Origin: Methanosarcina barkeri str. Wiesmoor | GTDB taxonomy: Archaea > Halobacteriota > Methanosarcinia > Methanosarcinales > Methanosarcinaceae | Reading direction: 5' to 3' | DNA length: 64,000 nucleotides | Assembly: GCF_000969985.1 (NCBI RefSeq) | Contig: NZ_CP009526.1 | Span: 124,001 to 188,000 of the forward strand | In this document: positions 1 through 64,000 of the stretch, piece after piece | How positions within the stretch are numbered: position 1 is the first letter of the stretch | How the letters are laid out: every line of letters starts with the position of its first letter | The notes under the pieces: model-generated | The model's database searches: none | Told to the model about the DNA's origin: nothing | Seen by the model: the letters and a program-made list of their open reading frames with translations, nothing else | Position numbers and translations under genes: made by a program

Positions 1-268
1 ATTTGTCTGTTCTCTTCTGTCCTTTCCGGTTGAAGTTTATCACTTTTTCTTTTTAGTAATCTCCTTTTAGCAATTTCCTTTTAGCAATCTTTCTGGGCTT
101 AAGGAGAATTGTATAAATCTAAAGTTTACATGCTCTTTATATACTTCGCCTGTAAAACCTTATTTGCTTTCTTTTCAGGTTTCTTTCAGACTGCATTGGA
201 ACTCCATCTAACTATGAAATGGAGTAACTTTATGAAGTAAAATAACTTATACTTCGTGCAAGGAAAAA

Positions 269-1078
269 GTGACAACAATGAAAGCTGCCTGCATCCAGAT
301 GAATATCTCCCTTTGCTCAAAAAAGGAAAACCTTGAGCGTGCCCTCTCTCTGGCAGAAGAAGCGGTTTCGAAAGAAGCTGAAGTGCTTGCATTTCCGGAA
401 GTCTTCTCAACTGGTTTTTGTTATGACCACATAGTTGAGTTAGCTGAAACTGCTTCCGGTCCTACCATTGGAGCCTTATGTGATTTTTCGAAGGAAAATG
501 AGTGTATTCTTGCAGGTTCGATGATAGAACATAGAGAAGGCTCAGAATTCAGTAGTGAAATGAATATTCCTCCTCAGTTCAATCTGGGGTTCTGCATCGA
601 GTCCGGAAAGCTAGTTGGCATCCATCGAAAAACTCAGCTTTACGGTCTTGAAAAAGAATATTTTGCACTTGGAGAAGATATACATCCTATTCGGCTGAAA
701 AAGTATGACCTTTCCATGGGGCTTATGGTATGTAACGAAATCCGGTATCCGGAAGTTTCCCGGAAACTTGCTCTCGAAGGAGCAGATCTTCTGGTTTCGG
801 CATCTGACATGCCTGATTTTTATATCTATCCCTGGCGTATTATGTCCCTTTCTCGAGCAATTGAAAACCAACTGCCACATATCGCCTGTAACAGAGCTGG
901 AAACGATAGGTTCTCAACTTATCCGGGCAGATCTTTTATTGCCGATGGATGGGGCCGTATTCTGGCAGAAGCCGGAAAGGAAGAGTGTGTTCTAATCGGG
1001 GAAATTGATCTTGAAAAGATAAAAGAGATCAGGAAAACTGGTTCCATCATCGAAGATCGGAGGCCTGAGATTTATTAA
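269..1078 (+). CDS. Carbon-nitrogen hydrolase (nitrilase superfamily)
   Basis: This is a cytoplasmic amidase or omega-amidase-like enzyme of the nitrilase superfamily, about 269 residues, which is normal for the family. Counted from the GTG at 269, the Glu-Lys-Cys catalytic triad is visible: Glu44 in AFPEVFSTGF, Lys121 in HRKTQLYG and Cys155 in LMVCNEIRYPE. The start is uncertain. AAGGA at 260-264 lies only 4 bases from the GTG at 269 and 13 bases from the ATG at 278, and MKAACIQMN from the ATG is the more typical N-terminus. The gene stands alone. The exact substrate cannot be read from the sequence. Confidence 0.88.
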   Translation: MTTMKAACIQMNISLCSKKENLERALSLAEEAVSKEAEVLAFPEVFSTGFCYDHIVELAETASGPTIGALCDFSKENECILAGSMIEHREGSEFSSEMNIPPQFNLGFCIESGKLVGIHRKTQLYGLEKEYFALGEDIHPIRLKKYDLSMGLMVCNEIRYPEVSRKLALEGADLLVSASDMPDFYIYPWRIMSLSRAIENQLPHIACNRAGNDRFSTYPGRSFIADGWGRILAEAGKEECVLIGEIDLEKIKEIRKTGSIIEDRRPEIY

Positions 1079-1142
1079 TTCAGGATTGAGTTAATACACA
1101 TTTAGAAAAGAACCCATTTTAAAGAATATATCGAAAATAAGG

Positions 1143-1224
1143 GTTAGAATAAGAGTTAGAATAAGAGTTAGAATAAGAGTTAGAATAAGAGTTAGAATAA
1201 GAGTTAGAATAAGAGTTAGAATAA
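1143..1224. repeat. 12-bp minisatellite
   Basis: About seven head-to-tail copies of a unit close to GTTAGAATAAGA occur here. A longer segment following the array (near 1218-1258) recurs at 1283-1320. Neither is coding. The array lies in the spacer between the nitrilase gene and the convergent gat operon. Confidence 0.9.
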
Positions 1225-1349
1225 TCGCAGGTTATGAAAACAACTGAATAATTTTTTTAGAATAAGAGTTCGAATAAGGGTTAGAATAATCGCAGGTTAT
1301 GAAAGCAACTGTATAATTTTATTTATAAATGCAAGATAAGTTAAAATAT

Positions 1350-1375
1350 AATAAAAAGGTGAACCCTGTAGGGTT
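1350..1375 (-). terminator. Hairpin terminator of the gatCAB operon
   Basis: Read on the minus strand, AACCCT-AC-AGGGTT forms a 6-bp stem that overlaps the gatB stop codon. It is followed by CACCTTTTTATTA, the arrangement expected of a stem plus T-tract. Confidence 0.55.
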
Positions 1376-2861
1376 ACCCTTTCAGTTCTTTAATTATCAG
1401 TTCGCGTGCAGTTTTTGCATCTGCCGTACCTTTTGTCTTTTTCATGACCTGTCCCACGAGGAAGTTCAGTGATTTCTCCGTGCCTCCAATATAGTCCTGT
1501 ACTGCAGCTTCATTTTCGGCGATTGTTTCAGCAATTGCTTTAGTCACTAGGTCGTCTTCGGCTTTGAAAAGGCCCTTTTCTTCGATAATCTGAGACGGGG
1601 TCTTTTCCTCCGCAGCGTCCAGCATAGTTCGAATGACTTCAACGGCAGCCCTGTCACTGATTTTACCTTCGGCAAAAAGGTTAATCAGTTCTACCATATC
1701 TGAAGCCTTTATGGAATTCTTTATCCCTGGGTCTTTTGCGTGGATAAAACCTATTTTCTTCCCGTCATAAGAGGAGATTTCAAGGTCACGATAATTTAAT
1801 TCTCCAAGGAAGACATCAGCCGTCCAGGTAGCTGCAATCTTCGGGTCCACTCCTTTTGCACAGACGCTTTCATAGAAGTCAGCAAGCATAATCTTTGATG
1901 TAAGAGACTTTGCATGCATATCCGTAATTCCGTACTGCTCTATAAAACGAGCACGTTTTGCGTCTGGAAGTTCAGGTAGAGTTTTCTTAATTGAAGGAAT
2001 CCAACCGGTAATGCGCATAGGCATAAGGTCAGGTTCGCGGAAGTAACGGTAATCCTCAGCTTCCTCTTTTGTTCTCATTGAGAGCGTTACGCCTCTACCT
2101 TCATCGAAGTGACGAGTCTCCTGTGAGACTTTTCCTCCACGCCGGATTACATTCTTCTGGCGCATAATCTCATAAAGAAGAGCTTTTTCAACTCCTTTAT
2201 GCGAAGAGATATTCTTAACCTCAACACGGGTACCCCAGTGGACTGAAACGTTTGCATCCACACGCATTGCTCCTTCAAGGTTACCATCAAAAACATCCAG
2301 ATACTCAAGGATATTCCTGAACTTATCAAGGAACCTTCTAGCTTCTTTGGGGCTGCGCATATCAGGTTCTGTAACAGTCTCAATCAGGGGCACGCCTGAT
2401 CTGTTATAATCGATAAGGACACCTTTCGACTTCTCTATACTTCCGATGTGCACAAGTTTGCCTGGGTCTTCTTCCATGTGGGCTCTTGTAATCCCTACCG
2501 TATGTTCTCCGTCTTCTCCTTCAATTACAACTTTCCCGTTGCTTACGATTGGGAAATCATACTGCGTAATCTGGAAACCTTTGGGAAGATCAGGATAGAA
2601 ATAGTTCTTCCTGTGGAACTGTGTCTCTTCTGCGATCTCTCCTTCAAGGGCAAGTCCTACTTTAATTGCGGCTTCAACTGCTTTTTTGTTCAGAACCGGA
2701 AGTGTTCCCGGAAGGCCCAGACAGATTGGACAGGTGTGAGTGTTTGGGGCTGCATTGTGATAGTCTGTAGAACAACCACAAAACATCTTGGTCTTAAGTT
2801 TATTCAATTGAATATGGATCTCAAGCCCGATTCTTACTCCGTCAGGATTTTCATAGACCAT
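1374..2861 (-). CDS. gatB: Glutamyl-tRNA(Gln)/aspartyl-tRNA(Asn) amidotransferase subunit B
   Basis: GatB is the kinase and tRNA-binding subunit of the GatCAB amidotransferase. It makes Gln-tRNA(Gln) and/or Asn-tRNA(Asn) from mischarged precursors. The 495-residue protein has the N-terminal GLEIHIQL motif, the zinc-site cysteines (CGCS and CPICLGLPG) and the FHRKNYFYPDLPKGFQITQY motif. The C-terminal YqeY-like tail domain ends in LNFLVGQVMKKTKG followed by a short helix. The ATG at 2861 has GGAGGTGG six bases upstream, inside the end of gatA, so the two genes are translationally coupled. It is the last gene of gatC-gatA-gatB. Confidence 0.97.
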   Translation of the reverse strand: MVYENPDGVRIGLEIHIQLNKLKTKMFCGCSTDYHNAAPNTHTCPICLGLPGTLPVLNKKAVEAAIKVGLALEGEIAEETQFHRKNYFYPDLPKGFQITQYDFPIVSNGKVVIEGEDGEHTVGITRAHMEEDPGKLVHIGSIEKSKGVLIDYNRSGVPLIETVTEPDMRSPKEARRFLDKFRNILEYLDVFDGNLEGAMRVDANVSVHWGTRVEVKNISSHKGVEKALLYEIMRQKNVIRRGGKVSQETRHFDEGRGVTLSMRTKEEAEDYRYFREPDLMPMRITGWIPSIKKTLPELPDAKRARFIEQYGITDMHAKSLTSKIMLADFYESVCAKGVDPKIAATWTADVFLGELNYRDLEISSYDGKKIGFIHAKDPGIKNSIKASDMVELINLFAEGKISDRAAVEVIRTMLDAAEEKTPSQIIEEKGLFKAEDDLVTKAIAETIAENEAAVQDYIGGTEKSLNFLVGQVMKKTKGTADAKTARELIIKELKG

Positions 2862-4289
2862 TTATGCCACCTCCGGAGGTCTCTTTGTGTGATAATCAGT
2901 ATTTTGCTCGAAAGTATATGCTGCACGCAGCACAGCAGGCTCGTCAAATGGCTTGCCCATTATCTGAAGTCCTATCGGAAGACCGTCAGTGAAACCGCAG
3001 GGCACGGAAAGTGAGGGTACCCCTGCAAGATTGATCGGGCAGGTATTCACATCCGAGAGATAGAGGGTAAGCGGATCTTCAATCTTTTCTCCTATCTTAA
3101 AAGCAGGGTTTGGCATAGTTGGAGCCATAAGCACATCAACTTTTGAGAGAGCCTTGTCAAAGTCCTGCTTCACAAGAGTTCTGACCTTCAGGGCCTTTAA
3201 ATAATACTTGTCGTGATATCCTGCTGAAAGGGCATAGGTTCCAAGGAGAATTCTTCTTTTCACTTCTGTTCCAAAGCCCTCAGCTCTTGTTTTTGAAACC
3301 ATGGCATGCCAGTTTTCACCGCTTGCTCTATATCCGTAGCGTGTTCCGTCAAATCTCGCAAGGTTTGAGGATGCTTCACTCATTGCGATGATATAATAAG
3401 AAGCAAGAGCATACTTTATATGAGGCATAGAAACCTCTTCCCAGGACGCTCCGAGATCTTCGCATTTGTGTATGGCGTTCCAGACGGCTTTTTCGACATC
3501 TGGATGGATACCTTCTCCGAAAAACTCCTTTGGAACCCCGATTTTAAGCCCTTTTACATCTTCGATAAGAGCTTTTTGGTATTCGGTTTTGCTGTCAATT
3601 GAAGTCGAATCCTTGCGGTCATAACCTGCTATAACATCCATCAGCACAGCAATGTCTGTCACATTGTTTGCAAGAGGCCCAACCTGTTCAAGAGAGTTTG
3701 CATAAGCTACAACTCCATATCTAGAAACGGCTCCATACGTTGGTTTAAGTCCAACAACCCCACAGAAAGCTGCAGGGCAGCGTACAGAACCTCCTGTGTC
3801 AGAACCGAGAGCAAAAGGAGCTTCTCCTGCTGCAACAACTGCTGCACTGCCACCGGAAGACCCACCCGGTACTCTTTCAAGGTCCCAGGGGTTTGCAGTC
3901 GGCCCAAAGTAGCTGGTTTCCGTAGAAGAACCCATTGCAAACTCATCCATGTTGGTCTTTCCCAGGATTACGGCACCTGCAGCGAGAAGCTTTTCAATAA
4001 CATAAGCATTGAATGGCGGGATATAGTCCTCAAGAATTTTTGAACCGCAACTGTTTGGCAGTCCAACTACGGAAATATTATCTTTTATTGCAATTGGCAC
4101 GCCTGCAAGAGGGCCATTGTGCCCCTCAACATCAATTTTCTTCGCCTGCTCAAGAGCTTTCTCAGAGACCGTTATATAACCATTAACTTTGCTCTTTCCT
4201 ATAGTATCGAGATACTGAGCTGTTACTTCCTCGGCTGAGCTTTCCTTAATTTTCTCTTTTACCTGTGCAACACTCATCCATTTTGCCAT
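2862..4289 (-). CDS. gatA: Glutamyl-tRNA(Gln)/aspartyl-tRNA(Asn) amidotransferase subunit A
   Basis: GatA is the glutaminase/amidase subunit of GatCAB and releases ammonia from glutamine. The 475-residue protein carries the amidase signature [20 protein letters not shown] with the catalytic cis-Ser/Ser pair, and IAIKDNIS with the catalytic lysine. The sequence continues with [25 protein letters not shown], typical of the family. The stop codon directly abuts the gatB start and 12 bases separate it from gatC upstream. Length and motifs are normal. Confidence 0.97.
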
Positions 4290-4301
4290 TTAAAACCCTC
4301 C

Positions 4302-4583
4302 TCAGCCTATCTTCGGAACTCTGAAGGCTCCATCCTGTTTGTGTTCGGTGTTTTCAAGAACAACTTCCTGCGGGAGACATTCTTCCACCACATCATCCCT
4401 GAACACGTTATGAATCTCAGCCACGTGATAAGTGGGAGCTACATCTTCAGTAGGCAACTCGTCAAGCTGTCCAAAATACCCCAGAACTGAATTAAGTTTT
4501 TCCATGTGTTCGACTGTTTCCTGTTCGCTAATATCAATGCGAGCAAGCCAGCCGATATGTTCTACATCTTCTTTTGTGATCAT
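4302..4583 (-). CDS. gatC: Glutamyl-tRNA(Gln)/aspartyl-tRNA(Asn) amidotransferase subunit C
   Basis: GatC is the small subunit that holds GatA and GatB together. The 93-residue protein begins MITKEDVEHIGWLARIDISE, the usual GatC helix. It ends with the extended DGAFRVPKIG segment that in this family wraps the partner subunits. It is the first gene of the gat operon, and the AT-rich region upstream (4590-4680) would hold the promoter. Confidence 0.94.
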   Translation of the reverse strand: MITKEDVEHIGWLARIDISEQETVEHMEKLNSVLGYFGQLDELPTEDVAPTYHVAEIHNVFRDDVVEECLPQEVVLENTEHKQDGAFRVPKIG

Positions 4584-4699
4584 GAAAGTCCCTCAAAAAT
4601 AGAATGATTCTGAATAAATGTCGTTGGTTGCTGCATAATACAAATAGGTAATGGGATAAATATATATTCATCTCCCCATGCATCAATTGCCGCCTCCAT

Positions 4700-4800
4700 G
4701 TTCCGCCACCCGAGTCCCGTTACCCGAGTCCCGTCTCGGGAGGACGGTGCCCTTTTCGCTTATTTCGTTCGCTCAAGAGGGCTGAATTATGATCAAGAGG
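4700..4800 (+). repeat. Dispersed palindromic repeat, copy 1
   Basis: This GC-rich stretch contains CCCGAG-TCCCGT-CTCGGG, able to form a hairpin, followed by GAGGACGGTGCCCTTTTCGC and then CTCAAGAGGGCTGAATTAT. The same sequence occurs in the opposite orientation at 51630-51705, and a decayed third copy lies near 57485-57545. No reading frame is convincing here. The rest of the 4584-4913 spacer shows nothing else. Confidence 0.75.
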
Positions 4801-4913
4801 AACTCTTCATTCAATTTGCTCAGGAATGCTATCTTATAAGACAAAAGGAATTTTTGAACTTGTGGTGGTAGTGAGTAGGTTTTTACTGGCTGCCGAATAT
4901 GTCTCTAAGGTCG

Positions 4914-6077
4914 TTACTTTTTTTGCCTTCGATTAAGATCGTACATCTGGACTTTTTTCATTTTTGCCAGGTTGAGTACTCTTTCAAGTTCGTCGTCTGT
5001 GAGGTGTCGGGATTCAATGTAACCGTTGTCTACGGCTTCATTGAAGATTTCGTATCCCAGGGCTGAACGGGTAAGGACTGTAGTCCAGCCTCTTGGGCTG
5101 CCAACTCCGCCAAAAGAGATATCTGAGTTTTCGGCAGTAAGATCCGTACAGAAACGACAGGAAGAGCTCCTATATTCATCAAATTCGCTGAGGTCGAAGA
5201 TTTGTTGTTTTCCGTCCTTCAGAGTAACCTCAAATCTCCCTTTCCGAATTTTCATGGCATCTACATTTTCCAGCGTAATTCCATAACTTCCCAGTACTGC
5301 TTTAATTCCTTCATAGGAGAAGGTATCCATACAAAAAAGCCCGAGTTTGAGAACCTTTGCTCTCATGAAGAGATGTAGAAATCCATAGGAACTTTTCTGC
5401 ATTTTAGTGACTGCATCAATATTACAGCTTGTCCCTACGAACGCAACGCTGTTCATTCCCTGTTTAATTGCGCTCATAAGAGCTTCAAGCGTCATTGAAT
5501 GAGAATAGATGCTGCCGCTACTCTCAAGGATCTCTTCCCTTTTCTTTGCAACTACTGGTACAGGTTTCCAGGGCTCTTCTTTTGAGCGGGTAGTAACTAC
5601 AGCAGAGTCAATTAACCCCTCATCAAGGGCATACAAAAGTAGAGATGTCACAACTCCTCCATCCTGTCCCTTTATTTCGGGAATAGCAGATCTTGCTGCA
5701 TATGCGAAGCGGAAACTCCCTATAAGTCCCTCTTCTGTGGTGATGGTTCTAGGACACTGGTAGTAGCAGACTCCGCAGGCTTTACAGGGGCCTACCAGTT
5801 TTGGTGTGCCATCTTCTATCGTTATATACTCGCAACTTGCTGCGCAGGCTCCGCAAAGAGTGCATATGCCTGGTTTTATAATGTCCTTTTTTAACTTTCC
5901 AAAGGAAATTCTTTCTTTCTCACTAAGATTCCGTTTGAGCCGGATTACACTTTTTTCTAGAGCATCGAATTTCTGTTTGCATTCAGGACTGCAGAAATAG
6001 TAGCTCTTTCCCCCATAATCCGAAAAATACTCAGTATTGTCAGATATTATTTTTTTACAAATAGGATCCAGTGGCAT
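4914..6077 (-). CDS. FrhB/FdhB-type F420-linked iron-sulfur flavoprotein with an N-terminal YHS domain
   Basis: The 387-residue protein combines three modules. Residues 1-45 are a YHS/TRASH-like metal-binding domain (DPICKK, YFCSPECKQKF). Residues about 70-115 are a two-cluster ferredoxin (CTLCGACAASC, CKACGVCYYQCPRT). Residues about 125-370 are a coenzyme F420 hydrogenase/dehydrogenase beta-subunit domain, which in this family binds FAD and F420. It is therefore likely to move electrons between F420H2 and an unknown iron-sulfur partner. No partner gene lies beside it. It could be related to FpoF, FrhB or the F420-binding half of Fsr, but the N-terminal YHS module sets it apart. Confidence 0.82.
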   Translation of the reverse strand: MPLDPICKKIISDNTEYFSDYGGKSYYFCSPECKQKFDALEKSVIRLKRNLSEKERISFGKLKKDIIKPGICTLCGACAASCEYITIEDGTPKLVGPCKACGVCYYQCPRTITTEEGLIGSFRFAYAARSAIPEIKGQDGGVVTSLLLYALDEGLIDSAVVTTRSKEEPWKPVPVVAKKREEILESSGSIYSHSMTLEALMSAIKQGMNSVAFVGTSCNIDAVTKMQKSSYGFLHLFMRAKVLKLGLFCMDTFSYEGIKAVLGSYGITLENVDAMKIRKGRFEVTLKDGKQQIFDLSEFDEYRSSSCRFCTDLTAENSDISFGGVGSPRGWTTVLTRSALGYEIFNEAVDNGYIESRHLTDDELERVLNLAKMKKVQMYDLNRRQKK

Positions 6078-6372
6078 TAAAAGCCTCCGATGCAGGTTAC
6101 ATGAAAACTTCAGGAAATACCATAAGTGCCATCAAATGCGTGACTCCCAAACGAATTTGATGCTAGCCTTAAAGGATATCGATCTTGTAACAGTAAAATT
6201 AATAGTTAGTTAAAAGAGATTAATTTATATAAATCTTTTTATAATTATAACTTTTTATATTTGTAATATCTCTGATTTTTATTCTTTTCATATTTTATGT
6301 GGTCTCTACCAAAGACCATCAGATGAATGAGTACTTAGAATATTGCTGATTTTTCAACGCTGTACCCAGTTA

Positions 6373-7614
6373 TTATATTCTTTTCTTTTCTTCCTGTTTT
6401 TCCTTTCCTTCTCTTCTTTTCGTTTCTTTTTCCTGTTTTCTTTCCCTTTTCTTTCCCTCTTTTATTTTCTTCCCTTTTTCTTCTTGTTTTTCCTTTTTCT
6501 TTTTCTTCTTTATTTCTTCTTGTTTTTCCTTTTCCTCTTCCTCTTTCTTTTCTTCTTGTTTTTCCTTTTCTTCTTTCTCTTCCTTCTCTTTTTCCATTTC
6601 CTTTTCTTTATTTTTCAAATATATTTTTTTCTCGTAATACGCCAGAGGATGATTGATTTTTTCACACAATCGGTCTTTACCTATGCAGTTCCCATAGGTT
6701 CTCATAGTATCACATGCAGGAGGCTTGTATACGTTTCCTGTTGCGCCTGCGATATGTTCTATCTGATAAAGGGTTACTTCCGCGTCAAAATCAGGAGATA
6801 CATTGAAAAGGTTAAGAATTTCATCCACTGACATTCCCACACTGAGCAGGAAGGAGGTCATGGCAAAGCGCATAGAATGGGCAAGATTTACTCCACCCTG
6901 TACGTTTGCAAGGGCATGGGATATACAGGGAGGAAAGAGGTCTGGTTCCACTACACCAAAGTCCGTTGTTCCGAATTTTTTCTTGTGGACCTCAAATTTA
7001 TCTTTTATTTCAGCAACATAAGGCGCGCAGAAACTTGATACTTCAGAAGGGATTTTGGGGATGGGAAATGATTTTTCTATTCTTTCTTTGATTGCTTCTT
7101 GAAGAAGTCTTACAAAGTCTTTTTTCGTAACCACAACCATTCCGGATCTAAGCTGCCGATTCGTTAATTTCCAGACTGGTTCTCTTATCGAAGAAGAAAA
7201 ACGTATATAATCTGCAAAATGCATACTGAACTGTAACTCTTCAGCTTCGGCTTGAATCCCAAAGTCCTCCCCAAATTCAAGCAAAAAATCAGTACTTTCT
7301 TTTTCGAGCCATTTTGAAGCTGCTTCCGCTTCTTTAAGTGCATATCGCTTGGTGAATAACTGGTCATCTACGCAAGCGACCAGAATTTGAGCAAAAGGAT
7401 AAGATAGAGTTTCGGAAAGAAGCCAGCTTTCATCTTTTATGAGCGTTGTTTCAATCTCTCCTTCGATGGATTGCATTACTCTTTCCATCCCGCGAACTCG
7501 AGATCTCCGAAAGGCCGGAGAATTAAGCAAACTCTCTAACGAGACTCTGAGGCTTTCTACATAAGCAGATACTTCTGAAGCAAATGGGTAAAGAGCGATA
7601 TGTTCCTCGTCCAT
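6373..7614 (-). CDS. priL: DNA primase large subunit, with a Lys/Glu-rich tail
   Basis: PriL is the non-catalytic subunit of archaeal primase and contains a [4Fe-4S] cluster. The four cluster cysteines are visible in FPPCISHA, KPPACDTM, YGNCIGKD and RLCEKI, in the C-terminal half. The chosen start is the ATG at 7614, which overlaps the pcn stop codon; an upstream in-frame start would run further into pcn. The last 80 or so residues, after YYEKKIYLKNKEKE, are almost only Lys, Glu and Gln, encoded by a purine tract on the coding strand. This is a likely coiled coil or disordered tail and is not part of the family core. The gene is coupled to pcn. Confidence 0.9.
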   Translation of the reverse strand: MDEEHIALYPFASEVSAYVESLRVSLESLLNSPAFRRSRVRGMERVMQSIEGEIETTLIKDESWLLSETLSYPFAQILVACVDDQLFTKRYALKEAEAASKWLEKESTDFLLEFGEDFGIQAEAEELQFSMHFADYIRFSSSIREPVWKLTNRQLRSGMVVVTKKDFVRLLQEAIKERIEKSFPIPKIPSEVSSFCAPYVAEIKDKFEVHKKKFGTTDFGVVEPDLFPPCISHALANVQGGVNLAHSMRFAMTSFLLSVGMSVDEILNLFNVSPDFDAEVTLYQIEHIAGATGNVYKPPACDTMRTYGNCIGKDRLCEKINHPLAYYEKKIYLKNKEKEMEKEKEEKEEKEKQEEKKEEEEKEKQEEIKKKKKKEKQEEKGKKIKEGKKRERKQEKETKRREGKEKQEEKKRI

Positions 7615-7615
7615 T

Positions 7616-8353
7616 TCAGTCCGACTCAATTCTTGGAGCCAGGAGGTAAGAAATCCTTCCTGAACCATTCGCAATTTCGAAATCTATGAGTATTGGGAAG
7701 TCTTTTCCAAGGGACAGAGTAACTTCATTGACTTTGTTTGTGGGTTTGACTATATCGGTCAGATAATCCAGAGAGAAAAGAGAACATGCTTCGCCTGCCT
7801 TCAGATCGATTAGCTGGTCCCTGCCCATCTCGAGACGAACCTGGTCGGTATCGCCTTTTGCTTCCATATAGAATGTATCGTCCGAAACTCCCATAAGCAT
7901 ATGGTCGCTTATTTTTTCGGCAGCTTTAACAGCACGTCTGAGGTCTGCACCGTTAAGGACGACTTTGGCAGGCAATTCGAGCTGTGGAACTCTTGGTTCT
8001 GCCCGAATTGTGGAAGGATCGAGAAGAGAAAGTGTATAAGACAGCCCTCCGACATCAATCAAGAGTTTGTGATTTTCTTCTTCAAGTTCCATCCGGACTG
8101 TGTCATTCTTATCCGCAATTCCCAGCAGGTCCGTAATCTTATTCAGGTCGACTCCAATTTCACATTCATCAGCATTATATTCGTCGAAAGCAGATGATCC
8201 AAGTTCGAAAATTCCCATTGCAACATTGGCAGGGTCAACGGCTTTTACCGAAATACCTTCAGGGTTTATCTTGAATCTGACCTCATCTACAATTACAGCT
8301 AGTGCGGCAACCGCGTCTTTCAGAAGCTCTGCATTAATTGCTGCCTTAAACAT
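7616..8353 (-). CDS. pcn: DNA polymerase sliding clamp (PCNA)
   Basis: PCNA forms the trimeric ring that tethers DNA polymerase, ligase and nucleases to DNA. The 245-residue protein has the typical two-fold clamp architecture. Its N-terminus is MFKAAINAELLKDAVAALAV, it contains DLNKITDLLGIADKNDTVRM, and the C-terminal face ends in ISYLLAPRIESD. A TTGGAG ribosome-binding sequence precedes the ATG at 8353. It is followed without a gap by priL, a logical replication pair. Confidence 0.97.
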   Translation of the reverse strand: MFKAAINAELLKDAVAALAVIVDEVRFKINPEGISVKAVDPANVAMGIFELGSSAFDEYNADECEIGVDLNKITDLLGIADKNDTVRMELEEENHKLLIDVGGLSYTLSLLDPSTIRAEPRVPQLELPAKVVLNGADLRRAVKAAEKISDHMLMGVSDDTFYMEAKGDTDQVRLEMGRDQLIDLKAGEACSLFSLDYLTDIVKPTNKVNEVTLSLGKDFPILIDFEIANGSGRISYLLAPRIESD

Positions 8354-8518
8354 ATTTTTTCTCCAATAATGAATTTAAATCTAAACTCTTATTACCCTTG
8401 AGATATATAAATTTCTTTACAAATTCCTAAATTCCAGCTCATCTTTTAAAACTAACTCTCTGAATATGACTAAACAGGGTTCTGAGCCGGAAAAACCATT
8501 AGATTCAAACTCCCGGCA

Positions 8519-8645
8519 ACTATATAAATATTGGTCAGAAAACAGGGCGGCTTCAGGCTCTGCTTGAAGCAGAAAGGAAGCGGTAGCCTGATGAATCTAG
8601 TCTTTCGGGAACTGTACTTTTCAAGGGGGAATAGAAGGGCAATTA
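8519..8645 (+). ncRNA. Possible small RNA in the pcn upstream spacer
   Basis: A TATA-box-like TATATAAATA at 8521-8530 faces right and is followed about 25 bases later by a GC-richer stretch. That stretch has local pairing (GCTTCA with TGAAGC, about 8550-8570) and CCTGATGAATC further on. No reading frame of interest covers it, and neither flanking gene uses it as a leader because both are on the minus strand. The identification is tentative and no known RNA family was recognised. Confidence 0.25.
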
Positions 8646-8649
8646 AATA

Positions 8650-8964
8650 TCAGTCGTATTCTCTCCAGGTAAATCCGCATTTCGTACACTTGAAGAAGCG
8701 GGTTTCGGATTCGTCGGCAGACCTCAGCTGTCTGAGCCACCAGGCTGCAGTATTATTCCCACATTCTGGGCATTTTACACTTGTTGTCGGCAGGCCTGAA
8801 ATCTGCTCACCTTCCAGAACTACTATTTCATGGTCATCGATCTTGTCTTTGGAGACAAAGCTTTTTTCATCACTTTTTATAGGTATTATGTTTCCGCATT
8901 TTCTACACTCGAAATTCCCATTTTTAGGAAACATCATACTTTTGCATTTGGGGCAGAATTGCAT
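8650..8964 (-). CDS. tfs: Transcription factor S (TFIIS/RpoM-like)
   Basis: TFS stimulates transcript cleavage by stalled archaeal RNA polymerase. Counting from the ATG at 8964 the protein has 104 residues. It has two zinc ribbons: an N-terminal FCPKCKSMMFPK...FECRKCGN and a C-terminal VKCPECGNNTAAWWLRQLRSADE...FKCTKCGFTWRE. The DE pair in the second ribbon is the cleavage-stimulating acidic tip. The start at 8964 is preferred over the upstream ATG at 8985 because GTGAT lies just before it. The gene overlaps the end of the NUDIX gene by 41 bases. Confidence 0.93.
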   Translation of the reverse strand: MQFCPKCKSMMFPKNGNFECRKCGNIIPIKSDEKSFVSKDKIDDHEIVVLEGEQISGLPTTSVKCPECGNNTAAWWLRQLRSADESETRFFKCTKCGFTWREYD

Positions 8965-9358
8965 TAATATCACTTTTTGCATCATTTATAATTTTATTGT
9001 GGTCAAAAGCCAGTTCAGGAATGGAATCAAGCTTAAAAAGATCGACGGAAGCTGCATCAGACCCAGATTTCATCTCTCCGAATCCCTTTGCAAGATAGCA
9101 TACTGAAACCGTATGTCCTCTGGGGTCGCGGTCAGGATCGGAATAGACTCCTACAAGTTTGATAAGCTCTACAGAAAGGCCTGTTTCTTCAAAAGCTTCC
9201 CTTGCTGCTGCTTTTTCAGTAGTTTCCCCGATTTCTACGAAGCCACCAGGAAGGGCAAATTTTCCCTGATATGGGGGATTTTTTCTCTTCACAAGCACAA
9301 GCCTGTTTTTAAAGAGGATTACGGTATCAACGGTTAAACTAGGAGTTTTGGGTTTCAT
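8924..9358 (-). CDS. NUDIX hydrolase, ADP-ribose pyrophosphatase-like
   Basis: The 144-residue protein has a complete Nudix box (GGFVEIGETTEKAAAREAFEETGL, with REAFEE as the metal-binding core). It also has the family's N-terminal strand PSLTVDTVILFKNRLVLVKR. Members hydrolyse nucleoside diphosphates linked to another group; the RKNPPYQGKFALPGGF context resembles archaeal ADP-ribose pyrophosphatases. It sits immediately upstream of, and overlaps, the TFS gene. Confidence 0.88.
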   Translation of the reverse strand: MKPKTPSLTVDTVILFKNRLVLVKRKNPPYQGKFALPGGFVEIGETTEKAAAREAFEETGLSVELIKLVGVYSDPDRDPRGHTVSVCYLAKGFGEMKSGSDAASVDLFKLDSIPELAFDHNKIINDAKSDINAILPQMQKYDVS

Positions 9359-10082
9359 AAAACGCCTTCGACTTTCCTTTCCGGGAGATCTCTTTTTCCG
9401 CCACCAATCCCTTACTAAATTAGCTTTTCCGGCAGGAACGCCAGAATGAAATAATATTATTATTATACATAACGTAGAAATTCTTCATCTTATTTCAATT
9501 TTGACATTATAAGTCAGATTTCTGTCAAGCAGAAAAATCCCTTATGTGATTGCTTATCTTAAATGTTTCCCTTTTATCGAAACAAAAATTTCCTATTCCT
9601 TAAATTCTTCAATATCTATATTTTTTATACAAATGAGAACATGTTTGTAACGTTCTGTTTATAAGGTTCTGTTTGTAACGTTCTGTTTGTAACGTTCTTT
9701 GTAATGTTCTGTTCGTAACGTTATTCTTCTATAATAGGAATCTATTATCTTATTTACAGGCTCAATTATTCGGCATCAGTGTCTTGATAGAGGTAATAAT
9801 TCTATGTCTCTTAATATAGAAAGTAATAACCGAGTTAATAATTCTACATCTCCTTATCAATGCGAAAAGTAAAATCCATAAGCTTTGAATTCCTAAATAC
9901 TAACGATTATGAACTAATTGGATTTATTGGAAACTTATTTAAATATTTATCAATTATTTAGACAAGTTCATTTGTCGCTTTCCGGAAACTTCATAACTTG
10001 CCCGAGGCTTTCTGAGCTTTCAGAATAAGAACAATAATATTCAAAACTAAACTTTACCTCTGGCAAAAAAGGTGCGTAAAAA
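9359..10082. other. Long AT-rich spacer
   Basis: This 724-base gap separates divergent genes. It holds a minisatellite at 9641-9725 and TATA-like sequences such as TATTTAAATA near 9935-9960 that could serve artA. No protein or RNA gene could be supported. Confidence 0.6.
9641..9725. repeat. 14-bp minisatellite
   Basis: About five to six imperfect copies of GTTCTGTTTGTAAC are arranged head to tail, with one shortened unit. Confidence 0.8.
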
Positions 10083-10952
10083 ATGATAGAAAGTATACTC
10101 TGGCTCGCAGTCGGGTTAATGGTTGCGTCATCCGTCATCCCCAGAACCTCAAGGGTTCGTAAACTTGTTGGAGGGATTGGATGGGGTGTATTTTCCATCC
10201 ACTGGAGTTATCAGCCTCTTCATTATATCAAAATTATGGACTATGCTAATGTGCTCCTAACAATAGTAGTAGCTCTGTTTTGTCTACTTGTAGCATATAT
10301 CATGTTTCTAGAGTACAGAAAAGGTCCTCTAAAGATAATGAATAATAGAGAAGTGCTGCACTCAAAATTTTCAGCTCAGGGTGAGGCTGATTTCCTTGAC
10401 ATAACCTCGATGCTTACAAGTGCCAGTGCACTCGGAGCTCTTGTTTATTTCCCGTTTGCGAATTTCGCCTTTCTGAATACCTGGATTATAGGAGGGGTTA
10501 CTTCTCAGGTTACCTGGGTTCTTCAGTATTTAGAGATCCCTGCATACATGAAAGCCTGGAATATGATATCACTTAATGGGTATACAGTGGAAATCATTCT
10601 CGCCTGTACGGCGATTGAAAGTATTGCTCTCTTTATGGGGCTTATAGGTGCAGTGAGAGCTCCCCTTAGTCGCATGGCTATGGCGTTTATTGTGTCAGTG
10701 CCCGTGATCTATGTACTTAATCTTATCCGGGACATTTTCGTGGTAGTTGCTTATGGAGAACAATGGTTTGGGGCTGACAGTTTTATAATTGCGCATAACT
10801 ACATCGCAAAGGCGGGTTCAGGCATTGCCCTCTTTGTAATTTCATACGCAGTACTTCGGATTCTGCCAGAACTGTTCGGAATGATTGATGGCCTTTGGGT
10901 CATTCTTTCTAATGAATTGAAATCCATTCTGCGCAGGTCCGAGGGGGATTAA
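10083..10952 (+). CDS. artA: Archaeosortase A
   Basis: ArtA is a multi-pass membrane cysteine transpeptidase-like enzyme. In haloarchaea it removes the C-terminal PGF-CTERM tail of surface proteins and helps attach a lipid. The 289-residue protein has about seven to eight hydrophobic segments. The exosortase/archaeosortase core is visible: the catalytic Cys in LACTAIES, the Arg in LNLIRDIFVVV and the His in FIIAHNYIAKAGSG. It is followed after 5 bases by the archaetidylserine decarboxylase gene and then the synthase, a neighbourhood known for ArtA and consistent with supplying archaetidylethanolamine for lipid anchoring. Confidence 0.9.
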   Translation: MIESILWLAVGLMVASSVIPRTSRVRKLVGGIGWGVFSIHWSYQPLHYIKIMDYANVLLTIVVALFCLLVAYIMFLEYRKGPLKIMNNREVLHSKFSAQGEADFLDITSMLTSASALGALVYFPFANFAFLNTWIIGGVTSQVTWVLQYLEIPAYMKAWNMISLNGYTVEIILACTAIESIALFMGLIGAVRAPLSRMAMAFIVSVPVIYVLNLIRDIFVVVAYGEQWFGADSFIIAHNYIAKAGSGIALFVISYAVLRILPELFGMIDGLWVILSNELKSILRRSEGD

Positions 10953-10957
10953 GGCAA

Positions 10958-11569
10958 ATGCTTGCAAAAGGTTCGGAACCCTGGCTTTTTACAGCTACGT
11001 TTATTACTGCATTGTTTGCAGTCCTCTCCAGGGCAATGAACAGCTCTCATTTAAACCACGTTGCTTACATAGCAATGGCAATGACTTTCTTTATGGTTCT
11101 TTTTTTCAGAGACCCCGAAAGAAAGGTTGAAGTTTCGGACACTTATATGATTTCTCCGGCCGATGGCACTGTTATAGACATTCGAGGCCGGAAAATCTGT
11201 ATTTTCATGTTTCTCCAGAATGTACATGTAAATAGAGCTCCTATTTCGGGAAAGATCAGAGAAATAACTTACAAGAAAGGTGGATATCTTCCCGCTTTCT
11301 GTAAAGACTCTGAAAGAAACGAAAGAAACGAGTTTATTATCCACAGTAAGTATGGGGATGTCAGTGTCATGCAGATTGCAGGCACAATTGCCAGGCGAAT
11401 AGTCTCTTATTCTCGAGTAAATGATAATATCGAGCAGGGACAGCGCATTGGGATGATTCGCCTTGGATCCAGAGTTGACGTAACAATCCCCCATGACTTT
11501 GAGATCATAGTACGGAAAGGAGAGCGGGTACTTGCAGGCAAGACCATTATAGCAACAATAAAAAAATGA
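10958..11569 (+). CDS. asd: Archaetidylserine decarboxylase (phosphatidylserine decarboxylase family)
   Basis: This is the short archaeal form of Psd, 203 residues, with two N-terminal membrane helices. It converts archaetidylserine to archaetidylethanolamine. The family motifs SPADGTV and NVHVNRAPISGKI are present. RLGSRVDVTIP contains the Gly-Ser at which these proenzymes self-cleave to form the pyruvoyl group. It lies between artA and the archaetidylserine synthase gene, almost certainly in one operon. Confidence 0.9.
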   Translation: MLAKGSEPWLFTATFITALFAVLSRAMNSSHLNHVAYIAMAMTFFMVLFFRDPERKVEVSDTYMISPADGTVIDIRGRKICIFMFLQNVHVNRAPISGKIREITYKKGGYLPAFCKDSERNERNEFIIHSKYGDVSVMQIAGTIARRIVSYSRVNDNIEQGQRIGMIRLGSRVDVTIPHDFEIIVRKGERVLAGKTIIATIKK

Positions 11570-11584
11570 CAGGGACTTTTGAAC

Positions 11585-12373
11585 ATGAACGTATTTCAAA
11601 TGTTAAGACTCCCGGACCTGGTCTCTCTTTTGAACCTCATCTGCGGAATCAGCTCAATTGCAGTAGCTGCCCAGGCTACAGTCCAGGCTGCCACGTCTCA
11701 AACGGCTGCTCAGAATGGATTTGTCCTGGCCTTGATCTTACTTCTTATTGCAGCAATTGCAGACGGGGCGGACGGGTACATTGCTAGGCGATTTAAAGGA
11801 GGAGAACTCGGAGAACAACTTGATTCCCTGGCAGATGCAGTTTCTTTTGGGGTGGCTCCTGCTCTTCTCATATACTTGCAGTTTGGGAAAATAAATCCTC
11901 TTGTCGGAGATCCAGACCCTCTTGTTGCGGTATTTCCGGTTTTTTACGCTATTTGCGGTGTGCTCAGGCTCGCACGCTTCAATTCCATGGCTCCCAGTAA
12001 AACCGGATTTGAGGGCCTTCCCATAACTGCAGGCTGTGTTATGCTTGTTACATACATGTTGTTAAGCGAAGACTTTGTCAAGATAGACTTCCTTCTAGCA
12101 CTGACCCTTTGTCTCTCTATTCTTATGGTGAGTTCGGTAAATTATCCGAAAATCAAGAACGTCAGGATTCTCGCTTTTATAGCTTCCATTTTCGGGATAA
12201 CTATGCTTCTCTACCTGTATAATATTGAATATATGCGAATTTTTTCGATCCTGCCTTTTATCCTGATGTTGATGTACATCTTTTCTCCTTTTTTTAAGAT
12301 CCCTATATTAAGCAACCTGGGTAGTAAGGAATATCGAAATAAAGAACTGAGAATCGGGAAAGAAAAACAGTAA
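11585..12373 (+). CDS. pssA: Archaetidylserine synthase (CDP-alcohol phosphatidyltransferase)
   Basis: This integral membrane enzyme transfers the archaetidyl group from CDP-archaeol to serine. The CDP-alcohol phosphotransferase signature is complete in ADGADGYIARRFKGGELGEQ continuing LDSLADAVSFG, giving the D..DG..AR...G...D...D pattern. The ATG at 11585 is chosen over an upstream in-frame TTG because ACAGGGA is well placed before it. It is the third gene of the artA-asd-pssA set. Confidence 0.92.
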   Translation: MNVFQMLRLPDLVSLLNLICGISSIAVAAQATVQAATSQTAAQNGFVLALILLLIAAIADGADGYIARRFKGGELGEQLDSLADAVSFGVAPALLIYLQFGKINPLVGDPDPLVAVFPVFYAICGVLRLARFNSMAPSKTGFEGLPITAGCVMLVTYMLLSEDFVKIDFLLALTLCLSILMVSSVNYPKIKNVRILAFIASIFGITMLLYLYNIEYMRIFSILPFILMLMYIFSPFFKIPILSNLGSKEYRNKELRIGKEKQ

Positions 12374-12399
12374 AACCAATTTGTCCGAAACATCAATTA

Positions 12400-12795
12400 A
12401 TGAATTCCAAGAAGGAAGTGATTTGTTTGGTCCAAGAAAAAGCAACTGACAGAGATAACGCACTTTTTGAGGCAGGAATAAAACTTGGAGCCCTTTACCA
12501 TCAATTTACGGGTTCTCCTGTAAATTTAAACACTGCTTCAAGCCTTGAGCAGGCTATCCAGGAAAGCATTTCAGTCCAGCCCTACGTGGAAGAAATTTCA
12601 GTAAAAATCGACAGGGATATGTTGAAAGGTAAGCTGAATGATGAATTCGGTTATTCTGAACTTCAGGGGCCTATGCTTAAAGTAAAAATAACCGTACGAT
12701 ACGGCTCTTCAAAGATAAAAGTTGGAATGGAATACGATCCTGAACTGAATTATCCACTGATGAAAATTCTAGAAATCGAAGAGATAAACATTTGA
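12400..12795 (+). CDS. mptD: Archaeal dihydroneopterin aldolase (MptD family)
   Basis: The sequence TDRDNALFEAGIKLGALYHQ and the following QPYVEEISVKI match the small archaeal dihydroneopterin aldolase family. That enzyme cleaves 7,8-dihydroneopterin to 6-hydroxymethyl-dihydropterin in methanopterin synthesis. The ATG at 12400 lacks a ribosome-binding site. An in-frame TTG at 12427 is preceded by AAGGAAGTGAT and is the better start, giving about 122 residues. The gene follows pssA by 26 bases but is functionally unrelated to it. Confidence 0.85.
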   Translation: MNSKKEVICLVQEKATDRDNALFEAGIKLGALYHQFTGSPVNLNTASSLEQAIQESISVQPYVEEISVKIDRDMLKGKLNDEFGYSELQGPMLKVKITVRYGSSKIKVGMEYDPELNYPLMKILEIEEINI

Positions 12796-12980
12796 AATAA
12801 GTTTCCCAAATGGGATTAAAGTAACAAACAGAGTAAAGTAGCAAACAGAGTAAATCAGGAAGCAGGAAGCAGAGTAAAGCAGAAAACAGATCTTAACATA
12901 AAATATAACTCAACATAATAATTGAGCTTAAAATGAAAAAATAGAGACTAATCGAGCTTAAAATAAAGAAACAGAGGCTT

Positions 12981-14084
12981 TTAAACCTCTTTCTTTGCAG
13001 TTTCAAAAGCCCTGACAACTTTTTCATTCTGTTCCAGGGTGCCGGCTGTTGCCCTTATGAGTGTATCTCCAGCATCCCTGAAAGAGTCACAGGAACGTAC
13101 AATAATTCCCTTTTTCATGAGACTCTGTGTAACGGCTTTTGCTTTCAAAGGGGAAACATCCACAAGTACGAAATTTGCCTGGGAAGGATAAACCTTAAAA
13201 GGAATTTTTTCTTTCAGGTATTTCCTGCCTTCTCTTGCGATTTCTATGCTCTTTTTGCGGTGTTCGACATCCGAAAGGGCAGCTATTCCTGCTTTTAAAG
13301 CCGGAAGACTTACTGAAAACGGAGTTGCTGCTCTTATATACTCTTTTGCCAGCCATTCGGGCATGATCCCATAACCCAGGCGCAAGCCTGCGAGCCCAAA
13401 TACCTTGGAAAAGGTTCTGCCCACAACAAGATTATCGTATTCTCTTACAAGTTCTGCAAGGTTCCGATCTGCAAACTCGACGTATGCCTCGTCAACGAAC
13501 ACAAGAGCCCTGGTATTTTCAAGGACTTTCCTCAGATCTTTTTCGGGCAGGAGGTTGCCTGAGGGGTTATTGGGAGAGCAGAGGAAAATTATCTTTGTCC
13601 TGCTGGATGTAGCTTCCAGAAGCTTTTCAGGATCTATCGAGAAATCCTGGCTTCTCCTGACAAAGACAGGCTTTCCTCCGCATGCCCGTGCCGGAAGTTC
13701 GTAATAGGCAAAAGTAGGAGTAGGGACAATGACTTCGTCTCCTTTTTCAATAACAAGCCTGCAAAGCCCATCAAGTAGCCCGTCCATTCCTGGCCCTGAG
13801 GCTATGAGGTTTGAAACCGGAAAGCCTGTGTATCTTGAGAGGGCCTCCCTGAGTTCTATCGCGTCTGCTGAGGGGTAAATGTTTGCGAAGGGAGCGGTGT
13901 CCATCATGGCTTGAACAGCCTTTGGAGAAGGCCCTAGTGGGTTTTCGTTTGAGCCGAGTTTGATAATTGAAGCCGGGTCAAGCCCGTAGGCAGAAGCGAT
14001 TTCTTCGATAGATTTACCTGGAACGTACTCTGCAATATCAAAGATTTCTTTTTTTATCAGTTCAGGCCTGCTCAAGAACATCAA
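12981..14084 (-). CDS. hisC: Histidinol-phosphate aminotransferase
   Basis: HisC is a fold-type I PLP enzyme that makes histidinol phosphate from imidazole-acetol phosphate and glutamate. The 367-residue protein has [15 protein letters not shown] near the N-terminus, [12 protein letters not shown], and the PLP lysine in [18 protein letters not shown]. Its start overlaps the end of argD by about 20 bases, so the two aminotransferases are co-translated. A broader aromatic or acidic side activity is possible in this family. Confidence 0.93.
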
Positions 14085-15273
14085 CTACCTTATCGATCTG
14101 TTCTTTTGTAATCACAAGTGGCGGAACCAGACGGAGCACCGATTCCGAGGTGCAGTTTACAAGCACTCCATGTTCCCTTGCAAAGTCCACGAAATCACTG
14201 CAGGGATGGTTTATCTCAACTCCTATCATGAGCCCTTTTCCACGGACTTCTACAACATCTTCCCTTTCCATATTCCTGAGCTTTCCCATGAAATAAGCCC
14301 CGTTCTCTTTTGAGCGCTTAAGGAGTTCCTCTTCCCTTATTGCTTCGATTGAAGCGAGTGCAGCTGCACAGGCAAGTGGCCCGCCTCCGAAAGTAGAAGC
14401 ATGCTGTCCGCGCCCAAAGCTTAGTCCGTCCCTTGCCGCAATAGCACCCATTGGAAAGCCTCCACCAATTGCTTTTGCCATGCTCATGATATCGGGTTCT
14501 ACGCCGAACTGGTCTTTACAGAACCATGTTCCTGTCCTTCCAAAGCCTGTCTGCACTTCATCAAAGATAAGGAAAGTTCCGGTTTCGTCACAGATTTCCC
14601 TGACCTCTTTAAGGTATTCGGGATTCGGGATATTAACCCCGCCTTCTCCTTGAATGGGCTCAAGGATCACGGCTGCCGTGTTTTCCGAAATAGCCTGCCT
14701 GATAGCATCAGCATCGGAGTACGGGACAAAAGTAGTCTCGGAACTCACAGGCGGCATGAAAGGGTCCCTGTACATGCTCTTGTGGGTTACGCTAAGTGCC
14801 CCTATGGTCCTTCCGTGGAAGGAGTGTTCAGCAGCTATAAAGGCACTTTTTCCGGAAGCCATACGGGCCAGTTTCATCGCAGCCTCTACGGCTTCAGTCC
14901 CTGAATTACAGAAAAAAACGCGTTCCATTCCTGTAACTGAGACCAGGGCTTCCGCAAGTTCAGCCTGAATCTCAGTGTAATACAGGTTAGAAACGTGCAG
15001 CAGCTTCTCAGCCTGGGCCTGGATTGCCCTGACAACAGCTGGGTGGCAGTGTCCAACATTGTTTACTGCAATTCCTGCTACACAGTCAATATACTCTTTC
15101 CCGTTAATATCCCGGACAATCGCTCCCTTTCCTTCTGAAAGTACAAGGGGCTGGCGCCCATAAGTCTGCATTACGTATTTTGAATCTTTTTCTATAATTG
15201 AATCGTATTTTGCCTGTAAATTCTCAGGCTCTGTAACCTGTAGATTTTCAGGCCCTATGAAATTCTCTGTCAA
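14062..15273 (-). CDS. argD: Acetylornithine aminotransferase
   Basis: ArgD converts N-acetylglutamate semialdehyde to N-acetylornithine in arginine synthesis. The 403-residue class III aminotransferase has [19 protein letters not shown], the [12 protein letters not shown] motif and the PLP lysine in [17 protein letters not shown]. The first 22 residues contain a near repeat ([16 protein letters not shown]), so a slightly later start is possible. It precedes hisC in the operon. Confidence 0.92.
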
Positions 15274-15944
15274 TTGGATCCCTTCATGAAATTTGTTCCT
15301 TTAAACTGATCGGAAAGTTTAACGAGTAAAGTCTGGAATATTTTGAACTATTTCTGGTTATTTTGAGCTACTTCTGGTTATATTGAACTATTTCTGGTTA
15401 TATTGAACTATTTCTGGTTATATTGAACTATTTCTAGGTTTTTGACTTAGTTCTAGTTATTTTGAACTACTTCTGGTTATTTTGAGCTAGTTCTGGTTAT
15501 TTTGACTTACTTCTGGTTATTTTGACTTAGTTCTAGTTATTTTGAACTACTTCTGGTTATTTTTGAGTTATATCTAAATCTGGAGATCGAATAGCTCAAA
15601 ATGAATGTATTATTAAGATATTAAGATTTTTGAGAGCATTTTCTTTTGAGGGTTCAAGCAGTTTACAATTAAATTTCAGAGTTGAGTTCTCTCTGTCATC
15701 TCCGAAACCCAGATAATTCCCTGATTCCCTATGAATGTTACTGCTCCTTCTCAAAAAAGACATTCTTTCCAAGACATTTTTTCCGCAGTTCTTTTTCCCC
15801 AAAGCATTAGCTCCCACTCTTTAGAGATCAGATTTGCCACATCTTGAACGAAAATTCAGCAGAAGGTCTGGTAGAGGAAATTCCAGTTTTTCCTGAGCTT
15901 CAAAGACATACGAAAGGACTTGAGTTGGATTAATAACTCTTAGA
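15274..15944. other. Spacer with minisatellite
   Basis: This 671-base region holds the 20-bp repeat array at 15341-15570. The remaining 15575-15944 is AT-rich sequence with only short, unsupported frames; I see no gene there. Confidence 0.6.
15341..15570. repeat. 20-bp minisatellite
   Basis: About eleven head-to-tail copies of a unit close to TTTTGAACTATTTCTGGTTA occur. Single-base variants (GAGCTA, GACTTA, TTCTAG) are shared between non-adjacent units, suggesting internal spreading of variants. Confidence 0.92.
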
Positions 15945-17132
15945 TTACTCTCCGGACTTCTGTTCCTTTCTATAAGTCCTGGCTCCTGTGAAGCGTCTGG
16001 TTCTTTCCAGGGCCCTTGTTCTGGCAGTTTTTCTTTTTCTGCCAGGTACAAAAATATTCTTGGCTTTTGCACTCAGTTTGACAGGTGAATCAATTTCTAT
16101 CACATTCGGGGGCTTTATGGATTCATCCTGAGGCTCTCTTTCGGTTTTATCCTGAGGTTCATTTTCAGGTTCGCCCTGATGGCCATTTTCAGGCGATTTA
16201 TGAGTTTCACTCATAATTAATTTCCCTAAAGCATTGACTTCTGCAAGAACAGGCATCTCTGCAGCATCCCTTAAGAAAGATACTCCTGAAGGGGCTTTTA
16301 TTGTACCATCAACCCTTGCGTTTTCAAGCAATAAGACCGAGTTGGAGTTTACCCCTCCGAAAACTCGACTGTTCCTGCCAATCTGCACATCTCCTTTTGA
16401 ATAAATATTGCCATAGACAGTGCAATTTTCACCGATAAAGATCTTGCCTTCTGAGTAAATGCTTCCCTTAAGGGTCAGTTTTTCCCCTGTAGTGACAGCT
16501 GGTGCCCGAATATTTCCTGTTAACAGGCAGTTGTTCCCAATAGAGGTTTCCCTGTCGACCTCAATAGTTTCATTTGAAAGCTTTGAGCCGGCTGGTATAA
16601 TCAGTACTTTTTCAGCGGGTTCTTTTCCTTCAAAATTCTGTATGTCCTCAGAATCATCAAAAAGTTCTTCTACGGCTTTTTCGATTTCCTCGCCTTTACC
16701 GAGGCGCATCATTTCCTTTATGTAAAGAAATAGAAAGATTATTACAGGGAGCGGGTTCCTTACTAATATCCATCCTTTGGCTTCGAATCCTCCCTGGATT
16801 TTAACTTCTTTTCCTACGTCCAGGTCTCCCTGTACGAGTAGTTTCCCGTCAATGGTTACAAATTCTCCCAGGTAGGCGTTTCCTCCGACCTCTACCCTGT
16901 TCCCCAGTTTTGACCACATGTCAACCCTGATATCATTACTTGCTGCAATATCCCCTGAGACGGCCACCCCTTCTCCCATAATAACAGTGTCGCCAATTAT
17001 GCTGTATTCAATATTAGAATGATTGCCGACAATAACGTCTCCCTCTACTGTAATTCTTTTTGCTTCGATTCTGGTGTTATCTGGAACCAGGAAGTATTTT
17101 AGAATCTCTTCTGACTCTGAAATATTACTCAC
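15945..17132 (-). CDS. Bactofilin-like polymer-forming protein
   Basis: The 395-residue protein is built of short beta-helix turns such as VEGDVIVGNHSNIEYSIIGD, VAVSGDIAAS, LLVQGDLDVG and IYSEGKIFIGENCTVYGNIY. This is the pattern of bactofilins or other right-handed beta-helix scaffold proteins. A single hydrophobic segment (PVIIFLFLYI) near residue 130 could dip into the membrane. A linker rich in EPQDE repeats near residue 320 is followed by a very basic tail (GRKRKTARTRALERTRR), which may bind nucleic acid or membrane. Its job in this organism is not known. Confidence 0.75.
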   Translation of the reverse strand: MSNISESEEILKYFLVPDNTRIEAKRITVEGDVIVGNHSNIEYSIIGDTVIMGEGVAVSGDIAASNDIRVDMWSKLGNRVEVGGNAYLGEFVTIDGKLLVQGDLDVGKEVKIQGGFEAKGWILVRNPLPVIIFLFLYIKEMMRLGKGEEIEKAVEELFDDSEDIQNFEGKEPAEKVLIIPAGSKLSNETIEVDRETSIGNNCLLTGNIRAPAVTTGEKLTLKGSIYSEGKIFIGENCTVYGNIYSKGDVQIGRNSRVFGGVNSNSVLLLENARVDGTIKAPSGVSFLRDAAEMPVLAEVNALGKLIMSETHKSPENGHQGEPENEPQDKTEREPQDESIKPPNVIEIDSPVKLSAKAKNIFVPGRKRKTARTRALERTRRFTGARTYRKEQKSGE

Positions 17133-17156
17133 TCTCCGGGAAACTGTTATCTTTTG

Positions 17157-17245
17157 GCTCTATTTTTTGAAACTCTATTTTTTGAAACTCTATTTTTTGA
17201 AACTTTATTTTTTGAAACTCTATTTTTTGAAACTTTATTTCTTAA
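17157..17245. repeat. 15-bp minisatellite upstream of the bactofilin-like gene
   Basis: About six copies of AACTCTATTTTTTGA, alternating with a CTTTA variant, begin about 25 bases upstream of the start codon. They probably lie at or near the promoter. The remaining spacer to 17515 is AT-rich with no gene seen. Confidence 0.85.
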
Positions 17246-17515
17246 CATTTGGACTTCAGGATTGAAGCTGCCTTTTAAAATTTGTTTTTCTAAATGGCAT
17301 TCATTCTAAAATTACTATCTATGATATATTCTTATTTATTTTATCCGCTCATTATAAGAATCTTTGAGCAATATAAGTAGCGTTTTATATCATATTTAAC
17401 TATATGTAAATTTGTGTAATATTTAAAAAGCTTCGATATTTAGCATAAAACTTAACACTTTTTCTCTTTTTCAATGTCTCTTTCATATTTCATAAGTTTT
17501 TCGAAGTGTTTGGAT

Positions 17516-17998
17516 TCACTTTTCTTTTTTCGAAGCTACTCCTACTCTAACATCCACGGCTGCGCCACTGTTAAGAGCCAGGACCTCTGCAGGAGACAAA
17601 AGCAGTTGCCCTGTTGCAAGCAGTCTGTTAGTTTCATCTGTCACAAGTACTTCTTCTCCGGCCCGCAATTCAGGATCAATTTCAACTACGTGTTTTATAA
17701 AAGCGGTTTTACCTTTTTCCACAAAAGGAGCAGCTTCCTCTGAGATAACGACCCTGAGTTTCTTTTCTGGCAAAAGCCTGTGAACTATGGAAGCTCCTTC
17801 AATACTTAGGGTAAAAAACCCATCTTTTGCTCTTGCTGTAGCCATACGTTTTCCAGAATGTAAGACCTGACGTACCCTTTTTGTCCTTGATAACTGGAAC
17901 GTTGAACCGTCAGGAAAAAGTTCTTTTCCGATGCCTTTCCCAAACTGGTAGTCTGCTATCATGCGGACTCTAGCAAGTCTTTCGGTATCATTATTCAT
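17516..17998 (-). CDS. PUA-domain RNA-binding protein (archaeosine transglycosylase C-terminal-like)
   Basis: The 160-residue protein ends in a PUA domain: LRVVISEEAAPFVEKGKTAF, VLVTDETNRLLATGQLLLS and GAAVDVRVGVASKK. The N-terminal half (RVRMIADYQFGKGIGKELFP) resembles the domain that precedes PUA in archaeal tRNA-guanine transglycosylase. It may act as a separate RNA-binding partner in tRNA modification, but no enzyme domain is present. It stands alone. The 17999-18354 spacer upstream is AT-rich and empty. Confidence 0.75.
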   Translation of the reverse strand: MNNDTERLARVRMIADYQFGKGIGKELFPDGSTFQLSRTKRVRQVLHSGKRMATARAKDGFFTLSIEGASIVHRLLPEKKLRVVISEEAAPFVEKGKTAFIKHVVEIDPELRAGEEVLVTDETNRLLATGQLLLSPAEVLALNSGAAVDVRVGVASKKEK

Positions 17999-18354
17999 GA
18001 GAGTACGTAATATATGCAGACCTTAAAGCCGTTCCGGTTATCCTGGTTTTTTTGGGAGCATAATTTGACACTCTATATTTATTGCATATAATATATTTTT
18101 ATTCTCTTATCTCCCTCTTTAATTTTCTAATCTTTCTCTATATAGTTTCACTTTTTGCTCAAATGCAATTGTTTTTTCCTTCAAACTCTTGTAAATATCT
18201 TATTTTTAAAATGTGTTTTTTTGCTTACAAATCTAGCAAAAATATTAAGAAGTAGAAGCAACAATCTATTATCGGGTTTACGAATATGAAAACATGCGTA
18301 TATCACGAAATTTGAGCTGCTTACAGTCTCAAGAAGACAGGAGAGGGAATCCGC

Positions 18355-19449
18355 TTGATAGTCCGAAAAAATATCTCTATTGACCAGTGTTATGTGGATA
18401 AATTAAAGCCCTTTCTGGAAAAAAATAACGGAAACTTAAGTGCGGCAATAAGGGATACTATCGAAACTGCCTCTCTCACCCTGGCTGGAAGGACCGATGA
18501 AAACGGGGAAAAATCTTCAAGTAAGGTCTCACAGAATGCAGAATTTCGTAATGGACTTCTCGAGGAAGAAGAATTCCTGCTTGTTCATCATACTTTGCTT
18601 GAATGGCTTATTAATAACACGTCAGGGTTATTAATCGACGAATCAACTGTATATGAAATAATTAATCCATATAAAATTAAACGAATTCCTGATGTTGTCA
18701 GTTATATGAATTCTCTCAATGAGAAAATGAGCTGGAAAATTAAGGTTGATGTGGAGTACAGTCCGGGCCCGGACCCTGAAACCGCAAGTCTCACTCTCTC
18801 AAACGGAAATTCCTGCTTCAGAGAAATTATGGCCCACAGCCTGGCTCTTTATCTGGCAAAACAGATGAAACTGGATGTTCAGGGTCTATTCTGCAAATCA
18901 AACGTGACAAAGGTCTACTTTAAAAGATTCGAGTTTCTTGATTTTCAAAAAGTTCCTAAAGGACTTGAGGAACACTTCGGGTCTATGGAAAGTACTTTCC
19001 AGGAAATTCAAAAGAGGTCGGATTTCTGGAAGAGTCTTATCAAAGTCTACAGACAGGAGAATTATCAGCGACTCAGCATGCAAAGAAAGACTTTTGAAGC
19101 TCTTGTTGCAGGAGAACTTCCATCCGTTGCTGAAATGAAAAGAAATTTTGAGTTGACTACAGGCAGGCCTCCTGCAGCTTTTACCCTTGCTGAGCATATC
19201 CTTATTTTCAAAGAAATTTACTTGACGGACAGCATAGGAAGTGATATTGAAATTTGCACGGAAAAGGGCAAGGAATATGTGAAACTTATTCACGATTATT
19301 CTGACAAAAAGGTATGTGAATCCATTACAAAATATTATTCCAATATTTTCAAGTCAATTAACTACTCTTTTAAAGTTACCACCAGTCCCCACATGATTCT
19401 GTTCAAGTTCGAAAAAAGCCTTAATTCAGCCGATGTTTCTGTTGAATAA
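18355..19449 (+). CDS. Protein of unknown function with an RHH-like N-terminus
   Basis: I do not recognise this 364-residue protein. The TTG start at 18355 has GGAGAGGGAAT about 5 bases upstream. Residues 1-40 (RKNISIDQCYVDKLKPFLEK, then NNGNLSAAIRDTIETA) look like a ribbon-helix-helix DNA-binding domain. The rest is alpha/beta with no catalytic motif that I can name. A C-terminal part (ICTEKGKEYVKLIHDYSD) may be a ligand-binding region. A regulatory role is plausible but unproven. Confidence 0.6.
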   Translation: MIVRKNISIDQCYVDKLKPFLEKNNGNLSAAIRDTIETASLTLAGRTDENGEKSSSKVSQNAEFRNGLLEEEEFLLVHHTLLEWLINNTSGLLIDESTVYEIINPYKIKRIPDVVSYMNSLNEKMSWKIKVDVEYSPGPDPETASLTLSNGNSCFREIMAHSLALYLAKQMKLDVQGLFCKSNVTKVYFKRFEFLDFQKVPKGLEEHFGSMESTFQEIQKRSDFWKSLIKVYRQENYQRLSMQRKTFEALVAGELPSVAEMKRNFELTTGRPPAAFTLAEHILIFKEIYLTDSIGSDIEICTEKGKEYVKLIHDYSDKKVCESITKYYSNIFKSINYSFKVTTSPHMILFKFEKSLNSADVSVE

Positions 19450-19562
19450 CGTATTTCGAACCCTGAATCTCTTCTCCTAAATCTCCAAATCATAACTTAC
19501 AGAATTCTTTGATATTCAGCAAGATAGATAAATTCATATGTGGAATTCTCTTATCCTTTTTC

Positions 19563-20129
19563 ATGAGTGACGTAATTTTGCTTTGGGACTGCCCTCTTCT
19601 TTTTGAAAAACTGTTTGTGGAATATGGGCTTGAATGCACTCGTGTGCTCTCAACGTCCCTTGGTACTCCTTATCTTCCTGCCTGCAAGGTTCTGATTTTG
19701 CCGACAGGTTTTGCAAATAAACAGTATACGAAAACAGGTGTAGGACTTGGACGCGGTAAGCGCTCCCTTGAAAAGTTTGTGGCAAAAGGAGGTACTCTTC
19801 TTGTTTTCAGCCCTCTTGTCCCGGAATACGAATATGAATGGCTTCCTTTTTCTCTGAAATACGTAATGGAAGAAAACTCATGCACACCTCAACTTGTAGG
19901 TAAGCACGAAGCCCAAAAGCTTGTGGAAAATATTGACCCTCCTGTAGGATGTGATGGTTACTTCGCGGAAACCGATGGTGATGTTGTATTAACAGATGAA
20001 AGGGGCAGGCCTATAATGGTCGTAAAAGAAATTGGAGAAGGAATGGTCGTTGCAACCACAATACATGAGCTACCTTCAGCCGGATTCTTTGAGTACAGGG
20101 TCGCATGTACAAAAAAAGTAAAACCCTGA
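19563..20129 (+). CDS. Conserved hypothetical protein
   Basis: The ATG at 19563 gives 188 residues beginning MSDVILLWDCPLLFEKLFVE. VLILPTGFANKQY, the following GGTLLVFSPLVPEYEYEWLP and EIGEGMVVATTIHELPSAG suggest a class I glutamine-amidotransferase-like or ThuA-like fold. I see no convincing catalytic Cys-His-Glu triad. There is no clear ribosome-binding site, so the transcript may be leaderless. Function unknown. Confidence 0.65.
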   Translation: MSDVILLWDCPLLFEKLFVEYGLECTRVLSTSLGTPYLPACKVLILPTGFANKQYTKTGVGLGRGKRSLEKFVAKGGTLLVFSPLVPEYEYEWLPFSLKYVMEENSCTPQLVGKHEAQKLVENIDPPVGCDGYFAETDGDVVLTDERGRPIMVVKEIGEGMVVATTIHELPSAGFFEYRVACTKKVKP

Positions 20130-20142
20130 AAAGAAAATTTAA

Positions 20143-20409
20143 GATCATCAAAAGGCTAAATCCCATGCACTTTATTCATGGGATACAGCCGTCAACTGTA
20201 CCATAGAACGTTATCTGCAAACGCACTTATGTCCTTCCGTACATATTATTTATGCTATACTGTCACTGCAAGCCTATGCGAGAACCAAACTAGGTGGTCA
20301 GGAATGGTATAAGCAACTCGTGAATGGATCGCGAGTAAGGCGGGGAAGGCCGTTAGCGACAAAGTATTTCAAGTATATCATGCTCATAGATTTCATACGG
20401 TTTTTTTAG
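20143..20409 (+). pseudogene. Open fragment without a start codon, possible transposon relic
   Basis: A frame open from the TAA near 20141 to the TAG at 20407 encodes SWDTAVNCTIERYL, QAYARTKLGGQEWYKQLVNG and RGRPLATKYFKYIML. The segment is richer in G+C than the surrounding spacer and ends just before an IS605-type right end. It also opens with the inverted repeat CCCATG...CATGGG at 20160-20182. It may be a gene remnant, or non-coding DNA of a small mobile element that happens to be open. The family was not recognised. Confidence 0.3.
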
Positions 20410-20427
20410 ATTTCATACTTTTTTCTT

Positions 20428-20532
20428 ATCACCTGTGGAACGTGGGGAAGAGCCTGGGCCTCTACGACTGATCATCACTAGACGGGTAGGATGACTCAGG
20501 AAGTAAACGTGCTTTAGCCGTTAGTAGTTCAC
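20428..20532 (+). mobile_element. Solitary IS605/IS1341-type right end (omega-RNA-like)
   Basis: The stretch from CACCTGTGGAACGTGGGG to AGTAGTTCAC shares landmarks with the right end beyond the tnpB relic at 32268-32385. Shared blocks are CACCTG-GGAA-G-GGG, GA-TGA-CAGGAAG, and the terminal TAGTTCAC. In IS605-family elements this region encodes the scaffold of the TnpB guide RNA. No tnpB is present here. Confidence 0.5.
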
Positions 20533-20546
20533 ATCAAAAAACCAGA

Positions 20547-20675
20547 ACTAAACATAAGAACTAACCATAAGAACTAAACATAAGAACTAAAAATAAGAAC
20601 TAAAAATAAGAACTAAAAATAAGAACTAAAAATAAGAATTAAACATAAGAATTAAACATAAGAATTAAACATAAA
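20547..20675. repeat. 13-bp minisatellite
   Basis: About ten copies of a unit close to AAGAACTAAAAAT lie directly after the solitary right end, with AACAT and AATTAA variants at the two edges. Confidence 0.88.
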
Positions 20676-20727
20676 GAGAATTTCAGGGAAAAATAAACGG
20701 CCACAGGCACAATTGCTTTTGTTACCC

Positions 20728-21030
20728 TCATTTAATCTTTTTTACATTTTTATCCTTTTTATACTGGTTCCTAAGTCTCTCTATTTCTTCGGTTTCGTTT
20801 TTCAGTTTGATCACAAATAAGCCGAAGCAGGGTTTTGTGAATTGAAATATAATATCGCTCCCTGAAAAGCCAACAGGGGCAGCTGTGCCCATGAGCATGA
20901 GTTCCTTTACTTTGTATCCACCAGGTACAAGGTATACCTCTTCTGAATTTTTGATAATAAAGCTTTCACATTCTTTAAGGGTTGTATTTTTTAGGAGAAT
21001 CTCATATTCATATTCGCTTAAACATACCAT
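20728..21030 (-). CDS. DUF1894-family protein
   Basis: The ATG at 21030 is preceded by GAGGGT at a good distance and gives 100 residues. The sequence EVYLVPGGYKVKELMLMGTA, and then FQFTKPCFGLFVIKL, aligns with the protein at 21842-22216 (EVYYVSPGYKIFKNYYIIGI, FPYTKPCHGSFVLSI). The family is restricted to methanogens and its function is unknown. This copy lacks a DUF1890 partner on its own strand but is divergent from one. The spacer 21031-21386 holds only the two divergent promoters. Confidence 0.75.
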   Translation of the reverse strand: MVCLSEYEYEILLKNTTLKECESFIIKNSEEVYLVPGGYKVKELMLMGTAAPVGFSGSDIIFQFTKPCFGLFVIKLKNETEEIERLRNQYKKDKNVKKIK

Positions 21031-21386
21031 TTTTGTACCCTCTATTGTTTTTTCTTTAGATATATTCAGAAATATTATGATAGCTGTCACTGCTTCAATG
21101 GCCGCTAATTTGACTCACAAGTTAAAGTTATGAGTGAATGGTATAAGAGATAATTCATTCTGAAAAAAGAAAGTCATATACAAATATTGAATTTAAATCA
21201 CTTGTATTTTTAGTTTATGCTTTTTGGAACGCTTGCAGGAGAATATATATTAGCCGTGACTAAATAGTTTTTAACCTGAAATACTTTCCCAATTTCAAGA
21301 ATTTCCATCCAAATATTAATTGCAAAGATTAAAATTCAGGATGGACCCTACATCTTACAGATAAAATACCTAAGAGATGAAATGTT

Positions 21387-21845
21387 ATGACCGGCGCAAA
21401 AGTGCTCCTCATGATGGGATGTCCAGAGGTTCCGATTCAAACCAGCATTGCATTATATCTTTCCCATAATCTAACCAAACTGGGATTTGATGTAACCGTT
21501 GCTGGGACAACTGCCGCAAGAAAACTTTTGAAAGTTTCCGATTCTGACGGCTATTATGTAAAAAGGCTAGTAGATCTCGACAAGACTATAGTAGATATCA
21601 TTGAAAAAAGAACGGATTTCGACATGTGCTTCGCCTTTATGCATAATGATGCTGGAATGACTTATGCAACGACTATGAGCTCCATTTCTCAAGCCATGAT
21701 GTACTCTATAATCTTTGGCAGAAACGCCGAGGCTCTGGCTGAAACCATAGAATTCGATTGTGAAAAGATTGTCGCACAGGACTTTCACAATCCCGTTCGC
21801 CTCAAAAATAAGCTGGATAAGGTGATGGAGGAGATCGTTAAATGA
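21387..21845 (+). CDS. DUF1890-family protein
   Basis: The 152-residue protein begins MTGAKVLLMMGCPEVPIQTS, a Rossmann-like opening. FCFAFMHND-type sequence (MCFAFMHNDAGMTYATTMSS) follows in the middle. This matches the methanogen family DUF1890, of unknown function. The stop codon overlaps the start of the DUF1894 gene downstream (ATGA), so the two products are probably made in equal amounts and may form a complex. Confidence 0.8.
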   Translation: MTGAKVLLMMGCPEVPIQTSIALYLSHNLTKLGFDVTVAGTTAARKLLKVSDSDGYYVKRLVDLDKTIVDIIEKRTDFDMCFAFMHNDAGMTYATTMSSISQAMMYSIIFGRNAEALAETIEFDCEKIVAQDFHNPVRLKNKLDKVMEEIVK

Positions 21846-22216
21846 GCTGTATTGAGCAAATGAAGTATACAATCCATCTGCAAAGGATAAGCTTCAAGGA
21901 GGCAAGAGAGTATATTGAGAAAAATTCGGACGAGGTTTACTACGTATCCCCTGGATACAAAATCTTCAAAAATTACTATATAATAGGAATACCGCCCATT
22001 GCAATGGGGGCAAAAGGCAATGCTCTAATTTTCCCTTATACGAAGCCCTGCCATGGAAGCTTTGTCCTGAGTATAGACGATGAGGACAGCATAAAAGAGA
22101 TCAATCGGCTCAGAGAGTCGGGAAAAGAAAAGGCAACGACTTCAGTGAAGAAAAGTAAACCTGCTGAAAGTTCCAGGGCACCTTTAACTAGCTATGAGGA
22201 TATGTGGAAAAAATAA
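21842..22216 (+). CDS. DUF1894-family protein
   Basis: This 124-residue protein starts within the DUF1890 stop codon. The conserved block EKNSDEVYYVSPGYKIF and FPYTKPCHGSFVLSIDDED defines the family. A lysine- and serine-rich C-terminal tail (KATTSVKKSKPAESSRAPL) is absent from the related protein at 20728-21030. Function is unknown; translational coupling to DUF1890 suggests that they act together. Confidence 0.8.
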   Translation: MSCIEQMKYTIHLQRISFKEAREYIEKNSDEVYYVSPGYKIFKNYYIIGIPPIAMGAKGNALIFPYTKPCHGSFVLSIDDEDSIKEINRLRESGKEKATTSVKKSKPAESSRAPLTSYEDMWKK

Positions 22217-22221
22217 AATCT

Positions 22222-22318
22222 AAAATTTAGCATGATAATATCCAGCATGATAATATTTAGCATGATGATATTTTACATGATAATATTTAGCATGATGATA
22301 TTTAACATGATACTATTT
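22222..22318. repeat. 15-bp minisatellite
   Basis: About six copies of a unit close to CATGATAATATTTAG follow the DUF1894 stop codon. The rest of the 22217-22706 spacer contains no gene that I can support. Confidence 0.85.
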
Positions 22319-22706
22319 TGGAGATGATTTCAACACTGAATAAGAGAAGAGCTCAAAAATGGCTCTTCGCTGTTTCGAGTGGGTAACTTCCATTCGGTTC
22401 TTAAATGTTAAAGTAACTATCTAAAACATAGGAATATTTGTTGTTGAAATCAAATTCAAACTTAATGTTTCTCTTTTTGACTTGGCTACTTGAACTCAGC
22501 AATTCATTTTAATCCACACAAAATATCGAAGAGCCATTAATTTCTCCTTCATAATGCTTTCATTTAAAGGAATTTACTGACATAACACATGCTCCTAAAC
22601 TTTTACTTCTTTCAATGAATTCCTCTCATATTTTTTTCGCAACGGAACCCGAAAACTTTAATAATATTAAAGTTATATTGAATAATGTTAAAATTAATAT
22701 GAAAAG

Positions 22707-23015
22707 GTGGTTGAATTAAATATAGATAAAATACCGAGATGGATTCTTGATTTGGAATTGGAGGATATCTCGTTCATTAAAAATTTTATTTTGAGTTCTG
22801 GATCTCTGAAAGAAGTAGCAAAAATATACGACGTTTCCTATCCTACCGTTCGCCTTCGGTTAGATAAACTAATACAAAAAATCAAACTAAGTGACAATAA
22901 ACAAGATGAACCTTTTATAACTTTTATTAAAGGCTTAGCCGTTGATTCCAAAATTGAACTGGAAACTGCAAAATTGATCATTGAAAAATATAATTCTGAG
23001 AAGAGGAATAAATAA
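22707..23015 (+). CDS. DUF2089-family helix-turn-helix protein
   Basis: The 102-residue protein has the DUF2089 pattern: IPRWILDLELEDISFIKNFI, then SSGSLKEVAKIYDVSYPTVR with an HTH, and LRLDKLIQKI. Members look like small DNA-binding regulators. The GTG start at 22707 overlaps the AAGG of a weak ribosome-binding site. It is followed directly by a small membrane protein gene, an arrangement suggesting a regulator and its target or sensor. Confidence 0.78.
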   Translation: MVELNIDKIPRWILDLELEDISFIKNFILSSGSLKEVAKIYDVSYPTVRLRLDKLIQKIKLSDNKQDEPFITFIKGLAVDSKIELETAKLIIEKYNSEKRNK

Positions 23016-23016
23016 A

Positions 23017-23316
23017 ATGAGTATCTTTTTAGGTTTTTTAATTTCAGCAGTAATTCTCATATTTCAACATATTCTGAGTGAATCAAAAAATTGGCTACTT
23101 GGTGGAATTATTCCGTTGCTCGTAGTCCTTTTCGCTTTATGGTGTTTTTTCATTCGAACTCCACGATTGGGCGTTGAAGCTATAATGCCTTTCAGCGTAT
23201 TGTTTTTCTTGCTTTTAGGTGATTGGGTAGATGGAAGGAGCCGCTTTAAGAAAAAGAAAAAAGAAGATATGGAACACGAACTGAAAAAGATGCAGGCGCA
23301 CGATCTTAGTGATTAA
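23017..23316 (+). CDS. Small membrane protein
   Basis: The ATG at 23017, one base after the DUF2089 stop and preceded by AGAGGAATAA, gives 99 residues. Three hydrophobic segments are visible: FLGFLISAVILIFQHIL, WLLGGIIPLLVVLFALWCFF and AIMPFSVLFFLLLGDWV. A basic then acidic cytoplasmic tail (RFKKKKKEDMEHELKKMQ) follows. Function is unknown. Its coupling to the regulator suggests co-expression. Confidence 0.7.
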   Translation: MSIFLGFLISAVILIFQHILSESKNWLLGGIIPLLVVLFALWCFFIRTPRLGVEAIMPFSVLFFLLLGDWVDGRSRFKKKKKEDMEHELKKMQAHDLSD

Positions 23317-23385
23317 ATGTAATAAACACAATAGCAAGTCGATTATCGACTCGCTATTACTGTATACCATATTTTTCTACTTCAA

Positions 23386-23500
23386 TTTTGATGTTCAATT
23401 TTGATGTTCAATTTTGATGTTCAATTTTGATGTTCAATTTTGATGTTCAATTTTGATGTTCAATTTTGATGTTCAATTTTGATGTTCAATTTTGATATTT
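23386..23500. repeat. 13-bp minisatellite
   Basis: About nine almost perfect copies of ATGTTCAATTTTG lie in the spacer between convergent genes. The near identity of the units points to recent expansion. The remainder of 23317-23656 has no gene. Confidence 0.92.
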
Positions 23501-23656
23501 TCATATTTGATATGAATACTTTCTAACTAAACAATTATTTTCAACCCATACAAAACAGCAAAGGGCCAAGAATATTTTGGTTTTTCTCTAAATTGATTAC
23601 TAAATCGAGTCTTGTACAGATCTTGTACAGAATCTTGTGCAGAATCCTGTACATTT

Positions 23657-24658
23657 TCACTCTATTACCAGGTCTTTGACTCTGATCCCGCTTTCTACAA
23701 TTTTTCCTACGATTTTTCCACCGGTAATCTTTGCAGCTTTTGCAGCATCTTTTTCCGGTAAGATAACAAGAAAACCCATACCCATATTGAAGGTTCTGTA
23801 CATTTCAAGATCCTCAACTCCGCCTTCCTTCTGCAAGAATTTGAAAATTTCCTGGGGTTCAAGAGGATCGTAAAAATCAAAACCGAGTTTTGTCACTCTT
23901 CTCAGTTTCAAAAGTCCGCTGCCTGTTATATGGGCAAGTCCATGAACTTCACATGCTTTCAGCACATCAAGAATCTCAATATAAATTCTTGTTGGAGTTA
24001 GGAGCTCGTCTCCGATCATTTTTGAATTGTCATAGGGACAGGGGTCGTGATAAGAGTACCTGGATTCCTCAATGATTTTCCTTACAAGAGTATAGCCGTT
24101 GCTGTGAACGCCTGTGCTTGGGACACCTACAATCACATCACCTACTCTTACTTTCTCTCCCTCGACAATCTCATCTTTCCGGACAATTCCAAGGCAAGTA
24201 CCTGCAAGGTCAAAACCTTTAATTATTTCTGGCAGGGTTGCGGTTTCTCCGCCAACGATGGACATTCTGGATATTTCCGCGCCTTTTACCAGCCCTTCTC
24301 CTATCTGGGCGGCGAAACCTTCTTCATGCTTTTCCAGGGCAAGATAATCTACAAAGGCTACAGGCTCGGCTCCTATGGCTAGAAGGTCATTTACATTCAT
24401 TGCGATACAGTCTATGCCTACCGTATTCCACCGTTGCATTTCGTTTGCAATAAGAACTTTTGAGCCTACCCCATCAGTAGTCAGAGCAAGGGCATATTCT
24501 CCGAAGTCCAGAAGCCCTGCATAATGCCCTATTCCTGTAAGGGGAGCCCCCATACCTTTTCGGACATAGCTCAATTTTTCGATAAGGGTTTTAACAGTTT
24601 TTTCTTCCTTTGTAATATCTACGCCTGAATCTGCGTATGTTAAGTGCTTCTCGCTCAT
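23657..24658 (-). CDS. purM: Phosphoribosylformylglycinamidine cyclo-ligase (AIR synthetase)
   Basis: PurM closes the imidazole ring in purine synthesis. The ATG at 24658 follows GTGAGGGGC and gives 333 residues beginning MSEKHLTYADSGVDITKEEK. Typical motifs are LALTTDGVGSKVLIA, NVNDLLAIGAEPVAFVDYLA, GGETATLPE and HITGSGLLKLRR. Length and motifs are normal. It sits 23 bases downstream of the aspartate kinase gene. Confidence 0.95.
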   Translation of the reverse strand: MSEKHLTYADSGVDITKEEKTVKTLIEKLSYVRKGMGAPLTGIGHYAGLLDFGEYALALTTDGVGSKVLIANEMQRWNTVGIDCIAMNVNDLLAIGAEPVAFVDYLALEKHEEGFAAQIGEGLVKGAEISRMSIVGGETATLPEIIKGFDLAGTCLGIVRKDEIVEGEKVRVGDVIVGVPSTGVHSNGYTLVRKIIEESRYSYHDPCPYDNSKMIGDELLTPTRIYIEILDVLKACEVHGLAHITGSGLLKLRRVTKLGFDFYDPLEPQEIFKFLQKEGGVEDLEMYRTFNMGMGFLVILPEKDAAKAAKITGGKIVGKIVESGIRVKDLVIE

Positions 24659-24681
24659 TCTTTTGCCCCTCACTGCCTGCT

Positions 24682-26100
24682 TTATAGTTGTTTTTCAATT
24701 CCATTTCCGTTATATAATTCGAATTCATCATGCAGGGTCTTGACTGCAGCAAATGCATCGTTTTCCCGCACTACGAAAGAGATATTGTACTGGGAAGAAC
24801 CCTGGCTGATCATGATAATATTAATAAGTGAATTCCCAAGCGCTCCAAAGACCCGTTTTGCCACGCCTGGAGTTCCTGCCATACCTGCACCCACGACTGC
24901 AACTACGCAGACATTTTTGTCTGAAGTTATCTCTTTTACGATTCCGCGGTTGAACTCTTCATGCAGGGCTTTTAATGCAGTTTTCACATGTGCCTCACTG
25001 ATCACGAAGGAAATATTTGATTCGGACGAGCCCTGGCTGATCATAATAACATTAACGCCTGACTTTGCAAGTACTGCGAAGAGCCTTGCTACGGTCCCGA
25101 TTGCCCCTACCATCTCTGCGCCTGAAATGTTGATGAGAGCCACGTTTTTGATTAAGCTTACGGCTTTTACTACATTCTTGCACTGGAACTTTTCCGCAAC
25201 TACGAGTGTGCCAGGTAACTTCGGCTCAAAAGTATTCTTGACGCGCACAGGAATGTGTTCGCGCATAGCAGGCTCAATCGTGCGTGGGTGCAGTATGTTT
25301 GCCCCGAAGTAAGAAAGTTCCATGGCTTCGGCATAAGAAATTTGCGGGATAGTTTTTGCCTCGGGCACGATTCTCGGATCGGTAGTCATGATACCGTTTA
25401 CTTCTTTCCAGAGCCAGATTTCATCGGCTTTTAAAGCTGCGCCCAGTATGGAAGCTGTAAAGTCAGACCCACTCCTTCCCAGAGTGGTAATAATTCCTTC
25501 CTCGTTTTCTCCGATAAATCCCGTAACTACAAGAATCTGTGTCTCAAGTCTGCATCCAAGCCTCTTATTCACAAGTTCGTAAGTTTTCTCGAGAGGCCTT
25601 GCATTTCCGTAATCCGATGATGTTATAATTCCTGCTTCTCCACCTGTGAATTCAGTTGATTCAATTCCAAGGGAACGAATAGCTCCTGACACAATCGGAG
25701 CAGCCAGGCGCTCTCCATAAGAGCAAATGTAATCAATTGACCTTGAAGTAAGCTCGCCAAGATAGCAGATTCCAACCAGGGCTTTTTCGAGCTCATCAAT
25801 GCGGAGGTCAAGTGTTTGGATAACTTCTTTTGCGACTGTGGGGTCATCAATGGCGTCTTTCACAGCCTTGTGGTGTTTGTTTGTAATTTCTGTTTTAAAC
25901 TCTTTCACAAGGGAGACTTTGCCTTTTGTTGAGGCAAAGAGTGCATTCTCCAGAAGCTCGTCGGTTACTCCACCGAGTGCTGAGGTTACTACCACGATCT
26001 GGTTGCCTTCTTCACGGTACCTCTTCAGAAGCTGGGCAACATGACGGATTTTTTTTCCGTCCCCAACGGAAGTTCCTCCAAATTTCATTACAATTTTCAT
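24682..26100 (-). CDS. lysC: Aspartate kinase
   Basis: This enzyme phosphorylates aspartate, the first step towards lysine, threonine and methionine. The 472-residue protein begins MKIVMKFGGTSVGDG, the kinase signature. It has GRSGSDFTASILGAALKADE and ends in two ACT domains, each with the NVIMISQGSSESNISFV type sequence. The duplicated ACT region suggests feedback control by amino-acid end products. The ATG at 26100 is the first of the frame. The 400-base spacer upstream shows no gene. Confidence 0.94.
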   Translation of the reverse strand: MKIVMKFGGTSVGDGKKIRHVAQLLKRYREEGNQIVVVTSALGGVTDELLENALFASTKGKVSLVKEFKTEITNKHHKAVKDAIDDPTVAKEVIQTLDLRIDELEKALVGICYLGELTSRSIDYICSYGERLAAPIVSGAIRSLGIESTEFTGGEAGIITSSDYGNARPLEKTYELVNKRLGCRLETQILVVTGFIGENEEGIITTLGRSGSDFTASILGAALKADEIWLWKEVNGIMTTDPRIVPEAKTIPQISYAEAMELSYFGANILHPRTIEPAMREHIPVRVKNTFEPKLPGTLVVAEKFQCKNVVKAVSLIKNVALINISGAEMVGAIGTVARLFAVLAKSGVNVIMISQGSSESNISFVISEAHVKTALKALHEEFNRGIVKEITSDKNVCVVAVVGAGMAGTPGVAKRVFGALGNSLINIIMISQGSSQYNISFVVRENDAFAAVKTLHDEFELYNGNGIEKQL

Positions 26101-26500
26101 GATCGGATCACGTTTTGTCGTTAACTGATTATTCTCACACCATTTGCTTTAACTGTTGATAAGAGTTTTATTTATCTTCACTAATTATTCGGATTGGAAT
26201 TAATAATTCTCCAAAATTCCTGCAGGTTTGAAGATTGCTTTCAACAGCATGTTTTTTGTAGAGAAAGCTATATATCGGCTCTTTCGCCACTTAATACATT
26301 TTACGCTGAGAACCTGTTCTGTATAGGATATGGATACTATATTATAACGTTTGTGTAAAATGAATTAGAAATTAATCTCTGGATCAGCAGAAAAACTCGC
26401 TGGCAAATACCCGATAAATCTAAGTAATCGGGATCTGGTAGAAAATATTATATTTAATTCCCGAGATGAAAGACTAAGATAGTTGGAAAGAGATGAAGCA

Positions 26501-27697
26501 ATGAAATATGCTGTACTTATAGGAGACGGAATGGCTGATTACCCAATAGATAAATTGGGTGGAAAGACCATTCTCCAGGCAGCTCAAACCCCTGCTATGG
26601 ATTATATCGCAGCCCATGGAAAAATAGGGCTTGCAAAAACTATACCTGATGGACTTCCCGCTGGAAGTGATGTCGCAAATATGTCTATTCTCGGGTACGA
26701 TCCGGCAGTATATTACTCTGGTAGGGCTCCTCTGGAGGCTGCCAGTATGGGTGTCGCTCTTGCATCTGATGATGTGGCTTTCAGATGCAATCTTGTGACT
26801 ATTGAGCACGGGAGAATAAAAGATTACAGTGCAGGACACATCAGTAGTGAAGAAGCCAGGATTCTCATCGAAACCCTTGACGCGGAACTCGGTAATGAAG
26901 AACTGAGCTTTTATCCGGGAATCAGCTACAGGCACCTTCTGATTGCTAAAGATAATCTGGGGGCTGAAACGGAGTGCACTCCCCCGCATGATATTACTGG
27001 AAAGAAAATTGAGGAATATCTGCCCGGAGGAAAAGAGGGAGATTTCTTTTCCGATCTGATCAAAAAATCTATGATTGTTCTTGAACTGCATCCAGTTAAT
27101 CTGAGAAGAATTGAAGAGGGTAAGAATCCTGCAAATTCAATCTGGGTCTGGGGCCAGGGCTCTGCTCCGAAGTTTACGCCTTTCCGGGAACTGTACGAGA
27201 AAACTGGAGCAGTTATTTCGGCAGTCGATCTTCTGAAAGGCATTGGAGTTTATGCAGGAATGGATGTAATTGAAGTTCAGGGAGCAACCGGTTATCTGGA
27301 TACCAATTATGAAGGAAAAGCCAGTGCTGCAATCGAGGTTCTGAAAACCAGGGATCTTGTTTTTGTCCATGTGGAAGCTCCGGATGAAGCCGGGCATGAA
27401 GGGAGTATTGATAAAAAGTTAAAAGCTGTCGAAGATTTCGATAGTCGAATTGTAGCTCCTATTCTTAAGCATGCTAAAACTTCAGACGAGCCTTTTACAA
27501 TTCTCGTACTGCCTGATCATCCAACCCCAATTTCCATAAAAACCCATGCTCGAGATCCGGTTCCTTTCGCAGTCTACAGAACTGATAAAACGGACTCTGA
27601 TAGTGCAGAGGCTTTTGATGAAGAATCGGCTAAAAAAGGTTCTCTTGGCCTTGTAAAAGCTTCGGATCTTATAGGAATACTTGTAAAAGCCAAATAA
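26501..27697 (+). CDS. apgM: 2,3-bisphosphoglycerate-independent phosphoglycerate mutase (archaeal type)
   Basis: ApgM interconverts 3- and 2-phosphoglycerate in gluconeogenesis and glycolysis. The start [20 protein letters not shown] at 26501 is the usual family N-terminus. It continues with [15 protein letters not shown], containing the catalytic serine, and [19 protein letters not shown] and VLPDHPTP, which supply metal ligands of this alkaline-phosphatase-superfamily enzyme. The protein has 398 residues, as expected. Confidence 0.94.
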
Positions 27698-27921
27698 CTG
27701 CTTTTTCTTGTTTTCCATTCGATGCTTCTATTTGTTCAGCATCCTGATTTCCAGAAAATCCTCTGCTCTGGATTTTCGGAAATTTTTCTTTTATCATACT
27801 GGCTCTTTTTTGTACTAAGTTTGTGTGAAATTGCTCAGGAAAACATATATATCCTTTCTCAATATATTCAGAGTAGCACATAAAATCTGTGTTATCATTT
27901 TAACTCAGGGGGTATTTTTAT

Positions 27922-28383
27922 ATGAGATGGCCTATGAGAAGATCATTTTCGGGACCTGCACGCTGGGATCCTTTTGACGAAATAAGAAGGACACAAGAAC
28001 GACTCAACCAGTTGTTTGAAGACTTTATGCCGATGGAAGAATGGGGTGGCGGAAAGGTATACACTCCTGCTATCGACATTAAGGAAGAAGACGACAAGCT
28101 TTTAGTCACTACCGACCTGCCTGGCATTAATAAAGAGGATGTTCAGATTAACCTTAAAGAAGACATTCTTGAGATCAGTGCAAAGACTGGGAAGGAAAAA
28201 GAGACTGAGGAAGAAGGATATCTGCGTCGGGAAAGAGCATATACTCAATTTTACAGGGCGGTCCGCTTGCCTGCGAGCGTTAAAGAAGAGGGAAGCACTG
28301 CAAAAATGGAAAACGGTGTTCTGACAATAACGCTGCCGAAAATGCAACTGGAAGAGCTGACAAAGAAGATAGCTATCGAGTAA
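27922..28383 (+). CDS. Small heat-shock protein, Hsp20/alpha-crystallin family
   Basis: This 153-residue chaperone has a central alpha-crystallin domain: PAIDIKEEDDKLLVTTDLPG, KEDVQINLKEDILEISAKTG and YTQFYRAVRLPASVKEEG. The tail NGVLTITLPK contains the IxL-type assembly motif region. The ATG at 27922 follows a TCAGGGGGT ribosome-binding site. It is monocistronic and is followed by a hairpin terminator. Confidence 0.95.
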   Translation: MRWPMRRSFSGPARWDPFDEIRRTQERLNQLFEDFMPMEEWGGGKVYTPAIDIKEEDDKLLVTTDLPGINKEDVQINLKEDILEISAKTGKEKETEEEGYLRRERAYTQFYRAVRLPASVKEEGSTAKMENGVLTITLPKMQLEELTKKIAIE

Positions 28384-28424
28384 GTTTTTCTGAGTGAAAA
28401 GACAACATCGAATTTAATTTCAGA

Positions 28425-28453
28425 CTGCGAAAGAATATCGCAGCCTGTTTTTT
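28425..28453 (+). terminator. Hairpin terminator after the Hsp20 gene
   Basis: CTGCGA at 28425-28430 pairs with TCGCAG at 28438-28443, followed by CCTG and six T residues. It is 42 bases past the stop codon. Confidence 0.6.
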
Positions 28454-28496
28454 GAACTTTTTCCTGCTGATTTTTCTGATACAGCACAAAGAGATT

Positions 28497-28541
28497 TTCA
28501 ATCAATCTGATTTCAATCAATCTGATTTCAATCAATCTGAT
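28497..28541. repeat. 15-bp direct repeat
   Basis: Three copies of TTTCAATCAATCTGA lie between the Hsp20 gene and the convergent cation efflux gene. Confidence 0.85.
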
Positions 28542-28550
28542 TCGTAATTT

Positions 28551-29546
28551 TCATGATCTTTTTCTATTATTTGTTCTGGATATATCCTTATCATGATACG
28601 CGGAATCAGAACATGGTTCAACATGAATAGAAAAGTGGCCGTTACTGCCGCAGATTTCTTTTAGTCTGTTTTCTATCTGAGTTGAGATTTCATGTGCGTC
28701 CACGATATTCAGATTCCGGTCAACCTCGATATGGACATCTGCAGCCATGGCATTTCCTATTTTTCGAGTTTTTAGCTCATGGAAGCCTAAAACACCTTCA
28801 GTAGAAGTCAGAACTCGTTCAATATTTCTGTAAGTTTCCGAGTCAAGAGACGCCTCCAGCAGTTCATTAAGGTTTTTGTACAAGATATCAAATGCTACTT
28901 TAAAGATAAAGAAACTCAATATTACTGCAGCTATTGGGTCGAGTACTACCCACTTGCCTCCAAGAAGTATGGAGCCTCCGATCCCTATCATAGTTCCTAT
29001 GGAAGATAAGGCGTCTGAACGGTGGTGCCAGGCGTTTGCAATGAGGGCATCGCTCTTAAGCTTCCTGGCATATATCGTGGTATAGTGGTAGAGCCATTCT
29101 TTTGATACAATTGACAGAACTGCCGCAATAAGCGCAATCGAATTTGGGGCTGGCAGTGATTCTCCCTGGAGATACGCAAAAACTTTCTGAATTCCTCCAT
29201 ATAAAATTCCAAACGCTACAAAAGTAAGTGCAAGCCCGATAAATGCCGCAGCCAGTGTCTCGATTTTTCCATGCCCGTAATTGTGTGTGCTGTCTCTGGG
29301 TTTCTTGGAAATTTTTAAACCTATTATTACTGCGATGTCAGTCATGAAGTCGGACAGAGAATGAACTGCGTCGGCAACCATTGCCGAACTATTTCCGACA
29401 ATACCGGTCACAAATTTAAAACCTGTTAATAAAACGTTGACTGTCATCCCAACTTTTGTTACATGAGCTGCCTGGGAGTATCTGTTGTTCTCGTTTTCTT
29501 CATAATTAAAAAGAGTTTTTTTGTTTGTATCTCCAGTACCTTCCAT
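28551..29546 (-). CDS. Cation diffusion facilitator family transporter
   Basis: The 331-residue membrane protein exports divalent metal ions such as zinc, iron or manganese in exchange for protons. Six membrane helices are followed by a cytoplasmic domain. The metal-site motifs are DAVHSLSDFMTD in helix 2 and NAWHHRSDALSS in helix 5. The C-terminal domain contains VHIEVDRNLNIVDAHEIS. The metal cannot be assigned with certainty. Confidence 0.9.
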   Translation of the reverse strand: MEGTGDTNKKTLFNYEENENNRYSQAAHVTKVGMTVNVLLTGFKFVTGIVGNSSAMVADAVHSLSDFMTDIAVIIGLKISKKPRDSTHNYGHGKIETLAAAFIGLALTFVAFGILYGGIQKVFAYLQGESLPAPNSIALIAAVLSIVSKEWLYHYTTIYARKLKSDALIANAWHHRSDALSSIGTMIGIGGSILLGGKWVVLDPIAAVILSFFIFKVAFDILYKNLNELLEASLDSETYRNIERVLTSTEGVLGFHELKTRKIGNAMAADVHIEVDRNLNIVDAHEISTQIENRLKEICGSNGHFSIHVEPCSDSAYHDKDISRTNNRKRS

Positions 29547-29771
29547 AATTTCTCATATTATCTTGTTATCTGAATAAATTTGAGATATTATATTTTGACA
29601 TTTATTATTATATCTTTAAACGAGAGCATAGAAATTAGCAGTCAATAAATATAAGGTTATCTTTCATTAATTAATGAGTTTATATAGCTTTGCACTGTTT
29701 TATAAGATTTTTTATTCCGAAATTATTTCGCGTTATTTATGTTGGGCGTAGTCTCTCTATTGTGAAACTTA

Positions 29772-29990
29772 ATGGTAAAAAGATCCGTTTGGATCATTGC
29801 TCAAAAGTTTAAAGTAGAATCTGCCTCGACAATAGCTGAGATCGAGGAGATCTCAGCTCGTTGAGTTCAGCAGATCTATAAAAAATATGTTGACACTGGT
29901 CAGCTTCCTCAAGTTGACAATAATGTTGGAAGACCAAGTAAACAGTTATCCTCCGATGAGAAGAAGTTAGTTGAAGTTTTATCATTTTTC
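29772..29990 (+). pseudogene. Transposase N-terminal helix-turn-helix remnant
   Basis: A single frame reads VWIIAQKFKVESASTIAEIE, then a TGA at 29862, then VQQIYKKYVDTGQLPQVDN followed by NVGRPSKQLSSDEKKLV. This looks like the N-terminal HTH of an integrase-type (IS481-like) transposase. Nothing after about 29990 continues it, so the element is truncated as well as interrupted. The rest of the 29547-30238 spacer is empty. Confidence 0.5.
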
Positions 29991-30238
29991 TTTAAATTAC
30001 TCATTTTTATCGAATAATAATCAAAAAAGGTTACATTCATCACTAGATTTTGGTACTGAGTTACTAAATGTAATTTTTTCTTAAAAAGGAGATTTAATGC
30101 TTTTAATTTAAGATTAAAGCATTAATTGAGAAATTGGCAAAGGCTCAATTCATTTATTAATTGACTTGTTGATCTGACTATCTACTTTCACACACCTTTT
30201 ATCCCTTTCTCTCTAGTGGAGAATACTTCCGTAGGTAC

Positions 30239-30631
30239 TCAACAGTAGCGTGGAAATATATATTTTACTTCCTTAACTGTCTCTTCTTTCTTTTCTTCTG
30301 TTTCTTCAGGGAACTCTTTGCTTTTCAGGGCTTCTGCCTGTGCAACTCTGGGATGCTGTTTCAGAAATTCTATTGAGTATTCAGTAGTTTCCTTTGCTGA
30401 TAATTGAAAGGTCTCATCGATTTCTTCTTTGCTGAACTGTCCATGATAAAGAAGAATCTGAGTTACTTTTTCTCTGGTAGCTTGAGGTTCGTTCTCATAG
30501 TCCAGGGAGTAGTACAGCTTGCTTATGATAACTTTTAAACTCCGGGGTCGACTTCTTTTTTCGTCTTTTATCTCAAAAGGACTTTTATCCTTTATTTTTT
30601 TTATAATTTCTTCAAGGTCATACTGGCTCAA
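30239..30631 (-). CDS. Hypothetical protein
   Basis: I do not recognise this protein of about 130 residues. The in-frame TTG at 30631 has AGGTG six bases upstream and is preferred over a GTG at 30640 that lies inside that site. The protein is charged and helical (LEEIIKKIKDKSPFEIKDEK). A Lys/Glu-rich linker precedes the C-terminal VKEVKYIFPRYC. It lies beside transposon debris. Confidence 0.5.
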   Translation of the reverse strand: MSQYDLEEIIKKIKDKSPFEIKDEKRSRPRSLKVIISKLYYSLDYENEPQATREKVTQILLYHGQFSKEEIDETFQLSAKETTEYSIEFLKQHPRVAQAEALKSKEFPEETEEKKEETVKEVKYIFPRYC

Positions 30632-30734
30632 GTTTAACACCTATATGGAATCTGGTTTGCAAGCAGATAAAAGTTATTAAATCTGCAAGGGAGAGAAAAG
30701 ACGCTGCCAATATATAAATTAAGACAGATGTTAA

Positions 30735-30835
30735 AGTAATTTTAACTCTAAGGTGTGAAGTCCCCTTCCTCGCCAGCTTCCGTTGAGAACCGGCAGGTGG
30801 CAGGTAGGGGATGAAAGTCGTCAAGTTCAAAGAAT
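30735..30835 (+). mobile_element. Possible left end of the IS605-type relic
   Basis: An imperfect palindrome runs from TCCCCTTCC to AGGTAGGGGAT about 48 bases before the tnpB start. Subterminal hairpins of this kind mark the ends of IS200/IS605 elements. Its assignment as the left end is inferred from position only. Confidence 0.35.
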
Positions 30836-30882
30836 ACTCTTTAACAAAAATTATTTATTTTTTTAAAACCTATTACTCTCGG

Positions 30883-32115
30883 ATGTTAAAAGCCTATAAA
30901 TACCGAGTCTACCCCAACAAAGATTAAAAAAAACTTATAAAAGTTCATTTTGGAGCTTGTAGATTTGTCTATAATTGGGCTTTAGAACAGAAGATTAAAA
31001 CTTATGAACAATACAATAAATCCATCTCACGGTTTGATTTACAACGAATTTTAGTCCACGAAGTAAAACCTGCTAATGAATGGTTGAAAAAAGCTAATTC
31101 TCAAGCTTTGCTGGCATGCTTAGGAATGATTCAAGTATAATATCGAGGAGTTTGTTTCCAAGAATCATTATTGAGATAATGAAATTATGGATCAATTGCT
31201 GAACTGCAAATTTGAAGTTATATTTTTATCATTCCTTAGTCAATGTAGAATCAGCTTTTACCAGATTTTTCAGGGAAAAGAATGGATTTCTCAGATTCAA
31301 ATCTAAGAAAAATCCTGTTCAATCATATCAAATGCCACAACATTATACCGTAGATTTTGAAAAGAGTCTTGTAACACTTCCTAAGATTGGTGAAGTTAAA
31401 GCAATTCTTCACAGGCGGTTTGAAGGCACTCTGAAAACAGCAACTGTTCCAGGTCTTACATAGGAAAAATACTATATCAGTATTCTTGTTGAAGATGGAA
31501 AAGAACAGCCTGCAAAACAGGATTTTTCGGAATCTACTACAATAGGTATAGATGTAGGAATTAAGGATTTTGTAGTTCTTTCTACAGGAGAAAAAAATTG
31601 AGAACCATAAATACTTGAAAAACTCTCTTAACCGGTTGAAAGTTCTGCAAAAAAGAGTAAGTAGAAAAGTTAAAGGTTCTAACAATCGAGAGAAAGCCAG
31701 GCTGCAACTCTCCAAGTTCCATGAGCAAATTAGCAATCAGAGGAACAATTTCCAGTACAAATTCTCTTCTAAACTTATCCGCGAGAACCAAGCTATTTCT
31801 CTGGAAACTCTGAATGTAAAAGGTATGCAAAAAAATCATTTTTTAGCTCAGTCTATAATTGATTCTGCATGAAGTAGCTTTGTTACAAAATTAGAGTACA
31901 AAGCAGAATGGTTCGGTAAAACTATCCTGAGAATTGGACAGTTTGAACCCTCATCTAAACTTTGTAGTGTTTGCGGATATTATAATTCAGATTTGACATT
32001 AAAGGATAGAGAGTGGGAATGTCCTGATTGTAAAACAAAACATGATAGGGGCATTAATACTGCAATCAATATCAAAAAATTCTCACTTCAAGATCAAAAT
32101 CTTATATTTATTTGA
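30883..32115 (+). pseudogene. tnpB: Decayed tnpB (IS605/IS1341 family)
   Basis: The relic starts MLKAYKYRVYP and continues through frameshifts and stops to HDRGINTAINIKKF. The RuvC nuclease residues are still readable: Asp in TIGIDVGIKDFVVL, Glu in AISLETLNVKGM and Asp in HDRGINTA. The zinc ribbon CSVCGYYNS...CPDCKTKH is also kept. Lesions include an in-frame TAG at 31461 that coincides with a one-base frameshift, an A-tract frameshift near 31595, and a Trp-to-TGA change near 31870. No functional TnpB can be made. Confidence 0.88.
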
Positions 32116-32268
32116 CACTCTTATATTTACTTGATACTCTTATAGTTACTTGATACTCTTATAGTTACTTGATACTCTTATAGTTACTTGATACTCTTAT
32201 AGTTACTTGATGCTCTTATAGTTACTTGATACTCTTATAGTTACTTGATACTCTTATAGTTATTTGAC
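32103..32268. repeat. 19-bp minisatellite between tnpB and its right end
   Basis: About eight copies of CTCTTATAGTTACTTGATA separate the tnpB relic from the right-end RNA-like sequence. One copy has GATGCTC. In intact elements these two parts normally adjoin or overlap, so the array has been inserted or expanded there. Confidence 0.9.
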
Positions 32269-32387
32269 ACCTGCGGAATGCGGGATAGGACTTGGGGACT
32301 CGTTCTCAAAAGAGAAAGGAATGAACCAGGAAGCTTCTCCCTCGAAACGGAGCCGAAAGGTGAAGAAGTAAGGGAGAGGTAGTTCAC
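32268..32387 (+). ncRNA. Right-end omega-RNA-like scaffold of the tnpB relic
   Basis: The stretch begins GACACCTGCGGAATGCGGG and ends GAGAGGTAGTTCAC. Internal pairing (TTCTCAAAAGAGAA; CTTCTCCCTC with AGGGAGAG) is compatible with a structured RNA. In this family the right end supplies the guide-RNA scaffold and the adjacent flank acts as guide. It is probably inactive, as TnpB is broken. Confidence 0.5.
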
Positions 32388-32734
32388 AAATATAATAAAC
32401 CGACTAAATATGTAAATTTTGAAGTAGTAAGTTGAAGAATAGCATAAATTGAAAATAAAGTGCTGTAAACTGAAAATGAAGCAAACTGAAAAACTAATTT
32501 CTATCAAAAAATATATGAAAAATGCGGCATCAGGAAATTGTTCTCATCATCTTTTGCTCAGTTGGGGTAACTCTCATCATCGCCGCAAAACCCAGTATAT
32601 CGGTGGTCTTATTTATGGTTACTGCCTTTACTGCTGCAAATTATTCGTTCAATGGATTATTCCCTTTATTTTCTGTGTCTAACTGAACAAGATTCAGTTG
32701 CTCTTATTAACTCAAAGCCTTCTGAGGAAAACAC

Positions 32735-33502
32735 TTGAAATTCGAAGCCATAGCCGTTGAGAATATTCCCCTTATACATACTGGGGACGACCTGCCCTCT
32801 ATCATCTGTAAGAATCTAGAACTTCAGGACAGGGACATTGTTATCGTTGCCTCGACCATCGTTGCTAAAGCTGAAGGGAAGGTCTTCAGGCTAGAGGACA
32901 TTACTCCAGGGAAAGTGGCACTTGAGATGGCATCCCGAAACGGAAAAGATGCGAGGTTTATCCAGGCTGTACTTTCCCTGAGTAGGGAAGTGCTTGTGGA
33001 AAAACCATTTATGCTTGTGACAACTCTCGCAGGGCATACATGCGTAAATGCAGGAATTGATGAGTCAAATATTGAAGACGGATTTCTGCTTTATCCTCCT
33101 GAAAATTCAGATGCCAGTGCCTCAAGGCTCGGGCAGGAGCTCGAAACGTTGAGCGGGAAAAAGTTAAGTGTCATTGTCACAGACACAAACGGGAGGGCTT
33201 TTAAAATAGGACAGACAGGTGCTGCCATAGGAATTTACAAGATAAAACCTGTAAAGCACTGGATTGGAGAAAAAGATCTCTTTGGAAAAGTCCTTGAAGT
33301 TGCAGAGGAAGCAATTGCCGATGAACTTGCAGGTGCCGCAAACCTTCTGATGGGCGAAGGGGCAGGTGGAACTCCCGTAGTTGTAATTCGGGGTTTTGAT
33401 TATTATTGTGAAGAGGAGACCTTTATAAAGGAAATGTACCGTCCTGAAGAAATGGATGTTATTAAAAAAGGTCTTCGCTGCCTTCAAAAAAGAGTTGAAT
33501 AA
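32735..33502 (+). CDS. cofE: F420-0:gamma-glutamyl ligase
   Basis: CofE adds glutamate residues to F420-0 to make mature coenzyme F420. The 255-residue protein contains IPLIHTGDDLPSIICKNLEL, the metal-binding region VIVTDTNGRAFKIGQTGAAI, and AANLLMGEGAGGTPVVVIRG. The TTG start at 32735 has GAGGAAA just upstream. Length is normal. It is isolated from other cof genes in this window. Confidence 0.95.
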   Translation: MKFEAIAVENIPLIHTGDDLPSIICKNLELQDRDIVIVASTIVAKAEGKVFRLEDITPGKVALEMASRNGKDARFIQAVLSLSREVLVEKPFMLVTTLAGHTCVNAGIDESNIEDGFLLYPPENSDASASRLGQELETLSGKKLSVIVTDTNGRAFKIGQTGAAIGIYKIKPVKHWIGEKDLFGKVLEVAEEAIADELAGAANLLMGEGAGGTPVVVIRGFDYYCEEETFIKEMYRPEEMDVIKKGLRCLQKRVE

Positions 33503-33705
33503 AAAGTTGAATGAAAAGTTGAATGAAAAGAGTTGAATTAAGGAAGATAAAGCTTCAGAGCTTATATATTGGGCTAAGCAATATCCCGAACTTCGGTTTT
33601 AAAGCACTTGAAAGTATTGGGATTTGAGAGTATCGGGTTTTGACTCCATGTTCCAACTTTTCCTGGATGAAAAAACAACTGGTTGCAATGTGGAACTCAA
33701 TAGTA

Positions 33706-34029
33706 TTAAGAGCGGATCATAGTTAGAACCATTTTGAACTTTTCCAGGGCATGAAGTGAATGGGGCTCGCTGGCAGGCATTACTATCATATCCCCTTTTT
33801 CCAGAATATTTTTATTTCCAGAAATTGTGATCTCTGCCTTTCCATCTATTATCTGAACCATGGCGTCAAAAGGGGCAGTATGCTCGCTTAGTCCCTCACC
33901 TTTATCGAAGGCAAATATAGTCACCGTCCCTGTATCCTTACGGATAATCTCTCTGCTTACAACAGCTCCATCTTGGTATTCAATCAAAGTACCTATTCTT
34001 AATACTCTGGCTTTTAATTCTTCTGACAT
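33706..34029 (-). CDS. Small cupin-domain protein
   Basis: The 107-residue protein is a single cupin beta-barrel: SEHTAPFDAMVQIIDGKAEI followed by ILEKGDMIVMPASEPHSLHA. His and Glu residues suitable for metal binding are present. The family includes sensors and isomerases, so the function cannot be assigned. It stands alone between AT-rich spacers. Confidence 0.8.
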   Translation of the reverse strand: MSEELKARVLRIGTLIEYQDGAVVSREIIRKDTGTVTIFAFDKGEGLSEHTAPFDAMVQIIDGKAEITISGNKNILEKGDMIVMPASEPHSLHALEKFKMVLTMIRS

Positions 34030-34297
34030 TGTTTCACCTTACTCTTTTCCATAAGTCCGTATGGCCTATCTAGCCATCTGACAAATTTTTGAGTGGTAAA
34101 ATTCAGTCATGAAAGACTTTCGATCCTTTCTGGTTTTCTAGATAAAATGCCCTCAAAATGCGTTTTTACATTCTTTTATATGAAATCTTAAATAACTAAA
34201 CCACAAACAGTTTGAACTACGAACAGTTAAGTTATTTTTAATTTCTTATATATCCTTTTACAAGAGTGAGCGCAGGAGATTTTTAAATTCTGTAAGC

Positions 34298-34777
34298 TCA
34301 GTTCTCGTTTGAAGTCTCGCTTTTTAGCTCAAAGGGTATATATTCCGCTTCCACACCCGCGTCCCTGAAAAACTCAAGTGAATCGTTGTCAGGATAGAGA
34401 TTTGCGTATACTACTCTTTTGATGTTCGAGTTGATAAGCATTTTCGCGCAAAGGATACAGGGCTGGTGTGTACAGTAGATGGTTGCTCCTGCTATGCTTA
34501 CCCCATGGATTGCGGCCTGGATAATTGCATTCTGTTCTGCATGCACTGCCCTGCACTTTTCCTGTCTTGTACCTGAAGGGATCTTTTCCAGATCCCTGAT
34601 ACACCCTATTTCAAGACAGTGGTCCATGCCGCTGGGTGCCCCGTTATATCCGGTTGAAAGAATGCGTTTATCCTTAACGATCACAGCTCCTACGTTCTTT
34701 CGAAGGCAGGTAGCCCGTTTGCCTACTACGAAGGCGATTTCGAGGAAGTATTCATCAAGTGAAGGTCTGTCTGTCAT
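34298..34777 (-). CDS. Deoxycytidylate deaminase
   Basis: The 159-residue zinc enzyme deaminates dCMP to dUMP for dTTP synthesis. The zinc and catalytic motifs are [12 protein letters not shown] and [18 protein letters not shown]. The N-terminal [20 protein letters not shown] and the [13 protein letters not shown]-type sequence ([14 protein letters not shown]) are typical of dCMP deaminases. No neighbouring gene is related. Confidence 0.92.
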
Positions 34778-34962
34778 TATTTTTAATGAACAGTAACTGG
34801 TATATATAGCTGTGACGTTAAAGTCTGTACCATTTTTAAGAGTTAATTTTAAGTGGAATAAATTAACGGTATATAGGAAGAATTGCTAGGAGAAGAATTA
34901 ATATAATCTGTGAGAATACAGAGTTAAAACAAATTAACTTGTTTATAGCGCTAATTTGTTTC

Positions 34963-35045
34963 TAATATGCTTGTTTATAAGCTTGTTTATAAGTTTGTTT
35001 ATAAGTTTGTTTATAAGTTTGTTTATAAGTTTGTTTATAATATAC
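34963..35045. repeat. 12-bp minisatellite upstream of secF
   Basis: About six copies of AAGTTTGTTTAT are present. The remaining 34778-35246 spacer is AT-rich, probably contains the secFD promoter, and shows no gene. Confidence 0.88.
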
Positions 35046-35246
35046 ACTTATTTATAATATTAAAACATCCAGAACGTTATCCCCCGTTACCTGAACCCGA
35101 GTAGCAGAGTAAATTCAAGATTTTCAATAAACCTGATTATAAACTTCGTATTCTGAATTATACATCAGGATTATATATCTGGATGTAATGAGCTGTTCGG
35201 ATAGGTTCAATAAAATAATAGATACACGCATCCGGAGTATTAAATT

Positions 35247-36155
35247 ATGGCAACAGGTTTGGCCGATATTTTAGATAACTTCGTGAAAAATCACGACAAC
35301 CGCCAGTTGCTGGCCCTCCCCCTTGCGATACTCGCAGTTTCTTTAGTAATACTGCTAGTTTCTCTTGTGAGTAGCGGATCGCCGGTAAAACTGGGAATGG
35401 ATTTCCAGGGCGGCACTCAGATTTCGATAGAAACGACTGATTCTCCTGCTGTACTTGAAAATACGTATTCTTCTTACCCTCTCACTAATGTCCGGCAAAC
35501 CGGAAGCAGGGTTATCATGCAGTTTGGGATCATGGATGATGAGCAGCAGCGTCAGCTTGAAAAGGATATTACGAGTCACAACTATTCCAATGTGCAGATT
35601 CAGCAAGTTGGGCCTATTTACGGCAAGACTCTGCAGATACAGGCTCTACAGGCCCTAGGTATTTCCTTTATAGGAATGGGAATTGTGGTATTCCTGCTCT
35701 TCAGGACCTTTGTTCCTTCCCTTGCAGTGATACTTTCTGCATTTTCAGATATTGCCATTGCAGCTGCTTTCATGAGGGTTGTAGGGATCGAACTTTCCCT
35801 GGGAACACTTGCGGCTCTGCTTATGCTTATCGGTTATTCTGTAGACAGTGATATCCTGCTCACAAACAGAGTACTTAAACGCCGGGGCATGGTAAAAGAG
35901 AAAGTTTCCAAGGCTATGCATACAGGTATCACCATGACTACTACAACCCTTACAGCGCTTGCAGCCATGTACATAGTCTCGACTTTCTCCTATGTGATCA
36001 TTCCTTCATTCACACAGATTTCTCTGCTTTCGCAGATCTCAATTGTGCTGATTGCGGGACTTATTGCAGACATGATGAATACCTGGCTCTTGAATACGGG
36101 AATCTTACGATGGTATGCGATGAAACCCGAATTCAGAGGGAGGTATAACAGATGA
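35247..36155 (+). CDS. secF: Protein-export membrane protein SecF
   Basis: SecF with SecD forms the accessory Sec translocase complex that uses the proton gradient to help export. The 302-residue protein has the signature MDFQGGTQISIE after helix 1. The C-terminal helices include VVFLLFRTFVPSLAVILSAF, LLMLIGYSVDSDILLTNRVL and ITMTTTTLTALAAMYIV. Its last codons overlap the secD start (ATGA). The archaeal order secF-secD is as expected. Confidence 0.95.
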   Translation: MATGLADILDNFVKNHDNRQLLALPLAILAVSLVILLVSLVSSGSPVKLGMDFQGGTQISIETTDSPAVLENTYSSYPLTNVRQTGSRVIMQFGIMDDEQQRQLEKDITSHNYSNVQIQQVGPIYGKTLQIQALQALGISFIGMGIVVFLLFRTFVPSLAVILSAFSDIAIAAAFMRVVGIELSLGTLAALLMLIGYSVDSDILLTNRVLKRRGMVKEKVSKAMHTGITMTTTTLTALAAMYIVSTFSYVIIPSFTQISLLSQISIVLIAGLIADMMNTWLLNTGILRWYAMKPEFRGRYNR

Positions 36156-37852
36156 GCGACAAAAAAAGCCTTCTTAAAAATCCAAGAGTCATTATCTTTA
36201 TTATAATCCTTCTTGGCTCTATAGTGGCCATTCACCCAGGCTATACCCCCGGAAAAGGGACAACTTCTAATCTTAATTTTGGTCTTGATCTGGAAGGCGG
36301 ATCCTGGCTCCAGATACAACTGGAAGGAGCACTTGTCCAGGTAGATGTAGATTCCGGAAAATTAGTTAGCGGAATTGTAGAGCCTATAATTGGAGCCCCT
36401 ATTGAGATCACGAAAAATAACCTTGATGTTGGGGGCTCTGTCAATAAATCTGTCACCTTTACAACATCTGGGACTGTCAGCGCATCTCAGCTTGAGTATC
36501 TTGGCACGGTAAGCGTGGACAAGCTAAGTGGAAGCACAACTCAGGTAACTATCTCTGATACCAGTAAGGAAAGTCTCATCCAGTCTTACCTATCAAAAGC
36601 CCTTGATGCAGAAGTACTTGCCAAGGGTACTGAGGACGGAACTGTCTATGAAATCAGGACCGCAGTCACTGAACAACAGCTTGAGTCTCTACTAGAAAAG
36701 GTTGGAGGTTCGATCCACAAGAACGAAGATGGGACTTCAACTTATGAAGAAGGAGTAAGCACCGATACCAGAGACCTGACAAAGGAGATCCTCAGTGATA
36801 AGCTGAACTCTCTGGGTATCAAAGATATTCCTGTAAGAACCGTAGGGGACAAATACATCCTTATTGATTTTGCAGGCATTGACTTGGCAACTGCCAAAGA
36901 AATAGCTGAAAAACCTGGAAAGTTTGAGATTCGGATTCAGACAACTGGAAATGAAACCGAACATGTCCTTTACGGCGATTCAATTGTAAGTGTGGGGGTC
37001 CCAAGCTTCCATGATGAACAGTGGCATACTCCTTTCACTCTGGATGATGATGGAGCTCGGACACTCCAGAAAGTTGCACTTGAAACCGGAGCAATTGATG
37101 ATCCGGATTCCCATTACTTGAAGATGTACCTTGATGGAGTTGAAATCTATGGAGCTCCTTTGAGTTATTCTGCAGCTGAAAAACTGCGAGACGCTCCTAT
37201 ATATTCTTGGGAAGCTTCCACGGGTACAGATGATGCTGCAAAAACCGAAGCTAAAGCACTTCAGGTTCACCTTCGAGCAGGGGCTCTTCCTGTCAATGTA
37301 GAACTTGTAGGTTCAGGACATGTGGACGCAGGTCTCGGAGCGCAGTTCAAAAGTGCAGCTCTGATTATAGGTTTGATTTCCCTTATTGGGGTGGCAGCTG
37401 TGGTTTACTTCAAGTACAGAAGGTCTGAAATCCTGATACCTATGGTCGGAACTTCTGCCAGTGAAGTTATCATGATCCTCGGAGTTGCAGCACTGATAGG
37501 ATGGCAGCTTGACCTAGCATCAATTGCAGGTGTTATAGCTACCATAGGTACTGGGATTGACCACCTTGTGATTATCACAGACGAGGTGCTTGCTGAAGGC
37601 AAACTCCCTCCAACAAGGGTCTTTAAGTCCAGGATAACAAAGGCTTTTACAATCATTTTAGGGGCAGCCACTACAAACATAATTGCCCTGTCCCCTCTGG
37701 TCGTAATGGGCTTTGGTACTTTGAAGGGCTTTGCAATTACTACCATCATTGGTGTCTTAATTGGTGTGATTATCGCCAGGCCGGTTTATGGTATAGTAAT
37801 CAAGGAACTTCTGCACGTAGATGAAAACGGAACCGCAAGTATAACTGAATAA
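36152..37852 (+). CDS. secD: Protein-export membrane protein SecD
   Basis: The 566-residue protein has an N-terminal helix, a long extracytoplasmic domain with FGLDLEGGSWLQIQL, and six C-terminal helices. Those helices carry ASIAGVIATIGTGIDHLVII and TKAFTIILGAATTNIIALSP. It is translationally coupled to secF. Length and motifs are normal for archaeal SecD. Confidence 0.95.
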   Translation: MSDKKSLLKNPRVIIFIIILLGSIVAIHPGYTPGKGTTSNLNFGLDLEGGSWLQIQLEGALVQVDVDSGKLVSGIVEPIIGAPIEITKNNLDVGGSVNKSVTFTTSGTVSASQLEYLGTVSVDKLSGSTTQVTISDTSKESLIQSYLSKALDAEVLAKGTEDGTVYEIRTAVTEQQLESLLEKVGGSIHKNEDGTSTYEEGVSTDTRDLTKEILSDKLNSLGIKDIPVRTVGDKYILIDFAGIDLATAKEIAEKPGKFEIRIQTTGNETEHVLYGDSIVSVGVPSFHDEQWHTPFTLDDDGARTLQKVALETGAIDDPDSHYLKMYLDGVEIYGAPLSYSAAEKLRDAPIYSWEASTGTDDAAKTEAKALQVHLRAGALPVNVELVGSGHVDAGLGAQFKSAALIIGLISLIGVAAVVYFKYRRSEILIPMVGTSASEVIMILGVAALIGWQLDLASIAGVIATIGTGIDHLVIITDEVLAEGKLPPTRVFKSRITKAFTIILGAATTNIIALSPLVVMGFGTLKGFAITTIIGVLIGVIIARPVYGIVIKELLHVDENGTASITE

Positions 37853-37921
37853 GTATCGAGCGAAAAGTAAAGTTCTTTGAGGTCGATTGGTATCAAGGAG
37901 TCAAAAATCAAGGTGGAGTGT

Positions 37922-38944
37922 ATGCAGGATCTCTGGACTTTAAAATACAGGGCAGGTACCCTGAAGGAAATGCTTGGAAACGAGCATGCTGTAGCTACGC
38001 TTTCCGAACTTGCCCAGTCCGGGACTCTTCCCCATCTTATTTTCTACGGCCCTGAAAATTCCGGAAAAACAACAGCAGCTCTTGCTCTTGCCAGACAACT
38101 CTATGGGCGTACCTGGAAAAACAATTTTGCATACTTCAATGCTTCTGATTTTTTTGACCAGGGAAAGCGCTATCTCGTCCGAGACAAGCGTTTCGTGCGT
38201 TTTCTGGGCACCGATGACCCAAAGAAAATCTATAAAAGTGTAATCGATATTTTCAAGGAAATTATCAATGAGTATGCTGGAATAGCTTCGCTTGATGCCG
38301 ATTATAAATTGATTTATATTGACAATGCTGAGTCCCTGAATTCTGATGCGCAACATGCTCTAAGGCGAATTATGGAAAAGTACAGTGCAACATGCAGGTT
38401 TATTCTTTCCACTACCAAACCTTCCAAACTTATTGCTCCGCTTCGCTCAAGAGGTCTTCAAATTTTTTTCACATATGTTCCAGACTCGGTTTTGAAAACT
38501 CATCTTAAGAAAATCGGATGTGCTGAAAAGTTGCAGCTTTCGGAAGGTGCATTTGATGCAATCCTTTATTCTGCAAAGGGAAATGTTGCAAAGGCGGTGC
38601 AGACTCTACAGCTTGCTTCTTTAGTTGCACATGGTTCAGTCATTACTGAAGAGATGGTGTATGAGGCTACTCTGGGCAGGGATGAAAATATTGACAATTT
38701 GCTTTCTGCGGCTCTTGCTGGAGATTTTCCTCGAGGAAGGAAGCTCCTCGATGAGATGATAGTTGGGAAAGGGCTTTTAGGGGTTGAGATTCTTGAAGGG
38801 CTTTCCGAAGCTCTCGCAGATTCGGGAGAAACGGATACAGACATTGCTCGGATTATTGTGAAAATTTCCGAAGTCGATGCCCGTCTTAAGGATGCTGCCA
38901 ATGAGAAAATTCAGCTTGAGAAACTGATCTCTTCTCTTTCCTAA
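37922..38944 (+). CDS. Replication factor C small subunit, divergent second type
   Basis: The ATG at 37922, after AAGGTGGAGTG, gives 340 residues. It is an AAA+ clamp-loader subunit that places PCNA on DNA. Walker A is YGPENSGKTTAA. The Walker B region reads LIYIDNAESLNSDAQHALRR, with DNAE where active RFC subunits have DEAD or DEVD. The arginine-finger motif reads PLRSRG rather than PxRSRC. These changes fit the second small subunit seen in Methanosarcina three-subunit RFC, which probably has reduced ATPase function. Confidence 0.88.
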   Translation: MQDLWTLKYRAGTLKEMLGNEHAVATLSELAQSGTLPHLIFYGPENSGKTTAALALARQLYGRTWKNNFAYFNASDFFDQGKRYLVRDKRFVRFLGTDDPKKIYKSVIDIFKEIINEYAGIASLDADYKLIYIDNAESLNSDAQHALRRIMEKYSATCRFILSTTKPSKLIAPLRSRGLQIFFTYVPDSVLKTHLKKIGCAEKLQLSEGAFDAILYSAKGNVAKAVQTLQLASLVAHGSVITEEMVYEATLGRDENIDNLLSAALAGDFPRGRKLLDEMIVGKGLLGVEILEGLSEALADSGETDTDIARIIVKISEVDARLKDAANEKIQLEKLISSLS

Positions 38945-39546
38945 TTTTTAGAGTCGTTTTCCTTCTGTCTTCTTTCGCTGCCTTTTTACTACCTTCTTTT
39001 TATTTCTTATATGTCTGTGGGAGCTCGGCCCTCTATTTATTTTTGGATCCCGAATGCATCTTATCTCTCTACTTTTCTGCCCTCTTTTTAATATACTATA
39101 TATATGCTTCTCTCTAGAGTTATTCAATAATAAAAAACTATTTATATTTTAACCATTAAATCAAAATTATCATAGTAAACTATATATACAATTAGCTTTT
39201 ATTTTTTATTGTAGATAGGCCAGAATCTCAAGCTTCTAAGGAGTTAAGGGGCTCCGTTACATTTTTTAAACGAGATATGAACCTTGGAGTTCAGGACATC
39301 CAGAGTAATGTGCTGTACTTCCTGAAGATGGTTCAGAGCCTGGACTTCCTTGGGTGTATGCTAGATCGGGCCTTTTCGAAAATCCACAAATAAATCCACA
39401 AATAAATCCCTCCATTACTCCCTGAAGAACTCCCTCTTTTCAGGGAGATCATGCTCATATGGCAGAATTGAATCCTGCAGTACTCTTGAAAATGATAATA
39501 TTCTGCCTTAATTTTAAAAAAAGAATGTCTTTAAAAAAAAGATTGT
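38945..39546. other. Long spacer with a short open fragment
   Basis: The spacer is AT-rich. A 38-codon frame from the ATG at 39277 (GVQDIQSNVLYFLKMVQSLD) is open upstream to about 39215 and could be a gene relic. It has no ribosome-binding site and no recognised relative. Nothing else is supported. Confidence 0.4.
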
Positions 39547-39571
39547 CTGCCTGAACTGTTCCTTCAGGCAG
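39528..39571 (-). terminator. Hairpin terminator of the mtmP operon
   Basis: On the minus strand CTGCCTGAA pairs perfectly with TTCAGGCAG (39547-39571) and is followed by CAATC and eight T residues. It lies 28 bases past the last small gene of the operon. Confidence 0.8.
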
Positions 39572-39598
39572 TCATTCTATTAAGTACTCTTTCTTTTT

Positions 39599-39835
39599 TC
39601 AGTATTTATAGTGCTTTACTGAGTGATACAGAATCACAACAAAGAAAGCAACTATTACCAGCAAGAGGCCGAAGAAACCAACAGGGTCCCAGACAAAGCC
39701 TATCCCAGATCCTCCTTCTTCCCAGGAAACGAGTACTGCTCCCTGGAGTTCTGTAGGAATTACCACACAGGCAAAGGCAAGAACGAAGATAAATAAAATG
39801 TCAAAGACTTCTGCAATAATGCTCTTTTCTGCCAT
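39599..39835 (-). CDS. Small two-helix membrane protein, downstream of mtmP
   Basis: The ATG at 39835 (MAEKSIIAEVFDILFIFVLA) follows GAGGAGACAGGAGTA and gives 78 residues. An upstream in-frame ATG at 39856 overlaps the preceding gene. Two hydrophobic segments, ILFIFVLAFACVVIP and VGFFGLLLVIVAFFVVILYH, flank a loop rich in Gly, Trp and Glu. I recognise no family. Its position before the operon terminator suggests that it works with the methylamine permease. Confidence 0.65.
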   Translation of the reverse strand: MAEKSIIAEVFDILFIFVLAFACVVIPTELQGAVLVSWEEGGSGIGFVWDPVGFFGLLLVIVAFFVVILYHSVKHYKY

Positions 39836-39848
39836 TACTCCTGTCTCC

Positions 39849-40118
39849 TCAATCATAATATTTGAACTCGAACATGTGGGTTTTGATTGATTCTCTTACC
39901 TTCAGGCACCCTATAGTCTCGATCAAAATGATCAGTCCTATGAAGATTACGTAGAGGTAGAAGAAACCTGAAGCAATCTCCCATGTCTCGGAGAGAATCC
40001 TGTATGCTATAAATCCTTCCACGCATATGAGCAAAGCAAGCATTCCTACGACAAGAGCCGTATCTCCGGTAAGTTTGCTGTGATATTTGCTTTCCAGTGC
40101 CTGATCATTCGTCTCCAA
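39849..40118 (-). CDS. Small two-helix membrane protein, directly after mtmP
   Basis: A TTG at 40118 lies eight bases after a perfect GGAGG inside the end of mtmP and starts an 89-residue protein (METNDQALESKYHSKLTGDT). Two hydrophobic segments are visible: ALVVGMLALLICVEGFIAY and GFFYLYVIFIGLIILIETIG. The overlap with mtmP implies coupled translation. No known family was recognised. It may be an accessory subunit of the permease. Confidence 0.65.
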   Translation of the reverse strand: METNDQALESKYHSKLTGDTALVVGMLALLICVEGFIAYRILSETWEIASGFFYLYVIFIGLIILIETIGCLKVRESIKTHMFEFKYYD

Positions 40119-41508
40119 TGCCCGTCGCCTCCTTCTTGATCCTTTTATTTCCCGAGCCTTTGGGTAAGGGCCAGCCCATTTCAGCCCAGTTATTTTCAAT
40201 GTTTGATTTCTTGTGTTTGTGGCTGAAATAGAAGTACGCAATACCGTAGAATACAAAGGCGAAGATCAGGTTGTACTTGTAGCCCCAGAACAGCGTTGAA
40301 AGAATCGTAATTGCAATTGCAATCGCAAAGTAGGCAATATATGGCTGAAGAGGGCCCACAAAAGGTCTGACTTTACTTGTGGTCTCCGGGAAGAGTTTCC
40401 TGAAGCGTATCAGGGAGAAAGGAATCAACACGTAGCAGAGCAGCCCCGAAACAATTGAGAAGGTAATTACCTGGTCAAGATAGCCACTGAATGCAAAGCC
40501 GATTGCAACCGGCACCGTGAAGATTACTGCTCTGTATGGAGTGTTATACTTCGGATGCACTGCTGAGAACCAGGATGACACGTAATTGTCTCTTGAGAGA
40601 GCAAACCAGGAGCGTGAGGAGTCACAAACGCAGCCGTTTGCACTGGCAACACATGTCAGAAATGTTCCAAGCCCTAGCAGGGCAACAAAGATAAAGATCC
40701 CACTGTTCTGTGCAGCCTCAAAAAGCGGATACACTGAAACTCCAAGTAGATCGGCAGGGATCAGTACTGAACATAAGTAGAGGGTCATTGCCGCTCCTAT
40801 GAGCAGAGTAATCATCCCAGCTTGCTGTCCAAGAGGTACTGCCCTTGATGGGTGTTTGCACTCTTCTGCGCACATTGCTGCTCCTTCTATCCCTAAGTAG
40901 AACCATGGACCGAATTGTAAAGCTGCAAAGAGTCCTATCATGCCGTTTGGTAGAGCGCCCTGTAAAAGGTACTCAGGGTGAATATCCCCTATTCCAAAGG
41001 CAGTTGAAAAGAAGAAGGCCAATATTGCAATGAAAGCGATCATGGTTAGAACAAAGTTCAGAGTCAATGCTGCAACAACGCCACGGTAATTAATGAAAGT
41101 CAGAAGTGCAATAACAAGCAGAGTTACCGGATAAACCTGTAGCTCCGGGAAGATACTCTGCGAAATGGATGCAACAACAATAGCATCTGCTGCTTCAAGG
41201 GCTATGTACTCCATATATACCGCAAGTCCCACGCTGGCAGCTGCCCCGGGCCCGATAAATAATCTTGCCCAGTCATAAGGCCCTCCTGCAAGTTTGGTTG
41301 CTGACCCAAGTTCACTAGCACAGAGAGAAATTATGACATACATTGTTCCTGCAACCAGCATGGCAAGCAAAGACCCTAGAACGCCTCCTTTTGCAACGGT
41401 AAAGTTCCAGCCCATGTATTCTCCGACCAGCACGATACCAACTCCTAGAGCCCATACATGGAAAGGCCTCAGAGTTTTCACTAAGCTGGCAGACTCATGT
41501 TCAGACAT
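40105..41508 (-). CDS. mtmP: Methylamine permease (APC family)
   Basis: The 467-residue protein is a 12-helix amino acid/polyamine/organocation superfamily transporter. Its N-terminal helix region VWALGVGIVLVGEYMGWNFT is followed by AGGPYDWARLFIGPGAA. A charged C-terminal tail follows. In Methanosarcina such a permease is encoded after mtmCB and is taken to import monomethylamine. Here it is downstream of mtmC1-mtmB1 on the same strand and is embedded among three very small membrane-protein genes. Substrate is inferred from context. Confidence 0.85.
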   Translation of the reverse strand: MSEHESASLVKTLRPFHVWALGVGIVLVGEYMGWNFTVAKGGVLGSLLAMLVAGTMYVIISLCASELGSATKLAGGPYDWARLFIGPGAAASVGLAVYMEYIALEAADAIVVASISQSIFPELQVYPVTLLVIALLTFINYRGVVAALTLNFVLTMIAFIAILAFFFSTAFGIGDIHPEYLLQGALPNGMIGLFAALQFGPWFYLGIEGAAMCAEECKHPSRAVPLGQQAGMITLLIGAAMTLYLCSVLIPADLLGVSVYPLFEAAQNSGIFIFVALLGLGTFLTCVASANGCVCDSSRSWFALSRDNYVSSWFSAVHPKYNTPYRAVIFTVPVAIGFAFSGYLDQVITFSIVSGLLCYVLIPFSLIRFRKLFPETTSKVRPFVGPLQPYIAYFAIAIAITILSTLFWGYKYNLIFAFVFYGIAYFYFSHKHKKSNIENNWAEMGWPLPKGSGNKRIKKEATGIGDE

Positions 41509-41513
41509 GCCTA

Positions 41514-41618
41514 TCAGCCTCTTCTTTTTGAAACCTTACTTGCATCCAGTAAGACCCAGCCCATCAACCCGAAAGCCAGGAGATATATAATTCCGTTTAT
41601 TAGAGTCCAGATATCCAT
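41514..41618 (-). CDS. 34-residue single-helix membrane protein, upstream of mtmP
   Basis: A short gene begins MDIWTLINGIIYLLAFGLMG and ends with the basic tail VSKRRG, giving one membrane helix with a positive inside end. It starts at the ATG at 41618 with AAGGGGATATTAAA before it, and stops six bases before the mtmP start. The spacing and ribosome-binding site argue that it is real. It may be a mini-subunit of the permease, but no homolog is known to me. Confidence 0.55.
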   Translation of the reverse strand: MDIWTLINGIIYLLAFGLMGWVLLDASKVSKRRG

Positions 41619-41730
41619 TTTAATATCCCCTTCTTTTTTAATACTAAATTACTATATTTTTTCAGTTGTTTTTCAAAAAATCCTTAGCATTTGTAACATG
41701 TCTTTATAATTGTTTCGCCTGGATATTGTT

Positions 41731-41763
41731 AAAAAAATTAGCCAGCGAGCTAACCCGCTGGCT
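41731..41763 (-). terminator. Hairpin terminator after mtmB1
   Basis: On the minus strand AGCCAGCG and CGCTGGCT form an 8-bp stem followed by AATTTTTTT. It separates mtmCB1 from the mtmP operon, so mtmP transcription needs read-through or its own promoter. Confidence 0.8.
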
Positions 41764-41806
41764 TTTTGTTTTCTTCAGTATATATTTCAGGCTCTGGACT
41801 TTTGGC

Positions 41807-43183
41807 TTAGAATACAAGTCCCAGGTCTTCGAGCTTCTTTCTTGCTCCGTCGTAGACCTGCATGTACTCTTCAGTTGGTGTTACGGTCTTTACGTCGTAG
41901 CATTCCTGGAAGGTCTTTCCTGCTGGTGCGCTTGCGTAATTCTTCTCATAGAGTGCTACAAGCTTGTCGAGTATCACATTTACTTCTGAGATTTCCACAC
42001 CTGCCGTTGCCCTTGCTACTTCTCCCATCATTCTTGCTTCCATACCTGTGGTCTTGTCGGTAACGACACCCTTTGCGGATGCGACACCGGAGAGGATTTC
42101 TCTGCCTGAAGCGGTGTCAGTAATGGATTGGGCTGAAGCTTCGAGCAGGCACATCTCAGTGCATGGGCCTGCACATGGGTAGTACTGGTTACCTGACAGT
42201 ATGTCCGTAAATTCGGAAATTGTTGCACATGCCCAGCCTGCAATCGTCAATGTCTCTCTGGTGTTTGTTGAACCCCAGCGGATGTGGACAGGGCCGTCAA
42301 GGTGCCAGCTTGCGCTGCTCATGATCACGGCATTGATGTGGGTTGCAACATCTACAATTGTTGTTTCTTCAATTCCGCCTGCATACCCACCAAAGATCGG
42401 CATCTGTTCGTCCATTATGATGTCGCTGTTCCCTTTGTAGTGAGCAATAACTGAAATTGCGTCCAGGTCGATCTTGAGTTCGTTTAGTTGCGAGACCTCG
42501 TGGCTGTCCGTGCAGGTCATTCCGCCGGCGCAGTCAGCGGAAATATTTCCCTGAGCGGACAGGGAGGTCTCTGGGCCCTAGACACCCATGCCAGGCCTAC
42601 CAGCCATGGCGCAAGCATTCTTAATTAGCCTTGTTTCGGTCTTTGCAGCAAGGACCTCATAAGGACTTTTTGGAACAGGAGCTTTTCCACGTACAGAGGT
42701 CATTACACCGTTAACAATCGTGTCTACTTCCTTTTCCAGGGCATAGCTCATGTGAACAGGCATAAACACATCTTCGGAAATTGGAGAACCTGTAGGCCCA
42801 CCCTGTACGATTGGCTTTGCCTTGTCACCAACACTTCTCTTCTTTACATTAACGGCATCCCTGCCTGTACCGAGCACAAATTCCTTCTGCACATTGTTAA
42901 TTGCATCCCAGATTTCGTCTTCTGTGTACTTTACGATTCTGTGGGTATCGGTACAGTAAATTCCGCACTCAAGTAGCATCTCAAAGCCAGCCTTGAAGAG
43001 TTTTTCCATCATATCCTTGTCTGTCGGGATAAACTCTCCCTTGAAGTCAAGCCCATACTTCTGCTTGAGTTCCATTGCTTTCATTGGGATCTTCATGAGG
43101 TCCCAGTCGTCCTGGGTGCACTTTTCTCCTACTTTAGCCCTGTCATAAAAGTCATAGCAGTCAAATGATTTTCTAAATGTCAT
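41807..43183 (-). CDS. mtmB1: Monomethylamine:corrinoid methyltransferase, copy 1 (pyrrolysine protein)
   Basis: MtmB transfers the methyl group of monomethylamine to the cobalt of MtmC. The gene encodes 458 residues if the in-frame TAG at 42578-42580 is read as pyrrolysine 202. The codon sits between AMAGRPGMGV and GPETSLSAQGNISADCAGG, and the frame continues to the TAA at 41807. Without decoding, only a 201-residue fragment would be made. The ATG at 43183 lies 19 bases after the mtmC1 stop. The protein is identical to copy 2; only four synonymous bases differ in 1377. Confidence 0.97.
42494..42580 (-). promoter_or_regulatory. Amber (Pyl) codon and following PYLIS-like region of mtmB1
   Basis: The UAG is followed on the coding strand by GGGCCCAGAGACCTCCCTG and then TCCGCTCAGGGAAATATTTC, which can fold into local stems (CCCTG with CAGGG, GAAATATTTC). 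This corresponds to the proposed pyrrolysine insertion element of mtmB. Its need for decoding is debated. The copy 2 equivalent is at 45304-45390. Confidence 0.55.
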
Positions 43184-43202
43184 TGTCTTTTGCCTCCCAG
43201 GA

Positions 43203-43856
43203 TTATTTCATAACTTCAAGTGCTACTTTTGCGGCTTCTGCAGCGTTTTCTGCAGTTGCATCAGCTCCGATTTCTTCGATCCATTTATCAGATACTGGTG
43301 CTCCTCCGAACATGCACTTTACATTGTCTCTGAGTTTTTCTTCATTGAGCCTGTCCATAAGGTCTTTCTGGCCAAGCATGGAGGTGGTCATAAGGGCAGA
43401 GCCTACTAAGAGGACTTTTTCTCCCTTGTGCTTTGCAGCTTCTTCTACAATGGTTTCATTAAGAACGTCAATCCCGAGGTCAAGAATCTGGAACCCGTTT
43501 GCCCCGAGCATGGTGGTAACAAGCCTGTGACCAATGTCGTGAATGTCTCCTTCTGCAACAAAAGTGATTGCAAGACCTGTTTCTTCTCCTTCCTTTTTGT
43601 TCTTTTCAAGTTCGGGGGTGAGAAGTTCCATTGCATTGTTCATTGCTTTTGCAGACATCATAATCTGGGGCAGAAATACCTCAGCGGCTTCGAACTTGTC
43701 ACCGACAATTTTCATTCCAACGGAAAGACCCTTTGTAATAATATCAAGTGCCGGAATTCCTGCATCGAGGGCTTTCTGGGTTAGTTGCGCAATGCCTGCA
43801 ACGTTTTGATTTACGATCGCGTCGCGTAACTTGTCAAATATTTCCTGGTTTGCCAT
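43203..43856 (-). CDS. mtmC1: Monomethylamine corrinoid protein, copy 1
   Basis: MtmC carries the corrinoid that shuttles the methyl group from MtmB to MtbA. The 217-residue protein has an N-terminal helical cap and a B12-binding Rossmann domain. The cobalt-ligand motif is DIHDIG, with Asp104, His106 and Gly109, followed by LLVGSALMTTSMLGQKDLMD. GGAGG lies just before the ATG at 43856. It is followed by mtmB1. It differs from copy 2 at 17 residues, mostly conservative. Confidence 0.96.
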   Translation of the reverse strand: MANQEIFDKLRDAIVNQNVAGIAQLTQKALDAGIPALDIITKGLSVGMKIVGDKFEAAEVFLPQIMMSAKAMNNAMELLTPELEKNKKEGEETGLAITFVAEGDIHDIGHRLVTTMLGANGFQILDLGIDVLNETIVEEAAKHKGEKVLLVGSALMTTSMLGQKDLMDRLNEEKLRDNVKCMFGGAPVSDKWIEEIGADATAENAAEAAKVALEVMK

Positions 43857-44166
43857 TTTTGTAAACCTCCACTGAAATTCACAGTTCTGTGCAATATAGT
43901 TGGGCAGTACAATGTACCAGACAACTTCTCCGCAAAGGTTTCATGCTTGAACACCAGACCAGGCTCTGCTAGCTAAAAAAGAGCATTTGCATGGGGTTCT
44001 CATTTTATAATCCAGATCCCTGACGCCTTATATTTCATTAGGTGCAAGGGGATACCTTCACGAATTTTCGAATTGTCTATAATCGAAATTATTCACTGCC
44101 ATTTGCCATTTTACCCGAACAGATTCGGACTTGTTGTGAATAATTTCTTTTCTCCTGACATTGTGC
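43857..44166 (-). promoter_or_regulatory. Conserved leader of mtmC1-mtmB1
   Basis: About 300 bases upstream of mtmC1 align with the region upstream of mtmC2 (46667-46984). The most constant block, CTAGCTAAAAAAGAGCATTT continuing to TTCTCATTTTA on the plus strand, is unchanged over about 39 bases. TTGCCATTTTACCCGAACAG is also shared. No reading frame is conserved. It is best read as a long 5' untranslated leader or upstream control region. Direct repeats of AGCCTAACCCATGAG (44193 and 44288, one mismatch) lie further upstream. Confidence 0.6.
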
Positions 44167-44547
44167 CATATTTTCATATACCTTGATCTATTTAGCCTAA
44201 CCCATGAGGTTTTTTCGAAAAAGATAGGTACTTACTTGTCATCTATAAATTTGAAATGCAAATGAGTTTTGACAGGCTAAATGGATAAAGCCTAAGCCAT
44301 GAGAATTTTTAATCATATTGAAATTCCAATTAATTAAAAAGGGCTGGAATTAATAACTGAAAAAAGATATTCAATTGTCCAAAGATGTAAAGGGTAGAGA
44401 ATTCTGAAAACCGTAATTGATGACAGTCCGGGTCTCTATTTTGTTATCCCCTTTTATACCCCAAATAATTATACCCGCTTCCCTATGTGTGAAATATTTC
44501 TGTATAAGTCTTGAAGTACTCGTATAATTATTTCGCCTAAAATTCTA

Positions 44548-44578
44548 AAAAAAATTAGCCAGCGAAAAACTCGCTGGC
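44548..44578 (-). terminator. Hairpin terminator after mtmB2
   Basis: On the minus strand GCCAGCGA and TCGCTGGC form a perfect 8-bp stem followed by TAATTTTTTTT. The stem sequence is nearly the same as the terminator after mtmB1. Confidence 0.82.
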
Positions 44579-44616
44579 GTTGGTTCCATCAGTAAACTTT
44601 GGGTGAAACTTTCGGC

Positions 44617-45993
44617 TTAGAATACAAGTCCCAGGTCTTCGAGCTTCTTTCTTGCTCCGTCGTAGACCTGCATGTACTCTTCAGTTGGTGTTACGGTCTT
44701 TACGTCGTAGCATTCCTGGAAGGTCTTTCCTGCTGGTGCGCTTGCGTAATTCTTCTCGTAGAGTGCTACAAGCTTGTCGAGTATCACATTTACTTCTGAG
44801 ATTTCCACACCTGCCGTTGCCCTTGCTACTTCTCCCATCATTCTTGCTTCCATACCTGTGGTCTTGTCGGTAACGACACCCTTTGCGGATGCGACACCGG
44901 AGAGGATTTCTCTGCCTGAAGCGGTGTCAGTAATGGATTGGGCTGAAGCTTCGAGCAGGCACATCTCAGTGCATGGGCCTGCACATGGGTAGTACTGGTT
45001 ACCTGACAGTATGTCCGTAAATTCGGAAATTGTTGCACATGCCCAGCCTGCAATCGTCAATGTCTCTCTGGTGTTTGTTGAACCCCAGCGGATGTGGACA
45101 GGGCCGTCAAGGTGCCAGCTTGCGCTGCTCATGATCACGGCATTGATGTGGGTTGCAACATCTACAATTGTTGTTTCTTCAATTCCGCCTGCATACCCAC
45201 CAAAGATCGGCATCTGTTCGTCCATTATGATGTCGCTGTTCCCTTTGTAGTGAGCAATAACTGAAATTGCGTCCAGGTCGATCTTGAGTTCGTTTAGTTG
45301 CGAGACCTCGTGGCTGTCCGTGCAGGTCATTCCGCCGGCGCAGTCAGCGGAAATATTTCCCTGAGCGGACAGGGAGGTCTCTGGGCCCTAGACACCCATG
45401 CCAGGCCTACCAGCCATAGCGCAAGCATTCTTAATTAGCCTTGTTTCGGTCTTTGCAGCAAGGACCTCATAAGGACTTTTTGGAACAGGAGCTTTTCCAC
45501 GTACAGAGGTCATTACACCGTTAACAATCGTGTCTACTTCCTTTTCCAGGGCATAGCTCATGTGAACAGGCATAAACACATCTTCGGAAATTGGAGAACC
45601 TGTAGGCCCACCCTGTACGATTGGCTTTGCCTTGTCACCAACACTTCTCTTCTTTACATTAACGGCATCCCTGCCTGTACCGAGCACAAATTCCTTCTGC
45701 ACATTGTTAATTGCATCCCAGATTTCGTCTTCTGTGTACTTTACGATTCTGTGGGTGTCGGTACAGTAAATTCCGCACTCAAGTAGCATCTCAAAGCCGG
45801 CCTTGAAGAGTTTTTCCATCATATCCTTGTCTGTCGGGATAAACTCTCCCTTGAAGTCAAGCCCATACTTCTGCTTGAGTTCCATTGCTTTCATTGGGAT
45901 CTTCATGAGGTCCCAGTCGTCCTGGGTGCACTTTTCTCCTACTTTAGCCCTGTCATAAAAGTCATAGCAGTCAAATGATTTTCTAAATGTCAT
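44617..45993 (-). CDS. mtmB2: Monomethylamine:corrinoid methyltransferase, copy 2 (pyrrolysine protein)
   Basis: This second mtmB encodes exactly the same 458-residue protein as copy 1, with pyrrolysine 202 at the in-frame TAG 45388-45390. The near-identity covers the coding region only: the sequences after the stop and the upstream mtmC genes have clearly diverged. It is followed by its own terminator and is not linked to a permease. The ATG at 45993 is 19 bases after the mtmC2 stop. Confidence 0.97.
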
Positions 45994-46012
45994 TGTCTTT
46001 TACCTCCCAGGA

Positions 46013-46666
46013 TTATTTCATAACCTCTAGTGCGACTTTTGCGGCTTCTGCAGCGTTTTCTGCAGTTGCATCAGCTCCGATTTCTTCGATCCATTTATCA
46101 GATACTGGTGCTCCTCCGAACATGCACTTTACATCGTCCCTGAGTTTTTCTTCATTGAGCCTGTCCATAAGGTCTTTCTGGCCGAGCATGGAGGTGGTCA
46201 TAAGGGCAGAGCCTACTAAGAGGACTTTATCTCCTTTGTGCTTTGCAGCTTCTTCTACGACGTTTTCATTAAGCACATCAACTCCCAGGTCAACGATCTG
46301 GAACCCATTTGCTCCAAGCATTGTGGTAACAAGCCTGTGACCAATGTCGTGGATATCCCCTTCTGCAACAAAGGTGATGGCGAGTCCTGCTTCTTCTCCT
46401 TCTTTCTTGGTCTTTTCAAGTTCAGGGGTAAGGACTTCCATTGCATTACTCATCGCTTTTCCAGACATCATGATCTGAGGCAGGAAAATCTCGGCGGCTT
46501 CGAACTTGTCACCGACAATTTTCATTCCAACGGAAAGACCCTTTGTAATAATATCAAGTGCCGGAATTCCTGCATCAAGGGCCTCCTTGCATAGCTGTGC
46601 AGTACCTGCAATGTTTTGATTTACGATTGCGTCGCGTAACTTGTCAAATATTTCCTGGTTTGCCAT
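46013..46666 (-). CDS. mtmC2: Monomethylamine corrinoid protein, copy 2
   Basis: The ATG at 46666 with GGAGGTTTACAAAA before it gives 217 residues, matching copy 1 in length; an upstream in-frame ATG at 46747 is in the leader and lacks this site. The corrinoid motif DIHDIG is present. It is about 92% identical to MtmC1. Changes cluster at residues 19-28, 60-93 and 125-145, while the segment after residue 178 is identical. Confidence 0.96.
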   Translation of the reverse strand: MANQEIFDKLRDAIVNQNIAGTAQLCKEALDAGIPALDIITKGLSVGMKIVGDKFEAAEIFLPQIMMSGKAMSNAMEVLTPELEKTKKEGEEAGLAITFVAEGDIHDIGHRLVTTMLGANGFQIVDLGVDVLNENVVEEAAKHKGDKVLLVGSALMTTSMLGQKDLMDRLNEEKLRDDVKCMFGGAPVSDKWIEEIGADATAENAAEAAKVALEVMK

Positions 46667-46984
46667 TTTTGTAAACCTCCACTGAGATTCGTAGTTCTGT
46701 GCAGTGTCGTTAGGCAGTAAAATGTCTCCAGAGTCATTTTCTCGCAAAGGCTTTATGCTTGAACACAGACCCAGGCTCCGCTAGCTAAAAAAGAGCATTT
46801 GCATGGGGTTCTCATTTTAGGTTCAGATCCCTGCTGCCTTATATTTTTCAGCCATTAGGCGCGAGGAAGTTCCTTTACGAATTTTCTGATTATTTATGTT
46901 CAAAAATTACTCACTGTCATTTGCCATTTTACCCGAACAGGTTCGGGTCTTTTGTGAATAATTTTTTCTCTTATGACATTGTTA
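46667..46984 (-). promoter_or_regulatory. Conserved leader of mtmC2-mtmB2
   Basis: This region aligns with 43857-44166. A TATA-like TTATATAGTA on the minus strand at 47131-47140 would place the transcript start near 47105, giving a leader of roughly 440 bases. CCCGAACAGGTTCGGG (about 46931-46946) forms a 7-bp hairpin here; in copy 1 one arm is altered. No conserved frame is present. Confidence 0.55.
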
Positions 46985-47544
46985 CCGGGGAATTTACTTG
47001 CCGGAAACTGCAAATTTGTTTCCCAGTCGAATTAGCTTTATATCCCGAATTTCCCAACAGTATGCCTGTTGGGACTGCCTGGAATTGTCCTGAACATTCA
47101 GACTCAATCCCTAAATAAAGATTAAAATTATACTATATAAACGAATACTATATTTCCATTATTTTTTTCTCTTAAAATTCAAAATCTGGGCATGAAATAA
47201 TAAAATATAAATACTGGTATTTCCAGCCATTGCAACATCTTTTATATATACAATTTCCATCTTCAAAGTCCTGCGCTATATATTTTTTTAATAACAGATT
47301 TTCAATAATATTAAATATAAAAGCAAAAAGTATAAATACTAGACTTTGGAGTCGCTGCAATCTTTTTCGGTATCTGCAATCTTCTGCTTTAAAACCCTAT
47401 GTTGCAAATTTTTTAAAAAGAAGTCTTTAAATAATAATTTGACACGCGCAGGCAGAATACATGATTTCTCTTGACAAATGTGAAATTAGATGAAGGAAAA
47501 CAAGCCTGATGAAGTAATTTTTTTGGAAAATTCTTAAAAATAAT

Positions 47545-47561
47545 GCCGGCTTAAAGCCGGC
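47545..47561 (-). terminator. Hairpin terminator after mtbA
   Basis: GCCGGCTT and AAGCCGGC form an inverted repeat. On the minus strand it is followed by ATTATTTTTAAG. It lies about 125 bases past the mtbA stop. Confidence 0.6.
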
Positions 47562-47621
47562 TCATCCACTTTTAAATTCTATTAATATGACACACTACTA
47601 GTGTTTATTAGTATTCGATAT

Positions 47622-47682
47622 ATTCAGTATCTGAATCTATTCAGTATCTGAATCTATTCAGTATCTGAATCTATTCAGCAAT
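47622..47682. repeat. 17-bp direct repeat after mtbA
   Basis: Three to four copies of ATTCAGTATCTGAATCT, itself partly palindromic (TTCAGTATCTGAA), directly follow the mtbA stop codon. Confidence 0.85.
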
Positions 47683-47686
47683 AGTT

Positions 47687-48706
47687 TTAGTATGTGTGGC
47701 TTTTTGCGCACTCAATCATCTTCTGGAGATTGACTGTTGGGGTCATACTGACAGTCCCGCAGCCAACGGTGAGTAACCCAACGCCTGCGTCAAGGACCTT
47801 CTTTGAGACTTCTGCAATTTCCTCAGGAGTTCCGTTCCAGAGCACGGCTACAGGGTCAAGGTTTCCAACAATGAGTGCGTTTTTCACATTACCAGTTGCG
47901 GTCTTGATGTCTACTTTCTGGTCTACGCTGATCCCGTTTACTCCGGTCTTGTCCATAATTCCAAGGCCGTTGGTTGTGTTTCCGCAAATGTGAAGCACTG
48001 TAGCCACATCAAGTTCCTTCATTGCGTCAACTATCTTCTTCTGATAGGGCAGGGCATACTTTTCGTAAAACTCTCCACCAATAAGCTCATAGCTTGCTGT
48101 CGGGTCAATGATGGCTATGGTGTCTGCACCGTTTTCAACCATTGCTTTTGCATATGCTACATTGAAGTCCGAGCAGAAGTCCAGAAGTGCGGGGACAATC
48201 TCTTCTCCTGTGAAAAGGTTTCCAAACCAGGCATCTCCGTTAATATGCTGGGCAAGAGAGAAAGGACCTATCATGGACCCTATAATCGGGATCTCTTTTC
48301 CGTATTTTTCGGAGAGAATCTTGACGGCTTCAAGGACTACTGCAATTCTTCCTTCTTTGAGGTTGTAATTCTTTAATTTCTCCAGATCTTCCAGGTTCTT
48401 AACACTGGGTTTGATCACTGACGGCTGCTGCTTCAGGTCGCCAGCCTTTATTCCGCAGCCAAAAAATTCGGCTTCAGCTGTGATGTCAAAGGGAACTCTC
48501 ACAGCTTCAAAACCTACTACCGTGTGTGCCGCTTCCGCGAGAGTCGCCATTTTCTCTGCGTCGGAATGGGCTTCTGGCCAGTAGGCTCCGCAAGCTTCCA
48601 TCTGTTCGACAGTTGCAGTCTGAGTGAAACAAACAGCTGGCATCCTGTCCACCTGCTGTTTCCTTAATGCACGGTACAATCTTTCTTTTGGGGTATATTC
48701 TGCCAT
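47687..48706 (-). CDS. mtbA: Methylcobamide:coenzyme M methyltransferase, methylamine type
   Basis: MtbA moves the methyl group from methyl-MtmC (and the other methylamine corrinoid proteins) to coenzyme M, forming methyl-CoM for methanogenesis. The 339-residue uroporphyrinogen decarboxylase-fold protein has the zinc ligands His239 and Cys241 in VLHICGN and Cys316 in TVGCGTVS. Assignment to MtbA rather than MtaA rests on the methylamine neighbours and the overall sequence. It is transcribed alone, ahead of the mtm genes. Confidence 0.93.
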
Positions 48707-48750
48707 TTATAATCCCTCTCTTATTTGTATAGGTGTGTAGGATTATGAAA

Positions 48751-48786
48751 AATACATACTATTTTAATAAATATGTATTTATACCC
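48751..48786 (-). promoter_or_regulatory. mtbA promoter with inverted repeat
   Basis: On the minus strand a TATA box, GTATAAAT, covers 48777-48784. AATACATA (48751-48758) and TATGTATT (48772-48779) form an 8-base inverted repeat with a 13-base gap, between the TATA box and the expected transcript start. The position suits an operator. It is a prediction only. Confidence 0.4.
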
Positions 48787-49178
48787 TTTAATTAAAAATT
48801 ATGTTATAAAAACTTATCAATTGAACAGCCGGAATAAGCTGAAAAATCCTTCAAAACAAGTAAACTTGTTTTATTGAATTTTATCGGAAGCAAAATTTTA
48901 AATGTTCTGTAATTTGTTATTTTTATCATAATTTTGTATCCCTTGGTGTATGGTGAATTTTAACAAACGGGGCTGAAACAGGGAAACCGGAACTCAGGCT
49001 TTCAGATGACTGTAAAAAAATCCTATCTATTAAAGTCTAAAAACCTATGGTGGATTTTGCAAAAGTGAAGGTTGAAAGACTGAAAAAATATCCACTTTTA
49101 TAATGATTCTTTGACATTTAGGGTGTTTCAAGACTACTCCCAGTGTCCCTTAACTAACGTTTTAACTCTCTGCGTAGT
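48787..49178. other. Spacer upstream of mtbA
   Basis: AT-rich sequence between the divergent mtbA promoter and the short open frame at 49179. No gene was seen. Confidence 0.5.
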
Positions 49179-49301
49179 TTGACATTTGGAGACACGATCA
49201 CATATGGGGACATCCTGCATGTCATTGCACTATTTATAGTAATGTGCTGTGGCAGCTTTGGGCTGGCAATATGGAGACTCAAAAAGGAAACTACTCAGTA
49301 A
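49179..49301 (+). CDS. Possible 40-residue membrane protein or gene relic
   Basis: A frame reads LTFGDTITYGDILHVIALFI followed by VMCCGSFGLAIWRLKKETTQ and a TAA. It looks like a single membrane helix with a basic cytoplasmic end, as in the C-terminal anchor of a surface protein. There is no good start codon or ribosome-binding site (TTG at 49179 at best), so a decayed gene end is as likely as a small gene. The remaining spacer to ramA is empty apart from likely promoter sequence. Confidence 0.3.
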   Translation: MTFGDTITYGDILHVIALFIVMCCGSFGLAIWRLKKETTQ

Positions 49302-49665
49302 TTGCAGTCATAATATTTTGTAAATTCCTGGTACGTATCTATAGGGGTTCACTTCACGAAATAGAAAACTCGTGGTCGTCTAACAACTTTAGTTGAGTTT
49401 CTACCTGAAGGCACAGGTTTGCAGAAAATCTCTACAAAGCCTAATAGCTAATTGTTAATACTTGAGAGCTACTTATTATACATTCTAGCCAGGTACTAGT
49501 AATAGCTTATATAATTCATGAATTCTAAAATTATTATATCCTTTCCCTATTGATGCCGAATTAGAAATTTCACTAAAATTACAGTCCTCATATCCCACCC
49601 TTTTATGAGGTAGTTCCTACTGCCGGACACCTCAAAACATTATACGTTCCAGGAGGACCTGAAAA

Positions 49666-51288
49666 ATGTATGGAATAGCACTTGATCTGGGCACCAGTGG
49701 TTTTAGAGCCCAGCTTATTGATCTTGAAAAGAAGGAAACCTTAAAGACAGTTATAACCATGGGTCATCCTCTCCCCGGGGGAAATGTCATGGATCACCTG
49801 GACTTTGCAATCACAACAGGTGAAGATGTGGCTCATGAGGTAATTATCGAGACCATCAGAAGGATGTTCCTGCGGTTCGATGTTGACCTTTCCAGGGTTG
49901 AACGGCTTGCAGTTTGTGGAAACCCTATCCAGCTTTCCCTTTTCCAGAATACTGAAATAAGGGATCTTGCTTATGCAGGGGAAAACAAGCAGAAGATGCT
50001 TGGAGTCCGGAATGTGAAACGAGATGCCCGTGTGTTTCCTGCGTCGGAAATTTTCGGGGAAAATGACCTGCCTAACTGTGAAATTATCGTACCCCCTGCA
50101 ATCAAGCACGAGATTGGAGCTGACGCCCTGGCTATGATGCTTGAAACCGATTTTCTTATCCAGCCCGAACCTTCACTTGTCACGGATTACGGGACAAACG
50201 CCGAGATGGCTCTGAAAATCGGGGATCGAATTATCACTGCAAGCGCAGCAGCAGGACCTGCGATTGAAGGACAGGGTATAAGTTCAGGCATGCTCGCAAG
50301 CCCGGGCGCGATCTGCGATGTAAAACCTGAAGGACAGTACTGGAGAATTATAGTTCTTGACAGGGAAATGGAAAAACAGAACGCTTATCTTATCGATCCG
50401 GTTACAGGGGAGATAAAGGAGTCCTACGGATTCGAAGCCGTCGGAATCACAGGCACAGGAGTTATTTCGGCTTTTGCCCTGGCACTGAGAAGCGGTATGA
50501 TTGAAAAATTTCCTAAACTTCCGAATGGAAAACTGATTCTGGGTCCTGGGATTGAGATCACTGAGAAGGATGTTGAAGAAGCCGGAAAAGCTATCGGGGC
50601 AATCCGGGCTGCCCATATGACCCTGATCGTTGAATCTGGAATCAAGTACGAAGACCTTGAGTATGCATATATGTCAGGAGCCTCTGGTGCCTATGTGGAC
50701 GCTGAGGACGCCCGCAGGCTCGGAGCAGCACCGGGTTATGCAAAAAAAATTGTTCAGTTCGGAAATACCTCGCTTGCGCTTGCCCGGGAACTTGTGCTGG
50801 AAGAGTCCAGGCTGGATGACGTAATTGCGATTGCAAAGAAAATTACTGCCGACCACCTCATGATGGCAACCAGTGAAACTTTCAATAACTTCTACCTCTG
50901 CGAGCTTTCCTACTGGACCCAGGGTATGCCCCTTGAGACGTATGACCAGATGCTTGAGCTCTACGGCCTGCCTCCCCTCCCAAAAACTCTCGAACATGTA
51001 AACATCGAAAAGCGAGTCGTCAAAGACATAGAAGAGGTCGGGTCAGGTGGGCTTTCCATCCTCAAAGAAATTGGCATAATCCTTGAAGTCCCGGTGGAAA
51101 AGTGCGTCTACTGCAAAAAATGTGTAAAAGAATGCCCTGAAACTGCTCTTGAAATCGTAGAAATAGATGGCCATAGAATCGCAAAATACGACAGCCAGAA
51201 ATGTCTTGGTACAAGTTGCCGCCGCTGTGTCAGCGTCTGCCCTGAAGATGCTATCGATATAACGAAACTGAAAATCACAGCGAAATAA
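49666..51288 (+). CDS. ramA: Corrinoid-protein reductive activator RamA
   Basis: RamA uses ATP and electrons to reduce inactive Co(II) corrinoid in MtmC and related proteins to the active Co(I) state. The 540-residue protein begins MYGIALDLGTSGFRAQLIDL, an ASKHA-like ATPase opening. It ends in two [4Fe-4S] sites, with Cys480-483-486-490 (CVYCKKCVKEC) and Cys513-518-521-525 (CLGTSCRRCVSVC). GTGVISAFALALRSGMIEKF and related glycine motifs lie in between. AGGAGG precedes the ATG at 49666. Location between mtbA and the pyl genes supports the assignment. Confidence 0.96.
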   Translation: MYGIALDLGTSGFRAQLIDLEKKETLKTVITMGHPLPGGNVMDHLDFAITTGEDVAHEVIIETIRRMFLRFDVDLSRVERLAVCGNPIQLSLFQNTEIRDLAYAGENKQKMLGVRNVKRDARVFPASEIFGENDLPNCEIIVPPAIKHEIGADALAMMLETDFLIQPEPSLVTDYGTNAEMALKIGDRIITASAAAGPAIEGQGISSGMLASPGAICDVKPEGQYWRIIVLDREMEKQNAYLIDPVTGEIKESYGFEAVGITGTGVISAFALALRSGMIEKFPKLPNGKLILGPGIEITEKDVEEAGKAIGAIRAAHMTLIVESGIKYEDLEYAYMSGASGAYVDAEDARRLGAAPGYAKKIVQFGNTSLALARELVLEESRLDDVIAIAKKITADHLMMATSETFNNFYLCELSYWTQGMPLETYDQMLELYGLPPLPKTLEHVNIEKRVVKDIEEVGSGGLSILKEIGIILEVPVEKCVYCKKCVKECPETALEIVEIDGHRIAKYDSQKCLGTSCRRCVSVCPEDAIDITKLKITAK

Positions 51289-51293
51289 CATAT

Positions 51294-51321
51294 GGTGGGA
51301 ATTATATTCCCGCTAATTTTT
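51294..51321 (+). terminator. Hairpin terminator after ramA
   Basis: GGGAAT (51297-51302) pairs with ATTCCC (51306-51311), with wobble pairs extending the stem, followed by GCTAATTTTT. It is within 10 bases of the ramA stop codon. Confidence 0.7.
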
Positions 51322-51396
51322 CTTACTTTTCACCTTCTCTTCACTTGGCGCATATGAGGCAAAAGATTATTCTACGCCATAAATCAACTCTCTTGA

Positions 51397-51600
51397 GCGC
51401 AACCATTGACCCGCAATCGTTGCGCCGTTTGGTCACGCCGATCACGTTGTTGCTGGAGTTAGTTTTCGGTCAAACCTTTTTGAAAAAGGTTGTGATCACG
51501 CCCGGATAGGGTCTGGTGATAAAGTTCTCAAACTTTAATGTTGAGTTGTTTTCTATCAAGCCTTTTTGAAAAGGTTTGCAGGTAAATCAGCCCCTTTCAG
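51397..51600. repeat. Hairpin-rich non-coding segment
   Basis: Several inverted repeats lie in a row: GCGCAAC with GTTGCGC (51397-51425), AACCTTTTTGAAAAAGGTT, and AAGCCTTTTTGAAAAGGTTT. GATCACG occurs twice. No frame is conserved. It resembles a mosaic of dispersed chromosomal repeats between ramA and pylT. Confidence 0.5.
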
Positions 51601-51629
51601 TAAATTGAAAAACAACTTATCTTGCCAAT

Positions 51630-51705
51630 AATTCAGCCCTCTTGAGCGAAGCGAAAAGGGCACCGTCCTCCCGAGACGGGACTCGGGTGACGGAACTCGG
51701 GCAAT
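51630..51705 (-). repeat. Dispersed palindromic repeat, copy 2
   Basis: On the minus strand this matches 4700-4800: CCCGAGTCCCGTCTCGGGAG, then GACGGTGCCCTTTTCGC, then GCTCAAGAGGGCTGAATTAT. The two copies are 47 kb apart and in opposite orientation. Confidence 0.75.
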
Positions 51706-51750
51706 AACTTTATAAATAAGAACCTATTTTTTTAGATTTTTACCAACAAA

Positions 51751-51764
51751 CATATATATTAAAT
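51751..51764 (+). promoter_or_regulatory. Possible TATA box of pylT
   Basis: CATATATATTAAAT lies about 76-89 bases upstream of the tRNA, in a very AT-rich stretch. It would give a transcript start roughly 50 bases before the mature 5' end. Other AT-rich sequences nearby could serve instead. Confidence 0.35.
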
Positions 51765-51839
51765 AATATTATTTCATATTATTAATTAAGACCACCATAC
51801 AGGAAGCAAAACGCTTTGTTCAATCTATTTTGCCTAGGA

Positions 51840-51911
51840 GGAAACCTGATCATGTAGATCGAATGGACTCTAAATCCGTTCAGCCGGGTTAGATTCCCGG
51901 GGTTTCCGCCA
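51840..51911 (+). tRNA. pylT: tRNA-Pyl (amber suppressor, anticodon CUA)
   Basis: The 72-base gene includes an encoded 3' CCA. The acceptor stem pairs GGAAACC with GGTTTCC. The anticodon CTA is at 51870-51872 in an extended 6-bp anticodon stem (ATGGAC and GTTCA around it). The D-loop is very small, there is one base between acceptor and D stems, and the T-arm is CCGGGTTAGATTCCCGG. These are the known peculiarities of tRNA-Pyl. It lies 249 bases upstream of pylS. Confidence 0.97.
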
Positions 51912-52142
51912 TATTTCTGAATCCCGGAATGGTAATACAATAACATTCTAGATACATTCAGAACATTCCGCCGAAATCTTTTATAAAACCTGGAGACTTT
52001 TGTCCAGACTATATAAATTGTTTCTGTTGTGTGGATCGCTTCTATTTTCCGGGTAGCTGTCAGCAAATTGCTGACTCCGTGCTTATACTCTGTAAGCCGG
52101 GATTTTGAAATACTATTTCTTGGAAATCATCCGGGCTTTTAA

Positions 52143-53420
<1,278 letters not shown>

Positions 53421-53499
53421 GCTGGAAAGCTCGTTCAAAGTAACTGAGAATCACTAAAAACAGGTCGAAGATATTAAAACACTGCATTAAATGGCAAAA

Positions 53500-53785
53500 A
53501 GGAATTGCGATACTGGATGTCAAAAAGAGTTGCAGTACTGAATGGCAAGATGAATTGCAGCTCTGAAAGGCAAAAAGTAGAATGGCAATATTAAATGGCA
53601 AAAAGTAGAATGGCAATATTAAATGGCAAAAAGTAGAATGGCAATGTTGAATGGCAAAAAGTAGAATGGCAATGTTGAATGGCAAAAAATAGAATGGCAA
53701 TATTAAATGGCAAAAAGTAGAATGGCAATGTTGAATGGCAAAAAGTAGAATGGCAATATTGAATGGCAACATTGAATCAAAAACG
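53500..53785. repeat. 28-bp minisatellite between pylS and pylB
   Basis: About seven copies of a unit made of AATGGCAATATTA and AATGGCAAAAAGTAG fill most of the 474-base gap. Two unit variants differ by ATATTA versus ATGTTG. The start of the array is more degenerate, with AATTGC in place of AATGGC. Confidence 0.9.
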
Positions 53786-53894
53786 GGATGGTAAAAACTC
53801 AATATGGCAAAATAAGCTAAATGGTGAGATTAAGTTGACAGTCGGCTCTGATAGGGTCGATAAACATCTGAAGAATCTATGAGAGGGTGAAATT

Positions 53895-54947
53895 TTGATC
53901 CAAAAAATGGCACTTGATGAATTTGATAGTTTGGGAGATAAAGTCATTGAAGGGTATCAATTAACTGATAACGATCTGAGGACTCTTCTTTCCCTTGAAT
54001 CCAAAGAAGGCCTGGAAAGGCTTTATTCCGCAGCCCGAAAAGTAAGAGATCATTATTTTGGCAACAGGGTATTTCTTAATTGTTTCATTTATTTCTCCAC
54101 TTACTGTAAAAATCAATGCTCCTTTTGCTACTATAACTGTCGAAACGAGATCAACCGCTATCGACTGACAATGGAAGAGATAAAAGAAACCTGCAAAACC
54201 CTGAAAGGAGCAGGTTTTCATATGGTTGACCTGACAATGGGGGAAGACCCCTATTACTATGAAGACCCTAACCGTTTCGTTGAACTTGTCCAGATAGTAA
54301 AAGAGGAACTTGGGCTTCCCATTATGATTTCTCCAGGTTTGATGGATAACGCTACTCTTCTTAAAGCCAGGGAAAAAGGAGCAAACTTCCTGGCACTTTA
54401 TCAGGAAACATATGACACTGAACTATACCGGAAACTTAGAGTTGGGCAGTCATTCGATGGGCGTGTCAATGCACGCCGTTTTGCTAAACAGCAGGGGTAC
54501 TGTGTTGAAGATGGAATCCTCACAGGCGTTGGAAATGATATTGAATCAACCATTTTGTCCTTAAGAGGAATGAGTACAAATGATCCTGATATGGTTAGAG
54601 TTATGACCTTTCTCCCCCAGGAAGGAACCCCGCTTGAAGGTTTCAGGGATAAGTCAAATCTCTCGGAACTGAAAATCATCTCGGTTCTCAGATTAATGTT
54701 TCCTAAACGCCTCATCCCTGCTTCTCTTGACCTGGAAGGCATTGACGGCATGGTTCTTCGCTTAAATGCAGGGGCAAATATTGTTACTTCTATTCTTCCT
54801 CCCGATTCCCAACTGGAAGGCGTTGCAAACTACGACCGTGACCTTGAAGAACGAGATCGGGACATAAAAAGTGTGGTCCGAAGGCTTGAAATCATGGGTA
54901 TGAAACCTGCCAGGCAGGCTGACTTTGAGGCAGTTCTGGGGTGCTAA
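53895..54947 (+). CDS. pylB: 3-methylornithine synthase PylB
   Basis: PylB is a radical SAM mutase that rearranges lysine to (3R)-3-methyl-D-ornithine, the first step of pyrrolysine synthesis. The 350-residue protein has the cluster motif Cys71-x3-Cys75-x2-Cys78 in TYCKNQCSFCYYNC. VRVMTFLPQEGTPLEGF and LNAGANIVTSILPP lie in the C-terminal barrel. The start is a TTG at 53895 after GAGAGGGTGA. The last codon is one base before the pylC start, so the genes are tightly coupled. Confidence 0.96.
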   Translation: MIQKMALDEFDSLGDKVIEGYQLTDNDLRTLLSLESKEGLERLYSAARKVRDHYFGNRVFLNCFIYFSTYCKNQCSFCYYNCRNEINRYRLTMEEIKETCKTLKGAGFHMVDLTMGEDPYYYEDPNRFVELVQIVKEELGLPIMISPGLMDNATLLKAREKGANFLALYQETYDTELYRKLRVGQSFDGRVNARRFAKQQGYCVEDGILTGVGNDIESTILSLRGMSTNDPDMVRVMTFLPQEGTPLEGFRDKSNLSELKIISVLRLMFPKRLIPASLDLEGIDGMVLRLNAGANIVTSILPPDSQLEGVANYDRDLEERDRDIKSVVRRLEIMGMKPARQADFEAVLGC

Positions 54948-54948
54948 C

Positions 54949-56040
54949 TTGAAAACGATCTGTCTTGTGGGCGGGAAACTTCAAGGCTTCGAAGCTGCGT
55001 ATCTATCTAAAAAAGCCGGAATGAAAGTAGTTCTGGTAGATAAAAATCCGCAGGCTCTCATCCGTAACTATGCGGATGAATTTTACTGTTTTGATGTGAT
55101 AAAGGAACCCGAAAAACTCCTTGAGCTCTCAAAAAGGGTTGATGCTGTACTTCCTGTAAATGAAAACCTGGCCTGCATCGAATTTCTGAATTCAATAAAA
55201 GAAAAGTTCTCCTGCCCGGTACTTTTCGATTTTGAAGCTTACCGGATAAGCAGGGACAAGAAAAAGTCAAAAGATTATTTTAAGTCCATAGGAGTTCCAA
55301 CTCCGCAGGACAGGCCTTCAAAACCGCCTTATTTTGTAAAACCTCCCTGTGAAAGCAGCAGTGTGGGAGCCAGGATAATTTATGATGACAAAGATCTTGA
55401 GGGCCTTGAACCTGACACGCTGGTTGAGGAATATGTTGAAGGCGAGGTTGTTTCTCTCGAAGTTGTCGGGGACGGAAGTCATTTTGCTGTGGTAAAAGAG
55501 ACCCTTGTCCATATAGACGAAACCTATGACTGCCATATGGTAACTCCGCTTCCTGCTAATCCTTTATTCAGGCAGATCTCCCATGATCTTGCAGCAAATC
55601 TTCCCTTGAAAGGGATTATGGATGTGGAAGCAATCTTCGGTCCAAAAGGGCTCAGGGTAATTGAAATCGATGCCCGTTTCCCAAGTCAGACACCTACAGT
55701 AGTTTACTATTCTTCTGGGATCAACCTGATAGAACTCCTTTTCCGCGCCTTTACTGATGGTGTTGAGGAAATAAGGGCGATTCCCGAGAACAAATACTGC
55801 ATTTACGAGCACCTCATGTTCGGAGAAAATGGTGTTCTTATTCCTGTGGGAGAACAGGTACTTTCCATGGGTAGCGACTATGGAAAATTCTACGAAGAAC
55901 CTGGCATTGAGATTTTTCTTTGCAAAGGAGAATACCCGGTATTTACCATGGTCTTCTGGGGCAAGGACAGGGAAGAAACCGGAGCAAAAAGATGTAAGGG
56001 ACTTTCGGTTCTGAAGGAGCGTTTTGGAGCGGTTTTATGA
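54949..56040 (+). CDS. pylC: 3-methylornithine--L-lysine ligase PylC
   Basis: PylC is an ATP-grasp ligase that joins 3-methylornithine to the epsilon-amino group of a second lysine. Starting at the TTG at 54949, one base after the pylB stop, the protein has 363 residues, the known length. It begins with a Rossmann segment, ICLVGGKLQGFEAAYLSKKA. ATP-grasp motifs are KPPYFVKPPCESSSVGARI, DTLVEEYVEGEVVSLEVV and GIMDVEAIFGPKGLRVIEID. The C-terminal 76 residues from CIYEHLMFGENG recur, diverged, in the next gene. Confidence 0.96.
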   Translation: MKTICLVGGKLQGFEAAYLSKKAGMKVVLVDKNPQALIRNYADEFYCFDVIKEPEKLLELSKRVDAVLPVNENLACIEFLNSIKEKFSCPVLFDFEAYRISRDKKKSKDYFKSIGVPTPQDRPSKPPYFVKPPCESSSVGARIIYDDKDLEGLEPDTLVEEYVEGEVVSLEVVGDGSHFAVVKETLVHIDETYDCHMVTPLPANPLFRQISHDLAANLPLKGIMDVEAIFGPKGLRVIEIDARFPSQTPTVVYYSSGINLIELLFRAFTDGVEEIRAIPENKYCIYEHLMFGENGVLIPVGEQVLSMGSDYGKFYEEPGIEIFLCKGEYPVFTMVFWGKDREETGAKRCKGLSVLKERFGAVL

Positions 56041-56119
56041 CGGAATAAAAAAGAACCAAAAGGGTATTAAAATGGATTAAATAAACTAGAATTACTCAAA
56101 GCAGGAAATGGAGATCAAT

Positions 56120-56503
56120 ATGGAACTAACCTCAGATGATTCGACAAATATTGACAAGCAGTCTCAGGAAGCAGATTCTGCTTTGCAGAGAACAGGGCTT
56201 GACGTAAAAGAAATCTGCGAAAAATGCTGTATTTACGAGCATTTTATGCTAGAAAAAAAAGGGGATCTTGTTCCTGTGGGAGAACAGGCTCTTTCCAAGG
56301 ACGATGAATGCGAGAAATTCTATGAAGAGCCAGGCATTAAAATTTTACTTTACAGAGGAGAGAATCCGGTATTTGCTTTGATTTCCTGTGGCAAGGATGA
56401 GGAAGAAGCTGAGGCAAAAAAAAGTAAAGGCTTTTCAGTTCTGAAGGAGCGGTTGAGTGAAGGAATAAATTCGAGTACTGGAACAGAAATTGAAAATGAT
56501 TGA
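56120..56503 (+). CDS. Chimeric gene: PylD-like N-terminus joined to PylC-like C-terminus
   Basis: The 127-residue product starts ELTSDDSTNIDKQSQEADSA and LQRTGLDVKEIC. This aligns with PylD ALLTPDDLININMQLQKADS and AVQEVTGLDIKGIC. It then switches to CIYEHFMLEKKGDLVPVGEQ and KFYEEPGIKILLYRGENPVF, aligning with the PylC C-terminus (45 of 76 residues identical by hand count). The sequence before the ATG (GCAGGAAATGGAGAT) matches that before pylD. An upstream in-frame ATG at 56108 is less likely. It lacks the ATP-grasp site and the dehydrogenase domain, so it cannot be an enzyme of either type. The frame is intact. Confidence 0.8.
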   Translation: MELTSDDSTNIDKQSQEADSALQRTGLDVKEICEKCCIYEHFMLEKKGDLVPVGEQALSKDDECEKFYEEPGIKILLYRGENPVFALISCGKDEEEAEAKKSKGFSVLKERLSEGINSSTGTEIEND

Positions 56504-56645
56504 AGAGATTAAGATTCTTTAAACCTAAGTTTTAAAGAGTCTAAGTTTTTAAAGATATTAAAATTCTAAAACTCAGTTAAAGTAACTGAGATTCAAAAAA
56601 TCCAGATTTAAAAATCTAAGGTTTAAATTTTCCTAAAAACAGGAA
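56504..56645 (+). other. AT-rich spacer before pylD
   Basis: Short related stretches (TCTAAGTTTTTAAAGA, CCTAAGTTTTAAAGAG, ATCTAAGGTTTAAATT) suggest local expansion. The spacer before the chimeric gene is shorter and different. No terminator was seen, so transcription may continue into pylD. Confidence 0.4.
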
Positions 56646-56657
56646 ATGGCGATAAAA

Positions 56658-57437
56658 ATGGCACTCTTAACTCCCGATGATTTGATAAACATTAATATGC
56701 AACTTCAGAAAGCTGACTCTGCTGTGCAAGAAGTAACGGGGCTTGATATAAAAGGTATTTGCAAGGCTCTCTACGGTACTTTCTCGAGCTCCGAAAAAGT
56801 AGGCATCGTGCCTGTAACTTCGGGAAACGGAATTATAGGAAACTTTTCGGCTTCCCTGCATGCAATTACGCAGTATTTCGGATTTGACAGTTTTGTTACG
56901 GATATGCCGGATGTTAGCGGCTATTATGAAGCTGTGCAGAACGGAGCCGAGATCATCCTTATGGCAGACGACCGCACTTTCCTTGCCCATAACCTCAAAA
57001 ATGGAAAAATGGCCAATAATCAACCCTGCACAGGTATTATCTATGCTGAGATCGCTTCCAGATATCTGAAAGCCGACTCAAAGGATGTACTTGTTGTGGG
57101 GCTTGGGAAAGTAGGTTTCCCCGGAGCCGAGCATTTAGTGCAGAAAGACTTTAGGGTTTACGGGTATGATGCTGATGAAACTCTCCTTGAGAGAGCCACT
57201 TCAAACCTCGGGATTATTCCTTTCGACCCTGCGAATCCGAAAAAATTTTCCATTATATTCGAGGCGACTCCATGCGCAAACACGATTCCTGAAGCCGTAC
57301 TTTCGGAGAATTGCGTGCTTTCCACTCCTGGAATCCCCTGCGCAATTTCTGAAGAGCTTAGAGATAAATACGAAGTACAACTTATAGCGGAACCCCTTGG
57401 AATAGGAACTGCATCAATGTTGTACTCTGTGCTATAA
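56658..57437 (+). CDS. pylD: Pyrrolysine dehydrogenase PylD
   Basis: PylD oxidises the product of PylC with NAD+ so that it cyclises to pyrrolysine. The ATG at 56658 gives the known 259 residues (MALLTPDDLININMQLQKAD); an in-frame ATG four codons earlier lies in the ribosome-binding region. The C-terminal Rossmann domain starts at VLVVGLGKVGFPGAEHLVQK with the GxGxxG fingerprint. PCTGIIYAEIASRY lies before it. It is the last gene of pylTSBCD. Confidence 0.96.
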   Translation: MALLTPDDLININMQLQKADSAVQEVTGLDIKGICKALYGTFSSSEKVGIVPVTSGNGIIGNFSASLHAITQYFGFDSFVTDMPDVSGYYEAVQNGAEIILMADDRTFLAHNLKNGKMANNQPCTGIIYAEIASRYLKADSKDVLVVGLGKVGFPGAEHLVQKDFRVYGYDADETLLERATSNLGIIPFDPANPKKFSIIFEATPCANTIPEAVLSENCVLSTPGIPCAISEELRDKYEVQLIAEPLGIGTASMLYSVL

Positions 57438-57484
57438 CACCTTAATTTCGCTTTGGCAGCCGGTTGCATTTCGGCAGTCTGCTG

Positions 57485-57545
57485 CCCCTTTTCGCTATGT
57501 TTCTCTTCCCTTAAGAAGACTGAGCTATGGACAAGAGGAACTGCT
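57485..57545 (+). repeat. Decayed third copy of the dispersed repeat
   Basis: GCCCCTTTTCGCTATGTTTC ... CTGAGCTATGGACAAGAGGAACT follows the order of the 3' half of the repeat at 4750-4803 (CCCTTTTCGCTTATTTCG, GCTGAATTATGATCAAGAGG), with many substitutions. It lies just after pylD. Confidence 0.5.
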
Positions 57546-57679
57546 TTTAACTTGTTAATTATTTAATCAGAATTCTGAACATTATTAATTAGTTTAAATC
57601 ATATGTACGGTTGTTTTTAATTCTAAAGGTTTTAGATATTTCTTCAAAAATAAATTTATTTTATCTTTTTTTTAACCAG

Positions 57680-57703
57680 TACTTACTTATATGTAAGTAA
57701 GTA
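57680..57703. promoter_or_regulatory. Palindromic TetR operator, upstream copy
   Basis: The 24-base near-perfect palindrome TACTTACTTAT-ATGTAAGTAAGTA lies about 90 bases before the TetR gene. The same 24 bases plus TATTCT recur at 58380-58409 on the other side of the gene. Such twin sites are typical of a self-regulating TetR repressor. Confidence 0.75.
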
Positions 57704-57794
57704 TATTCTGTAGTGTGGATAGATCCAGAAATTAGGATAGCGACAATGATTCAATTAACTTATTAACGAGTATAAATGTTTTTTATGAATAGAT

Positions 57795-58364
57795 ATGAAC
57801 GAGACTAATCAGCAAATACTTTATTATGCAAGGAATTTTTTGCAATGTCGGGGTTATAATGGATTTAGTTACAAAGATATTTCTCAGAAATTGGGAATAA
57901 AGAATGCAGCAATTCATAATTATTACCCCAAAAAAGAAGATCTAGTTGCAGCTTTGCTCGAAAACAGCAGAAAGAATTTAGCTGCAAATATTACTCAAAT
58001 AGTGGAATCTGGAGGCTCAGCCCGTGATCAGCTTCAATACTACTTTGATTACGCATTGAAGGAGTTTGATGAAGGTAAAAGTATCTGCCCCCCAGGCTCG
58101 GTAATTCTCGATTTTGAAAAACTTCCGGAGAAAGTTAAAAAACAAAACCTTTTGTTGATGGATGATATCCTGGCCTGGATTTCCAGAGTTCTTAAAATAG
58201 GTCTGGAACAGGGGGAGTTTAATTTCTCTGGTTCTGTAGAAGCACGTGCAGAATTAGTAGTTGAAGCCTTGATGGGTGCCAGACAATTATCCAGTATAAG
58301 AGGAAGAAAAACGCTTGTTAGATCTATTTCTCTAATTAAATCCGACCTTGGGTGGAAGGACTGA
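57795..58364 (+). CDS. TetR/AcrR-family transcriptional regulator
   Basis: The 189-residue protein has a TetR helix-turn-helix at residues about 25-50 (NGFSYKDISQKLGIKNAAIH, then NYYPKKEDLVAALLEN). A helical ligand-binding domain follows. The identical palindromes on either side of the gene imply that it controls itself and the two DUF1638 genes downstream. TetR proteins are less common in archaea, and the closest look-alikes are bacterial, so transfer is possible. The ligand is unknown. Confidence 0.88.
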   Translation: MNETNQQILYYARNFLQCRGYNGFSYKDISQKLGIKNAAIHNYYPKKEDLVAALLENSRKNLAANITQIVESGGSARDQLQYYFDYALKEFDEGKSICPPGSVILDFEKLPEKVKKQNLLLMDDILAWISRVLKIGLEQGEFNFSGSVEARAELVVEALMGARQLSSIRGRKTLVRSISLIKSDLGWKD

Positions 58365-58379
58365 TGTTTTCTTAATCGC

Positions 58380-58403
58380 TACTTACTTATATGTAAGTAA
58401 GTA
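58380..58403. promoter_or_regulatory. Palindromic TetR operator, downstream copy
   Basis: This is identical to the palindrome at 57680-57703 over at least 30 bases. It lies 15 bases past the TetR stop and about 90 bases before the first DUF1638 gene, with AT-rich promoter-like sequence following. Confidence 0.75.
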
Positions 58404-58491
58404 TATTCTATTATTATAATCGATATATTGCTGAATCAATCTATTGCTAAAAAATTAGGTTTTCTGGCATAACTTCTGTGGAGAGACTTCA

Positions 58492-59289
58492 ATGCCCACT
58501 ATGAGTATTATTTCGTGCAAGATAATGCAGGACGAAATCATCTGGATTCTTGAAAATGACTCTTCCATTGATGAGATTTTCGTAGTTGATAATGAAAATA
58601 TCCGGGAATTTGTAGAAAAGCTGGATAAAGTAAACCTTCAGTATAAAGTGCTCTCTCTGGAAGACATTTCCTCACTTCCCGAAATCAAAAGCGAATGCAA
58701 GAAATACACGGTTTTGATCCATCTGATGGAACTTGGCCTTCATAGAAGTCCTAAGGAGTTGAAAATTAAGGTATATGAGACTATAAAGACTCTCGCTCCT
58801 TTTTCATCGGGGATTTTGCTCTTTTACGGTTTATGTGGAAATGTACTGGGGAACGTTGAAAAAGATTTCCAATGTAGTTCAATCTCATGTCCGGTTCGTA
58901 TTCTCAAAGATAAAGATCACAGAATTGTAGATGACTGCATAGGGGCTACTGTGGGAGGAGTCAAAAACTATCTAAGGATACTCAAAAGTGTTAGTGATGC
59001 TGGAACATATCTTTTTACTCCCATGTACAGCAAGGGCTGGAAGGAACTACTTGACCTGAATAAGCTAAATAAAGACCCTGCTAAAGCATTGAAATTAATG
59101 AAAAAGACCCACGAAATGATTGGTTACAAAAGAGTTGCTAAGATTAATACTGGTCTTAAATACACTGAAAATTTCGACGCTTCTATTCAGGAATTTGCAG
59201 ATTTGTTTGATTTCGAAATTTTGGAATTCGATGATGGTAATCAGGAAATTTTTAAAGATTGCTATAACGAACTCAAAATGGAGATTTAG
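58492..59289 (+). CDS. DUF1638-family protein, first copy
   Basis: The 265-residue protein opens TMSIISCKIMQDEIIWILEN and has the family core SGILLFYGLCGNVLGNVEKD, RIVDDCIGATVGGVKNY and YLFTPMYSKGWKELL. Cysteines in CGN and DDC are conserved in the second copy, suggesting a metal or cofactor site. DUF1638 genes often sit beside methylamine-type methyltransferases and corrinoid proteins, but the function is not known. The stop is TAG at 59287, which is rare here, with a TGA six codons further on. GGAGAG precedes the ATG. Confidence 0.85.
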   Translation: MPTMSIISCKIMQDEIIWILENDSSIDEIFVVDNENIREFVEKLDKVNLQYKVLSLEDISSLPEIKSECKKYTVLIHLMELGLHRSPKELKIKVYETIKTLAPFSSGILLFYGLCGNVLGNVEKDFQCSSISCPVRILKDKDHRIVDDCIGATVGGVKNYLRILKSVSDAGTYLFTPMYSKGWKELLDLNKLNKDPAKALKLMKKTHEMIGYKRVAKINTGLKYTENFDASIQEFADLFDFEILEFDDGNQEIFKDCYNELKMEI

Positions 59290-59341
59290 GAAAAATCAAA
59301 ACGTTGAAAAAATTTTATATTTATAGATGACTGGTGAGCGG

Positions 59342-60235
59342 ATGCCTGTACTTAGCATAATTGCCTGTGAAATGCTTGAAGACGAACTGGCATATGTCCT
59401 CTCAGAAGACCACGACTTAAATCAATTGATTGTAGTTGAAAACAGGCAAAGTTTCAGGTTTGTTCGAAAGCTTAAATCCAGAAATTGCCAGCCAAGACTT
59501 TTTCCTTTGGACAAAGTACCTATTTTTTTAAAAGAGGCAAATAACTCTGTATACAACTCTGTATCTGTGAATCTTTTGAAACTTTTATTGAAATTTCCTT
59601 TTTTTAAGAAACTAACTCCTAATATCAGAGGAAAGAGTAAAGAAAAGAACAAGGAAAAGCCTATTGTAGTTGTAAATACTCTGAAGCTTGGCCTACATGC
59701 AGATTGCCAACTCTTAAGGTCTGAAATCTACCAAAATATTAGTAAAATGGCAGCTTTTTCAGATGGTATTCTTATTTTCTATGGAAACTGTGGTCACTCT
59801 TTAAGGAACACAGAAGCTGATTTTAAAGATCTTCCTTGCTCTCTTTATTTTCTTAAAGATGAAAAAGGAGAGATTGTGGATGACTGCATCAGCGTAGCTC
59901 TTGGGGGCAACGATACTTATGCCAAAGTTATGCAGAGTGGGAGCGGTACGGGTATGATATACCTGACTCCCATGTGGGCTTCCAGTTGGAAACAAATGAG
60001 AATGGAATCTAACGACACTTCTGACTTCAATGATAACTTCTTGAAAAAGCATTACCGAAAGGTTGTCAAAATCAGTAATGAGATTTCTATGGGAAGTGAA
60101 TTCGATAAAAATGTCTTAAATTATGCCAGGACTTTTAATATGAGCATTGCTGAAATGGAAGAAAGTATGAAGGTAGCAAGTAAGTCCTATCTAAATGCCA
60201 AAAACGACGTCTGCAAGAAAGCAGTATCAGATTAA
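59342..60235 (+). CDS. DUF1638-family protein, second copy
   Basis: The ATG at 59342 after GGTGAGCGG gives 297 residues beginning MPVLSIIACEMLEDELAYVL. It aligns with the first copy (GILIFYGNCGHSLRNTEADF, EIVDDCISVALGGNDTY, IYLTPMWASSWKQM). It carries an extra 35-40 residue hydrophobic/basic segment near residue 75 (LLKLLLKFPFFKKLTPNIRG). The two genes are 52 bases apart and likely form one TetR-controlled transcript. Paralogs acting as a heterodimer is one possibility. Confidence 0.83.
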   Translation: MPVLSIIACEMLEDELAYVLSEDHDLNQLIVVENRQSFRFVRKLKSRNCQPRLFPLDKVPIFLKEANNSVYNSVSVNLLKLLLKFPFFKKLTPNIRGKSKEKNKEKPIVVVNTLKLGLHADCQLLRSEIYQNISKMAAFSDGILIFYGNCGHSLRNTEADFKDLPCSLYFLKDEKGEIVDDCISVALGGNDTYAKVMQSGSGTGMIYLTPMWASSWKQMRMESNDTSDFNDNFLKKHYRKVVKISNEISMGSEFDKNVLNYARTFNMSIAEMEESMKVASKSYLNAKNDVCKKAVSD

Positions 60236-60276
60236 AAACAATTGAAAGGGTATGCTGAAAATAAAAGAAGGAAAAA

Positions 60277-60325
60277 CAAAATCCCGAAGACAAATCCCGA
60301 AGATAAATCCCGAAAATAAATCCCC
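60277..60325. repeat. 13-bp direct repeat
   Basis: Three to four copies of AAATCCCGAAGAC lie between the second DUF1638 gene and the convergent neighbour. Confidence 0.85.
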
Positions 60326-60333
60326 CTATTTTC

Positions 60334-61077
60334 TCAAATCTTTCTATAAAGCCCCAGGGTACTTAGAGTCAGTGCAGTGGCATTGATATCATCGTTATTA
60401 TTTCCCCAGGCCCCGTTTTCATGGACATTTTTAAGGAGCCAGTTGACTGAAACTTCGAGTTCTTTTTTGAAGCCTGCAAGAAGCAGGGCCTGAATTGCCA
60501 GATTGCTTGTTGAAATATGTTTCCAGCCGCCGTCAGGTCCTCTTTTTGAAAGGACCCATCTGGCTTTTTCCCGGATAAAAGTTTCAAAGGTTCTGGTTTT
60601 TGCCAGATTATCTTGTTTTTTGAGAGCTGTAATTATAAGGGATGTAGTGCCGACCTGTTCCCAGGCAGGGCAATAGTTTTCAGATAGCCAGTTGCATCCA
60701 TCTTTATCCTGAGTTCCCATGTCTGCAAGGGCTGCAAGGGCATAGGTTGTGTCGTAAACGTTCCTGTTCCAGGAACTTTCGTTTTTTCTGGCAAGCAGCC
60801 ATCTTGCTGAAGCCATGAATACGATTCCTTCTGTAGAAAGGGCTGAGCAGGCCCTAGCAGTATCCCTGATTGAAGAGTTCCAGGAACCGTCGGTATCCTG
60901 TTCAAGAATCAGGCAGGTTATGTAAGGGTTTGGGAGTGCCCAGAGGGCGTGTGCTGATAAGGTACTTGAAAGTTCCTTTACGGACTGAATTCGCTGGGCA
61001 GAGAGCCATTCAAAACTGTTTTTCACAATATCAAATTCCAGGTTGCTTGACATTTGATTGTGCTTTTCGGGCTCCAC
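60334..61077 (-). CDS. Prenyltransferase/squalene-cyclase-like alpha-alpha toroid repeat protein
   Basis: The protein of about 240 residues consists of QW-like helical repeats: QDTDGSWNSSIRDTARACSA, NRNVYDTTYALAALADMG, GPDGGWKHISTSNLAIQALL and ENGAWGNNNDDINATALTL. This is the toroid fold of terpene cyclases and protein prenyltransferases. It is much shorter than a full cyclase and I see no catalytic DxDD motif, so an enzyme role is doubtful. The start may be the GTG at 61077 or the ATG at 61053; neither has a good ribosome-binding site. Confidence 0.65.
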   Translation of the reverse strand: MEPEKHNQMSSNLEFDIVKNSFEWLSAQRIQSVKELSSTLSAHALWALPNPYITCLILEQDTDGSWNSSIRDTARACSALSTEGIVFMASARWLLARKNESSWNRNVYDTTYALAALADMGTQDKDGCNWLSENYCPAWEQVGTTSLIITALKKQDNLAKTRTFETFIREKARWVLSKRGPDGGWKHISTSNLAIQALLLAGFKKELEVSVNWLLKNVHENGAWGNNNDDINATALTLSTLGLYRKI

Positions 61078-61149
61078 CTATTAAAACTTGACTAACACCT
61101 CACTTTTCTTTTACTCTGATGGCCATTTTAGAGTCAGAGCCTGAATGGA

Positions 61150-61172
61150 TGCAAAACTATATATGTTTTGCA
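61150..61172. promoter_or_regulatory. Palindrome around the TATA box of the DUF134 gene
   Basis: TGCAAAAC-TATATAT-GTTTTGCA is a perfect inverted repeat. Its centre is a TATA-like sequence about 26-30 bases before the ATG at 61188, the distance expected for a leaderless transcript. A second smaller palindrome, TGCATTATTATGCA, follows. A protein bound here would block TBP, so this is a candidate operator, perhaps for DUF134 itself. Confidence 0.5.
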
Positions 61173-61187
61173 TTATTATGCATAACT

Positions 61188-61682
61188 ATGCGCCCTAGAA
61201 AACGAAGGATGGTGGATTTCGAACATTCGGCAAGGCAGTTTAGGCCTTTATGTCCAGAAAACGAAATTCCCGAAGAGATCTTGCTGACAATAGACGAACT
61301 CGAGGCCATGAGACTCAGCTTTCTAGAAAAGCTTTCCCAGAGTGAAGCTGCAGTCCATATGGAGGTTCATCAGTCCACTTTTCAGAGGGCGCTGAAAAAA
61401 GCACTTGAAAAAGTAACTGAAGCGCTTGTCTATGGGAAAGCGATAAGAATTGAAGGAGGAGATTACAGGATGCCAAGAGGAGACGGTACAGGTCCTGCAG
61501 GTCAGGGCCAGGTTGGCGGTGGAAGACGCCGCGGACAGGGCAGAGGCCAGGGAGGACGGTTCGGCGGAAGTGAAGGAACCTGCGTATGTCCTGCCTGTGG
61601 GTATGAGACTCCCCATATTCCGGGGGTTGCCTGCAACCAGGTGAAGTGCGAGAAATGCGGAAGTCCTATGGTCAGAAAGTGA
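61188..61682 (+). CDS. DUF134-family DNA-binding protein
   Basis: The 164-residue protein has the DUF134 domain (RPRKRRMVDFEHSARQFRPL, then LTIDELEAMRLSFLEKLSQS and AAVHMEVHQSTFQRALKKAL), a sigma-region-4-like helix-turn-helix. A Gly/Arg/Gln-rich linker follows, then a zinc-ribbon-like end with CVCPACGYET and CEKCGSPMVRK. The family often lies near NifX/NifB-like and DUF5320 genes. The ATG at 61188 is chosen because earlier in-frame codons would overlap the promoter palindrome. Confidence 0.83.
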   Translation: MRPRKRRMVDFEHSARQFRPLCPENEIPEEILLTIDELEAMRLSFLEKLSQSEAAVHMEVHQSTFQRALKKALEKVTEALVYGKAIRIEGGDYRMPRGDGTGPAGQGQVGGGRRRGQGRGQGGRFGGSEGTCVCPACGYETPHIPGVACNQVKCEKCGSPMVRK

Positions 61683-61850
61683 GTTACAAAAGTGGTTCGA
61701 AAAAAGAATGGGAGAAAAAGGTCAGCCAGTGTTTTTTGCCACTTAAGTTCAGTTTGTCTTATCAGGGTTGTTTTAAGATTTTACCTGATAATATTATGAC
61801 TTCACAAAATTAATGATAAATTAAAGATGCAATGAAAGGAGTTGGAAACA

Positions 61851-62348
61851 ATGCCACATGGAGACAGAAAAGGTCCGATGGGTGATGGACCAAAGACAGG
61901 AAGATCTATGGGTTACTGCTCAGGTAGTGACAGTCCGGGTTATATGACCAGAGTTCATGCAGATGAAAACCGGAACATTGGCCGTGGAGCTAACCGTGGT
62001 GTAGGTCGAGGTATAGGTCGAGGTGTAGGTCGAGGTGTAGGTCGAGGTGTAGGTCGAGATGCAGGTCGAGATGCAGGTCGAGGTATAGGTCGAGATGCAG
62101 GTCGTAGAGCAGGTGCAGGTTTCTACTGCGGGAAAACACCAGGTTTTGGAAGAGTTAGAGGGTTTGCTTCCCGAGATAGGTATCCTGGATATTCCTATCC
62201 TGAACCTGCCCAGAAAAAGGAAGAGTCAAATATCGATTTCCTTGAGAACCGGATAGAGTCCCTGAAACAGGAACTTGGAACTCTTATGGAAAGTTTAAAG
62301 AGACTGCAGTCCCAGAAAAGCGATGAAAATAAACAAATTGACAAATAA
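61851..62348 (+). CDS. Glycine/arginine-repeat protein (DUF5320-like)
   Basis: The ATG at 61851 after AAAGGAGTTGG gives 165 residues. The N-terminus PHGDRKGPMGDGPKTGRSMG is the usual DUF5320 start (GDGxGPxGxGPxTGR). A central tract of about ten GRG(V/I/D)GR-type tetrapeptides is encoded by a 12-bp tandem repeat near 61990-62110. The C-terminus is a coiled coil (NRIESLKQELGTLMESLKRL). Related proteins accompany DUF134 regulators and iron-molybdenum-cofactor-like proteins, but the function is unknown. Confidence 0.75.
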   Translation: MPHGDRKGPMGDGPKTGRSMGYCSGSDSPGYMTRVHADENRNIGRGANRGVGRGIGRGVGRGVGRGVGRDAGRDAGRGIGRDAGRRAGAGFYCGKTPGFGRVRGFASRDRYPGYSYPEPAQKKEESNIDFLENRIESLKQELGTLMESLKRLQSQKSDENKQIDK

Positions 62349-62525
62349 GTTCAGAAATGAGTTCGTTAACAAGACAATTCATTGGTGAATTTTGATACTC
62401 ATTAATGAGTTTTAAAAATAAGTTTCTGGTGGAACATAGAGGGATTTCCATCTATATACTTGGAAATCCTTGATAAATTTTCTGTTTTTTAGATCCTGAT
62501 TTTTTATGAAAGGAAGAGTTAAAAA

Positions 62526-63506
62526 ATGAGGTCAAGAATTGTTTACGGCCCGATTCTTTCAAGAAGGCTCGGTAGGTCTCTGGGTATAGATATAATAAAA
62601 AATACCGGTTCGAAAAAGAATTGCAACTACGATTGCATCTATTGTCAGTTAGGACATGTTGAACTAAAAATTAGAAGCCCTGAGGATGTAAGGGAAGCTG
62701 TGACTCCAGAAGAGGTTTCCGAAAGCCTTCAAAAGGTCATTAGCAATATTGAGGGACTTGATTATATTACATTTTCCGGTACATGCGAACCGACTCTGAA
62801 CCTTTCTTTGGGGGAAATGATCCGGAATATCAGGAAAATAAGTGGGGTTCCTATCTGCGTAATTACGAATTCTTCTCTTTTGGGAAGAGGAGACGTTCAA
62901 AATAATCTGGTAGAGGCAGATTTAGTAGTTGCAACCTTTGTTTCTGGAAATGAAGAGACCTGGAGAAAAATTCACAGGCCTGCTCCGGGAATTGACCTGA
63001 AGGAAATAATTGAAGGTTTGAGGAAACTTGCAAAAGCTGGAACTGGAAAGAGACTTGCACTTGAGGTCATGCTTCTTGAGAACGAAGCTGGCGAGCCACT
63101 AAATTTTACTGACGAAGAGATCAAAGAGCTGGTAAAAACAATCAGGTACATATGTCCAGATGAGATCGAGATACTAACAATAAGCCGTCCTCCTTCCGAA
63201 AAATGGGTGAGACCAGTTCCAGAAGAAAAGCTAAAGGAAATTGCAAAGCGTTTCATTTCTGAATTCGGAGATAGAAAAGTAAAGTTAGTTTTGAAGGAAA
63301 AAAAGAAGAAAGTAAAAGTGTTACGTACAAATGTGGACGAGGAGGTGTACGCCCTTCTTCTCAGAAGGCCCTGTACTTTCGAACAAACATGCCGGAGTTT
63401 AAATCTTGATCCTGAGAATCTCTCTTCTGTGCTCGAGAAATTGCTTGGCGAAGGCAAAATAGAAATAATAAGCTCAGAGGTTGAAAAGTATTACAGGGCA
63501 AAATGA
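62526..63506 (+). CDS. Radical SAM protein of unknown substrate
   Basis: The 326-residue protein has the radical SAM motif in KKNCNYDCIYCQLGH (CxxxCxxC). YITFSGTCEPTLNLSLGEMI and VITNSSLLGRGDVQNNLVEA follow, as in the MoaA/NifB-like class called Fe-S oxidoreductases. A C-terminal part (CTFEQTCRSLNLDPENLSSV) looks like a winged helix. GGAAGAG lies before the ATG. It follows the DUF134 and DUF5320-like genes and may be functionally linked to them. Confidence 0.85.
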   Translation: MRSRIVYGPILSRRLGRSLGIDIIKNTGSKKNCNYDCIYCQLGHVELKIRSPEDVREAVTPEEVSESLQKVISNIEGLDYITFSGTCEPTLNLSLGEMIRNIRKISGVPICVITNSSLLGRGDVQNNLVEADLVVATFVSGNEETWRKIHRPAPGIDLKEIIEGLRKLAKAGTGKRLALEVMLLENEAGEPLNFTDEEIKELVKTIRYICPDEIEILTISRPPSEKWVRPVPEEKLKEIAKRFISEFGDRKVKLVLKEKKKKVKVLRTNVDEEVYALLLRRPCTFEQTCRSLNLDPENLSSVLEKLLGEGKIEIISSEVEKYYRAK

Positions 63507-63732
63507 ACTTCATAAAAATGTACACTGCTAGCTGCCTATGTGCACCGCTAGCTGACTTTATCCTGAAAAATAATTTTTAGAGAAAAATAATCATTTCTCA
63601 TAGAATAAAGGTTTTTTCGATTACGAGAAAAGGTCTGTAGCTTTTGTTTCTCAACTTCAAAATTGAGATTACTTTTTAAGCTTCTGAAAAAAGGAAGATC
63701 TTTCCAATTTATATTTCTTCTGTTACAATTTA

Positions 63733-64000
63733 TCATGGAGGACTTCTTTTTGCCAGTTCTTGATCAACTGAGGAAATTACATATTCATTTTTATCGACGC
63801 CTCTCAGTTTGGCAATAACTTCATTGTCGTTTTCTTCCTCTTCGACCTGTTCTTCAACGTACCACTGCAGGAAAGAAGCTGTAGCTTTATCCTTCTCAGC
63901 GTTGGCAAGCTCTACCAGTTCGTGAATTGAACGGGTGATGAACTGCTCATGCTTCAGTGTCTGCTGGAACATATCCATAGCTGTCCCAAATCCCATAGGC
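63733..64000 (-). CDS. Ferritin, C-terminal part (cut by the window edge)
   Basis: The visible 89 codons include MFQQTLKHEQFITRSIHELV, ASFLQWYVEEQVEEEENDNE and VIAKLRGVDK. These are helices C and D of a prokaryotic ferritin with ferroxidase glutamates (EEQVEEE). The frame is open to the right edge, so the gene begins beyond 64000. The 63507-63732 spacer is empty. Confidence 0.85.
   Translation of the reverse strand, partial: PMGFGTAMDMFQQTLKHEQFITRSIHELVELANAEKDKATASFLQWYVEEQVEEEENDNEVIAKLRGVDKNEYVISSVDQELAKRSPP

Follow-up and report, generated by a model that had tools for sequence, protein, structure and literature searches.

A chimeric gene in the pyl locus of Methanosarcina barkeri

The window, a 64,000-nucleotide stretch of the genome of Methanosarcina barkeri str. 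Wiesmoor (contig NZ_CP009526.1, positions 124,001–188,000), contains the genes pylS (52161–53420), pylB (53895–54947), pylC (54949–56040), and pylD (56658–57437), all on the forward strand. The pyl operon, described as pylTSBCD, is among the gene sets most used in synthetic biology. In the window, an additional gene of 127 codons, ending in the stop codon TGA, is located between pylC and pylD (56120–56503, forward strand). It is separated from pylC by a 79-nucleotide spacer (spacer 1, 56041–56119) and from pylD by a 154-nucleotide spacer (spacer 2, 56504–56657). The additional frame is coded in the orientation of the pyl operon and no interruption was found in it, in agreement with the preliminary description of the locus. 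The 363-residue-long PylC encoded in the window is identical to the protein of PDB entry 4FFL and belongs to NCBIfam family TIGR03909, and the 259-residue-long PylD is identical to that of PDB entry 4J43 and belongs to TIGR03911. The structures of the 4FFL and 4J43 series are given as those of M. barkeri enzymes (PMC8225853). The extra reading frame therefore lies inside the pyl operon of a species that encodes the very PylC and PylD that were crystallised.

The additional gene is a chimera of parts of its two neighbours. Its 5′ part (56120–56218, residues 1–33) is derived from pylD; together with the ribosome-binding region in front of it, it aligns with pylD and the sequence upstream of pylD with 97 of 133 nucleotides identical (BLASTN, E = 5e-16). 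The 3′ part (56222–56454, residues 35–112) is derived from pylC and corresponds to the whole C-terminal domain of PylC (PylC residues 281–359); it matches the 3′ region of pylC (55792–56024) without gaps in 175 of 233 nucleotides (BLASTN, E = 5e-43). The nucleotide identity to the parent genes is 73% in the D half and 75% in the C half. Within the first 33 residues of the protein, 20 of the 32 aligned with PylD are identical, as counted from the alignment, and a protein alignment of residues 35 to about 112 with the C-terminal domain of PylC contains 46 identities in 77 positions. The preliminary description had claimed a start about 60% identical to PylD over some 35 residues, an upstream region resembling the ribosome-binding region of pylD, and an end identical to PylC in 45 of 76 residues. 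The first two claims hold, and so does the last for the domain itself; it does not extend to the final 16 or so residues (C-terminal tail, residues 112–127, 56455–56500), which are unlike PylC. Predicted peptides of the chimera include FYEEPGIK, ILLYR, and GENPVFALISCGK, of which FYEEPGIK is specific to the chimera because PylC reads FYEEPGIEIFL.

The chimera has no match in Pfam, whereas the N-terminal and ATP-grasp domains (PF21360 and PF02655) were both found in the pylC of the window. Searches of Pfam and NCBIfam gave no match of the chimera to PylD_N (PF21455) or to the NAD-binding domain, and its homology to PylD is limited to residues 1–33. The model of TIGR03909 is matched with 61 bits at positions 291–374 only, and the family cut-off is 248 bits. 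The ATP-grasp domain and the NAD-binding domain, and with them the active sites of both parents, are missing from the chimera, as had been stated initially.

Several other features of the locus were recorded. The spacer between pylS and pylB is filled by a 28-bp tandem repeat with the unit TGAATGGCAAAAAGTAGAATGGCAATAT, present in 7–10 copies (53490–53797). Sequence resembling this repeat, of variable length, occurs in 17 of 31 Methanosarcina genomes, and in many of these 17 it is near pyl genes by coordinate. A 38-nucleotide direct repeat (76% identity) with AAAGTAACTGAGA is found at 53426–53463 after pylS and at 56568–56605 before pylD. The region 57795–60235 contains a gene for a TetR-like regulator followed by two adjoining open reading frames of 265 and 302 residues, which by eye appear to be paralogues of each other.

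Distribution and origin of the chimera

Among 31 Methanosarcina genomes, 26 contain matches to pylC, and mostly also to pylD, and the fusion is present in two of them: the window genome and that of a second species, Methanosarcina sp. UBA5 (G014, contig NZ_DAVG01000121). The orthologue from UBA5 has the same fusion junction, ..TGC GAA AAA TGC TGT ATT.. (56219–56227 in the window). A scan of the Methanosarcina genomes for the junction sequence found it nowhere beyond these two species. Among 112 Methanosarcinaceae genomes and the contigs of GTDB r220, no fusion other than that of UBA5 was found. Relative to the UBA5 orthologue, the PylD-derived part of the window gene has lost two codons in frame. 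The two proteins also differ at their C-termini, which are not conserved: the position of the PylC stop codon is kept in UBA5, and of the two species only that of the window has a 10-nucleotide deletion, located between GGAGCG repeats, which shifted the frame into the former 3′ spacer and thereby produced the tail unlike that of PylC.

The alignments show that the chimeric gene was created by a single tandem duplication of roughly 0.4–0.5 kb, because both halves align with their parents and spacer 1 is a copy of the spacer of pylD. The duplicated unit extends from about codon 281 of pylC through the spacer to about codon 35 of pylD. At its junction, a tandem duplication places the start of the downstream gene before the end of the upstream gene, which is the order seen here, and the intact parents flank the fusion on both sides. 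The duplication of the spacer between the parents is strongly visible in UBA5, where spacers 1 and 2 align with a local score of 63, about 8 standard deviations above shuffled sequences, and where the alignment starts immediately behind the stop codon in both. It is weaker in the window species, with a score of 41 (z 3.4–3.6). The pylC–pylD spacer of the closest relatives resembles spacer 2, which is the orthologue of the spacer in chimera-free genomes; spacer 1, aligned with spacer 2 and with the spacers of relatives, is its diverged copy. A tandem-duplication origin had been proposed from the order of the parts, and the nucleotide alignments to pylC and pylD bear it out, with the copy of the spacer as an addition to the original argument.

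The duplication dates back to the ancestor of a subgroup of Methanosarcina. A tree of mcrA and rpoB has the topology (G012,(G014,((G028,G004,G026),(G030,(G003,window))))); some of its nodes are moderately supported, and the order of pylC and pylD agrees with it within the group. In topology tests, both halves fit a branching of the chimera shortly before the crown, or one that also precedes G012. An origin of both chimeras from the genes of the window lineage was rejected (approximately unbiased (AU) test, p = 0.0003 for the C half and p = 0.016 for the D half; the AU values given here rest on 5000 resamplings, flagged as low by the program). Since there was one origin and yet the fusion is found only in UBA5 and the window species, it has been lost at least three times (in G003, in G030, and in the lineage of G004, G026, and G028), including from the closest relatives of the window species. 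The patchy distribution would require fewer losses if the duplication had occurred twice independently or if the chimera had been transferred from one lineage to the other. However, an independent origin of each chimera from the parents in its own genome is rejected (AU p = 0.0006 for the C half and p = 0.013 for the D half), and the junction is identical in the two species. The synonymous divergence between the chimeras is about 0.3–0.5, depending on the method; between the parent genes of the same two species it is about 0.5–0.7, so that the chimeras are about equally or slightly less diverged, as vertical descent predicts. Independent origin or transfer is therefore highly improbable. The topology tests thus uphold the one old event of the preliminary description, but not its view that both halves have diverged to a similar degree: the D half is now diverging faster.

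The probable ribosome-binding site of the chimera, identified by direct reading of the sequence and by comparison of 26 genomes, is GGAGAT (56110–56115). This motif is present in both chimeras and in the pylD of more distant species, whereas the pylD genes of the M. barkeri clade, including G012, have GGCGAT before their start codons (56648–56653 in the window). The retention of GGAGAT in both chimeras is a small additional sign of the age of the gene. The difference between the motifs also means that the chimera may have a better ribosome-binding site than pylD.

Selection on the chimera

Selection was analysed in a combined alignment of 111 codons of the D and C halves, with the parent genes trimmed to the same codons; the tests rest on two orthologues and short sequences. 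In a branch model, the dN/dS of the chimera branches is 0.447, compared with 0.161 for the parents. Equality with the parents was rejected (2dlnL 11.0), as was neutrality with a dN/dS of 1.0 (2dlnL 9.3), a value that was reached in none of 60 null simulations. The tip branches of the C half alone have a dN/dS of 0.34 (2dlnL against neutrality 8.2; 0 of 60 simulations), and its stem about 0.87. By contrast, the tips of the D half alone have values of 0.63–0.69, for which neutrality was not rejected. An alternative placement in the tree left the dN/dS values unchanged. Both indels inside the conserved part comprise whole codons, and the third, the frame-shifting one of 10 nucleotides, is at the very end of the gene in the window species. 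Purifying selection on the chimera is thus relaxed but real. It is weak and acts mainly on the PylC-derived domain, because the C-half tips are constrained, the D half is nearly neutral, and the indels of the conserved part spare the frame. Gene conversion was rejected as the cause of the low dN/dS: in a site-pattern screen of both chimera-bearing genomes, no site in either supports conversion by the genome's own parent only, although short tracts are possible.

The chimera is found in few species, has been lost several times, and is shorter than pylC and pylD, as would befit a purely neutral relic that is open by luck. However, a dN/dS of 1 is rejected with either placement in the tree, as well as in a parametric bootstrap, and in neutral simulations with substitutions only the frame stayed open in both lineages in just 1.4–8.6% of runs (probability 0.014–0.086). 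Such a relic is therefore very unlikely. The preliminary description had regarded a dN/dS near 1, together with absence from all other genomes, as the mark of a neutral relic; the value of 0.45 is well below 1, and the open frame is conserved between the two orthologues.

It is also conceivable that the chimera is a translated spacer, in which the passage of ribosomes protects the transcript or prevents termination, securing the expression of pylD, and the amino acids are irrelevant. The gene is positioned suitably: it has the orientation of pylC and pylD, which flank it, and a ribosome-binding site of its own. In addition, spacer 2 (56504–56657) folds better than shuffled sequences in the window species (z −3.2). 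However, if the frame were a translated spacer, its dN/dS should be near 1 in the D as well as the C half, which is rejected for the latter, and the pylD genes of relatives are located behind spacers of 27–221 nucleotides that lack the chimera. Furthermore, the folding of spacer 2 is no better than chance in UBA5 and in the chimera-free G028. We therefore consider a translated spacer improbable. Spacer 2 of the window species contains a perfect hairpin, CTCAGTTA-aag-TAACTGAG, and a long AT-rich stem; a structured RNA in this spacer is unsupported by the two relatives.

Predicted structure of the chimera

The C half of the chimera was predicted by AlphaFold2 with a pLDDT of about 77–89 and contains five strands (residues 36–44, 50–53, 63–70, 73–79, and 84–91) and a helix (residues 94–116), whereas the PylD-derived part is a low-confidence helix. 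The only significant match in a Foldseek search is PylC (4FFL, E = 9.5e-7), with an rmsd of 1.7 Å over 75 columns and 60% identity. The C half is therefore predicted to keep the fold of the PylC C-terminal domain. The AlphaFold model of full-length PylC is poor (pLDDT 54), and only its terminal domains were used. The fusion junction coincides with the first strand of the PylC C-terminal domain (PylC residues 284–292); the duplication therefore took along a complete structural domain. Some 32 residues are invariant in PylC throughout the genus, and the C half of the chimera differs at about 10 of them. Residues altered in both chimeras include changes of M to K, Y to C, G to E, C to Y, and F to S. 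Such changes are expected for a domain freed from its contacts with the rest of PylC.

Possible roles of the chimera

The chimera is a real, old, and dispensable gene. The duplication yielded a gene for a free-standing PylC C-terminal domain led by an N-terminal peptide of PylD. Our tentative preference is for a non-catalytic accessory domain acting on PylC, which may be translated from the pyl transcript through its own ribosome-binding site. The protein could then dock where the C-terminal domain of PylC itself normally docks, and thereby tune or stabilise PylC, or the encounter of PylC with PylD, in the synthesis of pyrrolysine. We infer the translation and the accessory role of the chimera from the constraint on the C half, the open frames, the predicted intact fold, and the retained GGAGAT; counted against a role of the protein are the losses, the altered invariant residues, the nearly neutral D half, and the unconserved C-terminus.

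It is almost as likely that the chimera is a slowly decaying by-product, still translated in the pyl operon and selected only against a misfolded or sticky product, with no job of its own. The preliminary description had likewise offered two readings, a regulatory or assembly factor that binds PylC or PylD and a by-product in slow decay. A good ribosome-binding site and the position in the operon explain its continued translation. At least three losses, the frame-shifted C-terminus in the window species, and the loss of many PylC-invariant residues all agree with decay. So does the dN/dS, which exceeds that of the parents about threefold and is close to 1 in the D half and 0.87 along the C-half stem. 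By contrast, the C-half tips stay at 0.34, the fold is predicted to be intact, and in the absence of any selection the frame would be unlikely to have stayed open along two long branches.

The chimera may also be a new protein-coding subunit of the pathway in a few Methanosarcina species, composed of the PylC C-terminal domain and a PylD lead peptide and binding PylC, PylD, or both, which we consider rather doubtful. It would modulate the ligation of 3-methylornithine to lysine or the hand-over of the product to PylD. In Escherichia coli, the pylTSBCD genes of M. acetivorans are sufficient with no chimera present (PMC11467909). Involvement in the core chemistry is therefore unlikely, as close relatives also lack the gene.

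Comparison with known systems

No mention of the chimeric gene was found in the open-licence literature searched, in line with the preliminary description, whose author knew of none; the gene is thus new to that literature, whereas the process, formation of a chimeric gene where the copies of a tandem duplication meet, is already well known. The case is an unusually clear and datable birth of a chimeric gene within an archaeal operon: its two parents still lie next to it, one orthologue has survived, the losses could be mapped, and the change in selection can be measured. It bears on whether a by-product of duplication turns into a functional component of the pathway from which it arose.

Residues 35–112 of the chimera are homologous to the C-terminal domain of PylC, the 3-methylornithine–L-lysine ligase (TIGR03909; 4FFL). 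Because it lacks the N-terminal and ATP-grasp domains of PylC, the chimera alone cannot be a ligase. With PylD, the pyrrolysine synthase (TIGR03911; PF21455; 4J43), it shares the start region, the ribosome-binding region, and residues 1–33, but little of the N-terminal domain of PylD and none of its NAD-binding domain is present. Methanomassiliicoccus luminyensis carries extra copies of pyl genes (PMC3941956); its Pyl system has been duplicated too, but as whole clusters and a whole pylC, with no fusion of parts. Chimeric genes made by tandem duplications across gene boundaries are well described in Drosophila (PMC5460883). They have the same junction of a downstream 5′ end with an upstream 3′ end, and both parents remain intact. 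Unlike the Drosophila cases, the chimera described here is archaeal, lies inside one biosynthetic operon, and joins parts of two consecutive enzymes of one pathway.
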